From Chloroflexota bacterium (GTDB lineage Bacteria > Chloroflexota > Limnocylindria > Limnocylindrales > CSP1-4): a stretch of 64,000 nt of DNA. This document shows positions 1-64,000 of the stretch, one piece after another (within the stretch, counting starts at the first letter, position 1; each line of letters opens with the position of its first letter). The notes beneath the pieces are model-generated. The model was not told the DNA's origin. It saw only the letters and a program-made list of their open reading frames with translations, and did not search any database. The position numbers were made by a program, and so were the translations under genes. Where the stretch lies: assembly GCA_016191395.1 (NCBI GenBank), contig JACPOS010000024.1, positions 23,111 through 87,110 of the forward strand. The letters run 5' to 3'.

Positions 1-1
1 C

Positions 2-1009
2 CTGAAGCTCGACGACGCGGTCGAGGACGAGCTGGAACAGCTCATCTGGCGCTCGGAAGAGCTTGCCGGCGCTGCACCCGACCGGCTGGGGACGATCGTG
101 GATTCGCGCGACCGGATCGCGCTCTACGTCGCGCATCGTCAGGCGCTGGCGCGGACGATCGACGCGTCCCGCCTCCGGATCGTGGTCGACTGCGCGAACG
201 GCTCCGCGTCGGCAGTCGCCGCGACGATCCTCGGGGCGACCGGAGCGCGCGTCGAGGTGATCAACGACCAGCCCGACGGCATGAACATCAACCTCCATTG
301 CGGCGCGACCGATCCGGCCGCGCTCGCGGCGCGGGTGGCGGCGTCCGGGGCCGACCTCGGGTTCGCGCTCGACGGCGACGCGGACCGCCTGGTCGCCGTC
401 GACGGGACGGGGTCGGTGGTCGATGGCGACCGGATCATCGGGGTGCTCGCCCTGGACCGCCTGGCCCGTCCCGGCGCCGATCCGGGCGATCCGGCGACGG
501 GGAAGCTCGTGGTCTCGGTCCTGTCGAATGGCGGACTGCAGCAGGCCGTCGAGTCGGCCGGCGGCTCGGTGGTCCGGACGCCGGTGGGGGACAAGTACAT
601 CCTCGAGGGCATGCAGGTGTCCGGAGCCGGGCTCGGCGGCGAGAAGAGCGGGCACGTGATCGTGCGCGAGCACACCACCTCCGGCGACGGCCTGGTGACG
701 GCGCTGGAGGTCCTCCGCGTCGTGACCTCGAGTGGGGTGCGCCTCGCGGACCTGGCCGGGCGGATCCCGCTCCTGCCGCAGGAGCAGCGGGCGGTCCGCG
801 TCCGGCACAAGGAGCAGTGGGAGGGCGACCCGGTCCTTCGGCGGGCGATCGCCGACGCGGAAGCACGGCTTGGCGGCGGGGGACGCGTGCTCGTCCGGCC
901 CTCCGGCACGGAGCCTTCGCTGCGGGTGATGGTGGAGGGTGCCGATCCCGCGCTCGTCCTCGAGCTGGCCGACGGTTTGTCGGCGCTCGCGGAACAGCGC
1001 CTACACTGA
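2..1009 (+). CDS. glmM: Phosphoglucosamine mutase, C-terminal part (5' truncated by window edge)
   Basis: Frame is open from base 2 (LKLDDAVEDELEQLIW...) through DGDADR, GEKSGH and RPSGTEPSLRVMVEG motifs; followed by glmS. Confidence 0.93.
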   Translation: MKLDDAVEDELEQLIWRSEELAGAAPDRLGTIVDSRDRIALYVAHRQALARTIDASRLRIVVDCANGSASAVAATILGATGARVEVINDQPDGMNINLHCGATDPAALAARVAASGADLGFALDGDADRLVAVDGTGSVVDGDRIIGVLALDRLARPGADPGDPATGKLVVSVLSNGGLQQAVESAGGSVVRTPVGDKYILEGMQVSGAGLGGEKSGHVIVREHTTSGDGLVTALEVLRVVTSSGVRLADLAGRIPLLPQEQRAVRVRHKEQWEGDPVLRRAIADAEARLGGGGRVLVRPSGTEPSLRVMVEGADPALVLELADGLSALAEQRLH

Positions 1010-1015
1010 CGCGCT

Positions 1016-2848
1016 ATGTGTGGAATCGTCGGGTACACCGGGCCTCGGGAGGCCGGCCCGATCCTCATGGAGGGTCTGCGGCGCCTCGAATACCGGGGCT
1101 ATGACTCGGCCGGCATCGCGCTGGTGGACGACCAGGGCGACCTCTTCGTCGAGAAGCGCGCCGGCAAGCTCGGCAACCTGCGCACCGCCATCGCCGAGCG
1201 GACGCCGCACGCGGCCCTCGGGCTCGCGCACACGCGCTGGGCGACCCACGGCCGCCCGAACGACGTCAACGCGCATCCCCAGGTGGACTGCACGGGGCGG
1301 ATCACGGTGATCCACAACGGCATCATCGAGAACTTCCAGGACCTGCGGGACGGGCTGCAGGCACGCGGCCACCGCCTCGTCTCCGAGACCGACACGGAGG
1401 CGATCGCCCACCTGATCGAGGAGGCGTACGAGGGCGACATCGCGGATGCCGCGCGGGCCGCGTTGCGCCAGCTCGAGGGCGCGTACGCGCTCGCGATCAT
1501 GCATCGCGACGAGAACGACCGGCTGGTCGGTGCGCGCAAGGACGTGCCGCTCGTCGTGGGCCTGGGTGATGGCGAGTCGTTCCTCGCGTCCGATGTCGCG
1601 GCGATCCTCGCCCATACCCGCCGGATCATCTTCATGGAGGAGGGCGACGTCGCCGACCTCACGCCGGATCGGGTGACGATCACGGACGTCGCGGGGCGCC
1701 CGGTGGAGCGTGTCGTCGAGACGATCGACTGGACGATCGAGGCCGCGGAGAAGGGTGGCTTCGACACGTTCATGCTCAAGGAGATCCACGAGCAGCCGGA
1801 GGCGCTGCGGCAGTCGCTCACCGGCCGCATCTCCCGCGCCGGCCGGATCCAGGCCCCGGAGCTGGAGCCGATCGCCGGCGCGGTCCAGGCCGCGACTCGC
1901 GTGGAGCTGGTGGCGTGCGGCACGGCGTCGTACGCCGCGATGGTCGGCGCGCGGGCCATCCAGGAGCTGACCGGCATGCCGGCGCGCGTCACGGTGGGCT
2001 CGGAATTCCGCTACGACCCCCCTCCACTGGATGGCACGACGCTGGTCATCGCGGTGACCCAGTCCGGCGAGACCGCCGACACCATCGCCCCGACGCGGCT
2101 CGCGCGCGAACGTGGCTGCCCCATCGTGGCGGTGACGAACACGCTGGGGTCGGCGATCACGCGCGAGGCGGACGCGGTCTTCTTCCTCCAGGCCGGCCCG
2201 GAGATGGCCGTCGCGGCAAGCAAGACGTTCGTCACCCAGGTGACGACGCTGGTCGTGCTCGCGGCCGGCATCGCCCGACTGCGGGGCACGCTCACGGACG
2301 AGGCCGAGGCGTCACTCGTGGAAGGGCTGCGCGCCCTGCCAGCGGCTGCTGCCCGCGCCCTGGAGCTCAACGTGGGACGGGCGCCCGACCTCGCGCGCCG
2401 GTACGTCAACTCGCGGGGCTTCATGTTCGTGGGGCGTGGCGCGACCTATCCGACCGCGCTGGAGGGGGCGCTCAAGCTCAAGGAGATCAGCTACGTCCAC
2501 GCGGAGGGCTACCCGGCGGGCGAGCTGAAGCACGGCCCCATCTCCCTGCTTGACGCCGAGTGCCCGCTCGTGGCGGTCGCGACGCGCTCGTCGGTCTACG
2601 AGAAGCTGATCAGCAACGTGATGGAGGGCCGTGCCCGCGACGCGAAGGTGATCGCGGTCGCGACCGAGGGCGACCAGCACATCGAGCGCATCGCCGACGA
2701 CGTGTGCTGGGTGCCGGACACCCATGAGATGCTGAGCCCCGTGCTCGCGATCATCCCGCTCCAGCTGTTCGCGTATCACGTCGCGCTGGCGCGCGGCACC
2801 GATGTGGACCAGCCGCGAAACCTCGCGAAGTCGGTCACGGTGGAGTAG
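1016..2848 (+). CDS. glmS: Glutamine--fructose-6-phosphate aminotransferase (isomerizing)
   Basis: MCGIVGYTGPR N-terminal nucleophile Cys, two SIS domains, C-terminal PRNLAKSVTVE. Confidence 0.98.
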   Translation: MCGIVGYTGPREAGPILMEGLRRLEYRGYDSAGIALVDDQGDLFVEKRAGKLGNLRTAIAERTPHAALGLAHTRWATHGRPNDVNAHPQVDCTGRITVIHNGIIENFQDLRDGLQARGHRLVSETDTEAIAHLIEEAYEGDIADAARAALRQLEGAYALAIMHRDENDRLVGARKDVPLVVGLGDGESFLASDVAAILAHTRRIIFMEEGDVADLTPDRVTITDVAGRPVERVVETIDWTIEAAEKGGFDTFMLKEIHEQPEALRQSLTGRISRAGRIQAPELEPIAGAVQAATRVELVACGTASYAAMVGARAIQELTGMPARVTVGSEFRYDPPPLDGTTLVIAVTQSGETADTIAPTRLARERGCPIVAVTNTLGSAITREADAVFFLQAGPEMAVAASKTFVTQVTTLVVLAAGIARLRGTLTDEAEASLVEGLRALPAAAARALELNVGRAPDLARRYVNSRGFMFVGRGATYPTALEGALKLKEISYVHAEGYPAGELKHGPISLLDAECPLVAVATRSSVYEKLISNVMEGRARDAKVIAVATEGDQHIERIADDVCWVPDTHEMLSPVLAIIPLQLFAYHVALARGTDVDQPRNLAKSVTVE

Positions 2849-2861
2849 AGGCGTCCGCCCC

Positions 2862-3377
2862 ATGGAGGACGCCGACGCGATCGCGCCACCGCCCGGCACG
2901 ACGGAGCTGGGCATCGACATCATCAAGGTGTCCCGGATCCGGGATTCGCTGGCGAGATTCGGCAGGCGGTTTCCACTCCGCGTCCTGACCGAGTCCGAGG
3001 ACCGCTATGTCCGTGACCGCCCGGAGACATTCGCCGGCCGCTGGGCGGCCAAGGAGGCCGTGAGCAAGGTGCTCGGGCTGGGCGTCCGCGGGATCGGCTG
3101 GCGGGACATCGAGATCGAGCGACTGCCCACCGGCCAGCCCCACGTTCGCCTGCATGGTCGTGCGGCCGCCCGCGCAGAGCAGCTCGGGATGGGCAGGATC
3201 GCGGTCTCGATCACGCACGAGGCGGAGTACGCGGTCGCCATCGCGTTCGGCATCCGGACCGCGGGCGGGCGGTTCCTCTTCCCGCCCGACATCGAGGCGC
3301 GCCTGGACGATCGCGAGCGGCGCATCCTTGCGCGGATGGAGCGGATGCGCGCGATGGCCGAGTCCGACGGTGCCTGA
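2862..3377 (+). CDS. acpS: Holo-[acyl-carrier-protein] synthase
   Basis: GIDIIKVSRI...RFAGRWAAKEAVSKVLG...SITHEAEYAVA motifs; internal ATG at 2862 preferred over 2802, which overlaps glmS. Confidence 0.93.
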   Translation: MEDADAIAPPPGTTELGIDIIKVSRIRDSLARFGRRFPLRVLTESEDRYVRDRPETFAGRWAAKEAVSKVLGLGVRGIGWRDIEIERLPTGQPHVRLHGRAAARAEQLGMGRIAVSITHEAEYAVAIAFGIRTAGGRFLFPPDIEARLDDRERRILARMERMRAMAESDGA

Positions 3378-4467
3378 GCGACGGCCCCTCGGCTTCGGGC
3401 GTCACGATGCGGCCACCGAGGAGAAGGACCCGGCGAAGGACGAGCCCGCGTCGATGGACGACCGGGCCGCCGCGGCCCTCCTCCCGGAACGGCCCGCGCG
3501 CGGGCACAAGGGAACGTTCGGCAAGGTGCTCGCGATCGCGGGATCGCTCGACTACGCCGGAGCAGCCCTGCTCGTCTGCCGGGCGGCCGGCCGGGCCGGA
3601 GCCGGTCTCGTGACGCTCGCCGTGCCCGAATCGCTGCAGCCGCTGTTCGCCGCCAAGGTCGTGGAGGCGACCACGATGGCACTGCCCGAGGACGACGTGG
3701 AGGAGGTGGACCCGGAGCCCGCGATTGCCCGAATCCTTGACCACGAGCACGACGCGATCGTGGTGGGGCCGGGCCTGCGCCCGGGCCTTGCGACGGCAGA
3801 GCTGGTCCGGATGCTCCTCGGGGTTCCGGACGCCGACCCCGCGCCGGTGCCGATGGTCCTCGACGCGGAGGCGCTGCGGTCCATGGCGACGCTCGGGGGA
3901 TGGTGGACCGGGGCGGTCCGCCCGTGCGTGCTGACGCCACATCCCGGCGAGTTCGAGCGACTGCGCGAAGGGGCCGGCATGGAGCCGGCGGATGCCGGCG
4001 ACCTGTCCGCCGATGACGCCGCCCGACGTGCCGCCGCGACCGCTGCGGCGACGGCGTGGCACCAGGTCGTCGTGCTCAAGGGCGCGAAGACGGTCATCGC
4101 GGAGCCTGACGGAACCGTCACCACCGCGCCGTTCGAGAACCCGGCCCTCGCCAGTGGCGGCACGGGCGACGTGCTGGCCGGGATCATCGGTGCGCTCCTT
4201 GCCCAGGGTCTCGCGCCCGGTCCCGCCGCCCGGCTCGGCGTGTACCTCCACGGGACCGCGGGGGACCTCGTGCGCGAGCGCCTCGGCGACGCCGGCCTGC
4301 TCGCCTCCGACCTGCCGGATGTGGTCCCGCTCGTGCGCAAGCGCCTGGCCGCGATCGCCGAGCGCGATCGCTCCGGGAAGCGGCTCGGGTTCACGCTCCG
4401 CGGGGCCGAGGGTCCTGCGGCGGGCGCCGCGCCGACCGACGCAGCGGGCGCCGGGGAACGCGCCTGA
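3370..4467 (+). CDS. nnrD: ADP/ATP-dependent (S)-NAD(P)H-hydrate dehydratase (NnrD/CARKD domain only)
   Basis: GHKGTFGKVLAIAGS, TPHPGEFERL, VVLKGAKTVIA, NPALASGGTGDVLAGIIGALLAQG. Confidence 0.9.
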   Translation: MPERRPLGFGRHDAATEEKDPAKDEPASMDDRAAAALLPERPARGHKGTFGKVLAIAGSLDYAGAALLVCRAAGRAGAGLVTLAVPESLQPLFAAKVVEATTMALPEDDVEEVDPEPAIARILDHEHDAIVVGPGLRPGLATAELVRMLLGVPDADPAPVPMVLDAEALRSMATLGGWWTGAVRPCVLTPHPGEFERLREGAGMEPADAGDLSADDAARRAAATAAATAWHQVVVLKGAKTVIAEPDGTVTTAPFENPALASGGTGDVLAGIIGALLAQGLAPGPAARLGVYLHGTAGDLVRERLGDAGLLASDLPDVVPLVRKRLAAIAERDRSGKRLGFTLRGAEGPAAGAAPTDAAGAGERA

Positions 4468-4475
4468 GCGCCTCG

Positions 4476-5738
4476 ATGCCGAGGCCCAGCGTCGAGGACC
4501 GGCTCGCGGCCGCCGGCCTGCCGCCGCTCCCGCGGACCGCGTGGGCGGAGATCGACCTGGACGCGCTCGCCTGGAACCTCGGCGTGCTGCGGCGGCTCGC
4601 CCCCGGGACACCCGTGCATCCGGTCGTGAAGGCAGATGCGTACGGTCACGGCGCGATCCCGGTCGCGCGTGCCCTGGAGGCGGCGGGCGCGGAGGGCCTC
4701 TGTGTCGCGGCGCTCGACGAGGCACTGGCGCTGCGTCGAGCGGGCATCACGCTCCCCCTTCTGGTCCTGTACCCGATCCCACCCGCCCTGGCGGGCGCCG
4801 CGGCTCGCGACCGGATCGCGCTCACGGCCGGCGACCGGGCGCTGCTGGACGCGCTGCTCGCCGGGATCCGCGCCGAGCCGCCGGCGATCGCGCTGGAGGT
4901 CCAGCTGGAGGTGGAGACCGGCCTTGGTCGCGGCGGCTTCCCGCTGGAGGGGTTGGTCAGGGCCGCCAGCGACATTGCCGGGACCCCGGGCGTCCGGCTC
5001 GTGAGTGCCTGGACCCATTTCCAGGCGCCCGCGGACCAGGCCCGGACGGCCGCGCAGGTCGCCGCGTTCGAGGCAGCCACGCGTGCGCTTGCCTCGAACG
5101 GCCTGACGGTTGCGTGGCGCCACGCCGCGGCGAGCGGCGGGCTGCTGCTGGAGCACGTCGTGAGCCTCGATGGCGTGCGCCCCGGACTCGCCGTGTACGG
5201 CCTCGTGCCGGACGACATGCTCGGCGACGGGCCCGCGCCCGCGGTCGAGGGCGCGGCCGACCTGCGCCCGGTCCTCTCACTTCACGCGCGGCCGGTGCGC
5301 GTGGCCGACCTGCCGGCCGGGTGGGGGATCAGCTACGGGCCGTCGTTCACGACGAGCCGGCCCTCGCGCATCGCAACGCTGCCGCTCGGCTACGGCGATG
5401 GCTGGACGCGCTCGCTCTCGAATCGCGCCGTCGCGCTCGTCCGGGGGCAGCGGGTCCCGCTCGTGGGCAACGTCGCCATGGACGCGGTAATGGCCGACGT
5501 CACCGACGTGCCCGGGCCACCGGTCGGCGTGAACGACGAGTTCGTCCTCCTCGGGATCCAGGGAGAGGAGCGCATCACCGCTGCCGAGGTTGCCAGGGCC
5601 CGCGGGACCATCTCGTGGGAGGTCGTCACGAGCCTCTCCCGGCGCCTGCCCCGGGTGTACGATGCGGCCTCCGTGCCACTGGAGACGCGAACCCTCGTCG
5701 CCGACGGGGTGGAGACCCGGAGGTCGAAGCGACCGTGA
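4476..5738 (+). CDS. alr: Alanine racemase
   Basis: AEIDLDALAWNLGVLR...PVVKADAYGHGAIPVARALE, C-terminal GNVAMDAVMADVT. Confidence 0.96.
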   Translation: MPRPSVEDRLAAAGLPPLPRTAWAEIDLDALAWNLGVLRRLAPGTPVHPVVKADAYGHGAIPVARALEAAGAEGLCVAALDEALALRRAGITLPLLVLYPIPPALAGAAARDRIALTAGDRALLDALLAGIRAEPPAIALEVQLEVETGLGRGGFPLEGLVRAASDIAGTPGVRLVSAWTHFQAPADQARTAAQVAAFEAATRALASNGLTVAWRHAAASGGLLLEHVVSLDGVRPGLAVYGLVPDDMLGDGPAPAVEGAADLRPVLSLHARPVRVADLPAGWGISYGPSFTTSRPSRIATLPLGYGDGWTRSLSNRAVALVRGQRVPLVGNVAMDAVMADVTDVPGPPVGVNDEFVLLGIQGEERITAAEVARARGTISWEVVTSLSRRLPRVYDAASVPLETRTLVADGVETRRSKRP

Positions 5739-6025
5739 GCGAGCTCGGCGGCCTCGGAGACGAGCAGCGCGATGAGCTGGTCGAGGAGGTCGCGCGCGAG
5801 ATCCAGCTGCGCGGCCTGACGACGTCGGCGGTGCACTTCCTGCAGGCGTCGCGGCCCTACCGCCCGCTCGGCTCGAACGCGATGCTCTTCTTCGACCCCG
5901 TGCTGCGCGGGGTCTTCGGCGGCGACATGCCGGGCGCGTCCGCCCTCCTCGCGGACGAGGACGGGATCGAGCAGCTGATCGAGCGGCTCGAAGACCTCTC
6001 CGAAGAGACCGGCTGGGACGCATAA
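5735..6025 (+). CDS. Small conserved-looking hypothetical protein
   Basis: GTG overlaps the alr stop (GTGA); 96-aa acidic protein MSELGGLGDEQRDELVEEVAREIQ..., in frame to 6025. Confidence 0.6.
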   Translation: MSELGGLGDEQRDELVEEVAREIQLRGLTTSAVHFLQASRPYRPLGSNAMLFFDPVLRGVFGGDMPGASALLADEDGIEQLIERLEDLSEETGWDA

Positions 6026-6175
6026 CCGGGACCGTCGCCCGGCCGGCGTGCCAGGCGAAGGCGCTGCCGAGCACGCGAGCGAGCGCACTCCAAGGTGCGT
6101 GAGCGAACGAGCGGAGGCAGCAACGCACGTATGGCGCCGACGGCCGGTCGACGGCGGAGCCGGTAGGATGGGTCG

Positions 6176-7804
6176 GTGACGACCGTTCCCAGAGCGCTGC
6201 TCGCCATCGATGCCGGCTCGGCGACGACCTCCGTCGCGCTACTCGGCAAGCCCGGTGCCCGCTGGCGCCTGCTCGGCGCCATCTCCGCGCCCGCGGGAAC
6301 GCCGCCGGACGCGCTCGCCGAGATCCTGGCGAGCAGGCTCGTAGCGGCAGACCTCGCGCTTGCGGACCACGTCGGGGTGACTCCGCCGGGCGTCGGCGAC
6401 CTGCCCCGTCTCGAGGCGACGAGCCGGACGCCGGAGACGCTCGCCGTGCTCGGCGCCTCGCGGCGCGCCGTCGGGCTCCTGGAGGCGGTTGCGGCCCGGA
6501 CGTCGTGGCGGGTCCGCGCCGCATCGCCGGAGAGTCACGACCCGCGCGAGATGACCGAGCTGGCCCTGCGTCCAGACGTGTCGGCGGTCCTCGTCGGTGC
6601 CGGCGACCCGCCGGGTCCTGACGAGCGCGGCTGGCTGGACGACCTCGCCGGCCTGGTCGGTGCCGTGGCGCGCCGCCGTCCCGAGCTGCGAGTGGTGCTT
6701 GCCGGTCCCGTCGCGGCACGTGCGGGCTGGGCGGAGGGCTTCGGCGCCTCGTTCGAGAGCGCGGGGGAGCGCGTCTCCCAGGCGCCCGCCCTCGGCGTTC
6801 GGAGCGGACCCGACGAGCCGTTGCGCGAGATCCTCGAGGGGCTGCTGCCGGATTCGACGGACACCCGGCACACCGCCGTCCGCGCCGTCCTCTCGCTCGC
6901 GGACGCCCTCGACCGGCGGATCGAGCTGCTGGAGGTGGGGCTCGACGGCGGCATGCGCGCCATGGCCATGCCGGGCATCGCCGACCAGGGCCCGAACGCG
7001 GTGGCAGTCCGCACCGCGCAGGCCGCGCTCGTGCCGCTGGAGATCGACGACGCGGCCGTGGATGCCGTCCTCGCCTGGACGACGGGCAGCCTGGATCGGC
7101 ACCGCATGGGCGATCGGCTGCTTGACCTGCGCGCGCAGCCGTGGGCGGACGCGTCGGGTGAAGGTGCGCGCCTTCGCCTCGCCGCGGCGCGCGCGGCCCT
7201 CAGCCGGCTGGTTTCGAGCAGCACCGACATCGGCGCGATGGCGAGCCCGGACCTGACGATCATCGCCGGCGGCGCGTTCGCCGTGGCACCTGCGCGCGCA
7301 GTCGCGCTTGCGATCGCCGACACGGTCCGGCGGGCGGGCGCGACGCAGCTCGCCCTGGACCACGCGCGGCTCCTCGGGCCCATCGGCATGATCGACGACC
7401 CGGACGAGCGGCGGGAGCTCATCGCGGACCTCGCCGACGACCTCCTGGCGCCGATCGGGAGCCTGCTCGTGGTCGGCAGTGTGCCGGCCTCGCGGCGTGG
7501 CGGGGCACGGGCGGGGCGCCTCACGCTGGACGGCGACCGCCATGGACGACACGACCTCGCGGGCGGCGAGGTGTCGTTCATCGACCTGGCGCCGGGCGAC
7601 CAGGCAATGGCAACGCTGGAGTTCCGCGACGCCGTGCGGGTCGGGCACCGCGCGAAGCGCGTCGCGGTCCCCGTCTCCGGCGGGGTGGCGGGGCTCGCGG
7701 TGGACATGCGCGACGTGCCGCTCCGGCTCCCGGAGCGTCGCGACCGGCGCCGCGCCGCCCTTGCCGGCTGGGGTGAGCTTGCCTGGCCGGGTGACGAGCG
7801 ATGA
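6176..7804 (+). CDS. GlmL/MutL-family protein (glutamate-mutase-repair-type ASKHA ATPase)
   Basis: LLAIDAGSATTSVALLG nucleotide-binding motif; C-terminal TIIAGGAF...ARLLGPIGMI...LLAPIGSLLVVG typical of the family. Confidence 0.8.
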   Translation: MTTVPRALLAIDAGSATTSVALLGKPGARWRLLGAISAPAGTPPDALAEILASRLVAADLALADHVGVTPPGVGDLPRLEATSRTPETLAVLGASRRAVGLLEAVAARTSWRVRAASPESHDPREMTELALRPDVSAVLVGAGDPPGPDERGWLDDLAGLVGAVARRRPELRVVLAGPVAARAGWAEGFGASFESAGERVSQAPALGVRSGPDEPLREILEGLLPDSTDTRHTAVRAVLSLADALDRRIELLEVGLDGGMRAMAMPGIADQGPNAVAVRTAQAALVPLEIDDAAVDAVLAWTTGSLDRHRMGDRLLDLRAQPWADASGEGARLRLAAARAALSRLVSSSTDIGAMASPDLTIIAGGAFAVAPARAVALAIADTVRRAGATQLALDHARLLGPIGMIDDPDERRELIADLADDLLAPIGSLLVVGSVPASRRGGARAGRLTLDGDRHGRHDLAGGEVSFIDLAPGDQAMATLEFRDAVRVGHRAKRVAVPVSGGVAGLAVDMRDVPLRLPERRDRRRAALAGWGELAWPGDER

Positions 7805-8856
7805 CCGAGCGCACGGCAACGGCACCCCCTGCCGAGGAGCGAACGGCCGCGCCGCACGCCGGCACGGCCCTGATCGCGACGCGGACGCTGGTCGTCTCGC
7901 CGGTGGATGCGTTCTTCGGCCTGCAGCCCGGCGACCGCGCCCTGGTGAAGGCCGGCGAGGCGGTCGGCCGCGGACAGCCAATCGTCGAGCACTATCGCGA
8001 CCCGCGCACCATCGTCGTCGCCGGTTCCGGGTCGTCGAATGGCACCAGCGCTCCCGGGGATCGGTGGGCCGAGCCCGCCGGCCGGCAGGGGCGCGAGGGT
8101 GATGCGGCGCCCGGTGGCGAGCTGCTGTTCCGAAGCGGCGGCAAGTGGCGTATCGCGGGCGGTGAGCGGCCCGAGCCGATCGAGGCCCCGTTCGAGGGGA
8201 TCGTCCACGAGGTCAGGGCGGGAACCGGGGTCACCGTCCGCACGACCGCCAGCGCGATCGTCGGTCGCCACGTGCTCGCCGGCCCAACCTGGGGGCGGCT
8301 CCAGATCGTCACCGACCCGGACGGCGAGCTGCGCGCCCAGCACGTCGACGTTGGCGCGGCCGGCGCGATCATCGTGGCGGGGGCGCGGATCGACGCCGAG
8401 GCGCTCACCCGCGCCCGCGCCGTGGGCGTCCGCGGCGTGATCGTCGCCGCGCTGGGCATCAAGGAGCAGCGCGACTTCCTGGCATCCGAGCGGCGCGGCC
8501 GTGCGGCAGTCCATGGGTTGCCGCCGTTCGGGATCCTCGTGCTCGATGGTGCTTCGCGGCGCCCGATCGCGTCGCCGCTCATGGCGATGTTCAAGGCCCT
8601 CGAGGGCAGCACGGTCGCGATCGTGGGCAGCCCGCCGACGCTCGTTGTCGACGACGCGACGGTCGAGCTGCCGAAGCCCTCGCCAGACCTGGTCCGCGTA
8701 CGGTCAGGCCCACTTGCCGGCGCGGAGGGCCGGTGGGTCGGCCTCGCCGGGCCGCGCCGCTTTCCTGCAGGCGTCACGCTGGAGGCCGCCTTCGTCCGGT
8801 TCGGTGGCCGCCCGCCGGTCGCCATCCCGATCGGCGATCTCGAGCGCTTTGCCTGA
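7801..8856 (+). CDS. Hypothetical protein, co-transcribed with GlmL-like gene; KOW-like C-terminus
   Basis: ATG overlaps preceding stop (ATGA); 351 aa; C-terminal VRVRSGPLAGAEGRWVGLAGPRRFPAGV resembles a KOW/SH3-like barrel. Confidence 0.75.
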   Translation: MTERTATAPPAEERTAAPHAGTALIATRTLVVSPVDAFFGLQPGDRALVKAGEAVGRGQPIVEHYRDPRTIVVAGSGSSNGTSAPGDRWAEPAGRQGREGDAAPGGELLFRSGGKWRIAGGERPEPIEAPFEGIVHEVRAGTGVTVRTTASAIVGRHVLAGPTWGRLQIVTDPDGELRAQHVDVGAAGAIIVAGARIDAEALTRARAVGVRGVIVAALGIKEQRDFLASERRGRAAVHGLPPFGILVLDGASRRPIASPLMAMFKALEGSTVAIVGSPPTLVVDDATVELPKPSPDLVRVRSGPLAGAEGRWVGLAGPRRFPAGVTLEAAFVRFGGRPPVAIPIGDLERFA

Positions 8857-8863
8857 CGCTCGG

Positions 8864-9361
8864 GTGGCGACCAGGGAAGAGGCGGCGCTGGAGCTCGACA
8901 GCGGGAGTCCCGATGCGACCCGCACGTTCGCGGCTGCGCTCGCCGCGGTCGCGGTGCCCGGCGACGTGCTGTGCCTGTGGGGCGAGCTCGGTGCGGGCAA
9001 GACGGTGTTTGCGAAGGGCTTCGGCGCGGGCCTCGGGGTGCGAGACACGATCAGCTCGCCGACCTTCGTCCTCATGGGCGAGTACGCGGGCCGCCTGCCG
9101 CTGTTCCACATCGACCTGTACCGGCTCGCATCGGCCACGGAGGCGATCGACGGTGGGCTGCTCGACGACCGCGAGGGGACGGGCGTCGTGCTCATCGAGT
9201 GGCCGGACCGCCTTGGGACGGCACTCCCGGACGATCGGCTCGACGTCCGGATCGACGGTGGTGACGACGACCGCCGAACGTTGCGGCTCGCCGCTCACGG
9301 CCGGGGCCACGACCGCTACCTGGCCACGGCGCTGGCGGCCGGCGCACGGCGCGCGACGTGA
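8864..9361 (+). CDS. tsaE: tRNA threonylcarbamoyladenosine biosynthesis ATPase TsaE
   Basis: LWGELGAGKTVFAKGFGAGLGV Walker A, SPTFVLMGEY, HIDLYRL, IEWPDRL. Confidence 0.94.
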   Translation: MATREEAALELDSGSPDATRTFAAALAAVAVPGDVLCLWGELGAGKTVFAKGFGAGLGVRDTISSPTFVLMGEYAGRLPLFHIDLYRLASATEAIDGGLLDDREGTGVVLIEWPDRLGTALPDDRLDVRIDGGDDDRRTLRLAAHGRGHDRYLATALAAGARRAT

Positions 9362-10044
9362 GCTCCGTCACGCGCGGCCGCGGCTGGCTCCTCGCCCTCG
9401 ATACGGCCACGACCACGATCGTCGTTGCCGCCGGCGACACCGACGGGCGCATCCTGGCCGCCGAGGCGTTCGAGGGGCGGTATCGCCACTCCCAGGAGCT
9501 GCTGCCGGCCGTCGTCCGGGTGCTCGGCAGTGCCGGGCTGAGCCTGCCGGATCTCGCCGGGATCGTCGTCGGGACGGGCCCGGGCGCGTTCACCGGGTTG
9601 CGAGTCGGGATCGCGACGGCGAAGACGCTTGCCCACGAGCTCGGCTGCCCCATCGTGGAGGTGGCATCGTCCTCCGCGCTCCTCGCCGCCGTGCCGGATG
9701 CGACGATCCTCTGGCTGCCGTCCGGACCGAGAGATCGAATCATGGTCGTCCCCGGCTCCGAGCCGGTCGTCGTCCCGGGCGGCAATCCCGGCCCGCGTCC
9801 GCGGCCGCGGTCGGTCGAGATCGCGGTGGACCTCGACGGTCGCGCTCCGGAGGCGGCGCTCGCGCTCGGACGTGCGGCGATCGCCGGGCTGCCCGCGGCC
9901 CTCCTGCAGCTGGGTGCGGCCCGGCTCGCGGCGGGCGAGCACGACGATCAGGAGCAGCTCGTGCCGCGCTACGCGAGCCCGCCGCGTGGCGCGCCGTCGG
10001 GTGAGCAGGAGGGGGGAGTGGCGTGGTCGCGCGACCCCCGGTAG
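9358..10044 (+). CDS. tsaB: tRNA threonylcarbamoyladenosine biosynthesis protein TsaB
   Basis: LLALDTATTTIVVA...RHSQELLP...GTGPGAFTGLRVGIATAKTLA. Confidence 0.94.
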   Translation: MSSVTRGRGWLLALDTATTTIVVAAGDTDGRILAAEAFEGRYRHSQELLPAVVRVLGSAGLSLPDLAGIVVGTGPGAFTGLRVGIATAKTLAHELGCPIVEVASSSALLAAVPDATILWLPSGPRDRIMVVPGSEPVVVPGGNPGPRPRPRSVEIAVDLDGRAPEAALALGRAAIAGLPAALLQLGAARLAAGEHDDQEQLVPRYASPPRGAPSGEQEGGVAWSRDPR

Positions 10045-10601
10045 CCGTGCGCATCGCCCCGATGACCTTCGAGGACCTGCCGGCCGTGCACGCCATCGAA
10101 AAGGCGAGCTTCGCCGTGCCCTGGCCGAGCGATGCGTATCGCAGCGAGCTCACGACGAACCGGCTCGCCAGCTACATCGTGGCCCGGGCGGAGGACGCCA
10201 TCGTCGGGTTCGCGGGCCTGTGGGTGATGGTGGACGAGGCGCACGTCACGACGTTCGCCGTGGATCCACGCTGGCGCCGCCGCGGCGTCGGCGAGCGACT
10301 GCTCCTGGCACTGCTGGATCTGGCCGTGGCCCGCCGCGCCCGAGAGGCGACCCTCGAGGTCCGCCTCTCGAACATGCCCGCGCGCCGGCTCTACGAGAAG
10401 TACGGCTTCCGGCCCGTGGGGATCCGGCCCCGCTACTACTCGGACAACGGCGAGGACGCGCTCATCATGACCACGGAGCCGCTGGAGTCGTCGGCCGTCC
10501 GCGATCGCCTGGCCGCCCTGCGTGCCGCCCTCGACCAGCGCCCGATCGACCCGGACGAGGTGCCCCACGAGCCGCCGCCCGGACCGGAGTACCGCGGATG
10601 A
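10023..10601 (+). CDS. rimI: Ribosomal protein S18-alanine N-acetyltransferase
   Basis: GNAT fold: FAVDPRWRRRGVGERLLLALLDLA, EVRLSNMPARRLYEKYGFRPVGIRPRYYSDNGEDALIM. Confidence 0.92.
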   Translation: MVARPPVAVRIAPMTFEDLPAVHAIEKASFAVPWPSDAYRSELTTNRLASYIVARAEDAIVGFAGLWVMVDEAHVTTFAVDPRWRRRGVGERLLLALLDLAVARRAREATLEVRLSNMPARRLYEKYGFRPVGIRPRYYSDNGEDALIMTTEPLESSAVRDRLAALRAALDQRPIDPDEVPHEPPPGPEYRG

Positions 10602-11671
10602 CCGCGTCGAGGGCCGGCGGTCCGCTCGTGCTCGCCGTCGAGTCATCGTGCGACGAGACCGGCATCGCGCTGGTCGAAGGCGGGCGCCGGATCCTCTCGA
10701 ACGTCGTTGCCAGCCAGGTCGCCCTGCACGCGCCGACGGGCGGCATCGTGCCCGAGGTCGCGGCGCGCGCGCACCTGCGCTGGATCCTGCCCGTCCTCGA
10801 CGAGGCGTGGCAGGGCGCCGGGGTGTCGTGGGCGGACGTCGATGCGGTCGCGGTGACGCGCGGTCCGGGCCTCGCCGGCTCGCTGCTGGTGGGGATCAAC
10901 GTCGCGAAGACGCTGGCGTGGATCCACGACAAGCCGTTCGTGGGGGTGAACCACCTCGAGGGGCACCTGTACGCGGCGTGGCTGCGCGACCCGGGCCAGG
11001 CCGACGGCGAGGAGCCGGAGTTCCCCCTCGTGGCGCTGGTCGTGTCCGGTGGCCATACCTTCCTCGTGGAGATGACCGACCACCTGACCTACCGGCTGCT
11101 CGGGCAGACGGTGGACGACGCGGCGGGCGAGGCGTTCGACAAGGTTGGCCGGCTGCTGGGCCTGGACTATCCGGGTGGCCCTGCCATCCAGCGCGCCGCC
11201 GGGGACGCGAGCCGTCGCGACGCTGTCTTCCCGCGTGCGTGGCTCGGTGACTCCTACGACTTCTCCTTCTCCGGGCTGAAGACCGCGGCGCGCCGGACGG
11301 TGGAGGCGGCGCGGGCCGACGCGGGCCTTCGCGAGCCGGAGGAGCACCTGCCCCATGCCGCCGTCGCCGAGCTGGCGTGGGGGTTCCAGGAGGCGGTCGT
11401 TGACGTGCTGGTCACCAAGACGATCCGGGCCGCGGTGGCCGCCGGCGCCCGGTCCATCGTCCTCGGCGGTGGAGTGGCAGCGAATGCAGCGCTGCGGGCG
11501 CGCCTCGCCGGTGAGGCGGAGGCGCTGGGCGTGCCGCTGGTGGTGCCGCGGCCGGGCCTGTGCACGGACAACGGCGCGATGATCGGCGCGGCGGGTGCGC
11601 GCCGCTTCGCCGCCGGCGAGCGATCCGGCCTGGATCTCGAGGCCACGCCGTCGCTCCCGCTCGCGCGATGA
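10598..11671 (+). CDS. tsaD: tRNA N6-adenosine threonylcarbamoyltransferase TsaD
   Basis: VLAVESSCDETGIALVEGG, NHLEGHLYA, VVSGGHTFLVEM, FDKVGRLLGLDYPGGP, GGGVAANAALR; start ATG 10598 overlaps rimI stop. Confidence 0.97.
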   Translation: MTASRAGGPLVLAVESSCDETGIALVEGGRRILSNVVASQVALHAPTGGIVPEVAARAHLRWILPVLDEAWQGAGVSWADVDAVAVTRGPGLAGSLLVGINVAKTLAWIHDKPFVGVNHLEGHLYAAWLRDPGQADGEEPEFPLVALVVSGGHTFLVEMTDHLTYRLLGQTVDDAAGEAFDKVGRLLGLDYPGGPAIQRAAGDASRRDAVFPRAWLGDSYDFSFSGLKTAARRTVEAARADAGLREPEEHLPHAAVAELAWGFQEAVVDVLVTKTIRAAVAAGARSIVLGGGVAANAALRARLAGEAEALGVPLVVPRPGLCTDNGAMIGAAGARRFAAGERSGLDLEATPSLPLAR

Positions 11672-12540
11672 ACCGGCCGCGCCTGAACGCGCTGGAGGTG
11701 CGCCGGACGCTCCGGGCCGCCGGCGTGCGGGCGAGCCATGCTCGGTCCCAGAACTTCCTCGCGGACCCGGACGTGCTCGAGGCGATCCTGGACCTCGCGG
11801 ACGCGGGCGACGGCACGCGGGTGCTGGAGATCGGGCCCGGGCTCGGGATCCTGACGGGCGGACTCCTCGCCGCGGGCGCCGAGGTGACCGCGGTTGAGCT
11901 GGATCGGAATCTCGCCGCCTACCTCCACGCCCACCTGGCTGCGCCGATCGAGGCGGGCCGCCTCCGGCTGATGGAGGGTGACGCGCTGGACCTGGACCTG
12001 CCGGACCTCGTCCCCGCGCCGTACCGGGTGGTCGCGAACATCCCGTACCACATCACCAGCCCCATCCTGCACCGGCTGCTGGAGCGGGCGCCGCGCCCGG
12101 AGCGGCTCGTGCTGATGGTCCAGGCGGAGGTCGCCGACCGCATCGCCGCCGCGCCGGGGCAGATGAGCTACCTGTCCGTCTTCGTCCAGTTCCATGCGAC
12201 CGTCCGGGTCGCGCTCCGGGTGCCTCCGGAGGCGTTCGAGCCCGCGCCCAAGGTCGCCTCGGCGGTCGTGGTGCTGGAGCCCCATGCCGCCCGCGAGCTC
12301 CCGCCGGAGCGCGAGGAGGCACTCTGGGGCCTGGTCCAGTCCGGCTTCCGGGAGCGACGCAAGATGCTGCGCAACGTCCTGGCGCGCCAGCTCCACGGCG
12401 GCGCGGACGCGGCGACCGGCCCGATGGTGGGCCAGGTGCGCGTGGACGCAGCGCTGGCGACGGCGGGCATCGCGGGCGACCGCCGACCGCAGACCCTGTC
12501 GGTGGGCGACTGGGTGCGGCTCCTGGGGGCATTCGCGTGA
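11668..12540 (+). CDS. rsmA: 16S rRNA dimethyladenosine transferase (KsgA/RsmA)
   Basis: SQNFLADPDVLEAI, VLEIGPGLGILTGGLL, VVANIPYHITSPIL. Confidence 0.95.
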   Translation: MNRPRLNALEVRRTLRAAGVRASHARSQNFLADPDVLEAILDLADAGDGTRVLEIGPGLGILTGGLLAAGAEVTAVELDRNLAAYLHAHLAAPIEAGRLRLMEGDALDLDLPDLVPAPYRVVANIPYHITSPILHRLLERAPRPERLVLMVQAEVADRIAAAPGQMSYLSVFVQFHATVRVALRVPPEAFEPAPKVASAVVVLEPHAARELPPEREEALWGLVQSGFRERRKMLRNVLARQLHGGADAATGPMVGQVRVDAALATAGIAGDRRPQTLSVGDWVRLLGAFA

Positions 12541-13547
12541 GCGGCGGCGGCGGTGCGCTGCACCCGGTGATTCGACTCGCTCCCGCGAAGCTGAACCTCA
12601 CGCTGGCCGTCCTCGGGGTGCGCCACGACGGATTCCACGACCTGCATTCCGTCATGGTGCCCCTGGGCCTGGCCGATCGGCTGAGCTTCGCCCGAGCCGC
12701 CGGCTCCGCGGACAGCCTGCACGTCCTTGACGTCGCGAACCCCCGAGCCTCGCTGGACCCCGGCGGGTTCGGCTCGGTCCTCGCCGGCATCGCCGAGGCG
12801 CGGCGCGCGGTCGGGAGGGGTGCAGAGACATTCCCCCTCGCCGTCCGGCTGGAGAAGCACATTCCCGTCGCCGCGGGCCTCGCCGGCGGGAGCAGCGACG
12901 CCGCCGCGGCGATCGACGGCGCGCTGGAGGCCTGGGGTGCCGAGCTGAACCTCGAGGACCGGCGGCGCGCCGCGGCCGCGACCGGCTCGGACGTGCCGTT
13001 CTTCCTGGCCGGTGGCCCGGCGTTGGTCCAGGGCCGAGGTGAGCGGGTGGAGCCCCTCGCCGGGCTCGCCGGCGATCCGCCGGGCGTCCTGCTGGTGACA
13101 CCCGCCGCCGCGTCGTCCACGCGCACTGCCTTCGAGGCCCTCGACACGGACCCGGCGGCGGCACCGGCAAGCCGCGGCTCTACCCGGCTGTCATCCGAGC
13201 ATCTCGCCGCCGAATTGAGCCCCGGCCATCCGCCGATGCGCGCCGCGGGGCTGGTCAGCCGAGCCGGCGTCCTCGCGGTCGCGAACGACCTCGCCGCCGC
13301 CGCGGACATCCTCGTGCCCGGGCTCCGTTCGCTCCGTCGCTCCCTGATGCGCCTCCTTGGGGTCCCGATCGGGCTGTCCGGCTCGGGGCCCACCCTGTGG
13401 GCGCTCTATCCTGCTCTCGACGGCGCGGAGGAAGCCGCCGCCCGCGTGCGCGACGCGCTCCGACTGGGCCTGCTGGACAGTCCTGGATCGGGCCCACCGT
13501 TCGTTGCAGCCACGATCATCGTCGGACCACCTTGGAGGGAACCATGA
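12537..13547 (+). CDS. ispE: 4-diphosphocytidyl-2-C-methyl-D-erythritol kinase
   Basis: APAKLNLTLAVLGVRHDGFHDLHSVMVPL; GHMP motif IPVAAGLAGGSSDAAAAI; LSGSGPTLWALY. Confidence 0.93.
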   Translation: MSGGGGALHPVIRLAPAKLNLTLAVLGVRHDGFHDLHSVMVPLGLADRLSFARAAGSADSLHVLDVANPRASLDPGGFGSVLAGIAEARRAVGRGAETFPLAVRLEKHIPVAAGLAGGSSDAAAAIDGALEAWGAELNLEDRRRAAAATGSDVPFFLAGGPALVQGRGERVEPLAGLAGDPPGVLLVTPAAASSTRTAFEALDTDPAAAPASRGSTRLSSEHLAAELSPGHPPMRAAGLVSRAGVLAVANDLAAAADILVPGLRSLRRSLMRLLGVPIGLSGSGPTLWALYPALDGAEEAAARVRDALRLGLLDSPGSGPPFVAATIIVGPPWREP

Positions 13548-13933
13548 CGCGCCGAGCCGTCAGCACTGCCAGCGCCCCCGGAGCGGTGGGGCCGTACAGC
13601 CAGGCCATCGTGACGGAGGACTACGTGTTCTGCTCCGGCCAGGTGGGCCTGGATCCGGCGAGCGGCGTCCTCATCGAAGGCGGCGTCGAGGCCCAGGCGG
13701 AGCGCGCCCTCCGGAACCTCGCCGCCGTGCTCGAGGCGGCTGGCTGCAGCTGGGCGGACGTCGTCAAGACGACCTGCTTCCTCGTCGACATCAACGACTT
13801 CGCGGCGTTCAACGCGGTCTACGGACGGTTCATGCCGGACCCGCCGCCGGCCCGCTCCACGTTCGCCGTTGCCGCGCTCCCAAAGGCCGCCAGCGTCGAG
13901 ATCGAGGCGATCGCCGTTCGTCCCCGGGCGTGA
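13544..13933 (+). CDS. ridA: RidA family protein (enamine/imine deaminase)
   Basis: PGAVGPYSQAIVTEDYVFCSGQVGLDP...RSTFAVAALPKAASVEIEAIAV. Confidence 0.9.
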   Translation: MTRRAVSTASAPGAVGPYSQAIVTEDYVFCSGQVGLDPASGVLIEGGVEAQAERALRNLAAVLEAAGCSWADVVKTTCFLVDINDFAAFNAVYGRFMPDPPPARSTFAVAALPKAASVEIEAIAVRPRA

Positions 13934-13940
13934 CGCGAGT

Positions 13941-13978
13941 TTGACGCCCTCGCCGAGCCCCCCGAGAATGCCCGCGTG
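13941..13978 (+). promoter_or_regulatory. Predicted leaderless promoter of glmU
   Basis: TTGACG (13941-13946) - 17 nt - GAGAAT (13964-13969) - 6 nt - GTG start (13976). Confidence 0.65.
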
Positions 13979-15403
13979 ACCCCGTCACGTACCGAGCCGT
14001 CCCCGCGGACGGCCGCGGTCGTCCTCGCCGCGGGCCTCGGCACGCGCATGCGCTCGCGGACGCCCAAGATCCTCCACCCGCTGTGTGGCCGGCCGATGCT
14101 CGCCTACGTGCTGGATGCATGGGAGGACGCGGCGTCGGCGCTGGACGCCGAGGGCGTCAGCACCGCCACGCCGGTCATCGTCTACTCGCCCGCCACCGAG
14201 GCCATCCGCGAGACCGTCGGTCAGCGCGGTCGCCTCGCGCTGCAGGACGTCCCGCGCGGCACCGGTGACGCGGTCCGCGCGGCGCTCGATGCCGTGGCGG
14301 AGGGCGTGGAGGAGGTGCTGGTCCTGTCCGGCGACGTGCCCCTCGTCGTCGGTGAGCAGCTCATCGCCGTGATCGAGCAGCGGCGCCTGGACGACGCGGC
14401 GATCACCCTCGCGTCCATCTTCGCCGCCGACCCTGGCGAGCTGGGCCGCGTCATCCGCAGCGAGTTCGGCTCCGTGGAGCGGATCGTCGAGGTGCGCGAC
14501 GCGTCCGCCGAGGAGCTGGAGACGAACGAGGTGAACGCGGGCATCTACGCGTTCGACGCGGCGTGGCTCCGGCGGCGCATCGATGTCCTGAAGCCCGCGG
14601 CCTCGAACGGCGAGCTGTACCTCACCGACCTCGTCCAGCTTGCCCGCGACGACGGTCGAATCGTCAGCGCTGTCGGGTTCGACGACGACGGCACGCTCGA
14701 TGGCATCAACGACCGGAGCCAGCTCGCGCAGGCGGAGTGGGCGCTCCGCGTCCGGATGAACGAGGCCCACATGCGTGCGGGCGTGACGATGCGCGACCCG
14801 TCGACCGTGTACATCGACTGGGGAGTCACGATCGGCACGGACGTCCACCTGGACCCCGGCGTGCTCCTCAAGGGCGCGACGTCCGTCGGGGAGGGGAGCC
14901 TCATCGGGCCGGAGACCTCGATCGTGGACTCCTCCATCGGCCGGGAATGCGCCGTCCGCCGCAGCGTCGTCGAGCACTCCACGGTGGAGGACGGCGCGAC
15001 CGTCGGGCCGTTCGCGCATCTCCGCCCTGGCAGCCACATTGGCGCGGGTGCGGAGATCGGCAACTTCGCGGAGGTCAAGAACTCGCGCCTCGGCGCGCGG
15101 GTGAAGCAGCACCACGTGAGCTATCTCGGCGACGCGGTGGTTGGCGCCGGCACGAACGTGGGCGCGGGCACGATCACGGCGAACTGGGACGGGCGGACGA
15201 AGCACCGAACCACGATCGGCGAGAACGCGTTCCTGGGCGTGGACACGATGCTCGTCGCGCCGGTGGAGGTCGGCGAGGGAGCGAAGACGGGCGCCGGCGC
15301 CGTGGTCACGAGGGACGTGCCGGCCGGCAAGCTCTCCGTCGGCGTGCCCGCCCGGATCCGCGAGCCGCGAGTCAGGCCGGAGCCGAAGCCGGAGCCCTCA
15401 TGA
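13976..15403 (+). CDS. glmU: Bifunctional UDP-N-acetylglucosamine pyrophosphorylase / glucosamine-1-phosphate N-acetyltransferase
   Basis: VVLAAGLGTRMRSRTPKILHPLCGRPM, VLSGDVPL, left-handed beta-helix repeats, HHVSYLGDAVVGAGTNVGAGTITANWDG. Confidence 0.97.
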   Translation: MTPSRTEPSPRTAAVVLAAGLGTRMRSRTPKILHPLCGRPMLAYVLDAWEDAASALDAEGVSTATPVIVYSPATEAIRETVGQRGRLALQDVPRGTGDAVRAALDAVAEGVEEVLVLSGDVPLVVGEQLIAVIEQRRLDDAAITLASIFAADPGELGRVIRSEFGSVERIVEVRDASAEELETNEVNAGIYAFDAAWLRRRIDVLKPAASNGELYLTDLVQLARDDGRIVSAVGFDDDGTLDGINDRSQLAQAEWALRVRMNEAHMRAGVTMRDPSTVYIDWGVTIGTDVHLDPGVLLKGATSVGEGSLIGPETSIVDSSIGRECAVRRSVVEHSTVEDGATVGPFAHLRPGSHIGAGAEIGNFAEVKNSRLGARVKQHHVSYLGDAVVGAGTNVGAGTITANWDGRTKHRTTIGENAFLGVDTMLVAPVEVGEGAKTGAGAVVTRDVPAGKLSVGVPARIREPRVRPEPKPEPS

Positions 15404-16824
15404 GCTTCCCGCTCGGCGACATCCTGTTCCTCGTCTTCCTGACCTTCCTGGAGGGCTTCTTCGTCGCCGCGGAGATCGCGCTCGTGTCCGTGCGCCGCAG
15501 CCGCATCGACCAGCTCGTGGAGGAGGGGAGCGCCAGCGCGCGCCGCGTCCGCAGGCTGATCGACGACCCCGGCCGCTTCCTCGCGGTCGCGCAGATCGGC
15601 CTGACGATGATCGGGTTCTTCGCGTCGGCGTTCGCCGCGATCAGCCTCGCCGACGGCCTCCAGAACCTGCTCGAGAGCCTGGGCATGGAAGCCGGCGCCG
15701 CCGGTGGAACGGCGCTGGTCGTGGTCACCGTCATCCTGGCGCTGTTCACGATCGTCTTCGCCGAGTTGATCCCGAAGTCCATCGCACTCGCAAGCCCGGA
15801 GCGATTCGCGCTCGTGCTGTCCCGCCCCATCGACGTCATCGCCCGCCTGCTTGGCCCGGTCGTGACGATCCTCAGCGGCATCACCCGGTGGGTCGCCCGG
15901 TCCATCGGCGTGGACATCAACCAGGAGGCGCAGATCAGCGCGGACGAGCTGCGGCTGATCGTGGAGCGCGGCGGCGAGCAGGGCGTCCTCGAGGCGGAAG
16001 AGGAGCAGATGATCAACGCGGTCATCGAGCTCGGCGAGCGCCGCGTCCACGAGGTGATGATCCCGCGCGTCGCGATCGCGGCCCTGGCCTCCGACGCGAC
16101 CCTGGACGACGCGATCGACCTCGTCATCGAGGTCGGCCACTCGCGGATCCCCGTCTACCACGACTCCATCGACGAGATCGTCGGCATCCTCTACGCGAAG
16201 GACCTGCTGCCGTACCTCAAGCCCGACGCGGGCCCACGGCCGGCGCTCCGCAAGCTCCTCCGGCCGCCCGTGCTCGTGCCCGAGTCGATGACCATCGACG
16301 ACCTGCTCCACGAGCTCCAGCGGCGCAAGGTGCACATCGCGGTGGTGCTCGACGAGTACGGCGGGACCGCCGGCCTGGTCACGATCGAGGACCTCCTGGA
16401 GGAGATCGTCGGCGAGATCCAGGACGAGTACGACGTGGAGGAGCCCATGGTCGTGCGCCTGTCCGACCATGAGGCCCGTGTCGACGGTCGAGCAGACGTC
16501 GACGAGCTCCTGGAGCTGTTCGACCTGGACCTCAAGCTCGAGGACGCCGAGGAGTACGACACGGTGGGTGGCCTGCTGTACCACCGCGTGGGTGGCGTGC
16601 CGGCTCCGGGCGACTCCATCGACGTCGATGGCCTGCGCCTGACCGTCGAGACGACGGACGGCCGGCGCGTCGGCAAGGTGCTCGTCACCCGCAGGATCGG
16701 GGAGCAGGCCGGTGATGGACCGGCCGGCGCAGGTGGCGACGAGAGCCCGCCGACCGTCCCTCGTCGCGGTGAGCGCCGCACGGCGAGCGGCCGGGGCTCG
16801 AAGCGGGGACCGGCTACGCGCTGA
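15400..16824 (+). CDS. CNNM/CBS/CorC_HlyC family transporter-like membrane protein
   Basis: N-terminal CNNM helices (FVAAEIALVSVRRSRIDQLVEEGS...), EVMIPRVAIAAL, CBS pair, DEYGGTAGLVTIEDLLEEIVGEIQDEYD. Confidence 0.93.
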   Translation: MSFPLGDILFLVFLTFLEGFFVAAEIALVSVRRSRIDQLVEEGSASARRVRRLIDDPGRFLAVAQIGLTMIGFFASAFAAISLADGLQNLLESLGMEAGAAGGTALVVVTVILALFTIVFAELIPKSIALASPERFALVLSRPIDVIARLLGPVVTILSGITRWVARSIGVDINQEAQISADELRLIVERGGEQGVLEAEEEQMINAVIELGERRVHEVMIPRVAIAALASDATLDDAIDLVIEVGHSRIPVYHDSIDEIVGILYAKDLLPYLKPDAGPRPALRKLLRPPVLVPESMTIDDLLHELQRRKVHIAVVLDEYGGTAGLVTIEDLLEEIVGEIQDEYDVEEPMVVRLSDHEARVDGRADVDELLELFDLDLKLEDAEEYDTVGGLLYHRVGGVPAPGDSIDVDGLRLTVETTDGRRVGKVLVTRRIGEQAGDGPAGAGGDESPPTVPRRGERRTASGRGSKRGPATR

Positions 16825-17833
16825 TCACCGAGCGGACGATCTCCTCGAGGCGTTCGCGAGGCTCGCGCTCCAGCGTCCCGGCGGAATCCAGTGCCGCGAG
16901 CGCGCGATCACGATGCAGGCGAGCCTGGTCGCGGGTGTAGTCGCGAGCCCCGGTTCGCTCCAGGATCGCGACGATCTCGGCGACGTGCTCCGGGATGAGC
17001 CGGCCATTCGCGTAGAGCTCGGTCAGCCGCTCCCGGTCCGCCGGCGACGCGTGCTCGAACGCGTAGATCACCGGCAGGGTCTTCTTCTTGCGCGGGACGT
17101 CGGTCGGCTCCTTGCCCGTCGCCACCTCCGGGCCCCAGATGCCGAGCAGGTCGTCGTTGAGCTGGAACGCGATGCCCAGGTCCCAGCCGAAGGCTCGGTA
17201 GCTGGCGATGATCGCCTCGTCCTCGGTCGCGAGGACGGCGCCCGCCTCGATCGAGGCGGAGATGAGGGCCGCCGTCTTGCGGCCGATCATGTCGAAGTAG
17301 AGCGCGACCGACAGGCCGTCGTCGTGCTCCGCCATCCAGATGTCGAGGAACTGGCCCTCGCACAGCGCCACGCACGTATGGTCGTACAGGCGCATGAGCC
17401 GCAGGACGGTGTGGTCGGAGAACCCGAGGTCGGTCAGGCGGTGCAGCGCGACCCGGCTCAGGCTGAACAGCATGTCGCCGGCGTTGATCGCCTGGGGAAC
17501 GCCGTGCAGCGCCCACAGCGTTGGCCGGTGGCGCCGCTCGCGGTCGTCGTCCTCGATGTCGTCGTGGACGAGGCTGAAGTTGTGGCCCAGCTCCACGGCC
17601 GCGGCACCGGGCAGCGCGCCCTCGTGCTGACCGGTGATCGACGAGTACGCGAGGAGGCCGAGCAGCGGCCGCATGCGCTTGCCGGTGGAGCCGGAGCCGT
17701 CCAGCCCCAGGTGGTAGCGGACCATCTCGTACACGCCTGCGGTCGCGGGATCCGTGCTCCCGACCACGCGCATGATCTCCGCCTCCGTATCGGCGATGAG
17801 CTGCGCGACGTCTGGACTGGTGGAGAGGGCCAT
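16814..17833 (-). CDS. Polyprenyl synthetase (trans-isoprenyl diphosphate synthase)
   Basis: GKRMRPLL, LVHDDIEDDDRERRHRPT (first Asp-rich motif), FQLNDDLLGIWG. Confidence 0.9.
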   Translation of the reverse strand: MALSTSPDVAQLIADTEAEIMRVVGSTDPATAGVYEMVRYHLGLDGSGSTGKRMRPLLGLLAYSSITGQHEGALPGAAAVELGHNFSLVHDDIEDDDRERRHRPTLWALHGVPQAINAGDMLFSLSRVALHRLTDLGFSDHTVLRLMRLYDHTCVALCEGQFLDIWMAEHDDGLSVALYFDMIGRKTAALISASIEAGAVLATEDEAIIASYRAFGWDLGIAFQLNDDLLGIWGPEVATGKEPTDVPRKKKTLPVIYAFEHASPADRERLTELYANGRLIPEHVAEIVAILERTGARDYTRDQARLHRDRALAALDSAGTLEREPRERLEEIVRSVISA

Positions 17834-18080
17834 CCGGGCGAGTGTACCGGGTGGCCGGGACAAACGTGCTCGGCGAAAGTAGCGGGTTCGCGCCGCATGG
17901 TCCCGGGTACCACTCGCATCCATCGGCCCGTTGTTGGGGACCGTGGCCATCTTGCGCCCCGTGCCGCTCCGGGCGAGAGTGCCCCGATCGCGGGAGGCAT
18001 CGAGGCACGGTTCGTACCGCGGCCGCCAGGACCGTGCCGAGCCACTGGCGGACCCGGCCCGCACGCTGTGGAGGCGAGCC

Positions 18081-18542
18081 ATGACGCTTGTCAGGATGGC
18101 CGAACACCTGGACGTTCCCGTGGAGCGTGTGTTCGAGCTGGTGACCGACTTCAAGCGCTATCCAGAGTGGAACGTCAACTACACCGAGATTCGCGAGGTT
18201 GTCGGACCGCCCCTTGCAGTCGGCACGCGCATTCACGCCGTGATGAGGCTGCTGGGGCGGACCATGGACGGCTGGGGTGAGATCGTCGAGGTCGACCCGC
18301 CCCGCATGCTGAAGTTCAAGGGCACGAGCCCCGAGGGCGGCAGCAACACCATCGTGTATCACTTCACCCGATCGGGGATCGGCACGGACGCCGAGGTCGA
18401 GATCGAGTACGAGCTGCCCTCGGGCATCCTCGGCCAGATCGCGGATCGGCTGTTCATCGAGCGATCGGTGGAGCGCGACATGCGCCATTCCAACGAGAAC
18501 TTCAAGGCGCTCCTGCAGGTCAGGGAGCCTGTGCACGCCTGA
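18081..18542 (+). CDS. SRPBCC family protein
   Basis: VPVERVFELVTDFKRYPEWNVNYTEIREV...ERSVERDMRHSNENFKALLQ; RBS-like GGAGG upstream. Confidence 0.8.
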   Translation: MTLVRMAEHLDVPVERVFELVTDFKRYPEWNVNYTEIREVVGPPLAVGTRIHAVMRLLGRTMDGWGEIVEVDPPRMLKFKGTSPEGGSNTIVYHFTRSGIGTDAEVEIEYELPSGILGQIADRLFIERSVERDMRHSNENFKALLQVREPVHA

Positions 18543-18629
18543 CCGGCAGTTGACGCCCGGCAGGTGGCCCCGGCCTCGTCCGGGGCCATCTCGCATCGTG
18601 CGAGGCGCGGGCGGTGTACCGTCGGTACC

Positions 18630-19424
18630 GTGCCCGCGCCCCGCCGCTACGTCACCGAGGCCATCGTCCTGTCACGCTTCGACTACGGCGAGGCAGACCG
18701 GATCCTGACGCTCATCACGCCCGGGGGCGGCAAGATCAAGGCGATCGCCAAGGGGATTCGGCGGCAGAAGTCGCGCATCGGCGGGAGCCTGGAGCCCTTC
18801 GCCGAGCTTCGCCTCGCGCTGGCACAGGGCCGCACATTCGAGGTCGTCACCCAGGTGGAGGTCGTCCACGCCTGGCTGAACCTGCGCGACGACCTCGTGT
18901 CCTTCGGGACGGCGTCGTACATGGCGGAGCTCGCCGACGGGACGCTCGAGGAGCGCCACGCAGCCGAGTCCGTGTACATCCTCCTCAAGCGCGCCTACGA
19001 GATCCTCGACGCCGGGATGACCCCCGGGCGGGTGGCGCGGTGGTTCGAGATGCACCTCGCCGACGAGCTGGGCGTTCGACCCGAGGTCGACCGGTGCGTG
19101 GAGTGCGGGCGGCTGCTCGAGGCCGATGAGCGATACCGCTGGATGCCACCGCTCGGCGGCGTGCTGTGCGACCGATGCCCGGGACCGCCGTTCGAGCGCG
19201 CCGCGCTCTCGCTGGACGCCCTGAAGCTCCTGAAGGCGTACCAGCGCCAGGACGTGGAGGCGCTGGCCGCGTTGCGCGTCCGGCCCGAGGTGGAGCGGGA
19301 GGTGGAGATCGCGATGCGCGAGTTCCTCGCCTACTCGCTGGATCGCAAGCCGCGTTCGCTCGCGTTCCTCGACGAGGTACGCTCGAACGAGGCGGCCCGT
19401 GCCCACGCTGCGCCGCGACCCTGA
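18630..19424 (+). CDS. recO: DNA repair protein RecO
   Basis: [51 protein letters not shown]; zinc-binding CVECGR...LCDRCPG. Confidence 0.93.
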
Positions 19425-19546
19425 CGCGACGAGGACCGTCTCGACCCACCGTCCGTGTTCGTGGGGCCTCCTCTGCTAGCATCGGCCGGCCTACGCAGCC
19501 CTCGACCGTCCCTTCCACGGCCGGTCCCCAACGGGAGTCCCAGCGC

Positions 19547-20947
19547 GTGACGCACCCCCAGACAACCGACCCTGGTCCGGCCGTGGCCGAGCTCGACACG
19601 ATCGTCTCGCTCGCGAAGCGGCGCGGCTTCGTGTACCCGAGCTCGGAGATCTACGGCGGGATCAACGCCGTCTGGGACTACGGACCGCTCGGGGTGGAGC
19701 TGAAGAACAACGTCAAGCGTGCCTGGTGGCGGGCGATGGTCCAGGAGCGCGACGACATCGTGGGCCTGGACGCGGGCATCCTGATGCACCCGCAGGTGTG
19801 GGTCACCTCCGGCCATGTCGGGTCGTTCAGCGACCCGCTGGTGGAGTGCCAGACAGACCATCGGCGGTTCCGGCTCGATGAGCTGCCGGGCGGCGAGAAC
19901 CTGTCCGCGACCGACCTGCGCGACCCCGGGATCGTGGAGCGCCTCGGGCTCAAGTGCCCGGTAGACGGCGGGCCGCTGTCCGCACCGCGCCAGTTCAACC
20001 TCATGTTCAAGACGCACATGGGGCCGATCGAGGAGGACTCCAACGCGGTCTATCTGCGCCCGGAGACGGCCCAGGGCAGCTACGTCAACTTCAAGAACGT
20101 CCAGCAGTCCTCGCGGAAGAAGCTGCCGTTCGGGATCGCCCAGATCGGCAAGAGCTTCCGGAACGAGATCAGCCCGGGGAACTTCGTCTTCCGGATGCGC
20201 GAGTTCGAGCAGATGGAGATGCAGTACTTCGTCCGCCCGGACGAGGCCGCCCGGATCTTCGAGGAGTGGCTGCCGCGGCGGCTCGACTGGTACACGCGCT
20301 ACGGCGTGAACCCGGAGCGGCTGCGCTTCCGCGAGCACGCGCCCGACGAGCTTGCCCACTACGCGAAGAAGGCGATCGACGTGGAGTACCGCTTCCCGTT
20401 CGGCTGGAAGGAGCTGGAGGGCATCCACAACCGCGGCGACTTCGACCTCTCGCGCCACCAGGCGGAGTCCGGCGAGAACCTGGAGTACTTCGACCCGGCG
20501 ACCGAGGAGCACTTCGTGCCGTTCATCGTCGAGACGGCCGGCGGTCCGGATCGGTCGGCGTTCACCTTCCTGATCGACAGCTACCGGGAGGAGGAGGTCC
20601 GGGGGGAGAAGCGGGTCGTCCTCGGGCTCAACGCGGACCTTGCGCCGTACAAGGTGGCGGTCCTGCCGCTGCTCAAGAAGCGGCCCGAGATCGTCGAGAT
20701 CGCGCACCGCCTCCGGGATGACATCGCCCGCGACACGATGGCCGTCTACGACGACACCGCCGCGATCGGCAAGCTCTACCGGCGCCAGGACGAGATCGGC
20801 ACGCCCTGGTGCGTGTGCATCGACGTGGAGTCGCTGGAGGACGGCGCCGCCACCATCCGCGATCGCGACTCGATGACGCAGGAGCGCCTTCCTATCGAAG
20901 GCATCAAGCGCGCGATCCTCGACAAGCTCTCCGCCGCCCGCGGCTAG
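19547..20947 (+). CDS. glyQS: Glycyl-tRNA synthetase, single-chain type
   Basis: [39 protein letters not shown], class II motifs [25 protein letters not shown]; start GTG 19547. Confidence 0.96.
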
Positions 20948-20989
20948 CCCTGCCCGTCGCGACGGCTCGGGCCCACCGGCTCTGGGGCC

Positions 20990-21164
20990 TATACCTGCAC
21001 GGGATAGGTTTCGACCGTTCATTGTCGACGCAATACCGGCAAGGGATACGAGCGACGGCGTTGGTCGGGTTTCGGACCGGTTTCGGGGCTGTCGAGCGTC
21101 GTGCCTATCCCCGGCAGGGATACAGACGGCCGGGACCGCCGAATTCCGATACCAGCGAGGGATA
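20990..21164. promoter_or_regulatory. Array of four dyad-symmetric sites (consensus TATMCC-N5-GGGATA)
   Basis: Sites at 20990-21006, 21032-21048, 21106-21122 (perfect TATCCC-CGGCA-GGGATA) and 21148-21164; last one lies at the -35 position of the predicted promoter for 21190. Confidence 0.6.
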
Positions 21165-21189
21165 GCAGTCGTTCGCGTAGGCTGCGGCG

Positions 21190-21813
21190 ATGGGATCCGA
21201 CGCGTACGCGCGGTTCATGGCGAGCACGAACATCAGCTACGAGCAGTGGCATGACGGCGAGGGCTACGACATCGACGCGCTGCGCTCCCTCGATCCCGAC
21301 GAGGCGTTCAGGGCCGAGCACTGGCTGCTCGCGCGGGCCGGCAACGACTGGCGCGATCTCGAGGGCCTCCTCGCGCTCGGGACGCCCGCGGCGAAGGCGG
21401 CAGTCGTCGACCAGCTCCGGCACGGGAAGCTGGAGCAGCGGCTCTGGGCGGCGAAGTACCTGTCCGACGATGCGAGCCTGGCGGGGGATCGCGAGGCCGC
21501 GGTCATCGCGGGACTCGAGTCCGCCCTCATCTACGGCGGGCTGACCGTCGCGCTGGACATCGCGACGGAGGAGCGAACGCCGGCGATGGTGGCCGCGCTG
21601 TTCCGCGCCGCCCTCCGCGACGAGGGCGAGGCCGCCGTCCACGCTGCCGCCCGACTGGCGTTCATCCACGGCAAGGCCAAGGAGGAGTTCGACTGGGACC
21701 TGCGGCCCCTCTTCCTGCGCTTCAACACGCAGGATCGAGCGGAGCGCGCGGCCGCGTTCCGCGACCTGTGCACGCTCTGCAACGTCGATCCGACCCCGTA
21801 CCTGCAGGCCTGA
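21190..21813 (+). CDS. Hypothetical protein, alpha-helical HEAT-like
   Basis: 207 aa with repetitive helical pattern (LLALGTPAAKAAVVDQLRHG...RLWAAKYLSDD...); preceded by TAGGCT-N6-ATG. Confidence 0.75.
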   Translation: MGSDAYARFMASTNISYEQWHDGEGYDIDALRSLDPDEAFRAEHWLLARAGNDWRDLEGLLALGTPAAKAAVVDQLRHGKLEQRLWAAKYLSDDASLAGDREAAVIAGLESALIYGGLTVALDIATEERTPAMVAALFRAALRDEGEAAVHAAARLAFIHGKAKEEFDWDLRPLFLRFNTQDRAERAAAFRDLCTLCNVDPTPYLQA

Positions 21814-21958
21814 CGCCCCCCGCCCCTCGGGGCTTCGGCGCACCGCAAACCGCCCCGCCGTCGGCGACGCCTCTTTTCAGCCGGTGTAGGCTCACGCGCA
21901 ACTGCAATCGGCCCGAGTTCGCGGGCCGGCCTGCCATCGCCTTGGAGGTGTTCCGCTC

Positions 21959-22726
21959 GTGCGTCCGTCTCATCGCCGCCTCGCCGCCTTCGCGGCCCTG
22001 GTACTCGCGATCGCCGTCCCGAGTCTCGCTTCGGCCAGCAACTCCTGGGGCGGATATCACTGGGCTCGCACGTCGAACCCATTCACGCTGAAGCTCGGGA
22101 ACAACCTGAATCCCACCTGGAGCCCGATTCTGGCTACGACCTCGAACGACTGGTCGACATCTACCGTCCTGGATACGACGATCGTTGCCGGTCAGGCGAG
22201 CACACGAAAGAAATGCAACCCGACCGGCGGCCGGGTCGAGGTCTGCAACAACACGTACGGCAACAATGGCTGGCTCGGCGTCGCCCAGATCTGGGCGAGC
22301 GGCACGCACATCACCCAGGGGACCGTGCGCCTGAACGACAGCTACTTCAACACCTCGGCGTACAACACGTCTGCATGGCGCAACCTCGTCTCGTGCCAGG
22401 AGGTCGGACACACCCTGGGCCTCGACCACCAGGACACGAACTTCAACAACGCCAACCTCGGGTCGTGCATGGACTACACGAACAACCCGAGCACGAACCA
22501 GCACCCGAACCAGCACGACTACGACGAGCTGGGGTTGATCTACAACCACACGGATTCGACGTCCACGATCGGCTCCGCGCTGCCGAACGCGAGCGGCGCC
22601 GACATCGGCAGCTGGAACGCGGAGTTCGGCCGCATGGTTGCCCGATCGAGTGATGGCCGAACCTCCACCTTCGTTCGGGATCTGGGCGCAGGCCAGCGCA
22701 TCATCACGCACGTGATCTGGGCATAG
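21959..22726 (+). CDS. Secreted metzincin-like protein with atypical QExxHxxGxxH site
   Basis: GTG start with TTGGAGG RBS, N-terminal signal peptide (AAFAALVLAIAVPSLASA), CQEVGHTLGLDHQD and Met-turn-like SCMDYT. Confidence 0.75.
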   Translation: MRPSHRRLAAFAALVLAIAVPSLASASNSWGGYHWARTSNPFTLKLGNNLNPTWSPILATTSNDWSTSTVLDTTIVAGQASTRKKCNPTGGRVEVCNNTYGNNGWLGVAQIWASGTHITQGTVRLNDSYFNTSAYNTSAWRNLVSCQEVGHTLGLDHQDTNFNNANLGSCMDYTNNPSTNQHPNQHDYDELGLIYNHTDSTSTIGSALPNASGADIGSWNAEFGRMVARSSDGRTSTFVRDLGAGQRIITHVIWA

Positions 22727-22756
22727 ACGACCCGTCACCCAGCACCAACATACCTC

Positions 22757-22782
22757 GGAGCCCGGCGCCAACGCCGGGCTCC
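22757..22782 (+). terminator. Candidate rho-independent terminator
   Basis: Perfect 11-bp stem GGAGCCCGGCG/CGCCGGGCTCC with CCAA loop, followed by TTGATT. Confidence 0.7.
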
Positions 22783-22858
22783 TTGATTCCCCGGCATGCA
22801 GAGGGCGTCGGGCGGTTGCGCGGCGCTAGACTCGGCTGATCGAGGAGGAGGTGTCCGC

Positions 22859-23431
22859 GTGGCCGTGACGATCCGCAAGTGGGCGACGTTCATCGAGGAA
22901 CTCCACGAGGAGGGCGGCAAGCCGCTCGCGCGCCCGTTGCGCCGCGTGGCCGTGGCGGCCGTCGTGAAGAACCCGTACGCGGGCAGCAACCCGGACGACC
23001 TTTCGGAGCTCGTCGACTTCGGCGAGTACCTCGGCGGCGAGCTCACGAGGCGCGCCAAGGAGGCGCTCGGGACGACGGTCGAGGCGTACGGCAAGGGCGG
23101 CATCGTCGGCGAGGCGGGCGAGCTCGAGCACGTGGCGGCCTGCCTCCACCCCAAGTTCGGCGCGCCGACACGCGGCGCCGTCGGCGGCGTGTCCATCCTC
23201 CCCTCGGTCAAGAAGCGCGCGGCGATGGGCGCCACCCTGGACATCCCGGTCCACCACATCAAGGCCATGCTCGTCCGCTCGCACTTCGATGCGATGGAGA
23301 TCCGCATCCCCGACGCGCCCGCGGCCGACGAGCTCGTCCTCGCGCTCGCGGTCACGGATGGCGGCCGGCCCCATGCGCGCGTCGGCGGCCTCAAGGCAGA
23401 GGACGCGATCGGCGAGGACGGGCTCCACTAG
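22859..23431 (+). CDS. Amino acid synthesis family protein (DUF1185-like)
   Basis: AVVKNPYAG...GKGGIVGEAGELEHVAACLHPKFGAPTR...SILPSVKKRAAMGATLDIPVHH; RBS GAGGAGGAGG upstream. Confidence 0.8.
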   Translation: MAVTIRKWATFIEELHEEGGKPLARPLRRVAVAAVVKNPYAGSNPDDLSELVDFGEYLGGELTRRAKEALGTTVEAYGKGGIVGEAGELEHVAACLHPKFGAPTRGAVGGVSILPSVKKRAAMGATLDIPVHHIKAMLVRSHFDAMEIRIPDAPAADELVLALAVTDGGRPHARVGGLKAEDAIGEDGLH

Positions 23432-23459
23432 GCCGAGCGGCCACGGGAGCTTGGAATCG

Positions 23460-24650
23460 ATGCGGACCCTCATCACCAACGTCGGGGCGATCGTCACCGG
23501 CGACGTCGACGCGCCGATCGCGGACGCCGATTCGATCCTCATCGAGGACGGCCGGATCGCGGCGATCGGCCGAGGGCTCACGCCCGACGCCGGAGCGGGC
23601 GGGGCCGCGCAGCTGATCGACGCCAAGGGGACCACGGCCTTCCCCGGCCTGATCGACTCGCACGCCCACCCGGTCTTCGGGGACTTCACGCCGCGGCAGC
23701 AGACGTCGAACTTCATCGAGTCCGGCCTGCACGGCGGCGTGACGACGGTCATCTCGGCCGGCGAGGTCCACCTCCCCGGTCGGCCCAAGGACATCGTCGG
23801 GCTGAAGGCGCTCGCGATCGTCGCAGCGAAGGCCTATGGCAACTTCCGGCCGGCTGGCGTCAAGGTCCGAGCAGGGGCGCCGATCCTGGAGCTGGGGCTG
23901 GAGGAGCACGACTTCGCCGAGATGGCCGCGGGCGGCGTGACGCTCGTGGGTGAGATCGGCCTCGGGAGCGTCAAGACCGGCGCGCAGGCGGCGCCGATGG
24001 TCGCCTGGGCGAAGCAGTACGGCATGACCGTGACGTTCCACACCGGCGGGCCTTCCATCGCAGGCTCGAACCCCATCGCCGCGGACGCGGTCCTCGAAGC
24101 GCGGCCCCATATCGTCGGCCACGTCAACGGCGGCACGACGCCGATGTCCGATGCGGACATCGAGCGCGTGATCGACACGGACATGGCGATCGAGATCGTC
24201 CACTGCGGCAACGGGCGAGCAGCCCTCGTGGCCGTTCGGCGTGCGGCGGAGCTCAACGCGCTCGGGCGGGTGATCATCGGCAACGACGCGCCGTCCGGAA
24301 CCGGCGTCATCGCGCTCGGCATCCTCCGCGTGGTGGCGCACCTCGCCTCGCTCGGCGGCGTGGCCCCCGAGGTGGCCGTCGCGATGGCGACCGGGAACAC
24401 CGCGCGCGTCCACGGCCTCGACGTGGGGGTCCTGGCGCCGGGTCGAGCGGCGGACATCGTGCTCGTCGACGCACCCGTCGGCTCCCAGGCGACGACCGCG
24501 CTCGATGCGCTCGCGCTGGGTGACCTGCCGGGCGTGTCGATGGTCCTCATCGACGGGGCCGTGATGATCGGCCGCAGTCGCAATACGCCGCCGGCGGCGC
24601 GCGCCGCCGAGGTTGTGGGCGGTGCCGGGCCCGCGGCGGGCGGCCACTGA
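23460..24650 (+). CDS. Amidohydrolase, enamidase-like
   Basis: MRTLITNVGAIVTGDVDAPIADAD...GLIDSHAHPVFGDFTPRQQTSNFIESGLHGGVTTVISAGEVHLPGRPKD...HTGGPSIAGSNPI...FGNDAPSGTG-type pattern recalled from nicotinate-pathway enamidase. Confidence 0.8.
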   Translation: MRTLITNVGAIVTGDVDAPIADADSILIEDGRIAAIGRGLTPDAGAGGAAQLIDAKGTTAFPGLIDSHAHPVFGDFTPRQQTSNFIESGLHGGVTTVISAGEVHLPGRPKDIVGLKALAIVAAKAYGNFRPAGVKVRAGAPILELGLEEHDFAEMAAGGVTLVGEIGLGSVKTGAQAAPMVAWAKQYGMTVTFHTGGPSIAGSNPIAADAVLEARPHIVGHVNGGTTPMSDADIERVIDTDMAIEIVHCGNGRAALVAVRRAAELNALGRVIIGNDAPSGTGVIALGILRVVAHLASLGGVAPEVAVAMATGNTARVHGLDVGVLAPGRAADIVLVDAPVGSQATTALDALALGDLPGVSMVLIDGAVMIGRSRNTPPAARAAEVVGGAGPAAGGH

Positions 24651-24679
24651 TGGAGCGCGGGATCGGCGGCGCCGTGATC

Positions 24680-24900
24680 GAAATGAACGGGTTTCCGTTT
24701 GAAGTGAACGGATTCGCTCAATCGGTTCGGGTTTGGGCCCGGGTCGGCCGCCGGAGTGGCTTCGACGGGGGTCGGATCGGCGTTCGAGTCGGTGGCTCGA
24801 GCAGGAGGAGGGGTGCGGCGACCGGCCCTGGTGGTCTCGATCGGGCCCGCCACCGCTCGAACGGCTCCGAGTTCACCCTTCCCGTTCGGTTCAAACGGAA
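24680..24900. repeat. Operator-like direct/inverted repeats (GAARTGAACGGRTT family)
   Basis: Direct repeat at 24680 and 24701 (21 bp apart); inverted arm TTCCGTTTGAAGTGAACGG (24693-24711) versus CCGTTCGGTTCAAACGGAA (24882-24900), 17/19 match. Confidence 0.55.
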
Positions 24901-24948
24901 TGTCTGCAGCGACGCGCCGAGGCAGCGGTTGAGCGGCGGGGCGCCGCA

Positions 24949-25932
24949 ATGAAGTTCGGCCTCCGCCTGCCGAGCTTCGCGCTCGGCGAGAGGACCGCGA
25001 GCCTCCAGGAGATGGGCGCCTACCTGCGGCGCGCGGAGGATCTCGGGTTCGAGTCGGCGATGCTCATCGACCACCTGCTGATCGCGCCCCCCGCGTATCG
25101 CGTGGCGTGGCTGGAGCCGATCTCGCTCCTGAGCGCCCTCGCGGGCGTGACCCGCACGATCCGCCTCGGGACCCTCGTGCTGGTGCTCCCGTTCCGCGAT
25201 CCCGTGGCGTTTGCGAAGGAATGGGCGACGCTGGACCAGCTGTCCGGCGGGCGGTCCATCCTGGGCGTGGGCGTGGGCTGGAACAAGGAGGAGTTCGCTG
25301 CGCTCCGGATCCCGATCGAGGAACGCGGCCGGCGGATGAACGAGATGCTCGAGGCGATCACCGCGCTCTGGGCGGGCGACGACGTCTCGTACGACGGCCG
25401 GTACTACCGCTTCGAGCACCTGACGATCGAGCCGAAGCCCGCCCAAAAGCCGCACCCGCCGATCTGGATCGGCGGCGGTACCCAACCCTCGGAGAAGATC
25501 TACGGCCAAGGGGTCGACACGATCCAGCCCGTGCTCCGCCGGATCGCCAAGTACGCCTCGACGTGGGTGCCGCACTCCTCGGCGACGGCGGAGATGGTCG
25601 CCGGCGACTGGGCGAACATCCGCGGTTACATGGTGGAGAACGGCCGGAACCCGGACGACATGCGCCGCGTGTACTCGAACTTCGTGCACATCCTCAAGCC
25701 GGGCGAGAAGCCCGAGACCGCCGCCGCGAAGTTCGGCGTGTACTCCGGCATGGACCTCGCGTACTGGCAGGAGTTCTACCTCCTCGGCGAGGCGGAGGCG
25801 GTCGCGGAGCGGATCCGGGGCAAGATCGAGGCCCTCGGCGGGGTGGACCACCTGATCCTCAACCCCCTCGACTGGGATCCGGGGTCCATCGAGGTCCTGG
25901 CCGAGCGCGTCCTCCCCCTCGTCGTCGCCTGA
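24949..25932 (+). CDS. LLM class (luciferase-like, probably F420-dependent) oxidoreductase
   Basis: MKFGLRLPSFALGERT...GTLVLVLPFRDPVAFAKEWATLDQLSGGRSILGVGVGWNKEEF. Confidence 0.9.
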   Translation: MKFGLRLPSFALGERTASLQEMGAYLRRAEDLGFESAMLIDHLLIAPPAYRVAWLEPISLLSALAGVTRTIRLGTLVLVLPFRDPVAFAKEWATLDQLSGGRSILGVGVGWNKEEFAALRIPIEERGRRMNEMLEAITALWAGDDVSYDGRYYRFEHLTIEPKPAQKPHPPIWIGGGTQPSEKIYGQGVDTIQPVLRRIAKYASTWVPHSSATAEMVAGDWANIRGYMVENGRNPDDMRRVYSNFVHILKPGEKPETAAAKFGVYSGMDLAYWQEFYLLGEAEAVAERIRGKIEALGGVDHLILNPLDWDPGSIEVLAERVLPLVVA

Positions 25933-25943
25933 CGGCGTCGCCC

Positions 25944-26798
25944 GTGGCGTTCCTGCGTCCGACCCGCCTCGAGGACGCGATCGGCGCGCTCGGGAGCGGT
26001 GGTCCCAGCGGTGCCGGGTGGGTCGTCGTCGCCGGTGCGACGGACCACTACCCGGCTCGGGTTGGCCGGGCACCGGTCGAGGACGTGCTCGACGTGACGG
26101 CCATCGGCGGCTTGCGTGGCGCGGCGGCGGTCGACGGCGGCTGGCGAATCGGCGCGCTCACCACATGGACGGACCTCGTCGAGGCGGACCTGCCGCCGCT
26201 GTTCGACGCGCTGCGCGCCGCGGCGCTCGCGGTCGGCGGGCAGCAGATCCAGGCGCGCGCGACGGTGGTCGGCAATGTCTGCAACGCCTCTCCGGCCGCG
26301 GACGGCATGCCGAACCTGCTCGCGCTCGACGCGCTGGTGGAGCTCGCTTCGGTTCGGGGCCCGCGGCGCGTCCCGATCGGCGAGTTCGTGACCGGCAATC
26401 GGCGGACCGTGCGGGCTGCCGACGAGCTCGTGACGGGCCTGTTCATCCCCGCGCCCCTCGACGGCGCGACGGTTCGATCGGCGTTCGAGAAGCTCGGCTC
26501 GCGGGCGTATCTCGTGATCTCGATCGCCATGGTTGCCGCGGTCGTCGAGGTCGGGGCCGACGGCCTGATCGCGCGGGCGCGAGTCGCGGTGGGCGCGTGC
26601 TCGGAGGTCGCGCAGCGGCTGACAGCGCTCGAGGCGGACCTCGTGGGGCTGCGGGCACACGCCTCGACGGCCGGCGTCGCCCGCGCGGCGCACGTCGCTG
26701 CCCTTTCGCCGATCGACGACGTCCGCGGCTCCGCCGCCTACCGCCGCGACGCGGCCCTGACGCTTGTCCGGCGCGCGCTGGAGCAGGTGCTCGGGTGA
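25944..26798 (+). CDS. Xanthine dehydrogenase family protein, FAD-binding subunit
   Basis: FLRPTRLEDAI...VVAGATDHYPA...QQIQARATVVGNVCNASPAADGMPNLLALDA. Confidence 0.9.
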   Translation: MAFLRPTRLEDAIGALGSGGPSGAGWVVVAGATDHYPARVGRAPVEDVLDVTAIGGLRGAAAVDGGWRIGALTTWTDLVEADLPPLFDALRAAALAVGGQQIQARATVVGNVCNASPAADGMPNLLALDALVELASVRGPRRVPIGEFVTGNRRTVRAADELVTGLFIPAPLDGATVRSAFEKLGSRAYLVISIAMVAAVVEVGADGLIARARVAVGACSEVAQRLTALEADLVGLRAHASTAGVARAAHVAALSPIDDVRGSAAYRRDAALTLVRRALEQVLG

Positions 26799-29611
26799 CC
26801 GCCGTCGACATCGCGTTCGAGGTCAACGGGCGCCAGACGACCGTCCATGTCGAGCCGATGCGGCGCCTGTCGGACGTGCTGCGGGACGAGCTCGGGCTGT
26901 TCGGGACGAAGGTCGGCTGCGAGGCCGGAGACTGCGGCGCGTGCACGGTGCGGCTCGGCGGACGCCAGGTGGAATCGTGCCTCGTCCCGGCGGCGCAGGC
27001 GAACGGCACGACGATCCAGACGGTGGAGGGACTTGCGGCGCGCGACGGTGTCGCGGGCGACCTGCAGGCCGCGTTCCTGGACCACGGCGCCGCGCAATGC
27101 GGAATCTGCACGCCCGGGATGCTCATGGCCGCCGAGACGCTCCTGGCCGCGGACCCGAACGCCGACGACGCCGCGATCCGCGACGGCATCGGCGGCGTGC
27201 TATGCCGCTGTACCGGCTACGTGAAGATCGTCGAGGCGATCGCGGCCACGAGGGATGCGCGACTCGTCGGCGCCGCGACGGGCGTCGGCAGCCCGGTAGT
27301 TCCCGTCGCCGGCGCGGCGGTGGGGTCCCGCATTGCGAAGGTGGATGGCCTGCCACGCGTGCTCGGCACCGCCCGCTACGGCGCCGACCATCGACCCGAT
27401 GACGTCCTGGCGGTCCGGGCGATCCGGTCGCCGCACGCGCGAGCGAGATTCGAGATCGGCGACCTGGCGCCGTTGCGCAGCCGGCACCCGGGACTTGTCG
27501 ACATCATCACGGCCGCGGACGTCCCCGGGCAGAATCGGTACGGGATCTATGCCACTGGCAAGGACCAGCCGGCGCTCGCGGACGGCGTGGTCCGCCACCC
27601 GGGAGAGGCGATTCTCGCCCTCGTGGCCGACGAGGCGACCCTCGCCGCGATCGCGGATTCCGACCTTCCGATCACCTGGGAGCCACTGCCGCCCGTCCGT
27701 GGCCTCGACGACGCGCTAGCGGCGGAGGCACCCACGCTCCACGACGCCTCGCCGGGCAACGTCCTGATCCGCGGCCGCCTCGCACGCGGCGACGTCGACG
27801 CGGCCCTCGTGGCATCCCACGCGACCGCGACCATCGACGTGGAGACGACGTTCGTGGAGCACGCGTACATCGAGCCCGAGGCCGGCGTGGCAAGGCGCGT
27901 CGGTGATCGGATCGAGCTGACCGTCAGCACCCAGGCCCCGTACATGGATCGCGACGAGGTCGCGCTGATCCTCGGCATCCCGCCGGCCGACGTCCGCATC
28001 ATCCCGACCGCCTGCGGCGGCGGCTTCGGTGGCAAGCTGGACCTGGGCGTGCACGCGCTGATCGCGATCGCGGCGTGGCGGACCGGGCGCCCCGTCCAAG
28101 CGGTCTGGACACGCCCGGAATCGATGGCCGCCAGCCCGAAGCGCCATCCGTCACGAATCCGCGCGACTGCCGGCGTGGACGCGGACGGCCGCCTGACCGC
28201 GTACCGCTTCCACGGTGACTTCGACACCGGCGCGTACGCCTCCTGGGGCCCCACGGTGGCCAACCGGGTACCGGTCCATGCGATGGGGCCGTACGGCTTC
28301 GACGCCGTGCTTGCGACGACCCGCGCCGTCTACACGAACAACCCGCCCGCCGGTGCGTTCCGCGGCTTCGGCGTGCCGCAGGCGTCGATCGCCCACGAGG
28401 CGCTCATGGACGACCTGGCCGCGCAGCTGCAGATCGACGCCCTCGAGTTCCGGCTCACGAATGCCCTTCGCGCGGGATCCACGACCGCCAGCGGCCAGCG
28501 GCTCGACGCGAGCGCCGGCCTGCCTGCCTGCCTGGAGGCGCTCAGGCCGCACTGGCAGCGGCTGCGTGCCGAGGCGGCGGCACACAACGCCGGGGCCGGC
28601 GGATCCGGCGTCCGGGTTCGGCGAGGGGTCGGCATCGGGGCCATGTGGTATGGCATCGGGAACACGTCCATGTCGAACCCGTCCACGATCGAGATGGGCG
28701 TCACCGACGACGCGCGGGTGGTGCTGTTCTGCGGCGCGGTGGACATCGGCCAGGGCGCATCGACGGTGCTCGTCCAGATCGCGGCGGACGCCCTCGGCGT
28801 GCCCGCCGGGGTCGTGGAGCTCGTCTCGGGCGACACCGATCGAACGGCGGACGCCGGCAAGTCGTCCGCCTCGCGCCAGACGTTCGTCTCCGGCAACGCC
28901 GCGCGCTTGGCCGCCGCGGACCTCCGCCGCCAGATCCTGCTGCTCGCCGAGGTCGCCGATCCCACCACGGGGGCCGACGCAGCTGCCATCACGTTCGAGG
29001 AGGGCCGCATCGTCGTGACCGAGCCCGGCGGTCGAACGAGCGAGATCGACCTTGCGGAGCTGCCGCTTGTGCCGGTTCGCGACGTGTCAGCGGCGTGCGT
29101 CATCGCCGGACGCGGCACGTTCGATCCACGGACGACGCCGCTCGATGCGGACGGCCAGGGCGTGCCGTACCAGACCTACGCGTTCGGGGCCCAGCTCGCC
29201 GACGTCGAGGTGGACCCAGAGCTGGGCACGGTGAAGGTGCGCCGGATCGTGGCTGCGCACGACGTGGGGCGTGCGATCAACCCGACCCAGGTGGAGGGCC
29301 AGATCCACGGCGGCATCGCGCAGGGGCTCGGCTTTGCGCTGATGGAGGCGTACGTGCCGGGTCGCACCGAGAACCTGCACGACTACCTGATCCCGACCGT
29401 CGGCGACATGCCGGAGATCGAGTGCCTGCTGATCGAGGACCCGGAGCCGTCCGGCCCGTATGGCGCGAAAGGGGTGGGGGAGCCCGCGCTCATTCCCACC
29501 GCCCCGGCAATCCTCGGCGCCATCCACGATGCCGTCGGCGTGCGGATCACCCAGCTCCCGGCCACGCCGGACCGCGTCCGCGCGGCCATCCTCGCCCGGG
29601 CTGGCGCGTGA
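26795..29611 (+). CDS. Xanthine dehydrogenase family protein, fused [2Fe-2S] + molybdopterin-binding subunits
   Basis: GTKVGCEAGDCGACTV, CGICTPGMLM, CRCTGYVKIVEAI, then GGGFGGKLD, AFRGFGVPQ, GVGEPALIPTAPAI in one 938-aa frame. Confidence 0.94.
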   Translation: MTAVDIAFEVNGRQTTVHVEPMRRLSDVLRDELGLFGTKVGCEAGDCGACTVRLGGRQVESCLVPAAQANGTTIQTVEGLAARDGVAGDLQAAFLDHGAAQCGICTPGMLMAAETLLAADPNADDAAIRDGIGGVLCRCTGYVKIVEAIAATRDARLVGAATGVGSPVVPVAGAAVGSRIAKVDGLPRVLGTARYGADHRPDDVLAVRAIRSPHARARFEIGDLAPLRSRHPGLVDIITAADVPGQNRYGIYATGKDQPALADGVVRHPGEAILALVADEATLAAIADSDLPITWEPLPPVRGLDDALAAEAPTLHDASPGNVLIRGRLARGDVDAALVASHATATIDVETTFVEHAYIEPEAGVARRVGDRIELTVSTQAPYMDRDEVALILGIPPADVRIIPTACGGGFGGKLDLGVHALIAIAAWRTGRPVQAVWTRPESMAASPKRHPSRIRATAGVDADGRLTAYRFHGDFDTGAYASWGPTVANRVPVHAMGPYGFDAVLATTRAVYTNNPPAGAFRGFGVPQASIAHEALMDDLAAQLQIDALEFRLTNALRAGSTTASGQRLDASAGLPACLEALRPHWQRLRAEAAAHNAGAGGSGVRVRRGVGIGAMWYGIGNTSMSNPSTIEMGVTDDARVVLFCGAVDIGQGASTVLVQIAADALGVPAGVVELVSGDTDRTADAGKSSASRQTFVSGNAARLAAADLRRQILLLAEVADPTTGADAAAITFEEGRIVVTEPGGRTSEIDLAELPLVPVRDVSAACVIAGRGTFDPRTTPLDADGQGVPYQTYAFGAQLADVEVDPELGTVKVRRIVAAHDVGRAINPTQVEGQIHGGIAQGLGFALMEAYVPGRTENLHDYLIPTVGDMPEIECLLIEDPEPSGPYGAKGVGEPALIPTAPAILGAIHDAVGVRITQLPATPDRVRAAILARAGA

Positions 29612-29688
29612 CCGCCTTCGGTGTCGCCGCGGCAGGGGTCGTCTGCCCGCGAGCCCTGGACGTCCGCTGATTCAGGCACACTCCGCGC

Positions 29689-30636
29689 ATGCCAACGAAA
29701 GTCATCCTCGACGTCGACACGGGAACGGACGACGCCGTCGCGCTCATGACCGCGGCGCTCTCGCCCGACATCGAGCTTGTCGGCGCGACCACGGTCAACG
29801 GCAACACCACGATCGACTACACGACCGAGAACACCCTGCGCGTGTTCGACTGGATCGGGATGCCGCAGGTTCCGGTGTACCGGGGCCTGGACCGGCCGAT
29901 CGTCCGCTCCCAGGTCGCTCGCGGCATGGCCACGCGAATCCACGGTGACCTGCTGGACCTGCCGGAGGTGTCCCACGGCGCGACGCTCCAGCCGGGACAT
30001 GCCGTCGACTGGCTGATCGAGACGTATCTCGCGTCGGACGGCGACATCGTCCTCTGCCCGGTCGGGCCGCTGACGAACATCGCGATGGCGATCCAGAAGG
30101 AGCCACGCATCGTCGACGCGATCCCGGAGATCGTGATCATGGGCGGCGCGCACGACCACGGGAACATGACGGCGTCCGCCGAGTTCAACATCTGGCTTGA
30201 CCCGGAGGCGGCCCGGATCGTCGTCAACTGCGGCCGCCCGATCCGGATGGTCCCGCTGGACGCCACCCATCGGGCCCTCGTGTCCACCGAGGATGCCGCG
30301 CGTCTCCGGGCCCTCGGCACGCCCGCCGGCGAGGCCGCCGCGCGCTTCGTCCTGAAGCGCATCGACGGCTACGACGCGACGCAGCCGATGCCGCACCGCC
30401 CGGGCGCCGCGCCGGTCCACGACGCACTGGCGGTCTGCGCGATCATCGATCCGACGATCCTGACCACGGACTTCATCCCGGTCGACGTCGAGGTCCACGC
30501 GGAGCTGTCGCTGGGCCGCACCGTGTGCGACTTCCGGTTCCGGAGCGGCAAGCCCGCGAACGTCCACTTCGCGACGGACGCGGACGAGCCGAAGTTCGTC
30601 CGGATGCTGCTGGAGATCCTCGGCCGGACGGCCTAG
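29689..30636 (+). CDS. Nucleoside hydrolase (inosine-uridine preferring type)
   Basis: VILDVDTGTDDAVALMTAAL...ATTVNGNTTIDYTTENTLRV; MGGAHDHGNMTASAEFNIWLDPEAARIV. Confidence 0.95.
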   Translation: MPTKVILDVDTGTDDAVALMTAALSPDIELVGATTVNGNTTIDYTTENTLRVFDWIGMPQVPVYRGLDRPIVRSQVARGMATRIHGDLLDLPEVSHGATLQPGHAVDWLIETYLASDGDIVLCPVGPLTNIAMAIQKEPRIVDAIPEIVIMGGAHDHGNMTASAEFNIWLDPEAARIVVNCGRPIRMVPLDATHRALVSTEDAARLRALGTPAGEAAARFVLKRIDGYDATQPMPHRPGAAPVHDALAVCAIIDPTILTTDFIPVDVEVHAELSLGRTVCDFRFRSGKPANVHFATDADEPKFVRMLLEILGRTA

Positions 30637-32108
30637 GCGACGGCGGCGGGCTCCGCGCTCGGAAGGGCCGGCAATTCCCCGCGCAGGTAGGCATCGATCG
30701 CGGCCGCCGCGCGCTTGCCGTCACCCATCGCGAGGATGACGGTCGCCGCGCCGCGGACGATGTCTCCGCCGGCGAAGACGCCGGGCATGCTCGTCATGCC
30801 GCTCTCGTCGGTGACGATGTAGCCCCACTTCGTGACCTCGAGGTCCGGCGCCGTCTGGGTGAGCAGCGGGTTGCTGCGCGTCCCGATGGCGACGACGAGC
30901 ATGTCGCACGGGATGTCGAACTCGGACCCCTCGATCGGCTCGGGCCTGCGACGGCCGGACTCGTCCGGCTCGCCGAGCGCCATCCGAACGCAGCGGACGC
31001 TCGTCACCCAGCGCGACTCGTCGCCGAGGACCTCGGTCGGCGCGGCCAGGTACTCGAATTCGACGCCCTCCTGCTCGGCGTGGTGGACCTCCTCCGCCCG
31101 GGCGGGAAGCTCCTCGCGGCCGCGTCGATAGACGATCGTCGCGGACGCTGCCCCGAGCCGGCGCGCGGTGCGGACCGCGTCCATCGCCACGTTGCCGCCG
31201 CCCACGACCACGACGCGCTGGCCGTGGAGCACCGGCGTGTCGGCTCCCTCGGTCCACGCGCCCATCAGGTTGACGCGCGTGAGGTACTCGTTGGCAGAGT
31301 AGACGCCCTTGAGGTTCTCGCCCGGCACGTTCATGAACACCGGCAGGCCGGCCCCGACCGCGATGAACACCGCGTCGAACTTCTCGCGGAGCTCCGGCAG
31401 CGTGTAGGTGGTGCCGATGATCGCGTTGGCCTCGATCGTGACGCCCTGGGCGATGAGCCGATCCACTTCGGCCGCCACGATGTCCTTCGGCAGCCGGAAC
31501 TCGGGAATGCCGTAGATGAGGACCCCGCCCGCGGCATGGAATGCCTCGAACACGGTGACCTCGTGCCCGAGCTTCGCGAGCTCGCCCGCGGCGGTGAGGC
31601 CCGCCGGCCCCGAGCCGACGATGGCGACGGTCTTGCCGGTCCTGACCGCCGGCGAGCCGGCGATCTCCGCCGCGTGCCGCTGGCCCCAGTCGGCGACGAA
31701 CCGCTCCAAATGTCCGATGGCCACGGACTGGCCGGTCTTCGCGCGCAGGCAGACCTTCTCGCACTGGATCTCCTGCGGGCAGACGCGACCGGTGACGCAC
31801 GGCAGCGCGTTGTCGGACAGGAGGCTCTGCGCCGCGGACTTGATGTCGCCGTCGCGCAGGAACCGGATGAACTGCGGGATGTTGACCCGGACCGGGCAGC
31901 CATCGATGCAGTAGGGCTTCGGGCACTGGAGGCAGCGTTCGGCCTCCAGGATCGCGAGCTGCTCCGTCAGCCCCAGGTTGACCTCGCCGAAGTTGGCGGA
32001 ACGTGCCGTGGCGTCCTGCTCGGGCATCGCGACACGCTTGAGGGCCATCCGCTCCTTCGGGGTGAGCGGCACCTTGGGCGTGAGTGGCGCCTCGGGGTCC
32101 AGCGTCAT
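30633..32108 (-). CDS. NADPH-dependent glutamate synthase / NfnB-like FAD-NAD(P) subunit
   Basis: CLQCPKPYCIDGCPVRVNIPQF, AIVGSGPAGLTAAGELAKLGHEVTVFEAFHAAGGVLIYGIPEFRLPK, VVVGGGNVAMDAVRTARRLG. Confidence 0.9.
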   Translation of the reverse strand: MTLDPEAPLTPKVPLTPKERMALKRVAMPEQDATARSANFGEVNLGLTEQLAILEAERCLQCPKPYCIDGCPVRVNIPQFIRFLRDGDIKSAAQSLLSDNALPCVTGRVCPQEIQCEKVCLRAKTGQSVAIGHLERFVADWGQRHAAEIAGSPAVRTGKTVAIVGSGPAGLTAAGELAKLGHEVTVFEAFHAAGGVLIYGIPEFRLPKDIVAAEVDRLIAQGVTIEANAIIGTTYTLPELREKFDAVFIAVGAGLPVFMNVPGENLKGVYSANEYLTRVNLMGAWTEGADTPVLHGQRVVVVGGGNVAMDAVRTARRLGAASATIVYRRGREELPARAEEVHHAEQEGVEFEYLAAPTEVLGDESRWVTSVRCVRMALGEPDESGRRRPEPIEGSEFDIPCDMLVVAIGTRSNPLLTQTAPDLEVTKWGYIVTDESGMTSMPGVFAGGDIVRGAATVILAMGDGKRAAAAIDAYLRGELPALPSAEPAAVA

Positions 32109-32992
32109 GGCCGTGCTCCCGCCCCGGCGCCGACGGGTGGGGCGTCGACCGGGGCACCCGTGCGCAGGCCGATCTTGCAGGCCTCGCGATGCTCCAGCGC
32201 CGCCTTCTCGAACGGTCGATACGTCGACTGGCGGTCGGCGAGCTCGTTGAAGTCGACCCGCAGGCCGTCGAACTCCGGCCCCTCCACGCAGGCATAGCGG
32301 ACGATGCCGTCGACGGTGACGCGACAGCCCCCGCACATCCCGGTGCCGTCGACCATGATCGGGTTGAGGGAGACGGTCGTCTTCACCTCGGCCGGGCCGG
32401 TCAGGCCCACGACCGCGCGCATCATCGGCACGGGCCCGACCGCGAAGACCTCATCCACGCCGCCCCTGGCGAGCTCGTCGGCGAGCGCCGTCGTGACGAA
32501 GCCCGGTCGGCCGTAGCTGCCGTCGTCCGTGCAGGTGACGACCTCGCCGCACGCCTTGAGCTCGTCCTCGAGGATCACCCACTCACGCGACCGGCCGCCG
32601 ATGATGCTGGTCACCGCGACTCCACGGGCGTGCAGCGCCTGGGCGATGGGGAGGATGACCGCGGTGCCGACGCCGCCGCCCACGCACACCGCGTGGCCGT
32701 GCTCGGGCAGCTCCGTGGGGCGGCCCAGCGGACCGGCAATCCCGTCGATCACGTCGCCAGGGACGAGCTCCACCAGGTCCAGGGTGCTCTTGCCGATGCC
32801 CTGGATGACGAGGGAGATGGTGCCGGCCGCCGCATCGACGTCGGCAATCGTCAGGGGAATGCGCTCGGCGCCGGGGCCAAGGTGGACGATCACGAACTGG
32901 CCGGGCCTGCGGATCTCGGCGATCCGGGGCGCCTGGACCACGAGGCGGTACACGTTCGGCGAGAGCTGCTCGTTTGCCAGGACGCGATGCAA
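32105..32992 (-). CDS. Sulfide/dihydroorotate dehydrogenase-like FAD/NAD-binding (NfnA-like) electron-transfer subunit
   Basis: RRPGQFVIVHLGPGAERIPLTIAD, VGGGVGTAVILPIAQAL, MCGGCRVTVDGIVRYACVEGPEFDG [2Fe-2S] motif; TTG start. Confidence 0.88.
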   Translation of the reverse strand: MHRVLANEQLSPNVYRLVVQAPRIAEIRRPGQFVIVHLGPGAERIPLTIADVDAAAGTISLVIQGIGKSTLDLVELVPGDVIDGIAGPLGRPTELPEHGHAVCVGGGVGTAVILPIAQALHARGVAVTSIIGGRSREWVILEDELKACGEVVTCTDDGSYGRPGFVTTALADELARGGVDEVFAVGPVPMMRAVVGLTGPAEVKTTVSLNPIMVDGTGMCGGCRVTVDGIVRYACVEGPEFDGLRVDFNELADRQSTYRPFEKAALEHREACKIGLRTGAPVDAPPVGAGAGARP

Positions 32993-33142
32993 GGAGGCTC
33001 TCCCGGACTACGGTTTCCTGAGCCTCATGCTGGCGGTTCCGCGAGTCGGGGAGTAACGCCGGAACGCCCCGATCTCGGGGGCCGAACGTCACCTCTCCGG
33101 CGTGCCTCGATCGTGCCCGGGCGCGGCGGCGCCCTTGCGAGG

Positions 33143-33967
33143 TCAGCCCGGCTCGGCCCCCTGGCCGACGAGGGCGGCATCCTTGCCCTTCGGCCAGTAC
33201 AGCTCCTTCTTGACGTGGAACTCCGGGAACCCGCGCCCCATCAGCTCGCGCTCCACGTTGAGGATCATCTCGGGGTTGCCGCAGATGTAGACGACGGTCC
33301 TCTCCGGCTTCAGGCCGTACTCGCGGCAGACGTCGGCGACGATCGTCTCGGCACGGCCCCCGCGGCCGGACCAGCCCGCATTCCGCGGGTCGCCGGGGCG
33401 GGAGATGGTCGGTACGTAGCGGAGCGGATAGCCCTTCTCCGCCTCGAGCGCCTCCAGCTCCTCGCGGTAGCCGAGCTCGTCGACGTACGAGCAGCCGTTG
33501 ATGATGACCGTCTTCCGCGGCGCGTCATCGAACATCGACTGGCGGATCATCGAGATGAACGGGGCGATGCCCGTTCCCGTGGACACGTACAGGTGCGTCC
33601 GGGTGTCCGCCGGCTCCAGCAGGAACTTGCCCTTGGGCCCGATCATCCGCATCCGGTGGCCGCCCGGCAGGCGCCACAGCAGCGTCGTGAACCGCATGAT
33701 CGGCACGAGGCGAACGAACAGCTCGTAGCCGTTCATGCCGGCCTCGGCGGGCGCCGAGGCGACCGAGTACGGGCGCTGCCACAGCTTGCCGTCCGCGAAC
33801 ACGCCGGTGGTCATGTACTGCCCGGGCTCGAACGGCGTGGGCTCGCCCTCGAACTTCACCCAGAAGTACGCGAGGTCCTGGTTCAGGTCAACGCGCTTGA
33901 CCAGCGTCGCGTTGTACTGCGGCGCGCTCGGATCGATGACGCGTTCGTCGTCGTGGTGGTGGGGCAT
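33143..33967 (-). CDS. Ferredoxin--NADP+ reductase-like oxidoreductase
   Basis: FEPGQYMTTGVFADGKLWQRPYSVASAP, VSTGTGIAPFISMIRQ, YICGNPEMILNVERELMGRGFPE. Confidence 0.88.
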   Translation of the reverse strand: MPHHHDDERVIDPSAPQYNATLVKRVDLNQDLAYFWVKFEGEPTPFEPGQYMTTGVFADGKLWQRPYSVASAPAEAGMNGYELFVRLVPIMRFTTLLWRLPGGHRMRMIGPKGKFLLEPADTRTHLYVSTGTGIAPFISMIRQSMFDDAPRKTVIINGCSYVDELGYREELEALEAEKGYPLRYVPTISRPGDPRNAGWSGRGGRAETIVADVCREYGLKPERTVVYICGNPEMILNVERELMGRGFPEFHVKKELYWPKGKDAALVGQGAEPG

Positions 33968-34100
33968 CGGGCTCCTCGGGGCTTGTGGCCCAAGTCTACT
34001 GGCGGACGGCCGTGACGATCCGCCGCGGGATCTGGCCCGGGAGCGACCGCGGCTACAATCCGGGAGCCCGCAAGCACGACCGAAGGAGCCTCGCCTTCTC

Positions 34101-36887
<2,787 letters not shown>

Positions 36888-36895
36888 CCAGACCG

Positions 36896-38092
36896 ATGGC
36901 CGGCCTGAGCGTCACCGAGGCGGCGGAGCGGGCGGGGGTGGACGCCGGCTACGTCGAGGAGCTCGTGCGCGCGGGGATCCTGCACCCCTCCGACGACGGA
37001 TTCTCCACCGGCGACGTCCGGCGCGTGGGCCTCGTCAGGACGATGCGAGAGGTCGGGATCCCGCTCGAGGCCATGACGAAGGGGCTCGAGACCGGCGTGC
37101 TCGCGCTGGACTTCGTCGATGCCCGGGACTACGAGCGCTTCCCGACGCTGACCGGCGAGACCTTCCAGCAGGTCAGCGACCGGACCGGCGTGCCGTTCTC
37201 GCTGCTCGCGGTGCTCCGCGAGACGGTCGGGTTCGGCGGCGCGCGACCCGAGGATCGGATCCGGAGCGACGAGATCCGGGTCGTCCCGTTCCTGGAGCTC
37301 CAGGTCGGCATGGGCTTCGACCCGGTCGCGATCGAACGACTGCTTCGCGTGCTCGGCGACAGCACCCACCGGATCGCCGAGGCCGAGGCCGAATGGTGGC
37401 GGTCCCAGATCGCGAACCCACGGCTGGCCCAGGCCCAGCGGGGCAACGAGATCGCCGCCAGCACGGACTCCAACCTGCTCAATGACACGTCGCGCGAGGC
37501 CCTCCTCGCCATCTGGAACGCCCAGCAGGCGCAGGCGTGGACATCGAACATCATCGACGGGTTCAAGTACCTGCTGGCTCGCGAGGGCATCTACCACGCA
37601 CCAGACCGGCAGCCCGCGATCTGCTTCCTGGACATCACCGGCTACACGAGGCTCACCCAGGAGCACGGCGATCGCGCCGCCGCCGAGCTCGCCGAGTCCC
37701 TGTCCCGGCTCGTGAAGACCACCTCGGGGGACCACGGCGGCCGGCCCGTGAAGTGGCTGGGCGACGGCGTGATGTTCTACTTCCGCGATCCCGGCGGCAG
37801 CGTGGATGCTGCGCTGGACATGGTCGACGGGATCACCGCCGCAGGGCTGCCGCCGGCCCACGTGGGCCTGCACGCCGGCCCGGTCGTCATGCAGGAGGGC
37901 GACTACTACGGCCAGACCGTGAACATGGCGGCGCGCATCGCCGACTACGCCCGCCCGGGCGAGGTCCTCGTGAGCAAGGCGATCGTGGATCTCACGGTGA
38001 GCCCCGCCATCCGGTTCACCGACATCGGCGACGTGGAGTTGAAGGGCGTCGCGGGCACCGTGCGCCTGCACTCGAGCCGGCGGGCTTCGTAG
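36896..38092 (+). CDS. HTH (MerR-like) - class III adenylate/guanylate cyclase fusion
   Basis: N-terminal LSVTEAAERAGVDAGYVEELVRAGIL; C-terminal CFLDITGYTRLTQEHGD, KWLGDGVMFYF, GQTVNMAARIADYARPGEVLVS. Confidence 0.87.
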   Translation: MAGLSVTEAAERAGVDAGYVEELVRAGILHPSDDGFSTGDVRRVGLVRTMREVGIPLEAMTKGLETGVLALDFVDARDYERFPTLTGETFQQVSDRTGVPFSLLAVLRETVGFGGARPEDRIRSDEIRVVPFLELQVGMGFDPVAIERLLRVLGDSTHRIAEAEAEWWRSQIANPRLAQAQRGNEIAASTDSNLLNDTSREALLAIWNAQQAQAWTSNIIDGFKYLLAREGIYHAPDRQPAICFLDITGYTRLTQEHGDRAAAELAESLSRLVKTTSGDHGGRPVKWLGDGVMFYFRDPGGSVDAALDMVDGITAAGLPPAHVGLHAGPVVMQEGDYYGQTVNMAARIADYARPGEVLVSKAIVDLTVSPAIRFTDIGDVELKGVAGTVRLHSSRRAS

Positions 38093-38172
38093 CCTCCGGC
38101 GCTATTGGTACCGCCCCGGACCGTACCGGCGGGCCCCTAACGTCCCGACGCCGCGGCAGCCATGCTCCGCCC

Positions 38173-38805
38173 GTGGAGCGATCGCGCCCCGACTACTACC
38201 GAATCCTGCAGGTGGATCCGGCGGCCAACCCGCTGGTGATCCAGGCCGCCTACCGCGTCCTCGCACAGATCTGGCATCCCGACGTGTCGGGCGACGACGC
38301 GGAGATGAAGCGGATCAACGCGGCCTGGGAGGTGCTGGGCGACCCGCGGCGGCGCAAGCAGTACGACACCGAGCGCGCCGGACGGCACCCGGGTGCCACC
38401 GAGCGCCACGGCCACGCGCCCACCGAGGCGCCGATCACCCGACCCACGGCCACGAGCGCCTCCGCGTCGAGCGCGTCCGCGCCGGCGGGCGGCCAGGCCA
38501 GCCAGGCCTCGCCCCGTCGTCCGGACGACCATGCCGGTCCACCGCCCGGGCGCCCGTTCGGGCCGGTGCTGCGGTTCGGGCGGTATGACGGCTGGTCGCT
38601 CGGCGAGATCGCGGGCGTCGACCGGCCGTTCCTGGAGTGGCTGAAGCGCGTCCCGGCCGGGCGCGGCCTCAGTGACGAGATCGATGCCGTGCTCCGCACG
38701 CGCAAGGGACCGGGCGCCGTCGACGCGCGGCGGCATTACGAGACGAACCAGCGGCAGGACCAGGTCCATACCTGGGCACCGGGGGCGCCGACGAAGATCC
38801 GCTGA
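38173..38805 (+). CDS. DnaJ-domain protein
   Basis: DYYRILQVDPAANPLVIQAAYRVLAQIWHPDVSGDDAEMKRINAAWEVLGDPRRRKQYD (HPD present). Confidence 0.87.
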   Translation: MERSRPDYYRILQVDPAANPLVIQAAYRVLAQIWHPDVSGDDAEMKRINAAWEVLGDPRRRKQYDTERAGRHPGATERHGHAPTEAPITRPTATSASASSASAPAGGQASQASPRRPDDHAGPPPGRPFGPVLRFGRYDGWSLGEIAGVDRPFLEWLKRVPAGRGLSDEIDAVLRTRKGPGAVDARRHYETNQRQDQVHTWAPGAPTKIR

Positions 38806-38822
38806 CGCGGCATCATGCAGCG

Positions 38823-40184
38823 GTGTCCATCAGCCAGCGCCCCATCGGACATCGCGTCGCCATCATCGGCGGCGGCTTCGGGGGCCTGTACGCGGCGCGC
38901 CATCTGGGCAAGGACCCGCGCATCGACCTGACCCTGGTCGACCGGCGGAATCACCACCTGTTCCAGCCGCTGCTCTACCAGGTCGCGACCGGCGCGCTCG
39001 CCCCGGGCGAGATCGCGCAGCCGCTTCGGTCGATCGTTCACCGGAACGCCAACACCTCGGTCATCCTCGGCGCGGCGACCGGATTGGACCCGGAGCGGCG
39101 CGAGGTGCAGCTGTCCGACGGCGGCCCGATCGCCTACGACACCCTCGTCGTCGCGACCGGTGCGAAGCACTCGTACTTCGGGCACGACGATTGGGCGAGA
39201 TTCGCGCCGGGCCTGAAGTCGATCGACGACGCGACCGAGATGCGCCGCCGGATCCTGATCGCCTTCGAGGCAGCGGAGCGCGAGCACGTCGCGGAGCGCC
39301 GGCACGAATGGATGACGTTCGTCGTGGTCGGCGGCGGGCCGACGGGCGTGGAGCTCGCGGGCGCGCTCGGCGAGATCGCCCGGGACACGCTGCGGCGCGA
39401 CTTCCGCTCCATCAACTCGCCTGACGCGCGGATCCTCCTGGTGGAGGCGCTGGACCGTGTCCTCCCGAACTACCCGGAGGGGCGGTCACGCTCGGCGAGG
39501 CGCCAGCTGGAGCGCCTGGGCGTCACGGTCCGCACCGGCACCCGGGTCACGAACATCGCCGAGCACGAGGTGACGGTGGAGCCCGCCGCGCCCGGTGACG
39601 TCGTAGATGCAGGCGGCACCACGCGCATCCCTACCCGCACGGTGCTCTGGGCGGCCGGCGTGCAGGCGTCCTCCTTCGCGAAGGCGGTCGCGGCGGCGAC
39701 GGGCGCGGAGACGGATCGCGCTGGGCGAATCAAGGTGGGGCCGGACCTGACGATCCCCGGCCACCCGGAGATCTTCGTCATCGGCGACGCCGCGGTGCAG
39801 CCGTGGAAGGCGGACCGGCCCGTGCCGGGCGTCGCCCAGGGCGGCATCCAGGGTGGGAAGTACGTGTCCAAGGCCATCAGGACGCGCCTCGACGGCGGCA
39901 CGCCCGCGCCGTTCCGGTTCCAGGATCGCGGCGACGTGGCGGTGATCGGGCGCCTGTCGGGCGTCACGAACATCGGCTGGCTGGGGCCGTTCGGCAGGAC
40001 CGGCGGGTTCATCGCCTGGCTGCTCTGGCTCGGCATCCACATCACGTACCTGATCGGCTTTGCGAACCGGCTCGTGGTCCTCACGCGCTGGGCCTGGACC
40101 TTCGTCACCCACGGGCGCGGGTCGCGCCTGATCACCGGTCAGCCGCTGCTGCCCGACATCGAGGAGCCGGAACCGCCCGCATGA
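38823..40184 (+). CDS. NAD(P)/FAD-dependent oxidoreductase, type II NADH dehydrogenase-like
   Basis: HRVAIIGGGFGGLYAARHLGKDP, LVDRRNHHLFQPLLYQVATGAL, IFVIGDAAVQ, GYDTLVVATGA-like pattern. Confidence 0.92.
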   Translation: MSISQRPIGHRVAIIGGGFGGLYAARHLGKDPRIDLTLVDRRNHHLFQPLLYQVATGALAPGEIAQPLRSIVHRNANTSVILGAATGLDPERREVQLSDGGPIAYDTLVVATGAKHSYFGHDDWARFAPGLKSIDDATEMRRRILIAFEAAEREHVAERRHEWMTFVVVGGGPTGVELAGALGEIARDTLRRDFRSINSPDARILLVEALDRVLPNYPEGRSRSARRQLERLGVTVRTGTRVTNIAEHEVTVEPAAPGDVVDAGGTTRIPTRTVLWAAGVQASSFAKAVAAATGAETDRAGRIKVGPDLTIPGHPEIFVIGDAAVQPWKADRPVPGVAQGGIQGGKYVSKAIRTRLDGGTPAPFRFQDRGDVAVIGRLSGVTNIGWLGPFGRTGGFIAWLLWLGIHITYLIGFANRLVVLTRWAWTFVTHGRGSRLITGQPLLPDIEEPEPPA

Positions 40185-40489
40185 CCGACAACGACACCGA
40201 GCTGACGATCATCAACGTGCCCGACGCGCGCCGCTATGAGGCGAGGTACGGAGACCAGCTTGCCGGCTGGGTGGACTACGGCCGCGTCCGAAGCCGCCTC
40301 GTCGCCGTGCACACGGAGGTGCTCCCGGAGTTCGGGGGACGGGGCATCGGCACCGCGCTCGTGCGTCACGTGATCGCCGACGCACGCGCCGACGGCTTCA
40401 CGATCACGCCCCGCTGCCCGCTGTTCCAGGCGCACTTCGCCCGCCACCCGGAGGACGCGGACGTCAACGCCGATCGCTCGAAGGGCTGA
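40181..40489 (+). CDS. GNAT family N-acetyltransferase (short, YjdJ-like)
   Basis: RYEARYGDQLAGWVDY...HTEVLPEFGGRGIGTALVRHVIADARADGFTITPRCP; ATGA overlap with upstream gene. Confidence 0.85.
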   Translation: MTDNDTELTIINVPDARRYEARYGDQLAGWVDYGRVRSRLVAVHTEVLPEFGGRGIGTALVRHVIADARADGFTITPRCPLFQAHFARHPEDADVNADRSKG

Positions 40490-40534
40490 TCTCGCGGGAT
40501 CCGGCCCGCTCGGCGAGCCCCGTACCATGCCGAG

Positions 40535-41698
40535 GTGGAGCACACCGCGGTCACCGTCCTCGAGGTCGGGGCGATCCTGCTCGCCGCGGCGTTCGCGGGC
40601 TGGGTCGCACGGCGGCTGAGCCTGCCGGCGATCGTCGGCTATCTCGCGGTCGGCGTGGCGGTGTCGCCGTTCACGCCGGGCTACGTCGCCGACGGGACGC
40701 AGGTCAGCCTGTTCGCCGAGGTCGGCGCGATCCTGCTCCTGTTCGAGGTCGGCATCGAGGTGGACCTGCGCGAGCTGCAGCGCGAGCACCCGGCCGTGCT
40801 CTGGGCGGCGCCGCTCCAGATGGCCATCACCTTCACGGCTGCGCTCCTGACCTTCTCGTGGCTCGGGCTCGAGCTCACCGCCGCCGCGCTGCTGGGCCTC
40901 GCGATCGCGATGTCGTCCAGCGTCGTGGTCGTCAACATCACCCGGAGCCGCCGCCGCACGACGGACCCCGAGACCGAGCACCTGCTGATCGGCTGGTCCG
41001 TGCTCCAGGACGTCGTCGGCGTGGCCGTTGCCATCGTGCTGCTCGCGGTGATCGGTGCCGGCCAGCCGATCGGGATGACGCTGCTCGGCGGGCTCGGCTT
41101 CGCCGCGCTCGCAATCCTCGGCGCACGCCTCCTGCCCCGCGTCCTCGCAGGCATGCGCCGGGAGCCGGACCTGTTCCTCGCGGTCTCCGTCGCGAGCGGC
41201 CTCGCCATCGCCGGCGCCGGGGCGCTGTTCACGGGCATCCCGCTGGCACTCGCCGCGTTCATCGCCGGTCTGGCGATCAGCGAGGGGCCGGTCTCCAAGG
41301 AGGCCCGGCGCCGCCTGCTGCCGTTCCGCGACCTGTTCGCGATCTTCTTCTTCGTCGCGATCGGGACGCTCATCGACCCTTCGGCGCTCGGCCGGGGGCT
41401 TGGCTGGCTCGTCGCGTGCCTCGCGCTCGTGGCCGTCGCGAAGTCCCTCGTGATCTTAGGCCTCGCCAGGGTCTCGAGGCTGCCGGCGCACCCGGCGCAG
41501 CTCGGAATCGGCCTGGGTCAGGTGGGGGAATTCGGGTTCGTGCTCGCGACCGTCGCCGTCGCCCGAGGCATCCTGCCGAGCGAGGTCTACGCGGCCCTGC
41601 TTGCCTCGGTTGCGATCTCGATCGCTGTCTCGTCGATCGCGGCACGTCTCATCAGGCGGCCGGTGCGCGGCGGCCCCGCAGTAGTACTTCCGGGGTAA
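40535..41698 (+). CDS. Cation:proton antiporter (CPA2/KefB-like membrane domain)
   Basis: LSLPAIVGYLAVGVAVSP, LLFEVGIEVDLRELQR, AMSSSVVVVNITRSRRR, SVLQDVVGVAVAIVLLAV. Confidence 0.9.
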   Translation: MEHTAVTVLEVGAILLAAAFAGWVARRLSLPAIVGYLAVGVAVSPFTPGYVADGTQVSLFAEVGAILLLFEVGIEVDLRELQREHPAVLWAAPLQMAITFTAALLTFSWLGLELTAAALLGLAIAMSSSVVVVNITRSRRRTTDPETEHLLIGWSVLQDVVGVAVAIVLLAVIGAGQPIGMTLLGGLGFAALAILGARLLPRVLAGMRREPDLFLAVSVASGLAIAGAGALFTGIPLALAAFIAGLAISEGPVSKEARRRLLPFRDLFAIFFFVAIGTLIDPSALGRGLGWLVACLALVAVAKSLVILGLARVSRLPAHPAQLGIGLGQVGEFGFVLATVAVARGILPSEVYAALLASVAISIAVSSIAARLIRRPVRGGPAVVLPG

Positions 41699-41811
41699 GT
41701 CTGCAAGGACTTTTGTAAGGTTCGATCCTCGATAATGCTTGGACCCCTGCGTGGGGGTTGCGCCGACCGAGGCGTGGAGGGATCGGTCACGAGAGGCCGG
41801 GGGGTCTCGTC

Positions 41812-42633
41812 ATGGCGTTCCGGGGGGAACGGTTTCAGGGAACGGATTTGGTGCGCCCGCAGCGCGCCGCGCGGCCGCACGAAGCGCCGCTCGCCGGACG
41901 GATCCGTCGCGGGCTCCGCCTCGATCCGCGCGGCCAGAGCGTCGTGGAGTTCGCGATCAGCGCGCCGGTCGTGCTGCTCATGGTGCTGTTCGGCATCGAC
42001 TTCGGCCGGGTCTTCCTCGGCTGGGTGACGCTGAACAACGCGGTCCGCGAGGCGGCCAATTTCGCCGCCATCAACCCGACCGGGTGGACCTCGCCGGGCA
42101 ACCCGGCGGTCCAGGCGGAGTTCCGGCGCCTCATCACGACCGAGGCGGCGAACATCAACTGCACGCTGCCGGGCACCCTGCCCGATCCCACGTTCCCGAA
42201 CGGCGCCGAGATCGGGTCGCCCGCAGTTGTGGCGATCACCTGCCAGTTCTCGCTCATCACGCCGCTCATCAGCGCCATCCTCGGGAGCCCGATCGACGTG
42301 AGCGCCTCGTCGTCGTTCCCGGTGCGCAGCGGGTCCATCGCCGGGACGCCCGCCGGCGGCGTCCTGCCGACGATCGGCGCATCCGGCGGGCCGACATCAA
42401 CGGCGACGCCTGCCCCTCCCGCCTCGCCGACGCCGGAGCCGATGTGCACGGTGCCCAATCTCAAGAACAAGGACAGCTCGGTCGCGGTCGGCTCGTACTG
42501 GGTGCCCGCCGGGTTCACGGCCGGCAACCTGATCTTCAGCCCGCTCGTGCCGCCGCACTACACCATCAAGAAGCAGTCGATCACGTTCAACAGCTCGGTG
42601 CCGTGCACCTCGACGATGACGGTGCAGCCATGA
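41812..42633 (+). CDS. TadE-like pseudopilin with Pro/Thr linker and C-terminal PASTA-like domain (cassette 1)
   Basis: RGQSVVEFAISAPVVLLMVLFGIDFGRVF TadE helix; C-terminal CTVPNLKNKDSSVAVGSYWVPAGFTAGNLIFSPLVPPHYTIKKQSITFNSSVPCTSTMTV. Confidence 0.82.
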   Translation: MAFRGERFQGTDLVRPQRAARPHEAPLAGRIRRGLRLDPRGQSVVEFAISAPVVLLMVLFGIDFGRVFLGWVTLNNAVREAANFAAINPTGWTSPGNPAVQAEFRRLITTEAANINCTLPGTLPDPTFPNGAEIGSPAVVAITCQFSLITPLISAILGSPIDVSASSSFPVRSGSIAGTPAGGVLPTIGASGGPTSTATPAPPASPTPEPMCTVPNLKNKDSSVAVGSYWVPAGFTAGNLIFSPLVPPHYTIKKQSITFNSSVPCTSTMTVQP

Positions 42634-43142
42634 CGCCGCGTCGCGCCGCCCGCTCCCCGCGTGGGGCCAGGTCTGGCGGTCAGGCACTCGTCGAGTTCGC
42701 GTTCATCTTCCCGCTGATCGCCCTCATCGTCTTCGGGTTCATCGACGTCGGGCGGGCGGTGTTCCAGTCGAACACCCTCACGAACGCGGCCCGCCAGGCG
42801 GCACGCGTCGCATCGGTCAACCAGCTGGATCCCGTGGCGGGCCCATGGACGTGCCTGACTGATCATCCGGTGCAGGATCCGGCCAATCCCGGCTGGACCT
42901 TCCGTGGCTGTGCGGTCGCCGCGGGTGCAACCGCCGGGGTGCAGGCGGGGAACGTGTCGGTCGCCTACGCCGCGCCCCCGGGATCCGCCCTCGAGTGCAC
43001 CCTCGAGATCAACATCGGCTGCATCGTCACCATCACCGTCACCGCGAACTACGTGCCCATCACGCCCGTCGCCGGCCAGGTCATCGGGCCGATCGCCATG
43101 AGCGCCACTTCCTCCATGCCAGTGGAAAGGACTTTCCCGTGA
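42630..43142 (+). CDS. TadE/TadG-like protein (cassette 1)
   Basis: GGQALVEFAFIFPLIALIVFGFIDVGRAVFQSNTLTNAARQAARVASV; ATGA overlap. Confidence 0.87.
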   Translation: MTPRRAARSPRGARSGGQALVEFAFIFPLIALIVFGFIDVGRAVFQSNTLTNAARQAARVASVNQLDPVAGPWTCLTDHPVQDPANPGWTFRGCAVAAGATAGVQAGNVSVAYAAPPGSALECTLEINIGCIVTITVTANYVPITPVAGQVIGPIAMSATSSMPVERTFP

Positions 43143-44443
43143 GTACACGTCAATCCGGCCAGGCGCTGGTGGTCATGGTCGGCGTGATGTTCCTGTCGAT
43201 TGCCATCCTCGCCGTGATCATCGACGGCGGCAACGTGCTGACCCAGCAGCGGGTGGTCCAGGCGGGCTCGGACAGCACCGCGGAGGCGGGTGCCGTGGTG
43301 CTCGCAACGCGGCTGGCGGGCGTCCCGGAGCCGCTCGCCGGGTGGGACGCAACGATCGCGGCGAAGGTCGCGCAGTCCGCGGCCGCGAACAACATGACGG
43401 TGAAGGCCGCGTACTACACGGACATCTGCGGCATTCCGCTCAGGGCGGACGGAACCGCGGCCCTCAAGGTGGACGGCAGCGAGGATCTCGCGGTCGCGAT
43501 GGGCGTCGGCGGCGGGAGCCTGCCCGGCGGCACGGCCACCACGCCGGACTGCCCCGCCCTCACAGTGGGCCCGGTCGCGGGCGTCATGGTCATCGGCGAG
43601 AAGAACGTCGGCACCTTCGTCGCCCGCGCGATCGGCGTGCCATCCGTGGGGGTCAACACGCGCGCCACCGCGGTCGCCGGCTACCTGCAGGGCTACTGCC
43701 CGGCCGACCAGGGCGAGTGGTGCGCCGTCCTGCCCGTGACCATCCCCGTCAACCAGGTCACCTGCGACGGCCAGAACAACGTGGTCCCCGGCAGCACTGC
43801 CTGGCCATGGAACACGGTCCTCACCGTGCCGCTGTGCAAGAACAGCCCGGGCAACGTGGGCTGGCTGGACTGGACGCCGCCGGGGGGCGGTGCGAAGGAG
43901 CTCGTATGCTCCATCGTCAACCCGGACAACCCGCTGATCACCCTGCCCTCGTGGCAGTGGGTGCCCGCGACCGGCAACACGAACGGCGGCGGCAAGTGCG
44001 CCGATGACGACACGGGTATCAGCTACACGGGCGTCGAGGAGGCCATCCGCAAGTACAACGGCCAGATCGTGCTGATCCCGCAGTTCGACCTGACGTGCCT
44101 GGTGAAGAACGGCGATCCGAACCCGGTCAGCACCAAGCCCACCATCGAGACGCCGCCCTACTACGGCTGCCCGAACCTGCCAGGCGGCGGCAACGGCCAG
44201 AACCTCTGGTACCGGATGCCCAGCTTCGCCTTCTTCCAGCTCTGCGATCCCGGGATGGCGGGGTGCTCCGGCCGCAACGGTGCCTACATCCAGGGCAACG
44301 ACGCCGCGGTGTGCGATACGGGCAACGGCGCGACGTCGTGCCTCGTCGGCACGTTCACCGACGTGATGGGTGACGGCACGGTCGGGCCGGGCAACGGCTC
44401 TGGTACCGGCAGCAAGGCCGTGGGTGTGCAGCTGATCAAGTAG
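43139..44443 (+). CDS. TadG-like Cys-rich secreted/surface protein (cassette 1)
   Basis: SGQALVVMVGVMFLSIAILAVIIDGGNVLTQQRVVQAGSDSTAEAGAVVLA; 14 Cys in the extracellular part. Confidence 0.83.
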   Translation: MSTRQSGQALVVMVGVMFLSIAILAVIIDGGNVLTQQRVVQAGSDSTAEAGAVVLATRLAGVPEPLAGWDATIAAKVAQSAAANNMTVKAAYYTDICGIPLRADGTAALKVDGSEDLAVAMGVGGGSLPGGTATTPDCPALTVGPVAGVMVIGEKNVGTFVARAIGVPSVGVNTRATAVAGYLQGYCPADQGEWCAVLPVTIPVNQVTCDGQNNVVPGSTAWPWNTVLTVPLCKNSPGNVGWLDWTPPGGGAKELVCSIVNPDNPLITLPSWQWVPATGNTNGGGKCADDDTGISYTGVEEAIRKYNGQIVLIPQFDLTCLVKNGDPNPVSTKPTIETPPYYGCPNLPGGGNGQNLWYRMPSFAFFQLCDPGMAGCSGRNGAYIQGNDAAVCDTGNGATSCLVGTFTDVMGDGTVGPGNGSGTGSKAVGVQLIK

Positions 44444-44645
44444 TACCCGCGGCGCACGACGGGGGGCCCTTCGGCGGCGCCTCCGGTACGGAAGACCCAA
44501 GGACTACTAACCCCACCAATCGGGACTTCCGCCGAGCCCCTCGCAATGCCGGCCGCAAGGTCCGGATTTCGATACTTCCACAGGCCCAGAAGCGGCCTGA
44601 TGACCGAGGCAGACGGCGCTCGGTCGGGGAAGGCGGACCGCGCGG

Positions 44646-45479
44646 ATGGCATCTCCGGGGATCCACGAGACGGCCGAATCGTCGGCGCACGCGCCGGCCG
44701 CGATGGGCACGAAGCGCGCCCGCCGGCGGTTCCGATTCAGCCTGGATCCCCGCGGCCAGAGCCTCGTGGAGTTCGCGATCAGCTTCCCCGTCGTGATGCT
44801 GATGATCCTGTTCGGCATCGACTTCGGCCGCGTCTTCGTCGGCTGGGTGGAGCTCAACAACACGATGCGCGAGGCCGCCAACTTCGCCGCCATCAATCCG
44901 AATGCGTGGGGCACGCCCGGCAACGCCACGGCGCAGGCGGAGTTCGTCCGGCTGGTCACCGCAGAGGCAACGCCGATCAACTGCACGCTGCCGAACCCGC
45001 TGCCGGTCCCAACGTTCCCGAACGGAACGAACATCGGGCAGCCGGCAATCGTCGCGGTGACGTGCCGGTTCTCGCTGATCACCCCGCTCATCGGCAACAT
45101 CCTGGGCAGCCAGATCAACGTCAGCGCCTCCGCATCCTTCCCGATCCGGAGCGGGCTGATCGGTGACGGCACGACGCGCGGCGGACTGGCCACCTTCGTC
45201 CCGGCCGTCCCGACGGCGACACCCCTCTCGACGCCGGTGCCCACCGCGACCCCGTTCCCGACGCCGTCCGCCATCCCCACGGCCGCGCCAACCTGCAAGG
45301 TGCCCGACTTCGTGAACCTGAACACGAGCCAGGCAACCAACAAGTGGACCAGCGCCGGGTTCCAGGCGAGCCACCTGACCTTCAACCCGCTGGTGCCACC
45401 GAACTACAAGATCAAGAGCCAGAGCCTGACCAAGGGCGACACCGTGGCCTGCACCTCGACCATCATCGTGAAGCCATGA
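44646..45479 (+). CDS. TadE-like pseudopilin with PASTA-like domain (cassette 2)
   Basis: RGQSLVEFAISFPVVMLMILFGIDFGRVFVGW; C-terminal CKVPDFVNLNTSQATNKWTSAGFQASHLTFNPLVPPNYKIKSQSLTKGDTVACTSTIIV. Confidence 0.83.
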   Translation: MASPGIHETAESSAHAPAAMGTKRARRRFRFSLDPRGQSLVEFAISFPVVMLMILFGIDFGRVFVGWVELNNTMREAANFAAINPNAWGTPGNATAQAEFVRLVTAEATPINCTLPNPLPVPTFPNGTNIGQPAIVAVTCRFSLITPLIGNILGSQINVSASASFPIRSGLIGDGTTRGGLATFVPAVPTATPLSTPVPTATPFPTPSAIPTAAPTCKVPDFVNLNTSQATNKWTSAGFQASHLTFNPLVPPNYKIKSQSLTKGDTVACTSTIIVKP

Positions 45480-45973
45480 GGCGCTTCTGGCGAAAGCGGT
45501 CCGCCGGTCAGGCGCTGGTGGAGTTCGCGTTCATCTTCCCGGTGATCGCGCTGCTCGCATTCGGGTTCATCGACATCGGCCGTGCGGTGTTCACGGAGAA
45601 CACGCTGGCAAACGCAGCTCGCGAGGGCTCGCGCGTTGCCGCCGTCAACCAGCTGGACCCGGTGAACGGGCCCTGGCTGTGCCAGTCCAATAAGCCCATC
45701 GAGGACCCGAGCAATCCAGGCTGGACATTCCGCGGCTGCGTGATGACGTCCGGGGCGGCGCTCGGCATCCAGCACGGCGACATCTCGATCAGCTATGCCG
45801 CGCCTCCCGGCACGACCATCACGTGCACGGGCGGGACGCTCACGGTCGGCTGCATCGTGACCGTCACCGTCGTCACGAACTATGTCCCGATCACGCCGGT
45901 CGCAGGGTCCGTCATCGGCCCGATCTCGATGACAGCCACCTCCAGCATGCCGATCGAACGGCTCTTCCCGTAG
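45476..45973 (+). CDS. TadE/TadG-like protein (cassette 2)
   Basis: AGQALVEFAFIFPVIALLAFGFIDIGRAVFTENTLANAAREGSRVAAVNQLDPVNGPW; paralog of 42630-43142. Confidence 0.87.
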   Translation: MRRFWRKRSAGQALVEFAFIFPVIALLAFGFIDIGRAVFTENTLANAAREGSRVAAVNQLDPVNGPWLCQSNKPIEDPSNPGWTFRGCVMTSGAALGIQHGDISISYAAPPGTTITCTGGTLTVGCIVTVTVVTNYVPITPVAGSVIGPISMTATSSMPIERLFP

Positions 45974-45999
45974 TGCCCACCAAGGGAGAGGAGATTCGG

Positions 46000-47331
46000 A
46001 TGTTCGCGCCCAAGCGGCTCATGGCGAAGCGTTCCGGCGAGGCCGGGCAGGCGCTCGTCGTCATGGTCGGGGTCATGCTCCTGTCGATCGCCATGCTCGC
46101 GGTCATCGTCGACGGCGGCAACGTCGTGACGCAGCAGCGCGTGGCCCAGACCGGCGCCGACAGCACGGCAGAGGCGGGCGCGATCGTGCTTGCCCAGCGT
46201 CTCGCGGTCACGACGACGCCGTCGGGCGGCTGGGACGCAGAGGTCGTGGCCAAGCTCGCAGCATCCGCGAGTGCCAACAACGTCGTCGTCAAGGCGGCGT
46301 ACTACACCGATATCTGCGGCATCCCGCTCAAGTCGGACGGAACGGCTGCCCTCAGCGTGGATGGGACCGAGAACCTCGGCGTGGCCATGCGCGTCGGGAG
46401 CGGCGGCCTGCCCGGCGGGTCGGCGACGACCCCGGACTGCCCCAGCCTGAAGGTTGGACCAGTGGCGGGCGTCCTGATCATCGGCGAGAAGACGGTCGGG
46501 GCGTACGTCGCCCGTGCGATCGGCATCCCGACGTTCACGGTCACGACGCGGGCGACCGCGGTTGCCGGTTACCTGCAGGGCTACTGCAGCGCGAGCCAGG
46601 GGACGTACTGCGCGGTCCTGCCCGTGGCGATCCCGGTCAACGTCGTGACCTGCGACGGCCAGAACAACGTCCAGCTCGGGGATCGTCCCTGGGACTGGAA
46701 CACGACGATGACGGTCCCGCTGTGCAAGAACTCACCGGGCAACGTGGGCTGGCTGGACTGGGATCCGCCTGCCGGCGGCGCGCAGGAGATCGTCTGCTCG
46801 ATCATCAACCCGGACAACCCGGCGGTCGTGCTGCCCTCGTGGCACTACGTCGCGGCAACCGGCAACACCAACGGCGGCGGCAAGTGCACCGACGCGGAGA
46901 CGGGCAAGGTCTACACGGGCGTCGAGGACGCGATCCGCAAGTACGACGGCCGTGTCGTCCTCATCCCGCAGTTCGACATGACCTGCCTGACGGGCAACAA
47001 CCAGCCGGACCCAATCAGCACCGATCCGGAGGTGAACAAGGCACCGAACTTCGGCTGCCCGAACGCGCCGGGCGGCGGCAACGGCCAGAACATCTGGTAC
47101 CGAATGCCCAGCTTCGCCTATTTCGAGCTGTGCGAGCCGTCGAACCCGGACTGCGGCGGCCGCTACGGCGCCTACATCCAGGGCAGCGACAGCAACATCT
47201 GCGATACCGGCAACGGGGCCACCTCGTGCCTCGTCGGCAAGTTCATCGACATCCTCGCCACCGGAACCGTTGGACCCGGCGTCGGCTCCGGCACCGGCAG
47301 CAAGACCATCGGGGTCCAGCTCATCAAGTAG
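46000..47331 (+). CDS. TadG-like Cys-rich secreted/surface protein (cassette 2)
   Basis: AGQALVVMVGVMLLSIAMLAVIVDGGNVVTQQRVAQTGADSTAEAGAIVLAQRLA; paralog of 43139-44443 with the same 14 Cys positions. Confidence 0.84.
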   Translation: MFAPKRLMAKRSGEAGQALVVMVGVMLLSIAMLAVIVDGGNVVTQQRVAQTGADSTAEAGAIVLAQRLAVTTTPSGGWDAEVVAKLAASASANNVVVKAAYYTDICGIPLKSDGTAALSVDGTENLGVAMRVGSGGLPGGSATTPDCPSLKVGPVAGVLIIGEKTVGAYVARAIGIPTFTVTTRATAVAGYLQGYCSASQGTYCAVLPVAIPVNVVTCDGQNNVQLGDRPWDWNTTMTVPLCKNSPGNVGWLDWDPPAGGAQEIVCSIINPDNPAVVLPSWHYVAATGNTNGGGKCTDAETGKVYTGVEDAIRKYDGRVVLIPQFDMTCLTGNNQPDPISTDPEVNKAPNFGCPNAPGGGNGQNIWYRMPSFAYFELCEPSNPDCGGRYGAYIQGSDSNICDTGNGATSCLVGKFIDILATGTVGPGVGSGTGSKTIGVQLIK

Positions 47332-47360
47332 CGAGCTCTCCTGCCGTCTCCCCGCGCACC

Positions 47361-47392
47361 AGAAGCCGCGTCGCCTCCTCGGCGCGGCTTCT
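47361..47392 (+). terminator. Candidate hairpin terminator after cassette 2
   Basis: Perfect 10-bp stem AGAAGCCGCG/CGCGGCTTCT; no clear T-tract. Confidence 0.5.
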
Positions 47393-47559
47393 GCATGTCC
47401 GGCGTGGTGCGGCGTTGTCGGGCGCAGTCCGGTACGGTCCGGGTCGGTGCATCCCTGCCCCTGGTACTTCTGGCCCGCAAGGTCCACCGAAAGTTTGGGC
47501 CGGGATAATTCCCCTCGGTCGACGCCCAGTTCGGCGTCCGTTCGGCACGGGGAGATCGC

Positions 47560-48087
47560 TTGTTCCGACGCAAGGTGACGAGCGGCGCCGCAGGCGCGAG
47601 CCGAACGAGGGAGTCCGGCCAAGGGCTACTCGAGTTCGCCCTCGTCGCCCCGATCTTGATCCTCCTCGTTATGGCAGTGTTCCAGTTTGCGTACGTGCTT
47701 CAAAGTCAGATGGGCCTTACGAACGCTGTTCGCGAGGCTGCCCGCCGGGCAGCAACAGCGAATGCTGTCGATGAGGCAGGCATGCGCACGTGGGTACTCG
47801 ATCAATTGCAGTACGCGAGCACTGGCCTCTTGGCGACGAATGTGCCGGGCTTCATCTCCAGTCGACTGGGAACTGGGGGTAGCGCCCCATCGGTAACCTT
47901 CTGCACGTACGGCACCAATCAACGGGTCTTGGTGACCGTGACCTATAACCACCCAGTGTTCTTCCCACTCCTGGGTTTTGCCACCGATGCGATCGATGGC
48001 ACACCCGACGGCAGCTGGACGCTCTCTTCGTCAGCCCAGATGCGACTTGAGCATCCATTCTCGACGGCACCTACCTCGACATGTTGA
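47560..48087 (+). CDS. TadE family protein (cassette 3)
   Basis: SGQGLLEFALVAPILILLVMAVFQFAYVLQSQMGLTNAVREAARRAAT; TTG start with GGGGAG RBS. Confidence 0.87.
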   Translation: MFRRKVTSGAAGASRTRESGQGLLEFALVAPILILLVMAVFQFAYVLQSQMGLTNAVREAARRAATANAVDEAGMRTWVLDQLQYASTGLLATNVPGFISSRLGTGGSAPSVTFCTYGTNQRVLVTVTYNHPVFFPLLGFATDAIDGTPDGSWTLSSSAQMRLEHPFSTAPTSTC

Positions 48088-48614
48088 GGAACCGGCACAC
48101 ACCAGCCGGCGGCCAAGCGCTCGTGGAGTTCGCGCTCATCGCTCCTATTCTGTTCTTGTTGCTGTTCGGCATCATTCAGATCGGCCTCGTTATGGCTGCG
48201 CAGAACGGGCTCGTCGACGCCGCGCGTGATGCCGCCCGCCGCGCCGCAACCTACAGAATCAACGCGGACAGCTTTAGCCTCACCGTGTTTCCCTCAATCT
48301 GCGACTCGATCAAGAAGACGTTCGATGATCATCTCAGGCCGTCGATCCCGGGATACTCGAATGCGAACCGGACTCGAACGATCACCTACGAGTGGCAGCA
48401 GGACCCGATCGCCGGACAGTACTTTCTGGTCGCACACGTCGTAGGCACATACAAGAACCCACTGTACGTCCCTCTGGTTAGCCAGTTTCTCGATGGGACG
48501 GACGGCACCAACGATGGCAAGTTGGAGTTGAGGGCAAGCGAGCAGATGCGTGTCGAGAATCCGATCCTTGCGACGCCAACATCGACGGCACCGCAAGTGT
48601 GTACCGGTACATGA
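48081..48614 (+). CDS. TadE family protein (cassette 3)
   Basis: GGQALVEFALIAPILFLLLFGIIQIGLVMAAQNGLVDAARDAARRAAT. Confidence 0.88.
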   Translation: MLRNRHTPAGGQALVEFALIAPILFLLLFGIIQIGLVMAAQNGLVDAARDAARRAATYRINADSFSLTVFPSICDSIKKTFDDHLRPSIPGYSNANRTRTITYEWQQDPIAGQYFLVAHVVGTYKNPLYVPLVSQFLDGTDGTNDGKLELRASEQMRVENPILATPTSTAPQVCTGT

Positions 48615-48628
48615 CGATGAGGAGTCCA

Positions 48629-51139
48629 ATGAGCGACGTCCGCCCGCCCAAGGGCCAGGCCTTGGTGCTCTTTGCCTTGTTTCTCCTCGTCCTCCTCGGC
48701 GTGTCGGCGCTCGCAATCGACTACGCGAACTGGCTGCTCATCGACCGTCAGCTTCAGAACGTTTCGGACCACGCAGCATTGGCGGGCGCGGCAGAATTCA
48801 GCTCGGACTTCACCGCGGGCAATTGCGGCAGTGGCTCAGGTCCGACACAGTGCCTCAATGCCAGGACGCAGGCATGGACGACTCTGTTTCAGGAACTGAA
48901 TCTCTCCGGAAACGCTGGGGCAAGTGCGGCAATTGCCCAGCTCGCTCAGACAGATAGTCCGGCGGTCGGCGTTCAAGAGGTCACCCCTGTCGGCTTCCCG
49001 AAGATTGTCTTCAACCACACGATCTGGGTATCGACGCCGCCACCGACCAATTCGAACGGACATGTCGAATACACGCAGGTCGGCGGGAAGTACGCCGGGA
49101 GCTTCGGCATCATGTTCGTCCGGGTCGACCGGCCAACCCGATCCTATTTGGGAGGCGTGCTTGGCATTCGACCTGGAGACCGAACGGGATGGGCAACGGC
49201 AGGGATTCTTCCAACGGACTTCGCGTTGGAGGTCTTTTGTCGTGATCAGATTGCGCCAGAGCCCGGCGTATGCTCCACGACGGCAAGCCTCGGAATCGCA
49301 GGTGGCGGAGGGATCAGCCTTGATCGCGGCGACGTCGGGAGCAACAACAGCGTCAAGGTGACGTCGGCGGTTGGGCCGGGCGTTGTCGTTAAGGCTGGAA
49401 ACGTGTTCGTCGTCGAAGGTTCGTGTGGTCAGCTTTGGAACTGCCCACCAGCAACCGCAGGCGGAATCTCGGACGGCAGCGGCACCGCAAAGAACGCGTT
49501 CTACATCCCGCCATTTCCGGTTCCGAACTACGCGCTGCCAACGGGTATTGACAATCAAGATTGCGCGACAGGCCCGTGCGTCCCCGGCACGGGTGCCAAC
49601 GGCGCGACTCCCATCGACTGGAGCTGCTCCGGATCAGCATGTGGAACCCCAACGCGTCCGAACGGAATCAACGACCCAAGCGTTCGGTGCACTGGAGCGT
49701 CTGGAGCAACGCAGCAGCACCTTGTCCCGGTCGCCGACATTACAACCACAAACTTCAAGGGCACTGCAAGTGGGGCAACGAACAACAACATCTACCGAAA
49801 CATCAACACCTCGTCGGTTGACCCAGCAGGAACTGCTATCCCACTCCCGCCGTCCGCCTCGACGCCATTTCCGACGACACCCGGGCCGACTGACCAGGTC
49901 TACAGCACCAACGGGAACAACGCGACATACGTTGTTCAGCTCGCCACGCCCAATGGAACGATTCAGGCTGGATCCCAGATCTACGCACGATTTGTGCTGT
50001 TCCGAACGACTGGCAGCGGTGGGAGCGCGGGATCATACGACTCGGTCGCAAGTGGAACCGCATTCACGCCAACAGTGGTTGCCCAGCTAATGGAAAAGCG
50101 CAGCGGAGTGTGGACCCCGATCGGGTCCGCAACGGCGTCGCTGGACGCAACTACCGTCATGACTGCATACCAGATTCCTCAGGTTAGTTCTGCATCGCTG
50201 CAAAGTGCCAACAATCCCACTCTTGGAATCAAGTTCACTGTTACGTCGGGTGGGTCAGGTGCCAACGCACGAGGGGCAGGTATTAGTTGGGCCGAGGCCT
50301 ACATCGATACACCGCCGGTACCGCCGCCTCCGCCGATGATCCCCCCAGGGATGTATCGATCGATCTCAATCGCGAGCGGCGGGTGCGCGGTGCTGGACCC
50401 CACCGGCCTCTATAGTTCGCCGTCAGGGCTCGCTCACAACCAGATGCCCGGCGTCTATTACTTCAAGGACGGTGGCACCGGCAACCAGAAGCCGACCATC
50501 TTCCTCGATACGGGATCGTATTTGATCGGGGATGGGGTAACTCTTGTCTTCGACCCCAACTGGCCTGATCCATCAGGGCAACAGGGAATCGCAGTCGGCG
50601 CGAACTCCGCTCTGGTCATCAACACGGCACGGAACACGGCACCAAACTGCTCGACTTGGTATGCGACAAACCAGTCGTATCCCCTGTGTCCGCTCCCATG
50701 GGATGCGTTGGCGGCCGCGTGGATGATCGATCCTGCGAACCCGTCGGCTAACGCGAGCTCGCCGTGGGGTGGAGCCTGTGCCGAAGTGACGCCATGCTCG
50801 GTGGCTCGCAGCTCGTATGCACCAACTGCGAACTACCGCGGAGTCAGTTTTTATCTCCGACCGAAGACGAACGGCTCGACCAATCCGGCAGACTACTCCG
50901 TGCTCGGCCGCTTCTCGATCTCCGGCAACGCCGGCTCGGAGCCGGGCATCGCGTTCAGAGGCATCCTCTACGCGCCGTACGACAATGTCACGATCACTGG
51001 TGGGAACGGGTTCAACACCATCGGTATGGTATTGAGCTGGACGGCAAAGTTCGCCGGGCAAGCAACCATCAAGTTGGACTACCCATACACGAGGGTCATT
51101 TCCCCGCCGTACCTGATCGAACCCACCGTCGGCCAGTAG
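48629..51139 (+). CDS. Large TadG-like surface protein (cassette 3)
   Basis: KGQALVLFALFLLVLLGVSALAIDYANWLLIDRQLQNVSDHAALAGAAEF; ~836 aa with internal VPPPPPMIPP linker; RBS AGGAG before ATG 48629. Confidence 0.83.
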   Translation: MSDVRPPKGQALVLFALFLLVLLGVSALAIDYANWLLIDRQLQNVSDHAALAGAAEFSSDFTAGNCGSGSGPTQCLNARTQAWTTLFQELNLSGNAGASAAIAQLAQTDSPAVGVQEVTPVGFPKIVFNHTIWVSTPPPTNSNGHVEYTQVGGKYAGSFGIMFVRVDRPTRSYLGGVLGIRPGDRTGWATAGILPTDFALEVFCRDQIAPEPGVCSTTASLGIAGGGGISLDRGDVGSNNSVKVTSAVGPGVVVKAGNVFVVEGSCGQLWNCPPATAGGISDGSGTAKNAFYIPPFPVPNYALPTGIDNQDCATGPCVPGTGANGATPIDWSCSGSACGTPTRPNGINDPSVRCTGASGATQQHLVPVADITTTNFKGTASGATNNNIYRNINTSSVDPAGTAIPLPPSASTPFPTTPGPTDQVYSTNGNNATYVVQLATPNGTIQAGSQIYARFVLFRTTGSGGSAGSYDSVASGTAFTPTVVAQLMEKRSGVWTPIGSATASLDATTVMTAYQIPQVSSASLQSANNPTLGIKFTVTSGGSGANARGAGISWAEAYIDTPPVPPPPPMIPPGMYRSISIASGGCAVLDPTGLYSSPSGLAHNQMPGVYYFKDGGTGNQKPTIFLDTGSYLIGDGVTLVFDPNWPDPSGQQGIAVGANSALVINTARNTAPNCSTWYATNQSYPLCPLPWDALAAAWMIDPANPSANASSPWGGACAEVTPCSVARSSYAPTANYRGVSFYLRPKTNGSTNPADYSVLGRFSISGNAGSEPGIAFRGILYAPYDNVTITGGNGFNTIGMVLSWTAKFAGQATIKLDYPYTRVISPPYLIEPTVGQ

Positions 51140-51158
51140 CCATCCTGGGCCGCTTGCG

Positions 51159-52706
51159 CTACGGGCCCGGCGCGGGAGTTGCCGGGTCGGGGGTGGGCGT
51201 CGGCTTGCCGCCGGGCTTGCTCGTCGGCGACGGCCCGGGGGTTGCCGGGGCCTGGGTCGGTTCGAGCGTGGGCTCGGTGGTCGACTGCGGTGTCGACGTC
51301 GAGGTCGGAACCGGGGTTGGGGTCGGCGGCGGCGCTGAGCAGGTGACGGCGGGGAGCTTCGTCTTCGGCGGGTCGGTGGAGTCCTCGGGGATCGTCTCGA
51401 GGCCCGTCGGGAGCGTGCCGGCGACGGGGAATGCCCGCGCGGCGAGGTCGCGGATTGCTGCCAGGTCCGGGATCAGCACGGAGCCGCGCGGGTCGTTGCT
51501 GGCGCCGTGGACCAGCGGGTACTGGATCACCGCTCGGTAGATGTGATCGCGCCCGATGCCGATCGCAGTGGGCAGGTAGGTGCCGATCGTGCTCGGATCG
51601 AGGCTCGTCTGGACCAGCTCGCCCATGCCTTCGATCAAGGCTGCCGGGTCATTGAGGAAGCCGCCGCGAACGAGCTGGTCGCGCGCCGCGACCACGATGT
51701 CGCCCTGGCGTGCGGCGCGGGTGAAGTCGCTCTCGCCGTAGGAGTGGCGGATGCGCGCGTAGGCGAGGGCGCCCTCGCCGTCGAGGTGGTAACGGCCGGG
51801 GTTGATCGCGAAGCCGTCGAACCCGTACTCGCGGTAGCGGTAGTCGCACAGTCGATCGCGAACGGTGACGTCGACGCCTCCGATCGCATCGATGACCTTG
51901 ACGAAGCCGGGCAGGTTCACCTGGGCCCAGCCATCGATGCGGACGTTCAGCAGCGTGCCGAGCGCCGCCGCGAGCACCGCCTGGCCCGACGTCGCGCCGG
52001 GGAACTTACTCGGGTTTCGATTGGCGTACGACGCGAGCTCGTTGATCTTCGATCGGAACGTTCGACCGTCCGGCAGCGGCACGTCCACGGTGTCACGCGG
52101 CACAGAGACCATCGACACGGTGCCGGCGACGGGGTCCAGTGAGGCGACGATCATCGTGTCGGTGAGCGCGTGGCTGCGATCCGGGCCGGAATCCGTGCCG
52201 ATGAGCAGGACCGTGAACCGGCCGAGCTCGGGGCCCGGTGACGGCGGGTTCGACTCGACCGGGGCGATACCGAAGTCGTCGTCGTGGCTGTCGTTGATGC
52301 CGGTGGGGACCCATGGCTGCTCGACGGGCGCGAAGACGGTCATTGCCGCCTCGCGGGCGACCTCGGTCAGGTAGGCGGCGTAGACGCTCGGGACGAGCAC
52401 GAAGACGAGTGCCACGGCGGTGAGTGCCGCACCTCGCTCCCGCGCCGCGCCCGCGCCGCGCCGGAATGCGTCCGCGACGGCTGCGAGGCGCCACACCAGC
52501 AGGAGGCCCTCCGCGATCAGGAGCGCCGCGATGAAGTCGGGATTGAGCAGCAGCGCGAGCTTGGACACGCGATCGGGCGCGGCGAGGGCCGCGGCGACGA
52601 GGAACAGCAGGAGCAGCGGCGGCGCGGCGAGGAGCCAGCCGGCGCGCCGGGCGCCCTCCGACAGCTGCCCGAGGCCCGGCCACAGGGCAGACAGGAGCGC
52701 GGCCAC
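51159..52706 (-). CDS. LytR-CpsA-Psr (LCP) family protein with Pro/Thr-rich C-terminal tail
   Basis: VLLIGTDSGPDRSHALTDTMIVASLDPVAGTVSMVSVPRDTVDVPLPDG...KINELASYAN...GGVDVTV...GEGALAYARIRHSYGESDFTRAARQGDIV. Confidence 0.92.
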   Translation of the reverse strand: MAALLSALWPGLGQLSEGARRAGWLLAAPPLLLLFLVAAALAAPDRVSKLALLLNPDFIAALLIAEGLLLVWRLAAVADAFRRGAGAARERGAALTAVALVFVLVPSVYAAYLTEVAREAAMTVFAPVEQPWVPTGINDSHDDDFGIAPVESNPPSPGPELGRFTVLLIGTDSGPDRSHALTDTMIVASLDPVAGTVSMVSVPRDTVDVPLPDGRTFRSKINELASYANRNPSKFPGATSGQAVLAAALGTLLNVRIDGWAQVNLPGFVKVIDAIGGVDVTVRDRLCDYRYREYGFDGFAINPGRYHLDGEGALAYARIRHSYGESDFTRAARQGDIVVAARDQLVRGGFLNDPAALIEGMGELVQTSLDPSTIGTYLPTAIGIGRDHIYRAVIQYPLVHGASNDPRGSVLIPDLAAIRDLAARAFPVAGTLPTGLETIPEDSTDPPKTKLPAVTCSAPPPTPTPVPTSTSTPQSTTEPTLEPTQAPATPGPSPTSKPGGKPTPTPDPATPAPGP

Positions 52707-52930
52707 ATGCCGGTTGGATCGGAGCGGTCGCTGAATGGTGGCGCCTCGCTGTCACGCTGGGAGCGGCGGCATCACGGCCGCTGCTCGATATCGATGTCCG
52801 ATGACGGCGAGGGCGGGCACGATCTCGCTCGCTGCGGCGCCCGCCCTTTCGGGACTGGCACCGGCGCGGATTGTAATGCCCCGGTGCGCGCGCGCCCCGG
52901 CTCGATGGTCCGGGGCCACCAACCAATCGG

Positions 52931-52948
52931 CTGGTAAGCGGTTACCAG
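52931..52948. promoter_or_regulatory. Perfect palindrome CTGGTAA-gcgg-TTACCAG upstream of XRE gene
   Basis: 7-bp arms, 4-bp spacer, directly upstream of GATCAT (52949-52954)-N6-ATG (52961). Confidence 0.6.
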
Positions 52949-52960
52949 GATCATCCGGCG

Positions 52961-53468
52961 ATGGACTTGGTTCGATACGGCCGCGGGATACGCGCGCTCC
53001 GCATGCGGCGTGGATGGCGCCAGAAGGACCTGGCGGTCGAGGCGGGCCTCAGCCCCACGATGATCAGCCGCATAGAACGGGGGATGGGCGGCTCCGTGCC
53101 CGGTCGCGATCTCGATCGAGTCGCCAACGCATTGGGCGCGACCGCGGATCTGCGTCTCAACGAACGGCGAAGCACTCGACCGCCTCCTCGATGGCGCGCA
53201 CGCCAGGATCGTCAACGTGGTCGCGGGCCAACTGCGGGCGCTTGGGTGGGAGGTCGTGCTCGAGGCGACGTTCTTCATTCGCGGCGAGCGGGGTTCGATC
53301 GATGTGCTCGCCTGGCATGCCGCGTCCCGAGTGGTGCTCGTGATCGAGGTCAAGTCCGTCGTTCCGGACATCCAGGCGATGCTCGCTGCGAACCGCCCTC
53401 CCAGGGCTGCGAAATCAGCCGGGACGGTCGTCCGCGACCCCAGGAGGGCTGGAGGCCGCGCGTCCTGA
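52961..53468 (+). pseudogene. Frameshifted XRE-HTH + PD-(D/E)XK-like protein
   Basis: HTH (LVRYGRGIRALRMRRGWRQKDLAVEAGLSPTMISRIERG) in one frame until ~53163; continues as NGEALDRLLDGAHARIVNVVAGQLRALGWEVVLEATFFIRGERGSIDVLAWHAASRVVLVIEVKSVVPDIQ in the +1 frame. Confidence 0.72.
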
Positions 53469-53625
53469 CCTGTGTGCCCGCACGGGGAATGGTCGAACCT
53501 GTCGCGTTCGCCCCTGGCAGGGCTGGCAAGGACCGTTCGCCGTCAAATCGCAGCCCTGGCAGGTTTGTGGGCACGAGAGTCGCAGCTCGGAGGCCGGGCG
53601 AGACGATCGCGACGCCGACCAGGGT

Positions 53626-54093
53626 TCACACCGAGCAGCAGGCGCAGCCGCCCTCCACGGACCCGACGACGGCGCTTGCCGCGTCGCAGCACGGTGCGGT
53701 TTCCGCGGACAGGCTCTGGAGAACGGCGAGCGTGCGCTTCGGGCGGGCGAGGTGTTGCTCGAGGTCGGCAAGCCTGGCATCGAGCTCCGCGAGGCCGGCA
53801 ATGCGCTGGGCGACGTCAGCGCGACGCGCAGCGATCAGCGACGGAAGAGCCGTCCTCGTGTCGGCGCAATGCCCGGAGTGGCACCACGTGGCGATGCGCG
53901 CGGCGTCATCCAGCGGCAGGTCCAGCCGTCGCAGGTCGATCAGGAGGCGAAGGTGCTCAACGTCTGCCTCGGAGTACTCGCGATAGGCGTTGTCCGAGCG
54001 CGTGGCCCGCGGCAACCAGCCCGAGCGTTCATAGAACCGGACCGTGTCCGTGGACACGGCGACCTGCTGGGCGAGCTCGCCGATCCGCACCAT
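53626..54093 (-). CDS. MerR family transcriptional regulator with Cys-rich C-terminus
   Basis: VRIGELAQQVAVSTDTVRFYERSGWLPRATRSDNAYREYSEADVEHLRLLIDLRRLDLPLDDAARI; WCHSGHC and CCDAASAVVGSVEGGCACC. Confidence 0.9.
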   Translation of the reverse strand: MVRIGELAQQVAVSTDTVRFYERSGWLPRATRSDNAYREYSEADVEHLRLLIDLRRLDLPLDDAARIATWCHSGHCADTRTALPSLIAARRADVAQRIAGLAELDARLADLEQHLARPKRTLAVLQSLSAETAPCCDAASAVVGSVEGGCACCSV

Positions 54094-54121
54094 CGGAGCA
54101 AACCTTGGAGTGGTTCGGATG

Positions 54122-54571
54122 TCAAGTGGCCTGCGGCTGCGCCCCGGCCTCCAGGACGGCCTTCAGCTTACGGGCCTCCGCGGCTTCCCCGTTGCGCACC
54201 TCGCTGGCCATGAACGGCTCGAGCAGGCGTCGCCAGCCCTTCAGCCCCATCGTCCCGGCGTACGTGAGCCGGGTGCCCGCACCCTCGGGTGCCACGGTCG
54301 AGATCGCGATCCAGTCCAGCGTTGGATGGGTGACGGTGACGACCAGGCGCCTGCCCGGGTCCAGCTCCGAGATGCGCATCTCGAGGATGCCCTTGATCGG
54401 CCCCTCGGCCATGCGAAAGCGACCCGTCGTGCCCACGCCCGGGCGGCCGCTGCCGTCGAACTCGACGTCGACCATCGGCGTCCACTTCGAGTACAGCGCG
54501 GGGTCCAGGAGCGCGTCCAGGACTTCACCGGGCGAGCGGTTGATTGAAACGTCCGACGAATACGTGATCAC
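54122..54571 (-). CDS. SRPBCC family protein
   Basis: SSDVSINRSPGEVLDALLDPALYSKWTPMVDVEFDGSGRPGVGTTGRFRM; GTG start overlaps upstream stop. Confidence 0.78.
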   Translation of the reverse strand: MITYSSDVSINRSPGEVLDALLDPALYSKWTPMVDVEFDGSGRPGVGTTGRFRMAEGPIKGILEMRISELDPGRRLVVTVTHPTLDWIAISTVAPEGAGTRLTYAGTMGLKGWRRLLEPFMASEVRNGEAAEARKLKAVLEAGAQPQAT

Positions 54572-55662
54572 GCGGGCACCTCCAATCGGTGACGTTGGCG
54601 GGCGAGCACGGCCGTGAGTCGGTCGAGCGCGACGCGCTTCTCCGTGCCGATCTCCTGCAGCGTCCTGGCATCTGCAGCAGCAAGGTCGGCCGCGGCCCAG
54701 CGCAGGCGAACGGTCGTGCGGTCGCCCTGGGGCGCGAGGTCGTAGGACGCATCGACGGATCCGACGCTCGGCACCACGAGCCGATAGCCGACGTGCTCGA
54801 ACGGCTGCCAGTCGACGATCTCCTCGAGCGTTGCGAGTCGCCCGGTCACGCATTGGGATGTGGTTCCCACGCCACGCCGTCCGTTGACAGCCGCCTCGGA
54901 GATGAGGATCGGGCCCTCCCAGGTTGGTCGCAGCGCCGGGGAGGTGAGGTGCGACCAGACGCTGGCAGGATCAGCGTCGACGATCGCCTCGACGTCCACG
55001 ATGGTCGAGGCATCGTCCACGAGCAATCGGCGCACATCACGCTCGGCCTGCCAGCGGGCTTCCAGGTCCAGGGTGTGCGTCGTCACCGTGCCGAGGTGGT
55101 CGATCGTCTCCGAGCTCCGCACGAGCGACATCGACGTCATGGCGCCGCCGAGCTGGTCGATCGCCTCGCCCGTGAACACCGCGAAGCCCATCGCGCTGCC
55201 GTCCGCGGCGTGCGCGAGATCGGCTGTCACGCCCTTGAGCAGCCGATGGACGACGATGATCGAGCTCCCCGCGAGCTCGTCGCGTCCGGCGATCCGGGTG
55301 CGGACGTACTGGCCATGGTGGACGAAGAACTTCAGGTCCAACCGGGGGGCCCGACTGCATGCGACGCAGTCGCAGTTGGTCGCCTGCGCGATGCTGTGGA
55401 GGCGCCGGCGAAATGCCACGTAGCAGGCCTCGATCGAATCCAGGAGGAGGGATGGCTCGGCGCGTCCGTCCTCGACGAACATGAACGCGGCGTCACCCTC
55501 CAGCTTCGCGAGCCGGAACGGCGGCTCGAGTCGCCCGACGACGGTCTCGAGGAGATCACCGGCAATGGTCGGTGCATGCTCGATTTCACCGCTCGCCAGG
55601 TACGCGGTGTAGCCAGTCAGATCGGCGATGAGGAGGTATCCGGTCTCCGGCGTCGCGGCCAT
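54568..55662 (-). CDS. Cyclase-homology (DUF2652-like) domain + SRPBCC domain fusion
   Basis: GYLLIADLTGYTAYLASGEIEHAPTIAGDLLETVVGRLEPPFRLAKLEGDAAFMF...CDCVACSRAPRLDLKFFVHHG, then VDVEAIVDADPASVWSHLTSPALRPTWEGP. Confidence 0.78.
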   Translation of the reverse strand: MAATPETGYLLIADLTGYTAYLASGEIEHAPTIAGDLLETVVGRLEPPFRLAKLEGDAAFMFVEDGRAEPSLLLDSIEACYVAFRRRLHSIAQATNCDCVACSRAPRLDLKFFVHHGQYVRTRIAGRDELAGSSIIVVHRLLKGVTADLAHAADGSAMGFAVFTGEAIDQLGGAMTSMSLVRSSETIDHLGTVTTHTLDLEARWQAERDVRRLLVDDASTIVDVEAIVDADPASVWSHLTSPALRPTWEGPILISEAAVNGRRGVGTTSQCVTGRLATLEEIVDWQPFEHVGYRLVVPSVGSVDASYDLAPQGDRTTVRLRWAAADLAAADARTLQEIGTEKRVALDRLTAVLARQRHRLEVPA

Positions 55663-55669
55663 GCGCGAG

Positions 55670-55700
55670 AACCTAGACCTTGGAGCCGCTCCAATGTCAA
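55670..55700 (-). promoter_or_regulatory. MerR-type promoter with 19-bp spacer and palindromic operator
   Basis: Minus strand TTGACA-TTGGAGCGGCTCCAAGGTC(19 nt)-TAGGTT-N7-ATG; TTGGAGC-G-GCTCCAA is a perfect dyad. Confidence 0.75.
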
Positions 55701-57091
55701 GCGGGAAGTTGTGCCCCCGCGTTCGCATTCCGTCCACGCAGGCCGAAGGAGACGAACGTGACGGCGACGCCGACAAGGGCCAGGACGAGGAAGCCGGTCG
55801 CGACGCCGCCAGCGGTGACCTGCGTGCCCAGGATGGCGCCCGCGAGCGACGCGCCCACGACCCCGCCGAGATAGCGGCCGGTGTAGTACGTGCCGGCGGC
55901 CATGCCGACGCGGGACTTCTCCACGGACTCCAGGGCTGCCGCCTGGCGCGGCGACACGAGCCCGTTCCCGAACCCGACCACGCACAGGAGCGCCGCGACA
56001 CTCAGCGCTGTCGCCGCGCCGCTGCCGAGCCACAGGGCCGCGAGGCCGATGGCGGAGATCGTCGAGCCCGCGACGACCACGATCCGCCGACCGCGGCGAT
56101 CGGAGAAGCGGCCGCCGAACGGCGCCACGATCGCGCCGACGCCGGCGAGGCCCAGCAGCACGATCCCGCTCGTGACCGCGCTCTCGTGCAGCAGGATCTC
56201 GACCAACAGGGGAATGATCACGAAGCTGCCGTGCAGGATCACGGTCGCCCCGAACACCCCGGCGACCGCCGCAGCGAATGGGCGTCGAAGGAACAGCCGC
56301 GGGTCCACTGCCGGCCGGTCCGTCCGCAGCTCAACCCAGACGAACAGGACGAGCAGCGGCACCACGGCGAGGGCGGTCACCAACCCCAGCGCACCGCTCG
56401 CGCTGCCGCTCCGGATCGCGACGAGGAATGCCACGATCGCGAGCGCGAGCAGCACGAGGCCAGGCACGTCGATCGGGTTGGCGGCGCGGCGGCTCGCGGC
56501 CGTCTCCTCCGCGGTCTCGGGACGCAGGCGAAGCCCGACGAACGCCGCCGACACGATTCCGAGCGGCACGGCGAGCACGAACAGCGAGCGCCACCCGAAC
56601 CCGCCGACGAGCAGGCCGCCGATGAATGGGCCGACCGCCGCGCTCGTCGATACGAGCAGGTCGAACAGGCCGAACGCCTCGCCCTGCCGTGACGGCGGCG
56701 CCGTCTCGCGAACGAGCGCGGCGGAGCTGGTGGAGATGAGCGCGCCGCTCACCGCCTGGCCGACCCGCGAGACCTCCAGGATCTCGAATGACGTCGCGAG
56801 CGCGGCGAGCGCCGAGGCGACCGCGAAGGCGATCACGCCGATGAGGAACGCCGGTCGATGCCCGTAGCGGTCACCGATGGAGCCGCCCACCGGCAGCGCC
56901 ACCGCGACCGCGCCGAGGTACAGGGTCACCAGCGACGAGACCGCGTTCGCGCCAAGGGTGAAGTCGTCCATCACGCCCGGCAGGGCGACGGCGAGCATCG
57001 TGGAGTTCAGCGGGACCAGGATCGCGCCGCTCGCGACGCCGAGCATCGCGGCGGACATGAGGCGAGGCCCGCGCCCGCCGGGCGCGCTCAC
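55697..57091 (-). CDS. MFS transporter (DHA-type)
   Basis: NSTMLAVALPGVMDDFTLGANAVSSLVTLYLGAVAVALPVGGSIGDRYGHR; multiple TM helices; GTG start overlaps upstream stop. Confidence 0.9.
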   Translation of the reverse strand: MSAPGGRGPRLMSAAMLGVASGAILVPLNSTMLAVALPGVMDDFTLGANAVSSLVTLYLGAVAVALPVGGSIGDRYGHRPAFLIGVIAFAVASALAALATSFEILEVSRVGQAVSGALISTSSAALVRETAPPSRQGEAFGLFDLLVSTSAAVGPFIGGLLVGGFGWRSLFVLAVPLGIVSAAFVGLRLRPETAEETAASRRAANPIDVPGLVLLALAIVAFLVAIRSGSASGALGLVTALAVVPLLVLFVWVELRTDRPAVDPRLFLRRPFAAAVAGVFGATVILHGSFVIIPLLVEILLHESAVTSGIVLLGLAGVGAIVAPFGGRFSDRRGRRIVVVAGSTISAIGLAALWLGSGAATALSVAALLCVVGFGNGLVSPRQAAALESVEKSRVGMAAGTYYTGRYLGGVVGASLAGAILGTQVTAGGVATGFLVLALVGVAVTFVSFGLRGRNANAGAQLPA

Positions 57092-58743
57092 AGGAGGCGC
57101 ACGATCCCCGCGGTGCCGTCGATCTCCACGAGCCGGCCGTCGGCGATCTTCGTCGTGGCGCCGACGACGCCCACGACGGCCGGCAGCCCGAACTCGCGCG
57201 CCACCACGGCCGCGTGCGACAGCACGCCGCCGGTGTTCGTGATCAAGCCACCGGCGATCGTGAACAAAGGCACCCAGGATGGGTTGGAGGCGGGGCACAC
57301 CACGATGTCGCCCGGCTGCACGCGGCCGAACGCCTCCTGCGACGCGACCACCCGTGCCGGTCCGCGCACGACCCCTGCCGACGCGCCGGTCCCGCGCAGC
57401 TCGTCGGGCTCGGTCGGCTCGATGCGGACCGAGTCGAAGCGGTCTGCCGGCCCGGTGTCCTTCGGAACGGGACCCACGTATCGAGGCGGCGTCATCGCCC
57501 GCTGCTGTTCGTACGTCGCCTTCCGGTCGCGGACGAGGTTGCCGCGAGGCCGGCCGTCCAGGATCGCCTCCGCGACCTCGTCGCGTTCGAGGAAGAAGAT
57601 GTCGCCCGGTCGCTCCAGCACGCCCTCGCGCTCGAGCCGGCGCCCGACGCGCATCGCGAAGGTCCGCAGGCGGGCCTGCGCCATCCGGTCGATCCAGTAG
57701 TTGTGGCCCTCGGTCAGGTAGCCGATGTCGAGGGCATGCGCGAGGGTCTCCTCGAACCTCGCGAGGTCGTCCGGTCGCGCCGCGAGCGCCGCGCGTGCCG
57801 CAGCGGCCCGCTCCGCGGCCACGCGCCGGAGCTCTGCCATCCGGCGGCCCGTGGCAGCCCCCGGCGCGGCGCCGTCCGCCGCGACGCGTCGCACGAGGTT
57901 GGCGAGGAGGAGCGCGGGTGCCTCGGCCCACGAGGCACTGCGCAGGTCGTCGTGGTTCTGGCCCAGGTGCCCGTGCTGCTCCAGGAAGGCGTCCAGCGCA
58001 TCGACGAACGCCATGCCGCCCGGGACGGCCCGAAGTACCGCACGATTCACCGACGGGTCGTCGCCGGCGGCCGCTGCATCTGACGCCGCGGCAGCCTGGG
58101 CGCGGACGAGCGCATCGAGCTCGGGATGCCCGGCGAGCATCGCGGCGAGGCGGTCGATCTGCGCCTCGACATCCTCCAGCTCGTGCTCCTGCCCCCGAAC
58201 GAGCGAGAGCGCCTCGACGTCGCGGCCCGGGCCCAGCGCGGCGCCGTACTGGTCCGCGAGGTCCTCCAGCGCCTGGTACGGGCCCATGATCGAGATGAAG
58301 TGGATCTGCCAGGCGCGCAGCGTCGCCGCCCAGGCTTCCTGCCACGCGGTCGCGAGCTCGGCGGGCGCGAGCTCGTCCACCGGCACCGCCTGGATGGAGC
58401 GGTACAGCCGGTCCAGCTCCGGCATGGCCTCGTCGCGCCAGTACGCGGCGGTGACCGGGACGCGGCCCCGGAGGGTTGCGGTCCAGCGGGCCTTGGTCGC
58501 CTCTTCTTCCTCGTCGGGCACGTTCCAGGAGAAGCCGAAGTAGGCCCAGCCGTGCCAGACGCGCGCCTCGAGCCGCTGCGTGCCGCCGAAGAGCTCGTAG
58601 TGATGGTCGAAGCTCCTGCCCAGCGCCTTCCGGATGTAGTCGGCGGCGAGCGGCGTGAGCGCGAACGGCATGTGCATGTCGTCCAGCTCCCACGTCCGCT
58701 CGAGATCAGCCGGGTCGACGACGTCGAGCGAGAAGTCGGTCAT
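57088..58743 (-). CDS. PEP-utilizing (swiveling His-domain) protein, Rph-like substrate-binding + His domains
   Basis: C-terminal GDIVVCPASNPSWVPLFTIAGGLITNTGGVLSHAAVVAREFGLPAVVGV with catalytic His context; 551 aa. Confidence 0.85.
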   Translation of the reverse strand: MTDFSLDVVDPADLERTWELDDMHMPFALTPLAADYIRKALGRSFDHHYELFGGTQRLEARVWHGWAYFGFSWNVPDEEEEATKARWTATLRGRVPVTAAYWRDEAMPELDRLYRSIQAVPVDELAPAELATAWQEAWAATLRAWQIHFISIMGPYQALEDLADQYGAALGPGRDVEALSLVRGQEHELEDVEAQIDRLAAMLAGHPELDALVRAQAAAASDAAAAGDDPSVNRAVLRAVPGGMAFVDALDAFLEQHGHLGQNHDDLRSASWAEAPALLLANLVRRVAADGAAPGAATGRRMAELRRVAAERAAAARAALAARPDDLARFEETLAHALDIGYLTEGHNYWIDRMAQARLRTFAMRVGRRLEREGVLERPGDIFFLERDEVAEAILDGRPRGNLVRDRKATYEQQRAMTPPRYVGPVPKDTGPADRFDSVRIEPTEPDELRGTGASAGVVRGPARVVASQEAFGRVQPGDIVVCPASNPSWVPLFTIAGGLITNTGGVLSHAAVVAREFGLPAVVGVVGATTKIADGRLVEIDGTAGIVRLL

Positions 58744-59651
58744 GCGCGCGCCACGACAGGGGCGCCGGTCGTGATGGGCCGCGCCTGGAGGAGGTACCAG
58801 TGCCCGCCCGCGAAGGCGGCCTCCACGTCGACGGCTTGCCCGAACCCGCGCTCCACCTCCAGGCATAGGTCCACGAGGGCGGCAAGGACGTCCGGCGCCA
58901 GCGCCTGCCCCAGCGGATCCTCGCCGGGCTCGAACTGGGCGACGGCCCTCGATGCCTTGTCGATCGTGTACGTGTCCGGGGTGACCGTCCCGGACACCAT
59001 CGCGTCGCCGAGCCCACGCACAGCCGTGATCACCAGCTGGTCGTCGCGGCCGGTCACGGGGTGACGCGTGAACACCACCGAGGCCGCGTCCGCCGGCACC
59101 AGCGCCTGGACGACCACGGCCATCGCCGCATCGGCCGCCGTGAGATCGCGCCGGTGGCGGTAGGCGATCGCCGCCGGGCTCCAGAGCGACGCCCAGCAGC
59201 GGCGCACCGCGCCGGCGATCTCCGCCGGCGGCACGTCCAGCTCCGTCTCGTGCAGGCCGGCATACGAGGCCGCCGAGCCGTCCTCGCCGACGGCCGACGA
59301 CCGAACCGCGAACCGTGGCTCGAAGCCCGCGGCGCCCACCTCCGCGACCAGCCGGTCCACCGCGACCGACAGCGGGCCGGCGACGGCGGCCGTCAGCGGC
59401 ACCGTGGCGAGGCCCTCCGCGACGGCGGCGACGTCGACGGCACCGGTCGCCTCGAGGGCCGTGTCAACCGTCGCCGCGAGCTGCGTGCGGAACGCCGTTG
59501 TCGTCAGGCAGAAGCCGGGCGGAACGCGAAAGCCGAGCTTCCCGAGCTTGTGCAGCGAGGCGGCCTTGCCGCCGAGCATGTCGGACCCATGGGTCGCATC
59601 GGAGGCGCTGCCCCCGAGCCAGGCGATGAGGTCGTCAGCGGCGTGCGGCAC
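58740..59651 (-). CDS. PEP/pyruvate-binding ATP-grasp domain protein, Rph/PpsA N-terminal-like
   Basis: LGGKAASLHKLGKLGFRVPPGFCLTTTAF, RFAVRSSAVGEDGSAASYAGLHET, VVVQALVPADAASVVFTRHPVTG; ATGA overlap with downstream gene. Confidence 0.87.
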   Translation of the reverse strand: MPHAADDLIAWLGGSASDATHGSDMLGGKAASLHKLGKLGFRVPPGFCLTTTAFRTQLAATVDTALEATGAVDVAAVAEGLATVPLTAAVAGPLSVAVDRLVAEVGAAGFEPRFAVRSSAVGEDGSAASYAGLHETELDVPPAEIAGAVRRCWASLWSPAAIAYRHRRDLTAADAAMAVVVQALVPADAASVVFTRHPVTGRDDQLVITAVRGLGDAMVSGTVTPDTYTIDKASRAVAQFEPGEDPLGQALAPDVLAALVDLCLEVERGFGQAVDVEAAFAGGHWYLLQARPITTGAPVVARA

Positions 59652-59706
59652 GATCGGCGGAGTCTAGCAACGGCGCTCCCGGACGGCCGTAGCGCCGGGC
59701 ATGGAA

Positions 59707-59741
59707 AAGCCCGGCGGCCGAAAGGCTCGGCCGCCGGGCTT
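59707..59741 (-). terminator. Rho-independent terminator (minus strand)
   Basis: Perfect 14-bp stem AAGCCCGGCGGCCG/CGGCCGCCGGGCTT, 7-nt loop; TTTT on the minus strand. Confidence 0.82.
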
Positions 59742-59756
59742 CGGGGAGGGGGGAGA

Positions 59757-60164
59757 CTAGCGGGTGACCGGCTCGTACGGCCGGGGAGCGACGGTGTCGT
59801 CCTCGGCATCTTCCTCGACCTTGTCGCCGACGCCGGCGCCCGCGCCGGCCCCGACTGCGCCACCGACCAGCGCGCCCGGAGGGCCCGCGATCGCGCCGCC
59901 GACGACGGCCCCGGCCACGGCGCCCGCCGCGCCACCGGTGCCGGCCCCGGCCTCTTCGTTGCCCTCGGTGGCCTCACCGGCGACCGCGCCGCCGAGCGCC
60001 CCGATGGCCCCGCCGACCAGCGCGCCCGGAGGGCCCGCGATCGCGCCGCCGAGGAGCGCGCCGCCGATGGCGCCGGCCCCGGCGCCGACGGCCTCGCTGC
60101 CGCCCTCGTCGTGCTTGGTCGTGGTGTCGGTGACGATCTTCGGATCCTGGTTGTCGTAGCTCAT
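59757..60164 (-). CDS. Glycine-zipper-like hypothetical protein with internal repeat
   Basis: MSYDNQDPKIVTDTTTKHDEGG then two GGAIAGPPGALVGGA blocks; good RBS (AAGGAAGGG) upstream. Confidence 0.75.
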   Translation of the reverse strand: MSYDNQDPKIVTDTTTKHDEGGSEAVGAGAGAIGGALLGGAIAGPPGALVGGAIGALGGAVAGEATEGNEEAGAGTGGAAGAVAGAVVGGAIAGPPGALVGGAVGAGAGAGVGDKVEEDAEDDTVAPRPYEPVTR

Positions 60165-60371
60165 GGGATTTCCCTTCCTTCGTGGTGGGCTCGTGCCCTG
60201 CCGACACGATGGGCGAGCGGCCCTCGCAGGAGCAGATCGGTCCGGACGCGGCGACCTTGCGAATCCGCGCCAGCCGCGGCCGCCAAGGGGCGCGCACCGG
60301 GTACCAGGACTCGAGGGCACCACTCGGGCGTCCGGCCGCTCGGACGCGTCGGTCGCGACGCGATAGCCCGA

Positions 60372-62885
60372 ATGGGGGATACCAACAGTCCCATGCCGGT
60401 GCGACGGTTTCGCGATCGGCCGGGGTGGCCAGCCATCGTGAGGAGCCCGTTGACGGATCGGGGGCGAGCCGAAGCGCTCCGACGCGCGGTGCGCATGTCG
60501 GCCATGATCGTGCTGCCCTTCGGCCTGTTCTGGGCCACGATCGGCCTCGCGGTCGGTGCGCCATCGCTTGCATGGCAGGGCGTGATCGGCGCGGTCCTTG
60601 CACTCTGGCTCCTGCTCGAGGTCCGGAACGGGACGGACCGCGGCGAGGGCGTCCTCGTGACCCGGATCGCCATCGGCGCCCAGGTCGCCGCGCTGGGCAC
60701 GGTCCTCGCCGAGCCGGTCATCGGCGTGGCGATCGCCCTGAGCTCCCTGATCCCGATCCTGCTCGCGCTGCCATACGTCGGGCGGCAGTCACTGACCAGG
60801 ATCATGGCCGTCAGCGCCGGGGTCGGCGCGTTCGCCCTCACCGCGCCCGTCGTGCTGCCGTGGGGAACGCGCGACACGTCGGTGATCGCGCTGCTCGTCC
60901 CGACCCTCGCGCTCGTGCTGGTGTACGTGCTGTTCCTGCTCTTCCTGTGGAACGCGAGCACTCGCCTGACCGACACGGCGGCCGAGCTCCGCCACGTCAT
61001 CGACATGTCGCACGACCTGGCGGCGACGCTCGACCCGAAGGACGTCGGCCATCGCCTGGCCCGGCATATCGCCCTCGTCGCCCACGCGGACGACTGCGTC
61101 CTGAGCACGTGGGACCGCGCCACGGACCAGGTCGTGACCTTCGGGAGCTACCCGGTGGACCGCGGCTACGACCTCCTGCCCGCCTACGACCTCGCCGAGT
61201 TCCCGGCGACGCGAAAGGTCCTCCAAGGCCGCGAGCCGTACTTCGTCCGCGCCGAGGATCCGAAGGCCGACGCCGCCGAGGCGGACTACATGCGCTCGAT
61301 CGGCCAGCAGACCCTGCTCATGCTTCCGTTCGTCGTCCGGGGAGAATCCATCGGCATCGTGGAGCTCGGCTCGGCGCGCCGGGATGCGTTCTCGTCCCGC
61401 GACGTGGAGCTTGCCCAGCTGCTCGCCCGAGAGGCCGCGGTCACGTTCGACAACGCCCGCCTGTACGACGAGCTGCGGCTCCTCGCCTACCGCGATTCAC
61501 TCACCGGACTGGCGAACCGGGCACGGCTCCAGGACCGCGTCGATCACGCGCTGGAGCGCCTCCGCGGCCGCAGCCTCATGCACGCCGCCGTGCTGTTCAT
61601 CGACCTCGATCACTTCAAGCACCTCAACGACCGCTTCGGGCACGCCAAGGGCGACTGGGCGCTGAAGGTGATCGCGGAGCGGATCAAGACGATCATCCGA
61701 CCGGGCGACACTGCCGGGCGCCTCGGCGGCGACGAGTTCGCCGTGCTGCTGGAGGACGTGGAATCGCCGGAGGCCGTCGCCGCCGTGTGCGAGCGCCTGC
61801 TGGAGGGCCTCGCCCAGCCCGTGGAGCTGGACGACACCGCGCCGATCATCGGCGCGAGCATCGGCTTCGCCATGAGCGGGCCGGACGTGACCTCCAGCGA
61901 CGACCTGCTGCGCAACGCGGACATCGCGATGTACGCCGCGAAGGCCGGCGGCCGCGGCCAGATCGTGGCCTTCCGGCCGGACCTCCTGGAGACGGCATCC
62001 GCTCGAAGCGAGCTCGCGGCCCTGCTCCGTGGCGCCGCATCCCGCAGCGAGCTCCAGCTTGCGTTCCAGCCGCTCGTCACCCTCGATGACGGGTCGCCGG
62101 TGGGCGTCGAGGCCCTCGTTCGCTGGCAGCCGCCCGGGCACCTGCTCCACCTGCCTGCCGAGTTCCTGGAGCTCGCCGAGGAGACCGGCGAGATCCTGCC
62201 GATCGGGCGCTGGGTCATCGGCGAGGGCTGCCGGCGCGTTCGAGCCTGGCAGCTCCGCTACGACAGGCCGGACCTGCGCCTGTACGTGAACCTGTCCGCG
62301 CGCCAGTTCCGCGATCCAGGCCTCGTCCCGATCATCCTCGCGGCCCTGGACGAGACCGGCCTGGACGCCGCGAGCCTGACGCTGGAGATCACCGAGGGCA
62401 CGCTGCTCACGCCGGGCTTCGAGACGGTCTCCCGCATCGGCGAGCTGCGCGCGCTGGGCCTCCGCCTCGCCATCGACGACTTCGGCACCGGCTACTCGTC
62501 ACTCGGCTACCTGCACGCGTTCCAGATCGACGAGCTCAAGATCGACCGCTCGTTCGTGCCCGGGAGCAACGGCGTCGGCGACGCGCACGTGCTGAGCCAG
62601 GCGATCGTGGAGCTGGGCCGCGCCCTCAGCCTGGACATGATCGCCGAGGGCATCGAGACGCAGGCCCAGGCGGACTGGTTCAGCGCCCTCGGCTGCCGGC
62701 TGGGCCAGGGCTTCCTGTACGCCCGCCCGATGGCTGCCCCGGACCTGGATCGCTACCTGCGCCGGCAGGTGGGGCTGCCCAAGGGCTCCCGCCGCACGGA
62801 CGCGTCCAGCCATCGGGTCCCGAGGCTGCAGGCCGGCATCACGGAGGTCCTCGGCGGGCGCCCCGCGACCGGCGAGAGCGCCTAG
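60372..62885 (+). CDS. Membrane GAF-GGDEF-EAL protein (c-di-GMP turnover)
   Basis: N-terminal TM helices, GAF-like region, RPGD-TAGRL-GGDEF (I-site plus active GGDEF), EALVRW, DDFGTGYSSLGYL. Start uncertain (60372 or 60393). Confidence 0.9.
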   Translation: MGDTNSPMPVRRFRDRPGWPAIVRSPLTDRGRAEALRRAVRMSAMIVLPFGLFWATIGLAVGAPSLAWQGVIGAVLALWLLLEVRNGTDRGEGVLVTRIAIGAQVAALGTVLAEPVIGVAIALSSLIPILLALPYVGRQSLTRIMAVSAGVGAFALTAPVVLPWGTRDTSVIALLVPTLALVLVYVLFLLFLWNASTRLTDTAAELRHVIDMSHDLAATLDPKDVGHRLARHIALVAHADDCVLSTWDRATDQVVTFGSYPVDRGYDLLPAYDLAEFPATRKVLQGREPYFVRAEDPKADAAEADYMRSIGQQTLLMLPFVVRGESIGIVELGSARRDAFSSRDVELAQLLAREAAVTFDNARLYDELRLLAYRDSLTGLANRARLQDRVDHALERLRGRSLMHAAVLFIDLDHFKHLNDRFGHAKGDWALKVIAERIKTIIRPGDTAGRLGGDEFAVLLEDVESPEAVAAVCERLLEGLAQPVELDDTAPIIGASIGFAMSGPDVTSSDDLLRNADIAMYAAKAGGRGQIVAFRPDLLETASARSELAALLRGAASRSELQLAFQPLVTLDDGSPVGVEALVRWQPPGHLLHLPAEFLELAEETGEILPIGRWVIGEGCRRVRAWQLRYDRPDLRLYVNLSARQFRDPGLVPIILAALDETGLDAASLTLEITEGTLLTPGFETVSRIGELRALGLRLAIDDFGTGYSSLGYLHAFQIDELKIDRSFVPGSNGVGDAHVLSQAIVELGRALSLDMIAEGIETQAQADWFSALGCRLGQGFLYARPMAAPDLDRYLRRQVGLPKGSRRTDASSHRVPRLQAGITEVLGGRPATGESA

Positions 62886-63859
62886 AGCCAGTCGATCTTG
62901 CGAAGGAACGCGACGCCGGCAACGGCCGCGAGCGAGGTCACCAGCAGGATGATGTAGAACCCGGGTCCTTCGGCACCGGACAGCGCGGACGCCGCTTCGC
63001 TCATCCCGAACAGGCCACCGACCGCACCGATCCCGGCGAGGATGACCGTGACCCCGGTCAGCCGCTTCATGATCGTCGACAGGTTGTTGTTGATCGTGGA
63101 CAGGTAGATCTCCAGCGCGCCGGCGACGAGCTCGCGGAAGGTGTCCAGCTCGTCGTTGAGCCGGATCAGGTGGTCATAGACGTCACGGAAGTAGAACGAG
63201 TTGGGCTCGCCGATGAGGTCGAACTCACGGCTCGTGAGCTGCGCGAAGACCTCCCGGCTCGGGGCCACGGCGTGGCGGATGTGCAGCAACTCGCGCTTCA
63301 GCTGGAACACCCGCTCGAGGGTGGCTCGCAAGGGCTTCTCCACCGCGGCGTCCTGGACGTCGTCGATCTCGTCGCCCAGCCGGTCGAAGACCGGGAAATA
63401 GCCGTCGACGATCGCGTCGACCAGCGCCCAGAGGACGAAGTCCGGCCCGCGCGCGAGCAGGGGACCTACGCCGAGCCGGAGCTGATGCGCGGCCATGGGA
63501 TCCCAGTCGACCGGATGGGCAGACAGGAGGAATCCACGGCCCAGCACGAAGTCGACCTCGTGCGTGTCGACCTCCGCGTCGCCCTCGCGGTGGAGGACGA
63601 AGGACACCACGTGGATGACCTCGCCCACGAGCTGCACCTTCGCCCGCTCGTTGCTCTCGATGATGTCCTCGGCGATGAGGGGATGCAGCCCGAGCTCTCG
63701 GGCGGTTGACTGCACGAGCGCGGCGCTGGCGCCGGTCAGGTCGATCCACGTCACGCTGCCCTTGGCCTTGACCAGGCGGTGGAGATCGTCCACGTCCTCC
63801 GAGGTCTCGACCTTGCCGGCGCGGAGGCTGTGGATCCGGATCTGGGGGGTGGTCGCCAT
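62882..63859 (-). CDS. CorA-family divalent cation transporter-like protein with GMS instead of GMN
   Basis: CorA fold pattern ...STINNNLSTIMKRLTGVTVILAGIGAVGGLFGMSEAASAL...GFYIILLVTSLAAVAGVAFLRKIDWL; RBS AGGAG. Confidence 0.87.
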   Translation of the reverse strand: MATTPQIRIHSLRAGKVETSEDVDDLHRLVKAKGSVTWIDLTGASAALVQSTARELGLHPLIAEDIIESNERAKVQLVGEVIHVVSFVLHREGDAEVDTHEVDFVLGRGFLLSAHPVDWDPMAAHQLRLGVGPLLARGPDFVLWALVDAIVDGYFPVFDRLGDEIDDVQDAAVEKPLRATLERVFQLKRELLHIRHAVAPSREVFAQLTSREFDLIGEPNSFYFRDVYDHLIRLNDELDTFRELVAGALEIYLSTINNNLSTIMKRLTGVTVILAGIGAVGGLFGMSEAASALSGAEGPGFYIILLVTSLAAVAGVAFLRKIDWL

Positions 63860-63873
63860 CGGATGCTCCTATG

Positions 63874-64000
63874 TCAAGCGGCGACCGGCAGGGCCGTTCG
63901 GGCGGCAATCCTGGCGGCGTTGTCGTGGTGCATTCGTCGGAAGACCTCATCGCTCAGGTGGCGACGGAGGGCGCGGATGGCCTCTGGTTTGGTGCTTCCA
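63874..64000 (-). mobile_element. C-terminal fragment of an IS110-family-like transposase (runs off window)
   Basis: Minus-strand frame GSTKPEAIRALRRHLSDEVFRRMHHDNAARIAARTALPVAA*, resembling the IS110 transposase C-terminus. Confidence 0.6.

Follow-up and report, generated by a model that had tools for sequence, protein, structure and literature searches.

Two neighboring ORFs of an uncultured Chloroflexota bacterium each encode a small TadE minor pilin that ends in a PASTA domain. This domain is otherwise familiar from cell wall-sensing kinases and penicillin-binding proteins (PBPs). The ORFs were found in a stretch of 64,000 nucleotides, which was analyzed as a whole and is called the window. 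Judged from the sequence comparisons and the predicted fold, the C-terminal domain of both TadE proteins is PASTA. The proteins are probably modular Tad minor pilins that form interchangeable tip complexes, in which PASTA would be the displayed binding head. Modular minor pilins are already known, and what appears to be new at the sequence level is the placement of PASTA on a TadE minor pilin of the Tad type. In full-text literature searches, no TadE-PASTA or other pilin-PASTA protein was described and nothing relevant was found for Limnocylindria with Tad, in agreement with the initial annotation, which knew of no such architecture.

PASTA domain of the TadE proteins

Both ORFs matched the TadE family (PF07811) above the Pfam cutoff, i.e., E = 1.2e-14 for copy 1 and 5.2e-12 for copy 2. 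The start of the helix, RG↓QS(V/L)VEF, shows the G↓xxxxE pattern of prepilin peptidase substrates, and cleavage was predicted before Gln-Ser. The TadE head holds two conserved cysteines (C113 and C140 in copy 2), and a linker rich in Pro, Thr, Ser, and Ala joins it to a C-terminal domain of 61–62 residues. The two ORFs were located at the coordinates given in the initial annotation, and the TadE start, the linker, and the Cys-bracketed last segment, all proposed there, were present in both. The start codons of both ORFs are not certain, and copy 2 has an alternative ATG at 44703.

Table 1. Pilin genes and PASTA domains located in the window.
Feature	Position	Strand	Description
TadE-PASTA minor pilin, copy 1	41812..42633	+	273 aa; leader, G↓QSVVE, TadE helix and head, Pro/Thr linker, PASTA
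Cys-bracketed PASTA domain, copy 1	42445..42630	+	residues 212-273; 82.5 bits to profile A1 (itself a member)
TadE partner pilin 2a	42630..43142	+	170 aa; ATGA overlap with stop of copy 1
TadG-like pilin a	43139..44443	+	434 aa, 14 Cys; GTGA overlap with stop of TadE 2a
TadE-PASTA minor pilin, copy 2	44646..45479	+	277 aa; AlphaFold model
Cys-bracketed PASTA domain, copy 2	45294..45476	+	residues 217-277; Cys217 and Cys269
TadE partner pilin 2b	45476..45973	+	165 aa; ATGA overlap with stop of copy 2
TadG-like pilin b	46000..47331	+	443 aa, 14 Cys; 26 bases after TadE 2b
First TadE, third cassette, without PASTA	47560..48087	+	
Second TadE, third cassette, without PASTA	48081..48614	+	
Large TadG-like protein, third cassette	48599..51139	+	846 aa; PF13400

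In Pfam search, full-length copy 2 reached 18.4 bits against PF03793 (cutoff 23.2), and full-length copy 1 had no PASTA match at all. Therefore, the domain is overlooked by standard annotation. The isolated domain of copy 2 scored 23.3 bits, just over the cutoff, and the domain of copy 1 alone was not matched to PASTA in Pfam. PASTA was matched by 12 of the 32 homologous domains, and other Pfam families occurred as single weak matches. NCBIfam search matched nothing meaningful. By phmmer, the single domain of copy 1 found no match in the PDB, and a profile was needed. The profile of the 32 domains found PASTA structures of PknB, with 2kui as the best (E = 9.4e-6).

Because the first iterated profile had taken in a kinase PASTA, a kinase-free profile was rebuilt for the reciprocal test. 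Over 399 Chloroflexota genomes, it recovered the PASTA domains of PknB-type kinases. Three kinase PASTA domains of other Chloroflexota scored 24–26 bits, against a maximum of 5.5 bits in 200 shuffles each. For the PknB kinase of the own genome, the first PASTA reached 18.2 bits when isolated (shuffle maximum 6.5), and the best domain only 11.2 bits when the full protein was searched. The second PASTA of this kinase did not clearly exceed the shuffles with the same profile.

The AlphaFold model of the copy 2 domain had a pLDDT of 92.9. In Foldseek search against the PDB, ranks 1 to 31 were all PASTA structures, with TM-scores (query) of 0.55–0.77, and nothing else was credible. The E-values, of which 2.5e-3 was the best, were modest owing to the short length of the domain (64 residues). 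PASTA likewise ranked first for the full-length model of copy 2. The segment had been taken as PASTA from its sequence pattern in the initial annotation. The sequence profile and the reciprocal search bear this out, and structure prediction, which could have returned a non-PASTA fold, gave the PASTA fold.

Four residues of the domain (C1, F23, Q43, and C53) were invariant in the 32 homologues. The domain shares the sequence profile and the predicted fold with the PASTA of PknB/PrkC kinases and PBP2x/PBP1. It differs from them in being pilin-linked and usually single, and in the conserved Cys bracket and W18, a helix residue that is near-invariant in pilin-linked PASTA. It is hardly credible that the domain is a convergent Cys-containing pilin tail which resembles PASTA by chance. 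The Pfam scores, below threshold for full-length copy 2 and absent for copy 1, would fit such a tail, but the profile, reciprocal, and structural searches yielded PASTA and no other family, and a canonical PASTA lacking the cysteines also sits on a TadE protein at locus L077. These results already contradict a chance match. Nor is the likeness a matter of chance, since many genomes of the class encode TadE followed by this module.

Cysteines were counted in the non-redundant domains recovered by the profile. One cysteine directly precedes the domain or stands a short distance upstream of it, and the other is near the last strand. Both were present in all untruncated pilin-linked copies (46/46), whereas kinase or other copies had neither (0/7). 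The Fisher value for the pair against pilin linkage was 1.6e-7, which overstates independence because the sequences are related. Outside of the profile-found set, the Pfam-significant PASTA of L077 is an exception. The cysteines had been noted earlier as bracketing the segment, and the counts confirm this, the two behaving as a linked unit. VKOR, a disulfide-generating enzyme, is encoded in the own genome, which makes a disulfide plausible. Given this co-occurrence, it is likely that a pair of the Cys217-Cys269 type closes the PASTA domain as one disulfide.

Gene cassettes and the Tad machine

Each PASTA cassette is opened by the TadE-PASTA gene and has the order TadE-PASTA, TadE, TadG. Stop/start overlaps of 4 bases join TadE-PASTA to the second TadE in both window cassettes. 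Counterparts of the two cassettes are 61% identical for TadE-PASTA (approximately 74% in the head and 51% in the last domain), 66% for the second TadE, and 72% for the TadG-like protein. The Pfam Tad match of TadG-like pilin a was slightly under the cutoff, and the TadG-like proteins of the window cassettes had no recognized extra domain. In the large TadG-like protein of the third cassette, PF13400 was matched at the N-terminus only, and the remainder had no Pfam match. In total, the genome has three TadE-PASTA/TadE/TadG cassettes, i.e., two in the window and one on contig C22, and one TadE/TadE/TadG cassette. Convergent with the pilin cluster is a gene (51159-52706, minus strand) whose product belongs to the LytR-CpsA-Psr family and has a tail rich in Pro and Thr.

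The tad assembly operon, i.e., two flp genes, cpaB, tadZ, tadA, tadB, and tadC, was found on contig C30, separate from the window. The two Flp-like pilins have 56 residues each and were slightly under the Pfam cutoff. Eight TadE genes were detected in the genome, six in the window and two on contig C22, and none of them lies beside this machine. The window genes were linked to the C30 machine because it is the sole operon recognized as Tad type, beside a second match of the T2SSE family on contig C9. The genome also encodes one prepilin peptidase (a PF01478 protein) and four transpeptidase PBPs. Secretin was not detected in this genome, which is 90% complete.

Most of the related loci read had the same gene order, TadE-PASTA, TadE, TadG. 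The C-terminal position of the first TadE is taken in relatives by PASTA, PKD, PKD-PKD-PASTA, or three PASTA copies. Both Pfam cutoffs, for TadE and for PASTA, were clearly passed in two relatives. L077 scored 46.3 bits for TadE and 44.8 bits for PASTA, with a weak PKD match behind them, and L056, a TadE with three PASTA copies, scored 48.7 bits for PASTA. Tandem PASTA was found in L056, L080, and L082. The TadE-PKD-PKD-PASTA protein of L065 (2702-4006, plus strand) is placed at the position equivalent to the first cassette of the window. In L077, the gene of the Cys-less PASTA and PKD-like TadE (8574-9737, plus strand) adjoins two Cys-bracketed TadE-PASTA genes. From this locus, PASTA may have been acquired by TadE more than once. 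In L082 (2195-3889, plus strand), a TadE with up to three PASTA is in frame with the next TadE across a GGC/GGT run, and a prepilin peptidase-like site stands directly after this glycine run. The in-frame fusion is a hint that TadE-PASTA and the following TadE act together.

Proposed tip complexes and other possible roles of PASTA

Minor pilins prime the type 4 filament and remain at its end, and grafted domains give them binding capacity (PMC10191384). In the Kil pilus of Myxococcus, four sets of TadE/F/G-type pilins are interchangeable Tips, with variable domains at the end and predicted disulfides (PMC12075869). In the proposed working of the Chloroflexota cassettes, TadE-PASTA would be made with a short cytoplasmic leader, and the prepilin peptidase would cut before Gln-Ser. 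The TadE helix would join the second TadE and the TadG-like protein, both encoded directly downstream, into a three-pilin tip complex, which would prime and cap the Flp filament of the Tad (type IVc) pilus. As a binding head, PASTA may be kept at a distance from the pilin bundle by the Pro/Thr-rich stalk, and one disulfide formed outside the membrane would probably close the domain. With several cassettes and differing heads, i.e., PASTA here and tandem PASTA, PKD, or both in relatives, one machine could be equipped with several tips. We infer tip incorporation, disulfide formation, and surface display. The position of the window cassettes far from the tad operon counts against this explanation, as do the modest Foldseek E-values and the domain of copy 1, which had no Pfam PASTA match on its own.

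The closest comparison is with the Kil Tips of Myxococcus xanthus (KilL/KilM/KilN, TadE/F/G-like), in which several three-gene sets of minor pilins serve one Tad machine, as here (PMC12075869). The sets of both systems have variable C-terminal domains and many cysteines (PMC12075869). However, the variable head of Kil is placed on the TadG-like KilN, a point that also weighs against the tip reading, whereas the added domain in Chloroflexota is on the first TadE and is PASTA. Because of this difference in subunit, the Chloroflexota sets were classed as functionally comparable to the Kil Tips but were not counted among them. Unlike Myxococcus with its Kil system, this host has no detectable secretin and no evidence of predation. 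PilB and PilC of Streptococcus sanguinis likewise have a non-pilin adhesive domain grafted on a minor pilin via a linker (PMC10191384). Those pilins belong to type IVa and bear lectin and vWA heads, whereas the Chloroflexota proteins are of the Tad type (IVc) with a PASTA head.

The ligand of the displayed head is the most speculative part, and peptidoglycan or a muropeptide is suggested. Peptidoglycan is the first candidate because the kinases PknB and PrkC bind muropeptides through their PASTA regions (PMC3601408). The full proposal, i.e., that the Tad pili of this Chloroflexota class have interchangeable tips which recognize peptidoglycan or muropeptides by a disulfide-stabilized PASTA head on TadE, is tentative and, taken as a whole, rather doubtful. 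If true, a cell without detected secretin would touch, sense, or grip its own wall or the walls of other cells.

The same muropeptide binding (PMC3601408) could also serve a wall anchor, as the initial annotation had suggested. PASTA would then bind peptidoglycan of the cell itself, and a short pseudopilus or the pilus base would be fixed to a monoderm-like wall. The four transpeptidase PBPs and the adjoining LytR-CpsA-Psr gene are in line with an anchor. No secretin was detected, so the fiber would have peptidoglycan alone to cross. However, minor pilins are reported at the tip (PMC10191384, PMC12075869), and PASTA is usually single here, whereas wall sensors have several in tandem. PKD replaces or accompanies PASTA at the same position, which is unexpected for a dedicated anchor. 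This swap suggests a general displayed binding head, and PKD at this position agrees no less well with such a head than with a wall anchor. An anchoring role is thus considered unlikely, though worth keeping in mind. PASTA and PKD could instead be stacked rigid domains that lengthen or stabilize the tip and bind no ligand. The interchange with PKD, the tandem PASTA of L056, L080, and L082, and the four copies of L103 agree with such a spacer, but a lone head behind a flexible linker adds little length, and the single domains are strongly conserved, including the PLVPPxY loop in the genus group. A role as spacer is accordingly improbable.

For the preferred reading, a binding head on interchangeable tips, PASTA on Tad minor pilins, the Cys pair, and the interchange with PKD would extend the idea of adaptable tips to Chloroflexota. 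The expressible domain of approximately 60 residues offers a handle on binding by Tad tips and on PASTA ligands beyond wall sensing.

Distribution and descent of the cassettes

Among 177 genomes of the class, matches were found in 23 by single-query search and in 37 by profile search. A few of the weakest profile matches lie in frames over 600 aa and are probably kinases. In the phylum sample, the kinase-free profile matched 24 of 399 Chloroflexota genomes. Eight of the 24 were outside the class and were mostly kinases, with L103, from a Chloroflexota genome of another family, as a striking exception. The L103 protein (1096-2718, minus strand) has a pilin-type N-terminus (RGQSIVEYALTLVLIFLLARG), four tandem Cys-bracketed PASTA domains, and a further C-terminal region. 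A scan of genome contigs found nothing with copy 2 as a single query and 20 loci with the alignment as the query, all of Chloroflexota MAGs. Other phyla were covered solely by this narrow alignment-pattern scan of genome contigs.

The PKD-PASTA proteins formed one group in a tree built from the TadE heads. Copy 2 was placed with its sister-species counterpart, and copy 1 was excluded from this pair (support 99/82), so the tandem sets are old. A recent duplication or an assembly duplication of the two copies was ruled out by this tree.

The same Cys-bracketed PASTA was also found at the C-terminus of DnaJ-domain proteins in L062 (1-1689, plus strand) and L063 (1492-2925, minus strand). These proteins have a putative transmembrane segment and a long Pro/Thr linker before PASTA.
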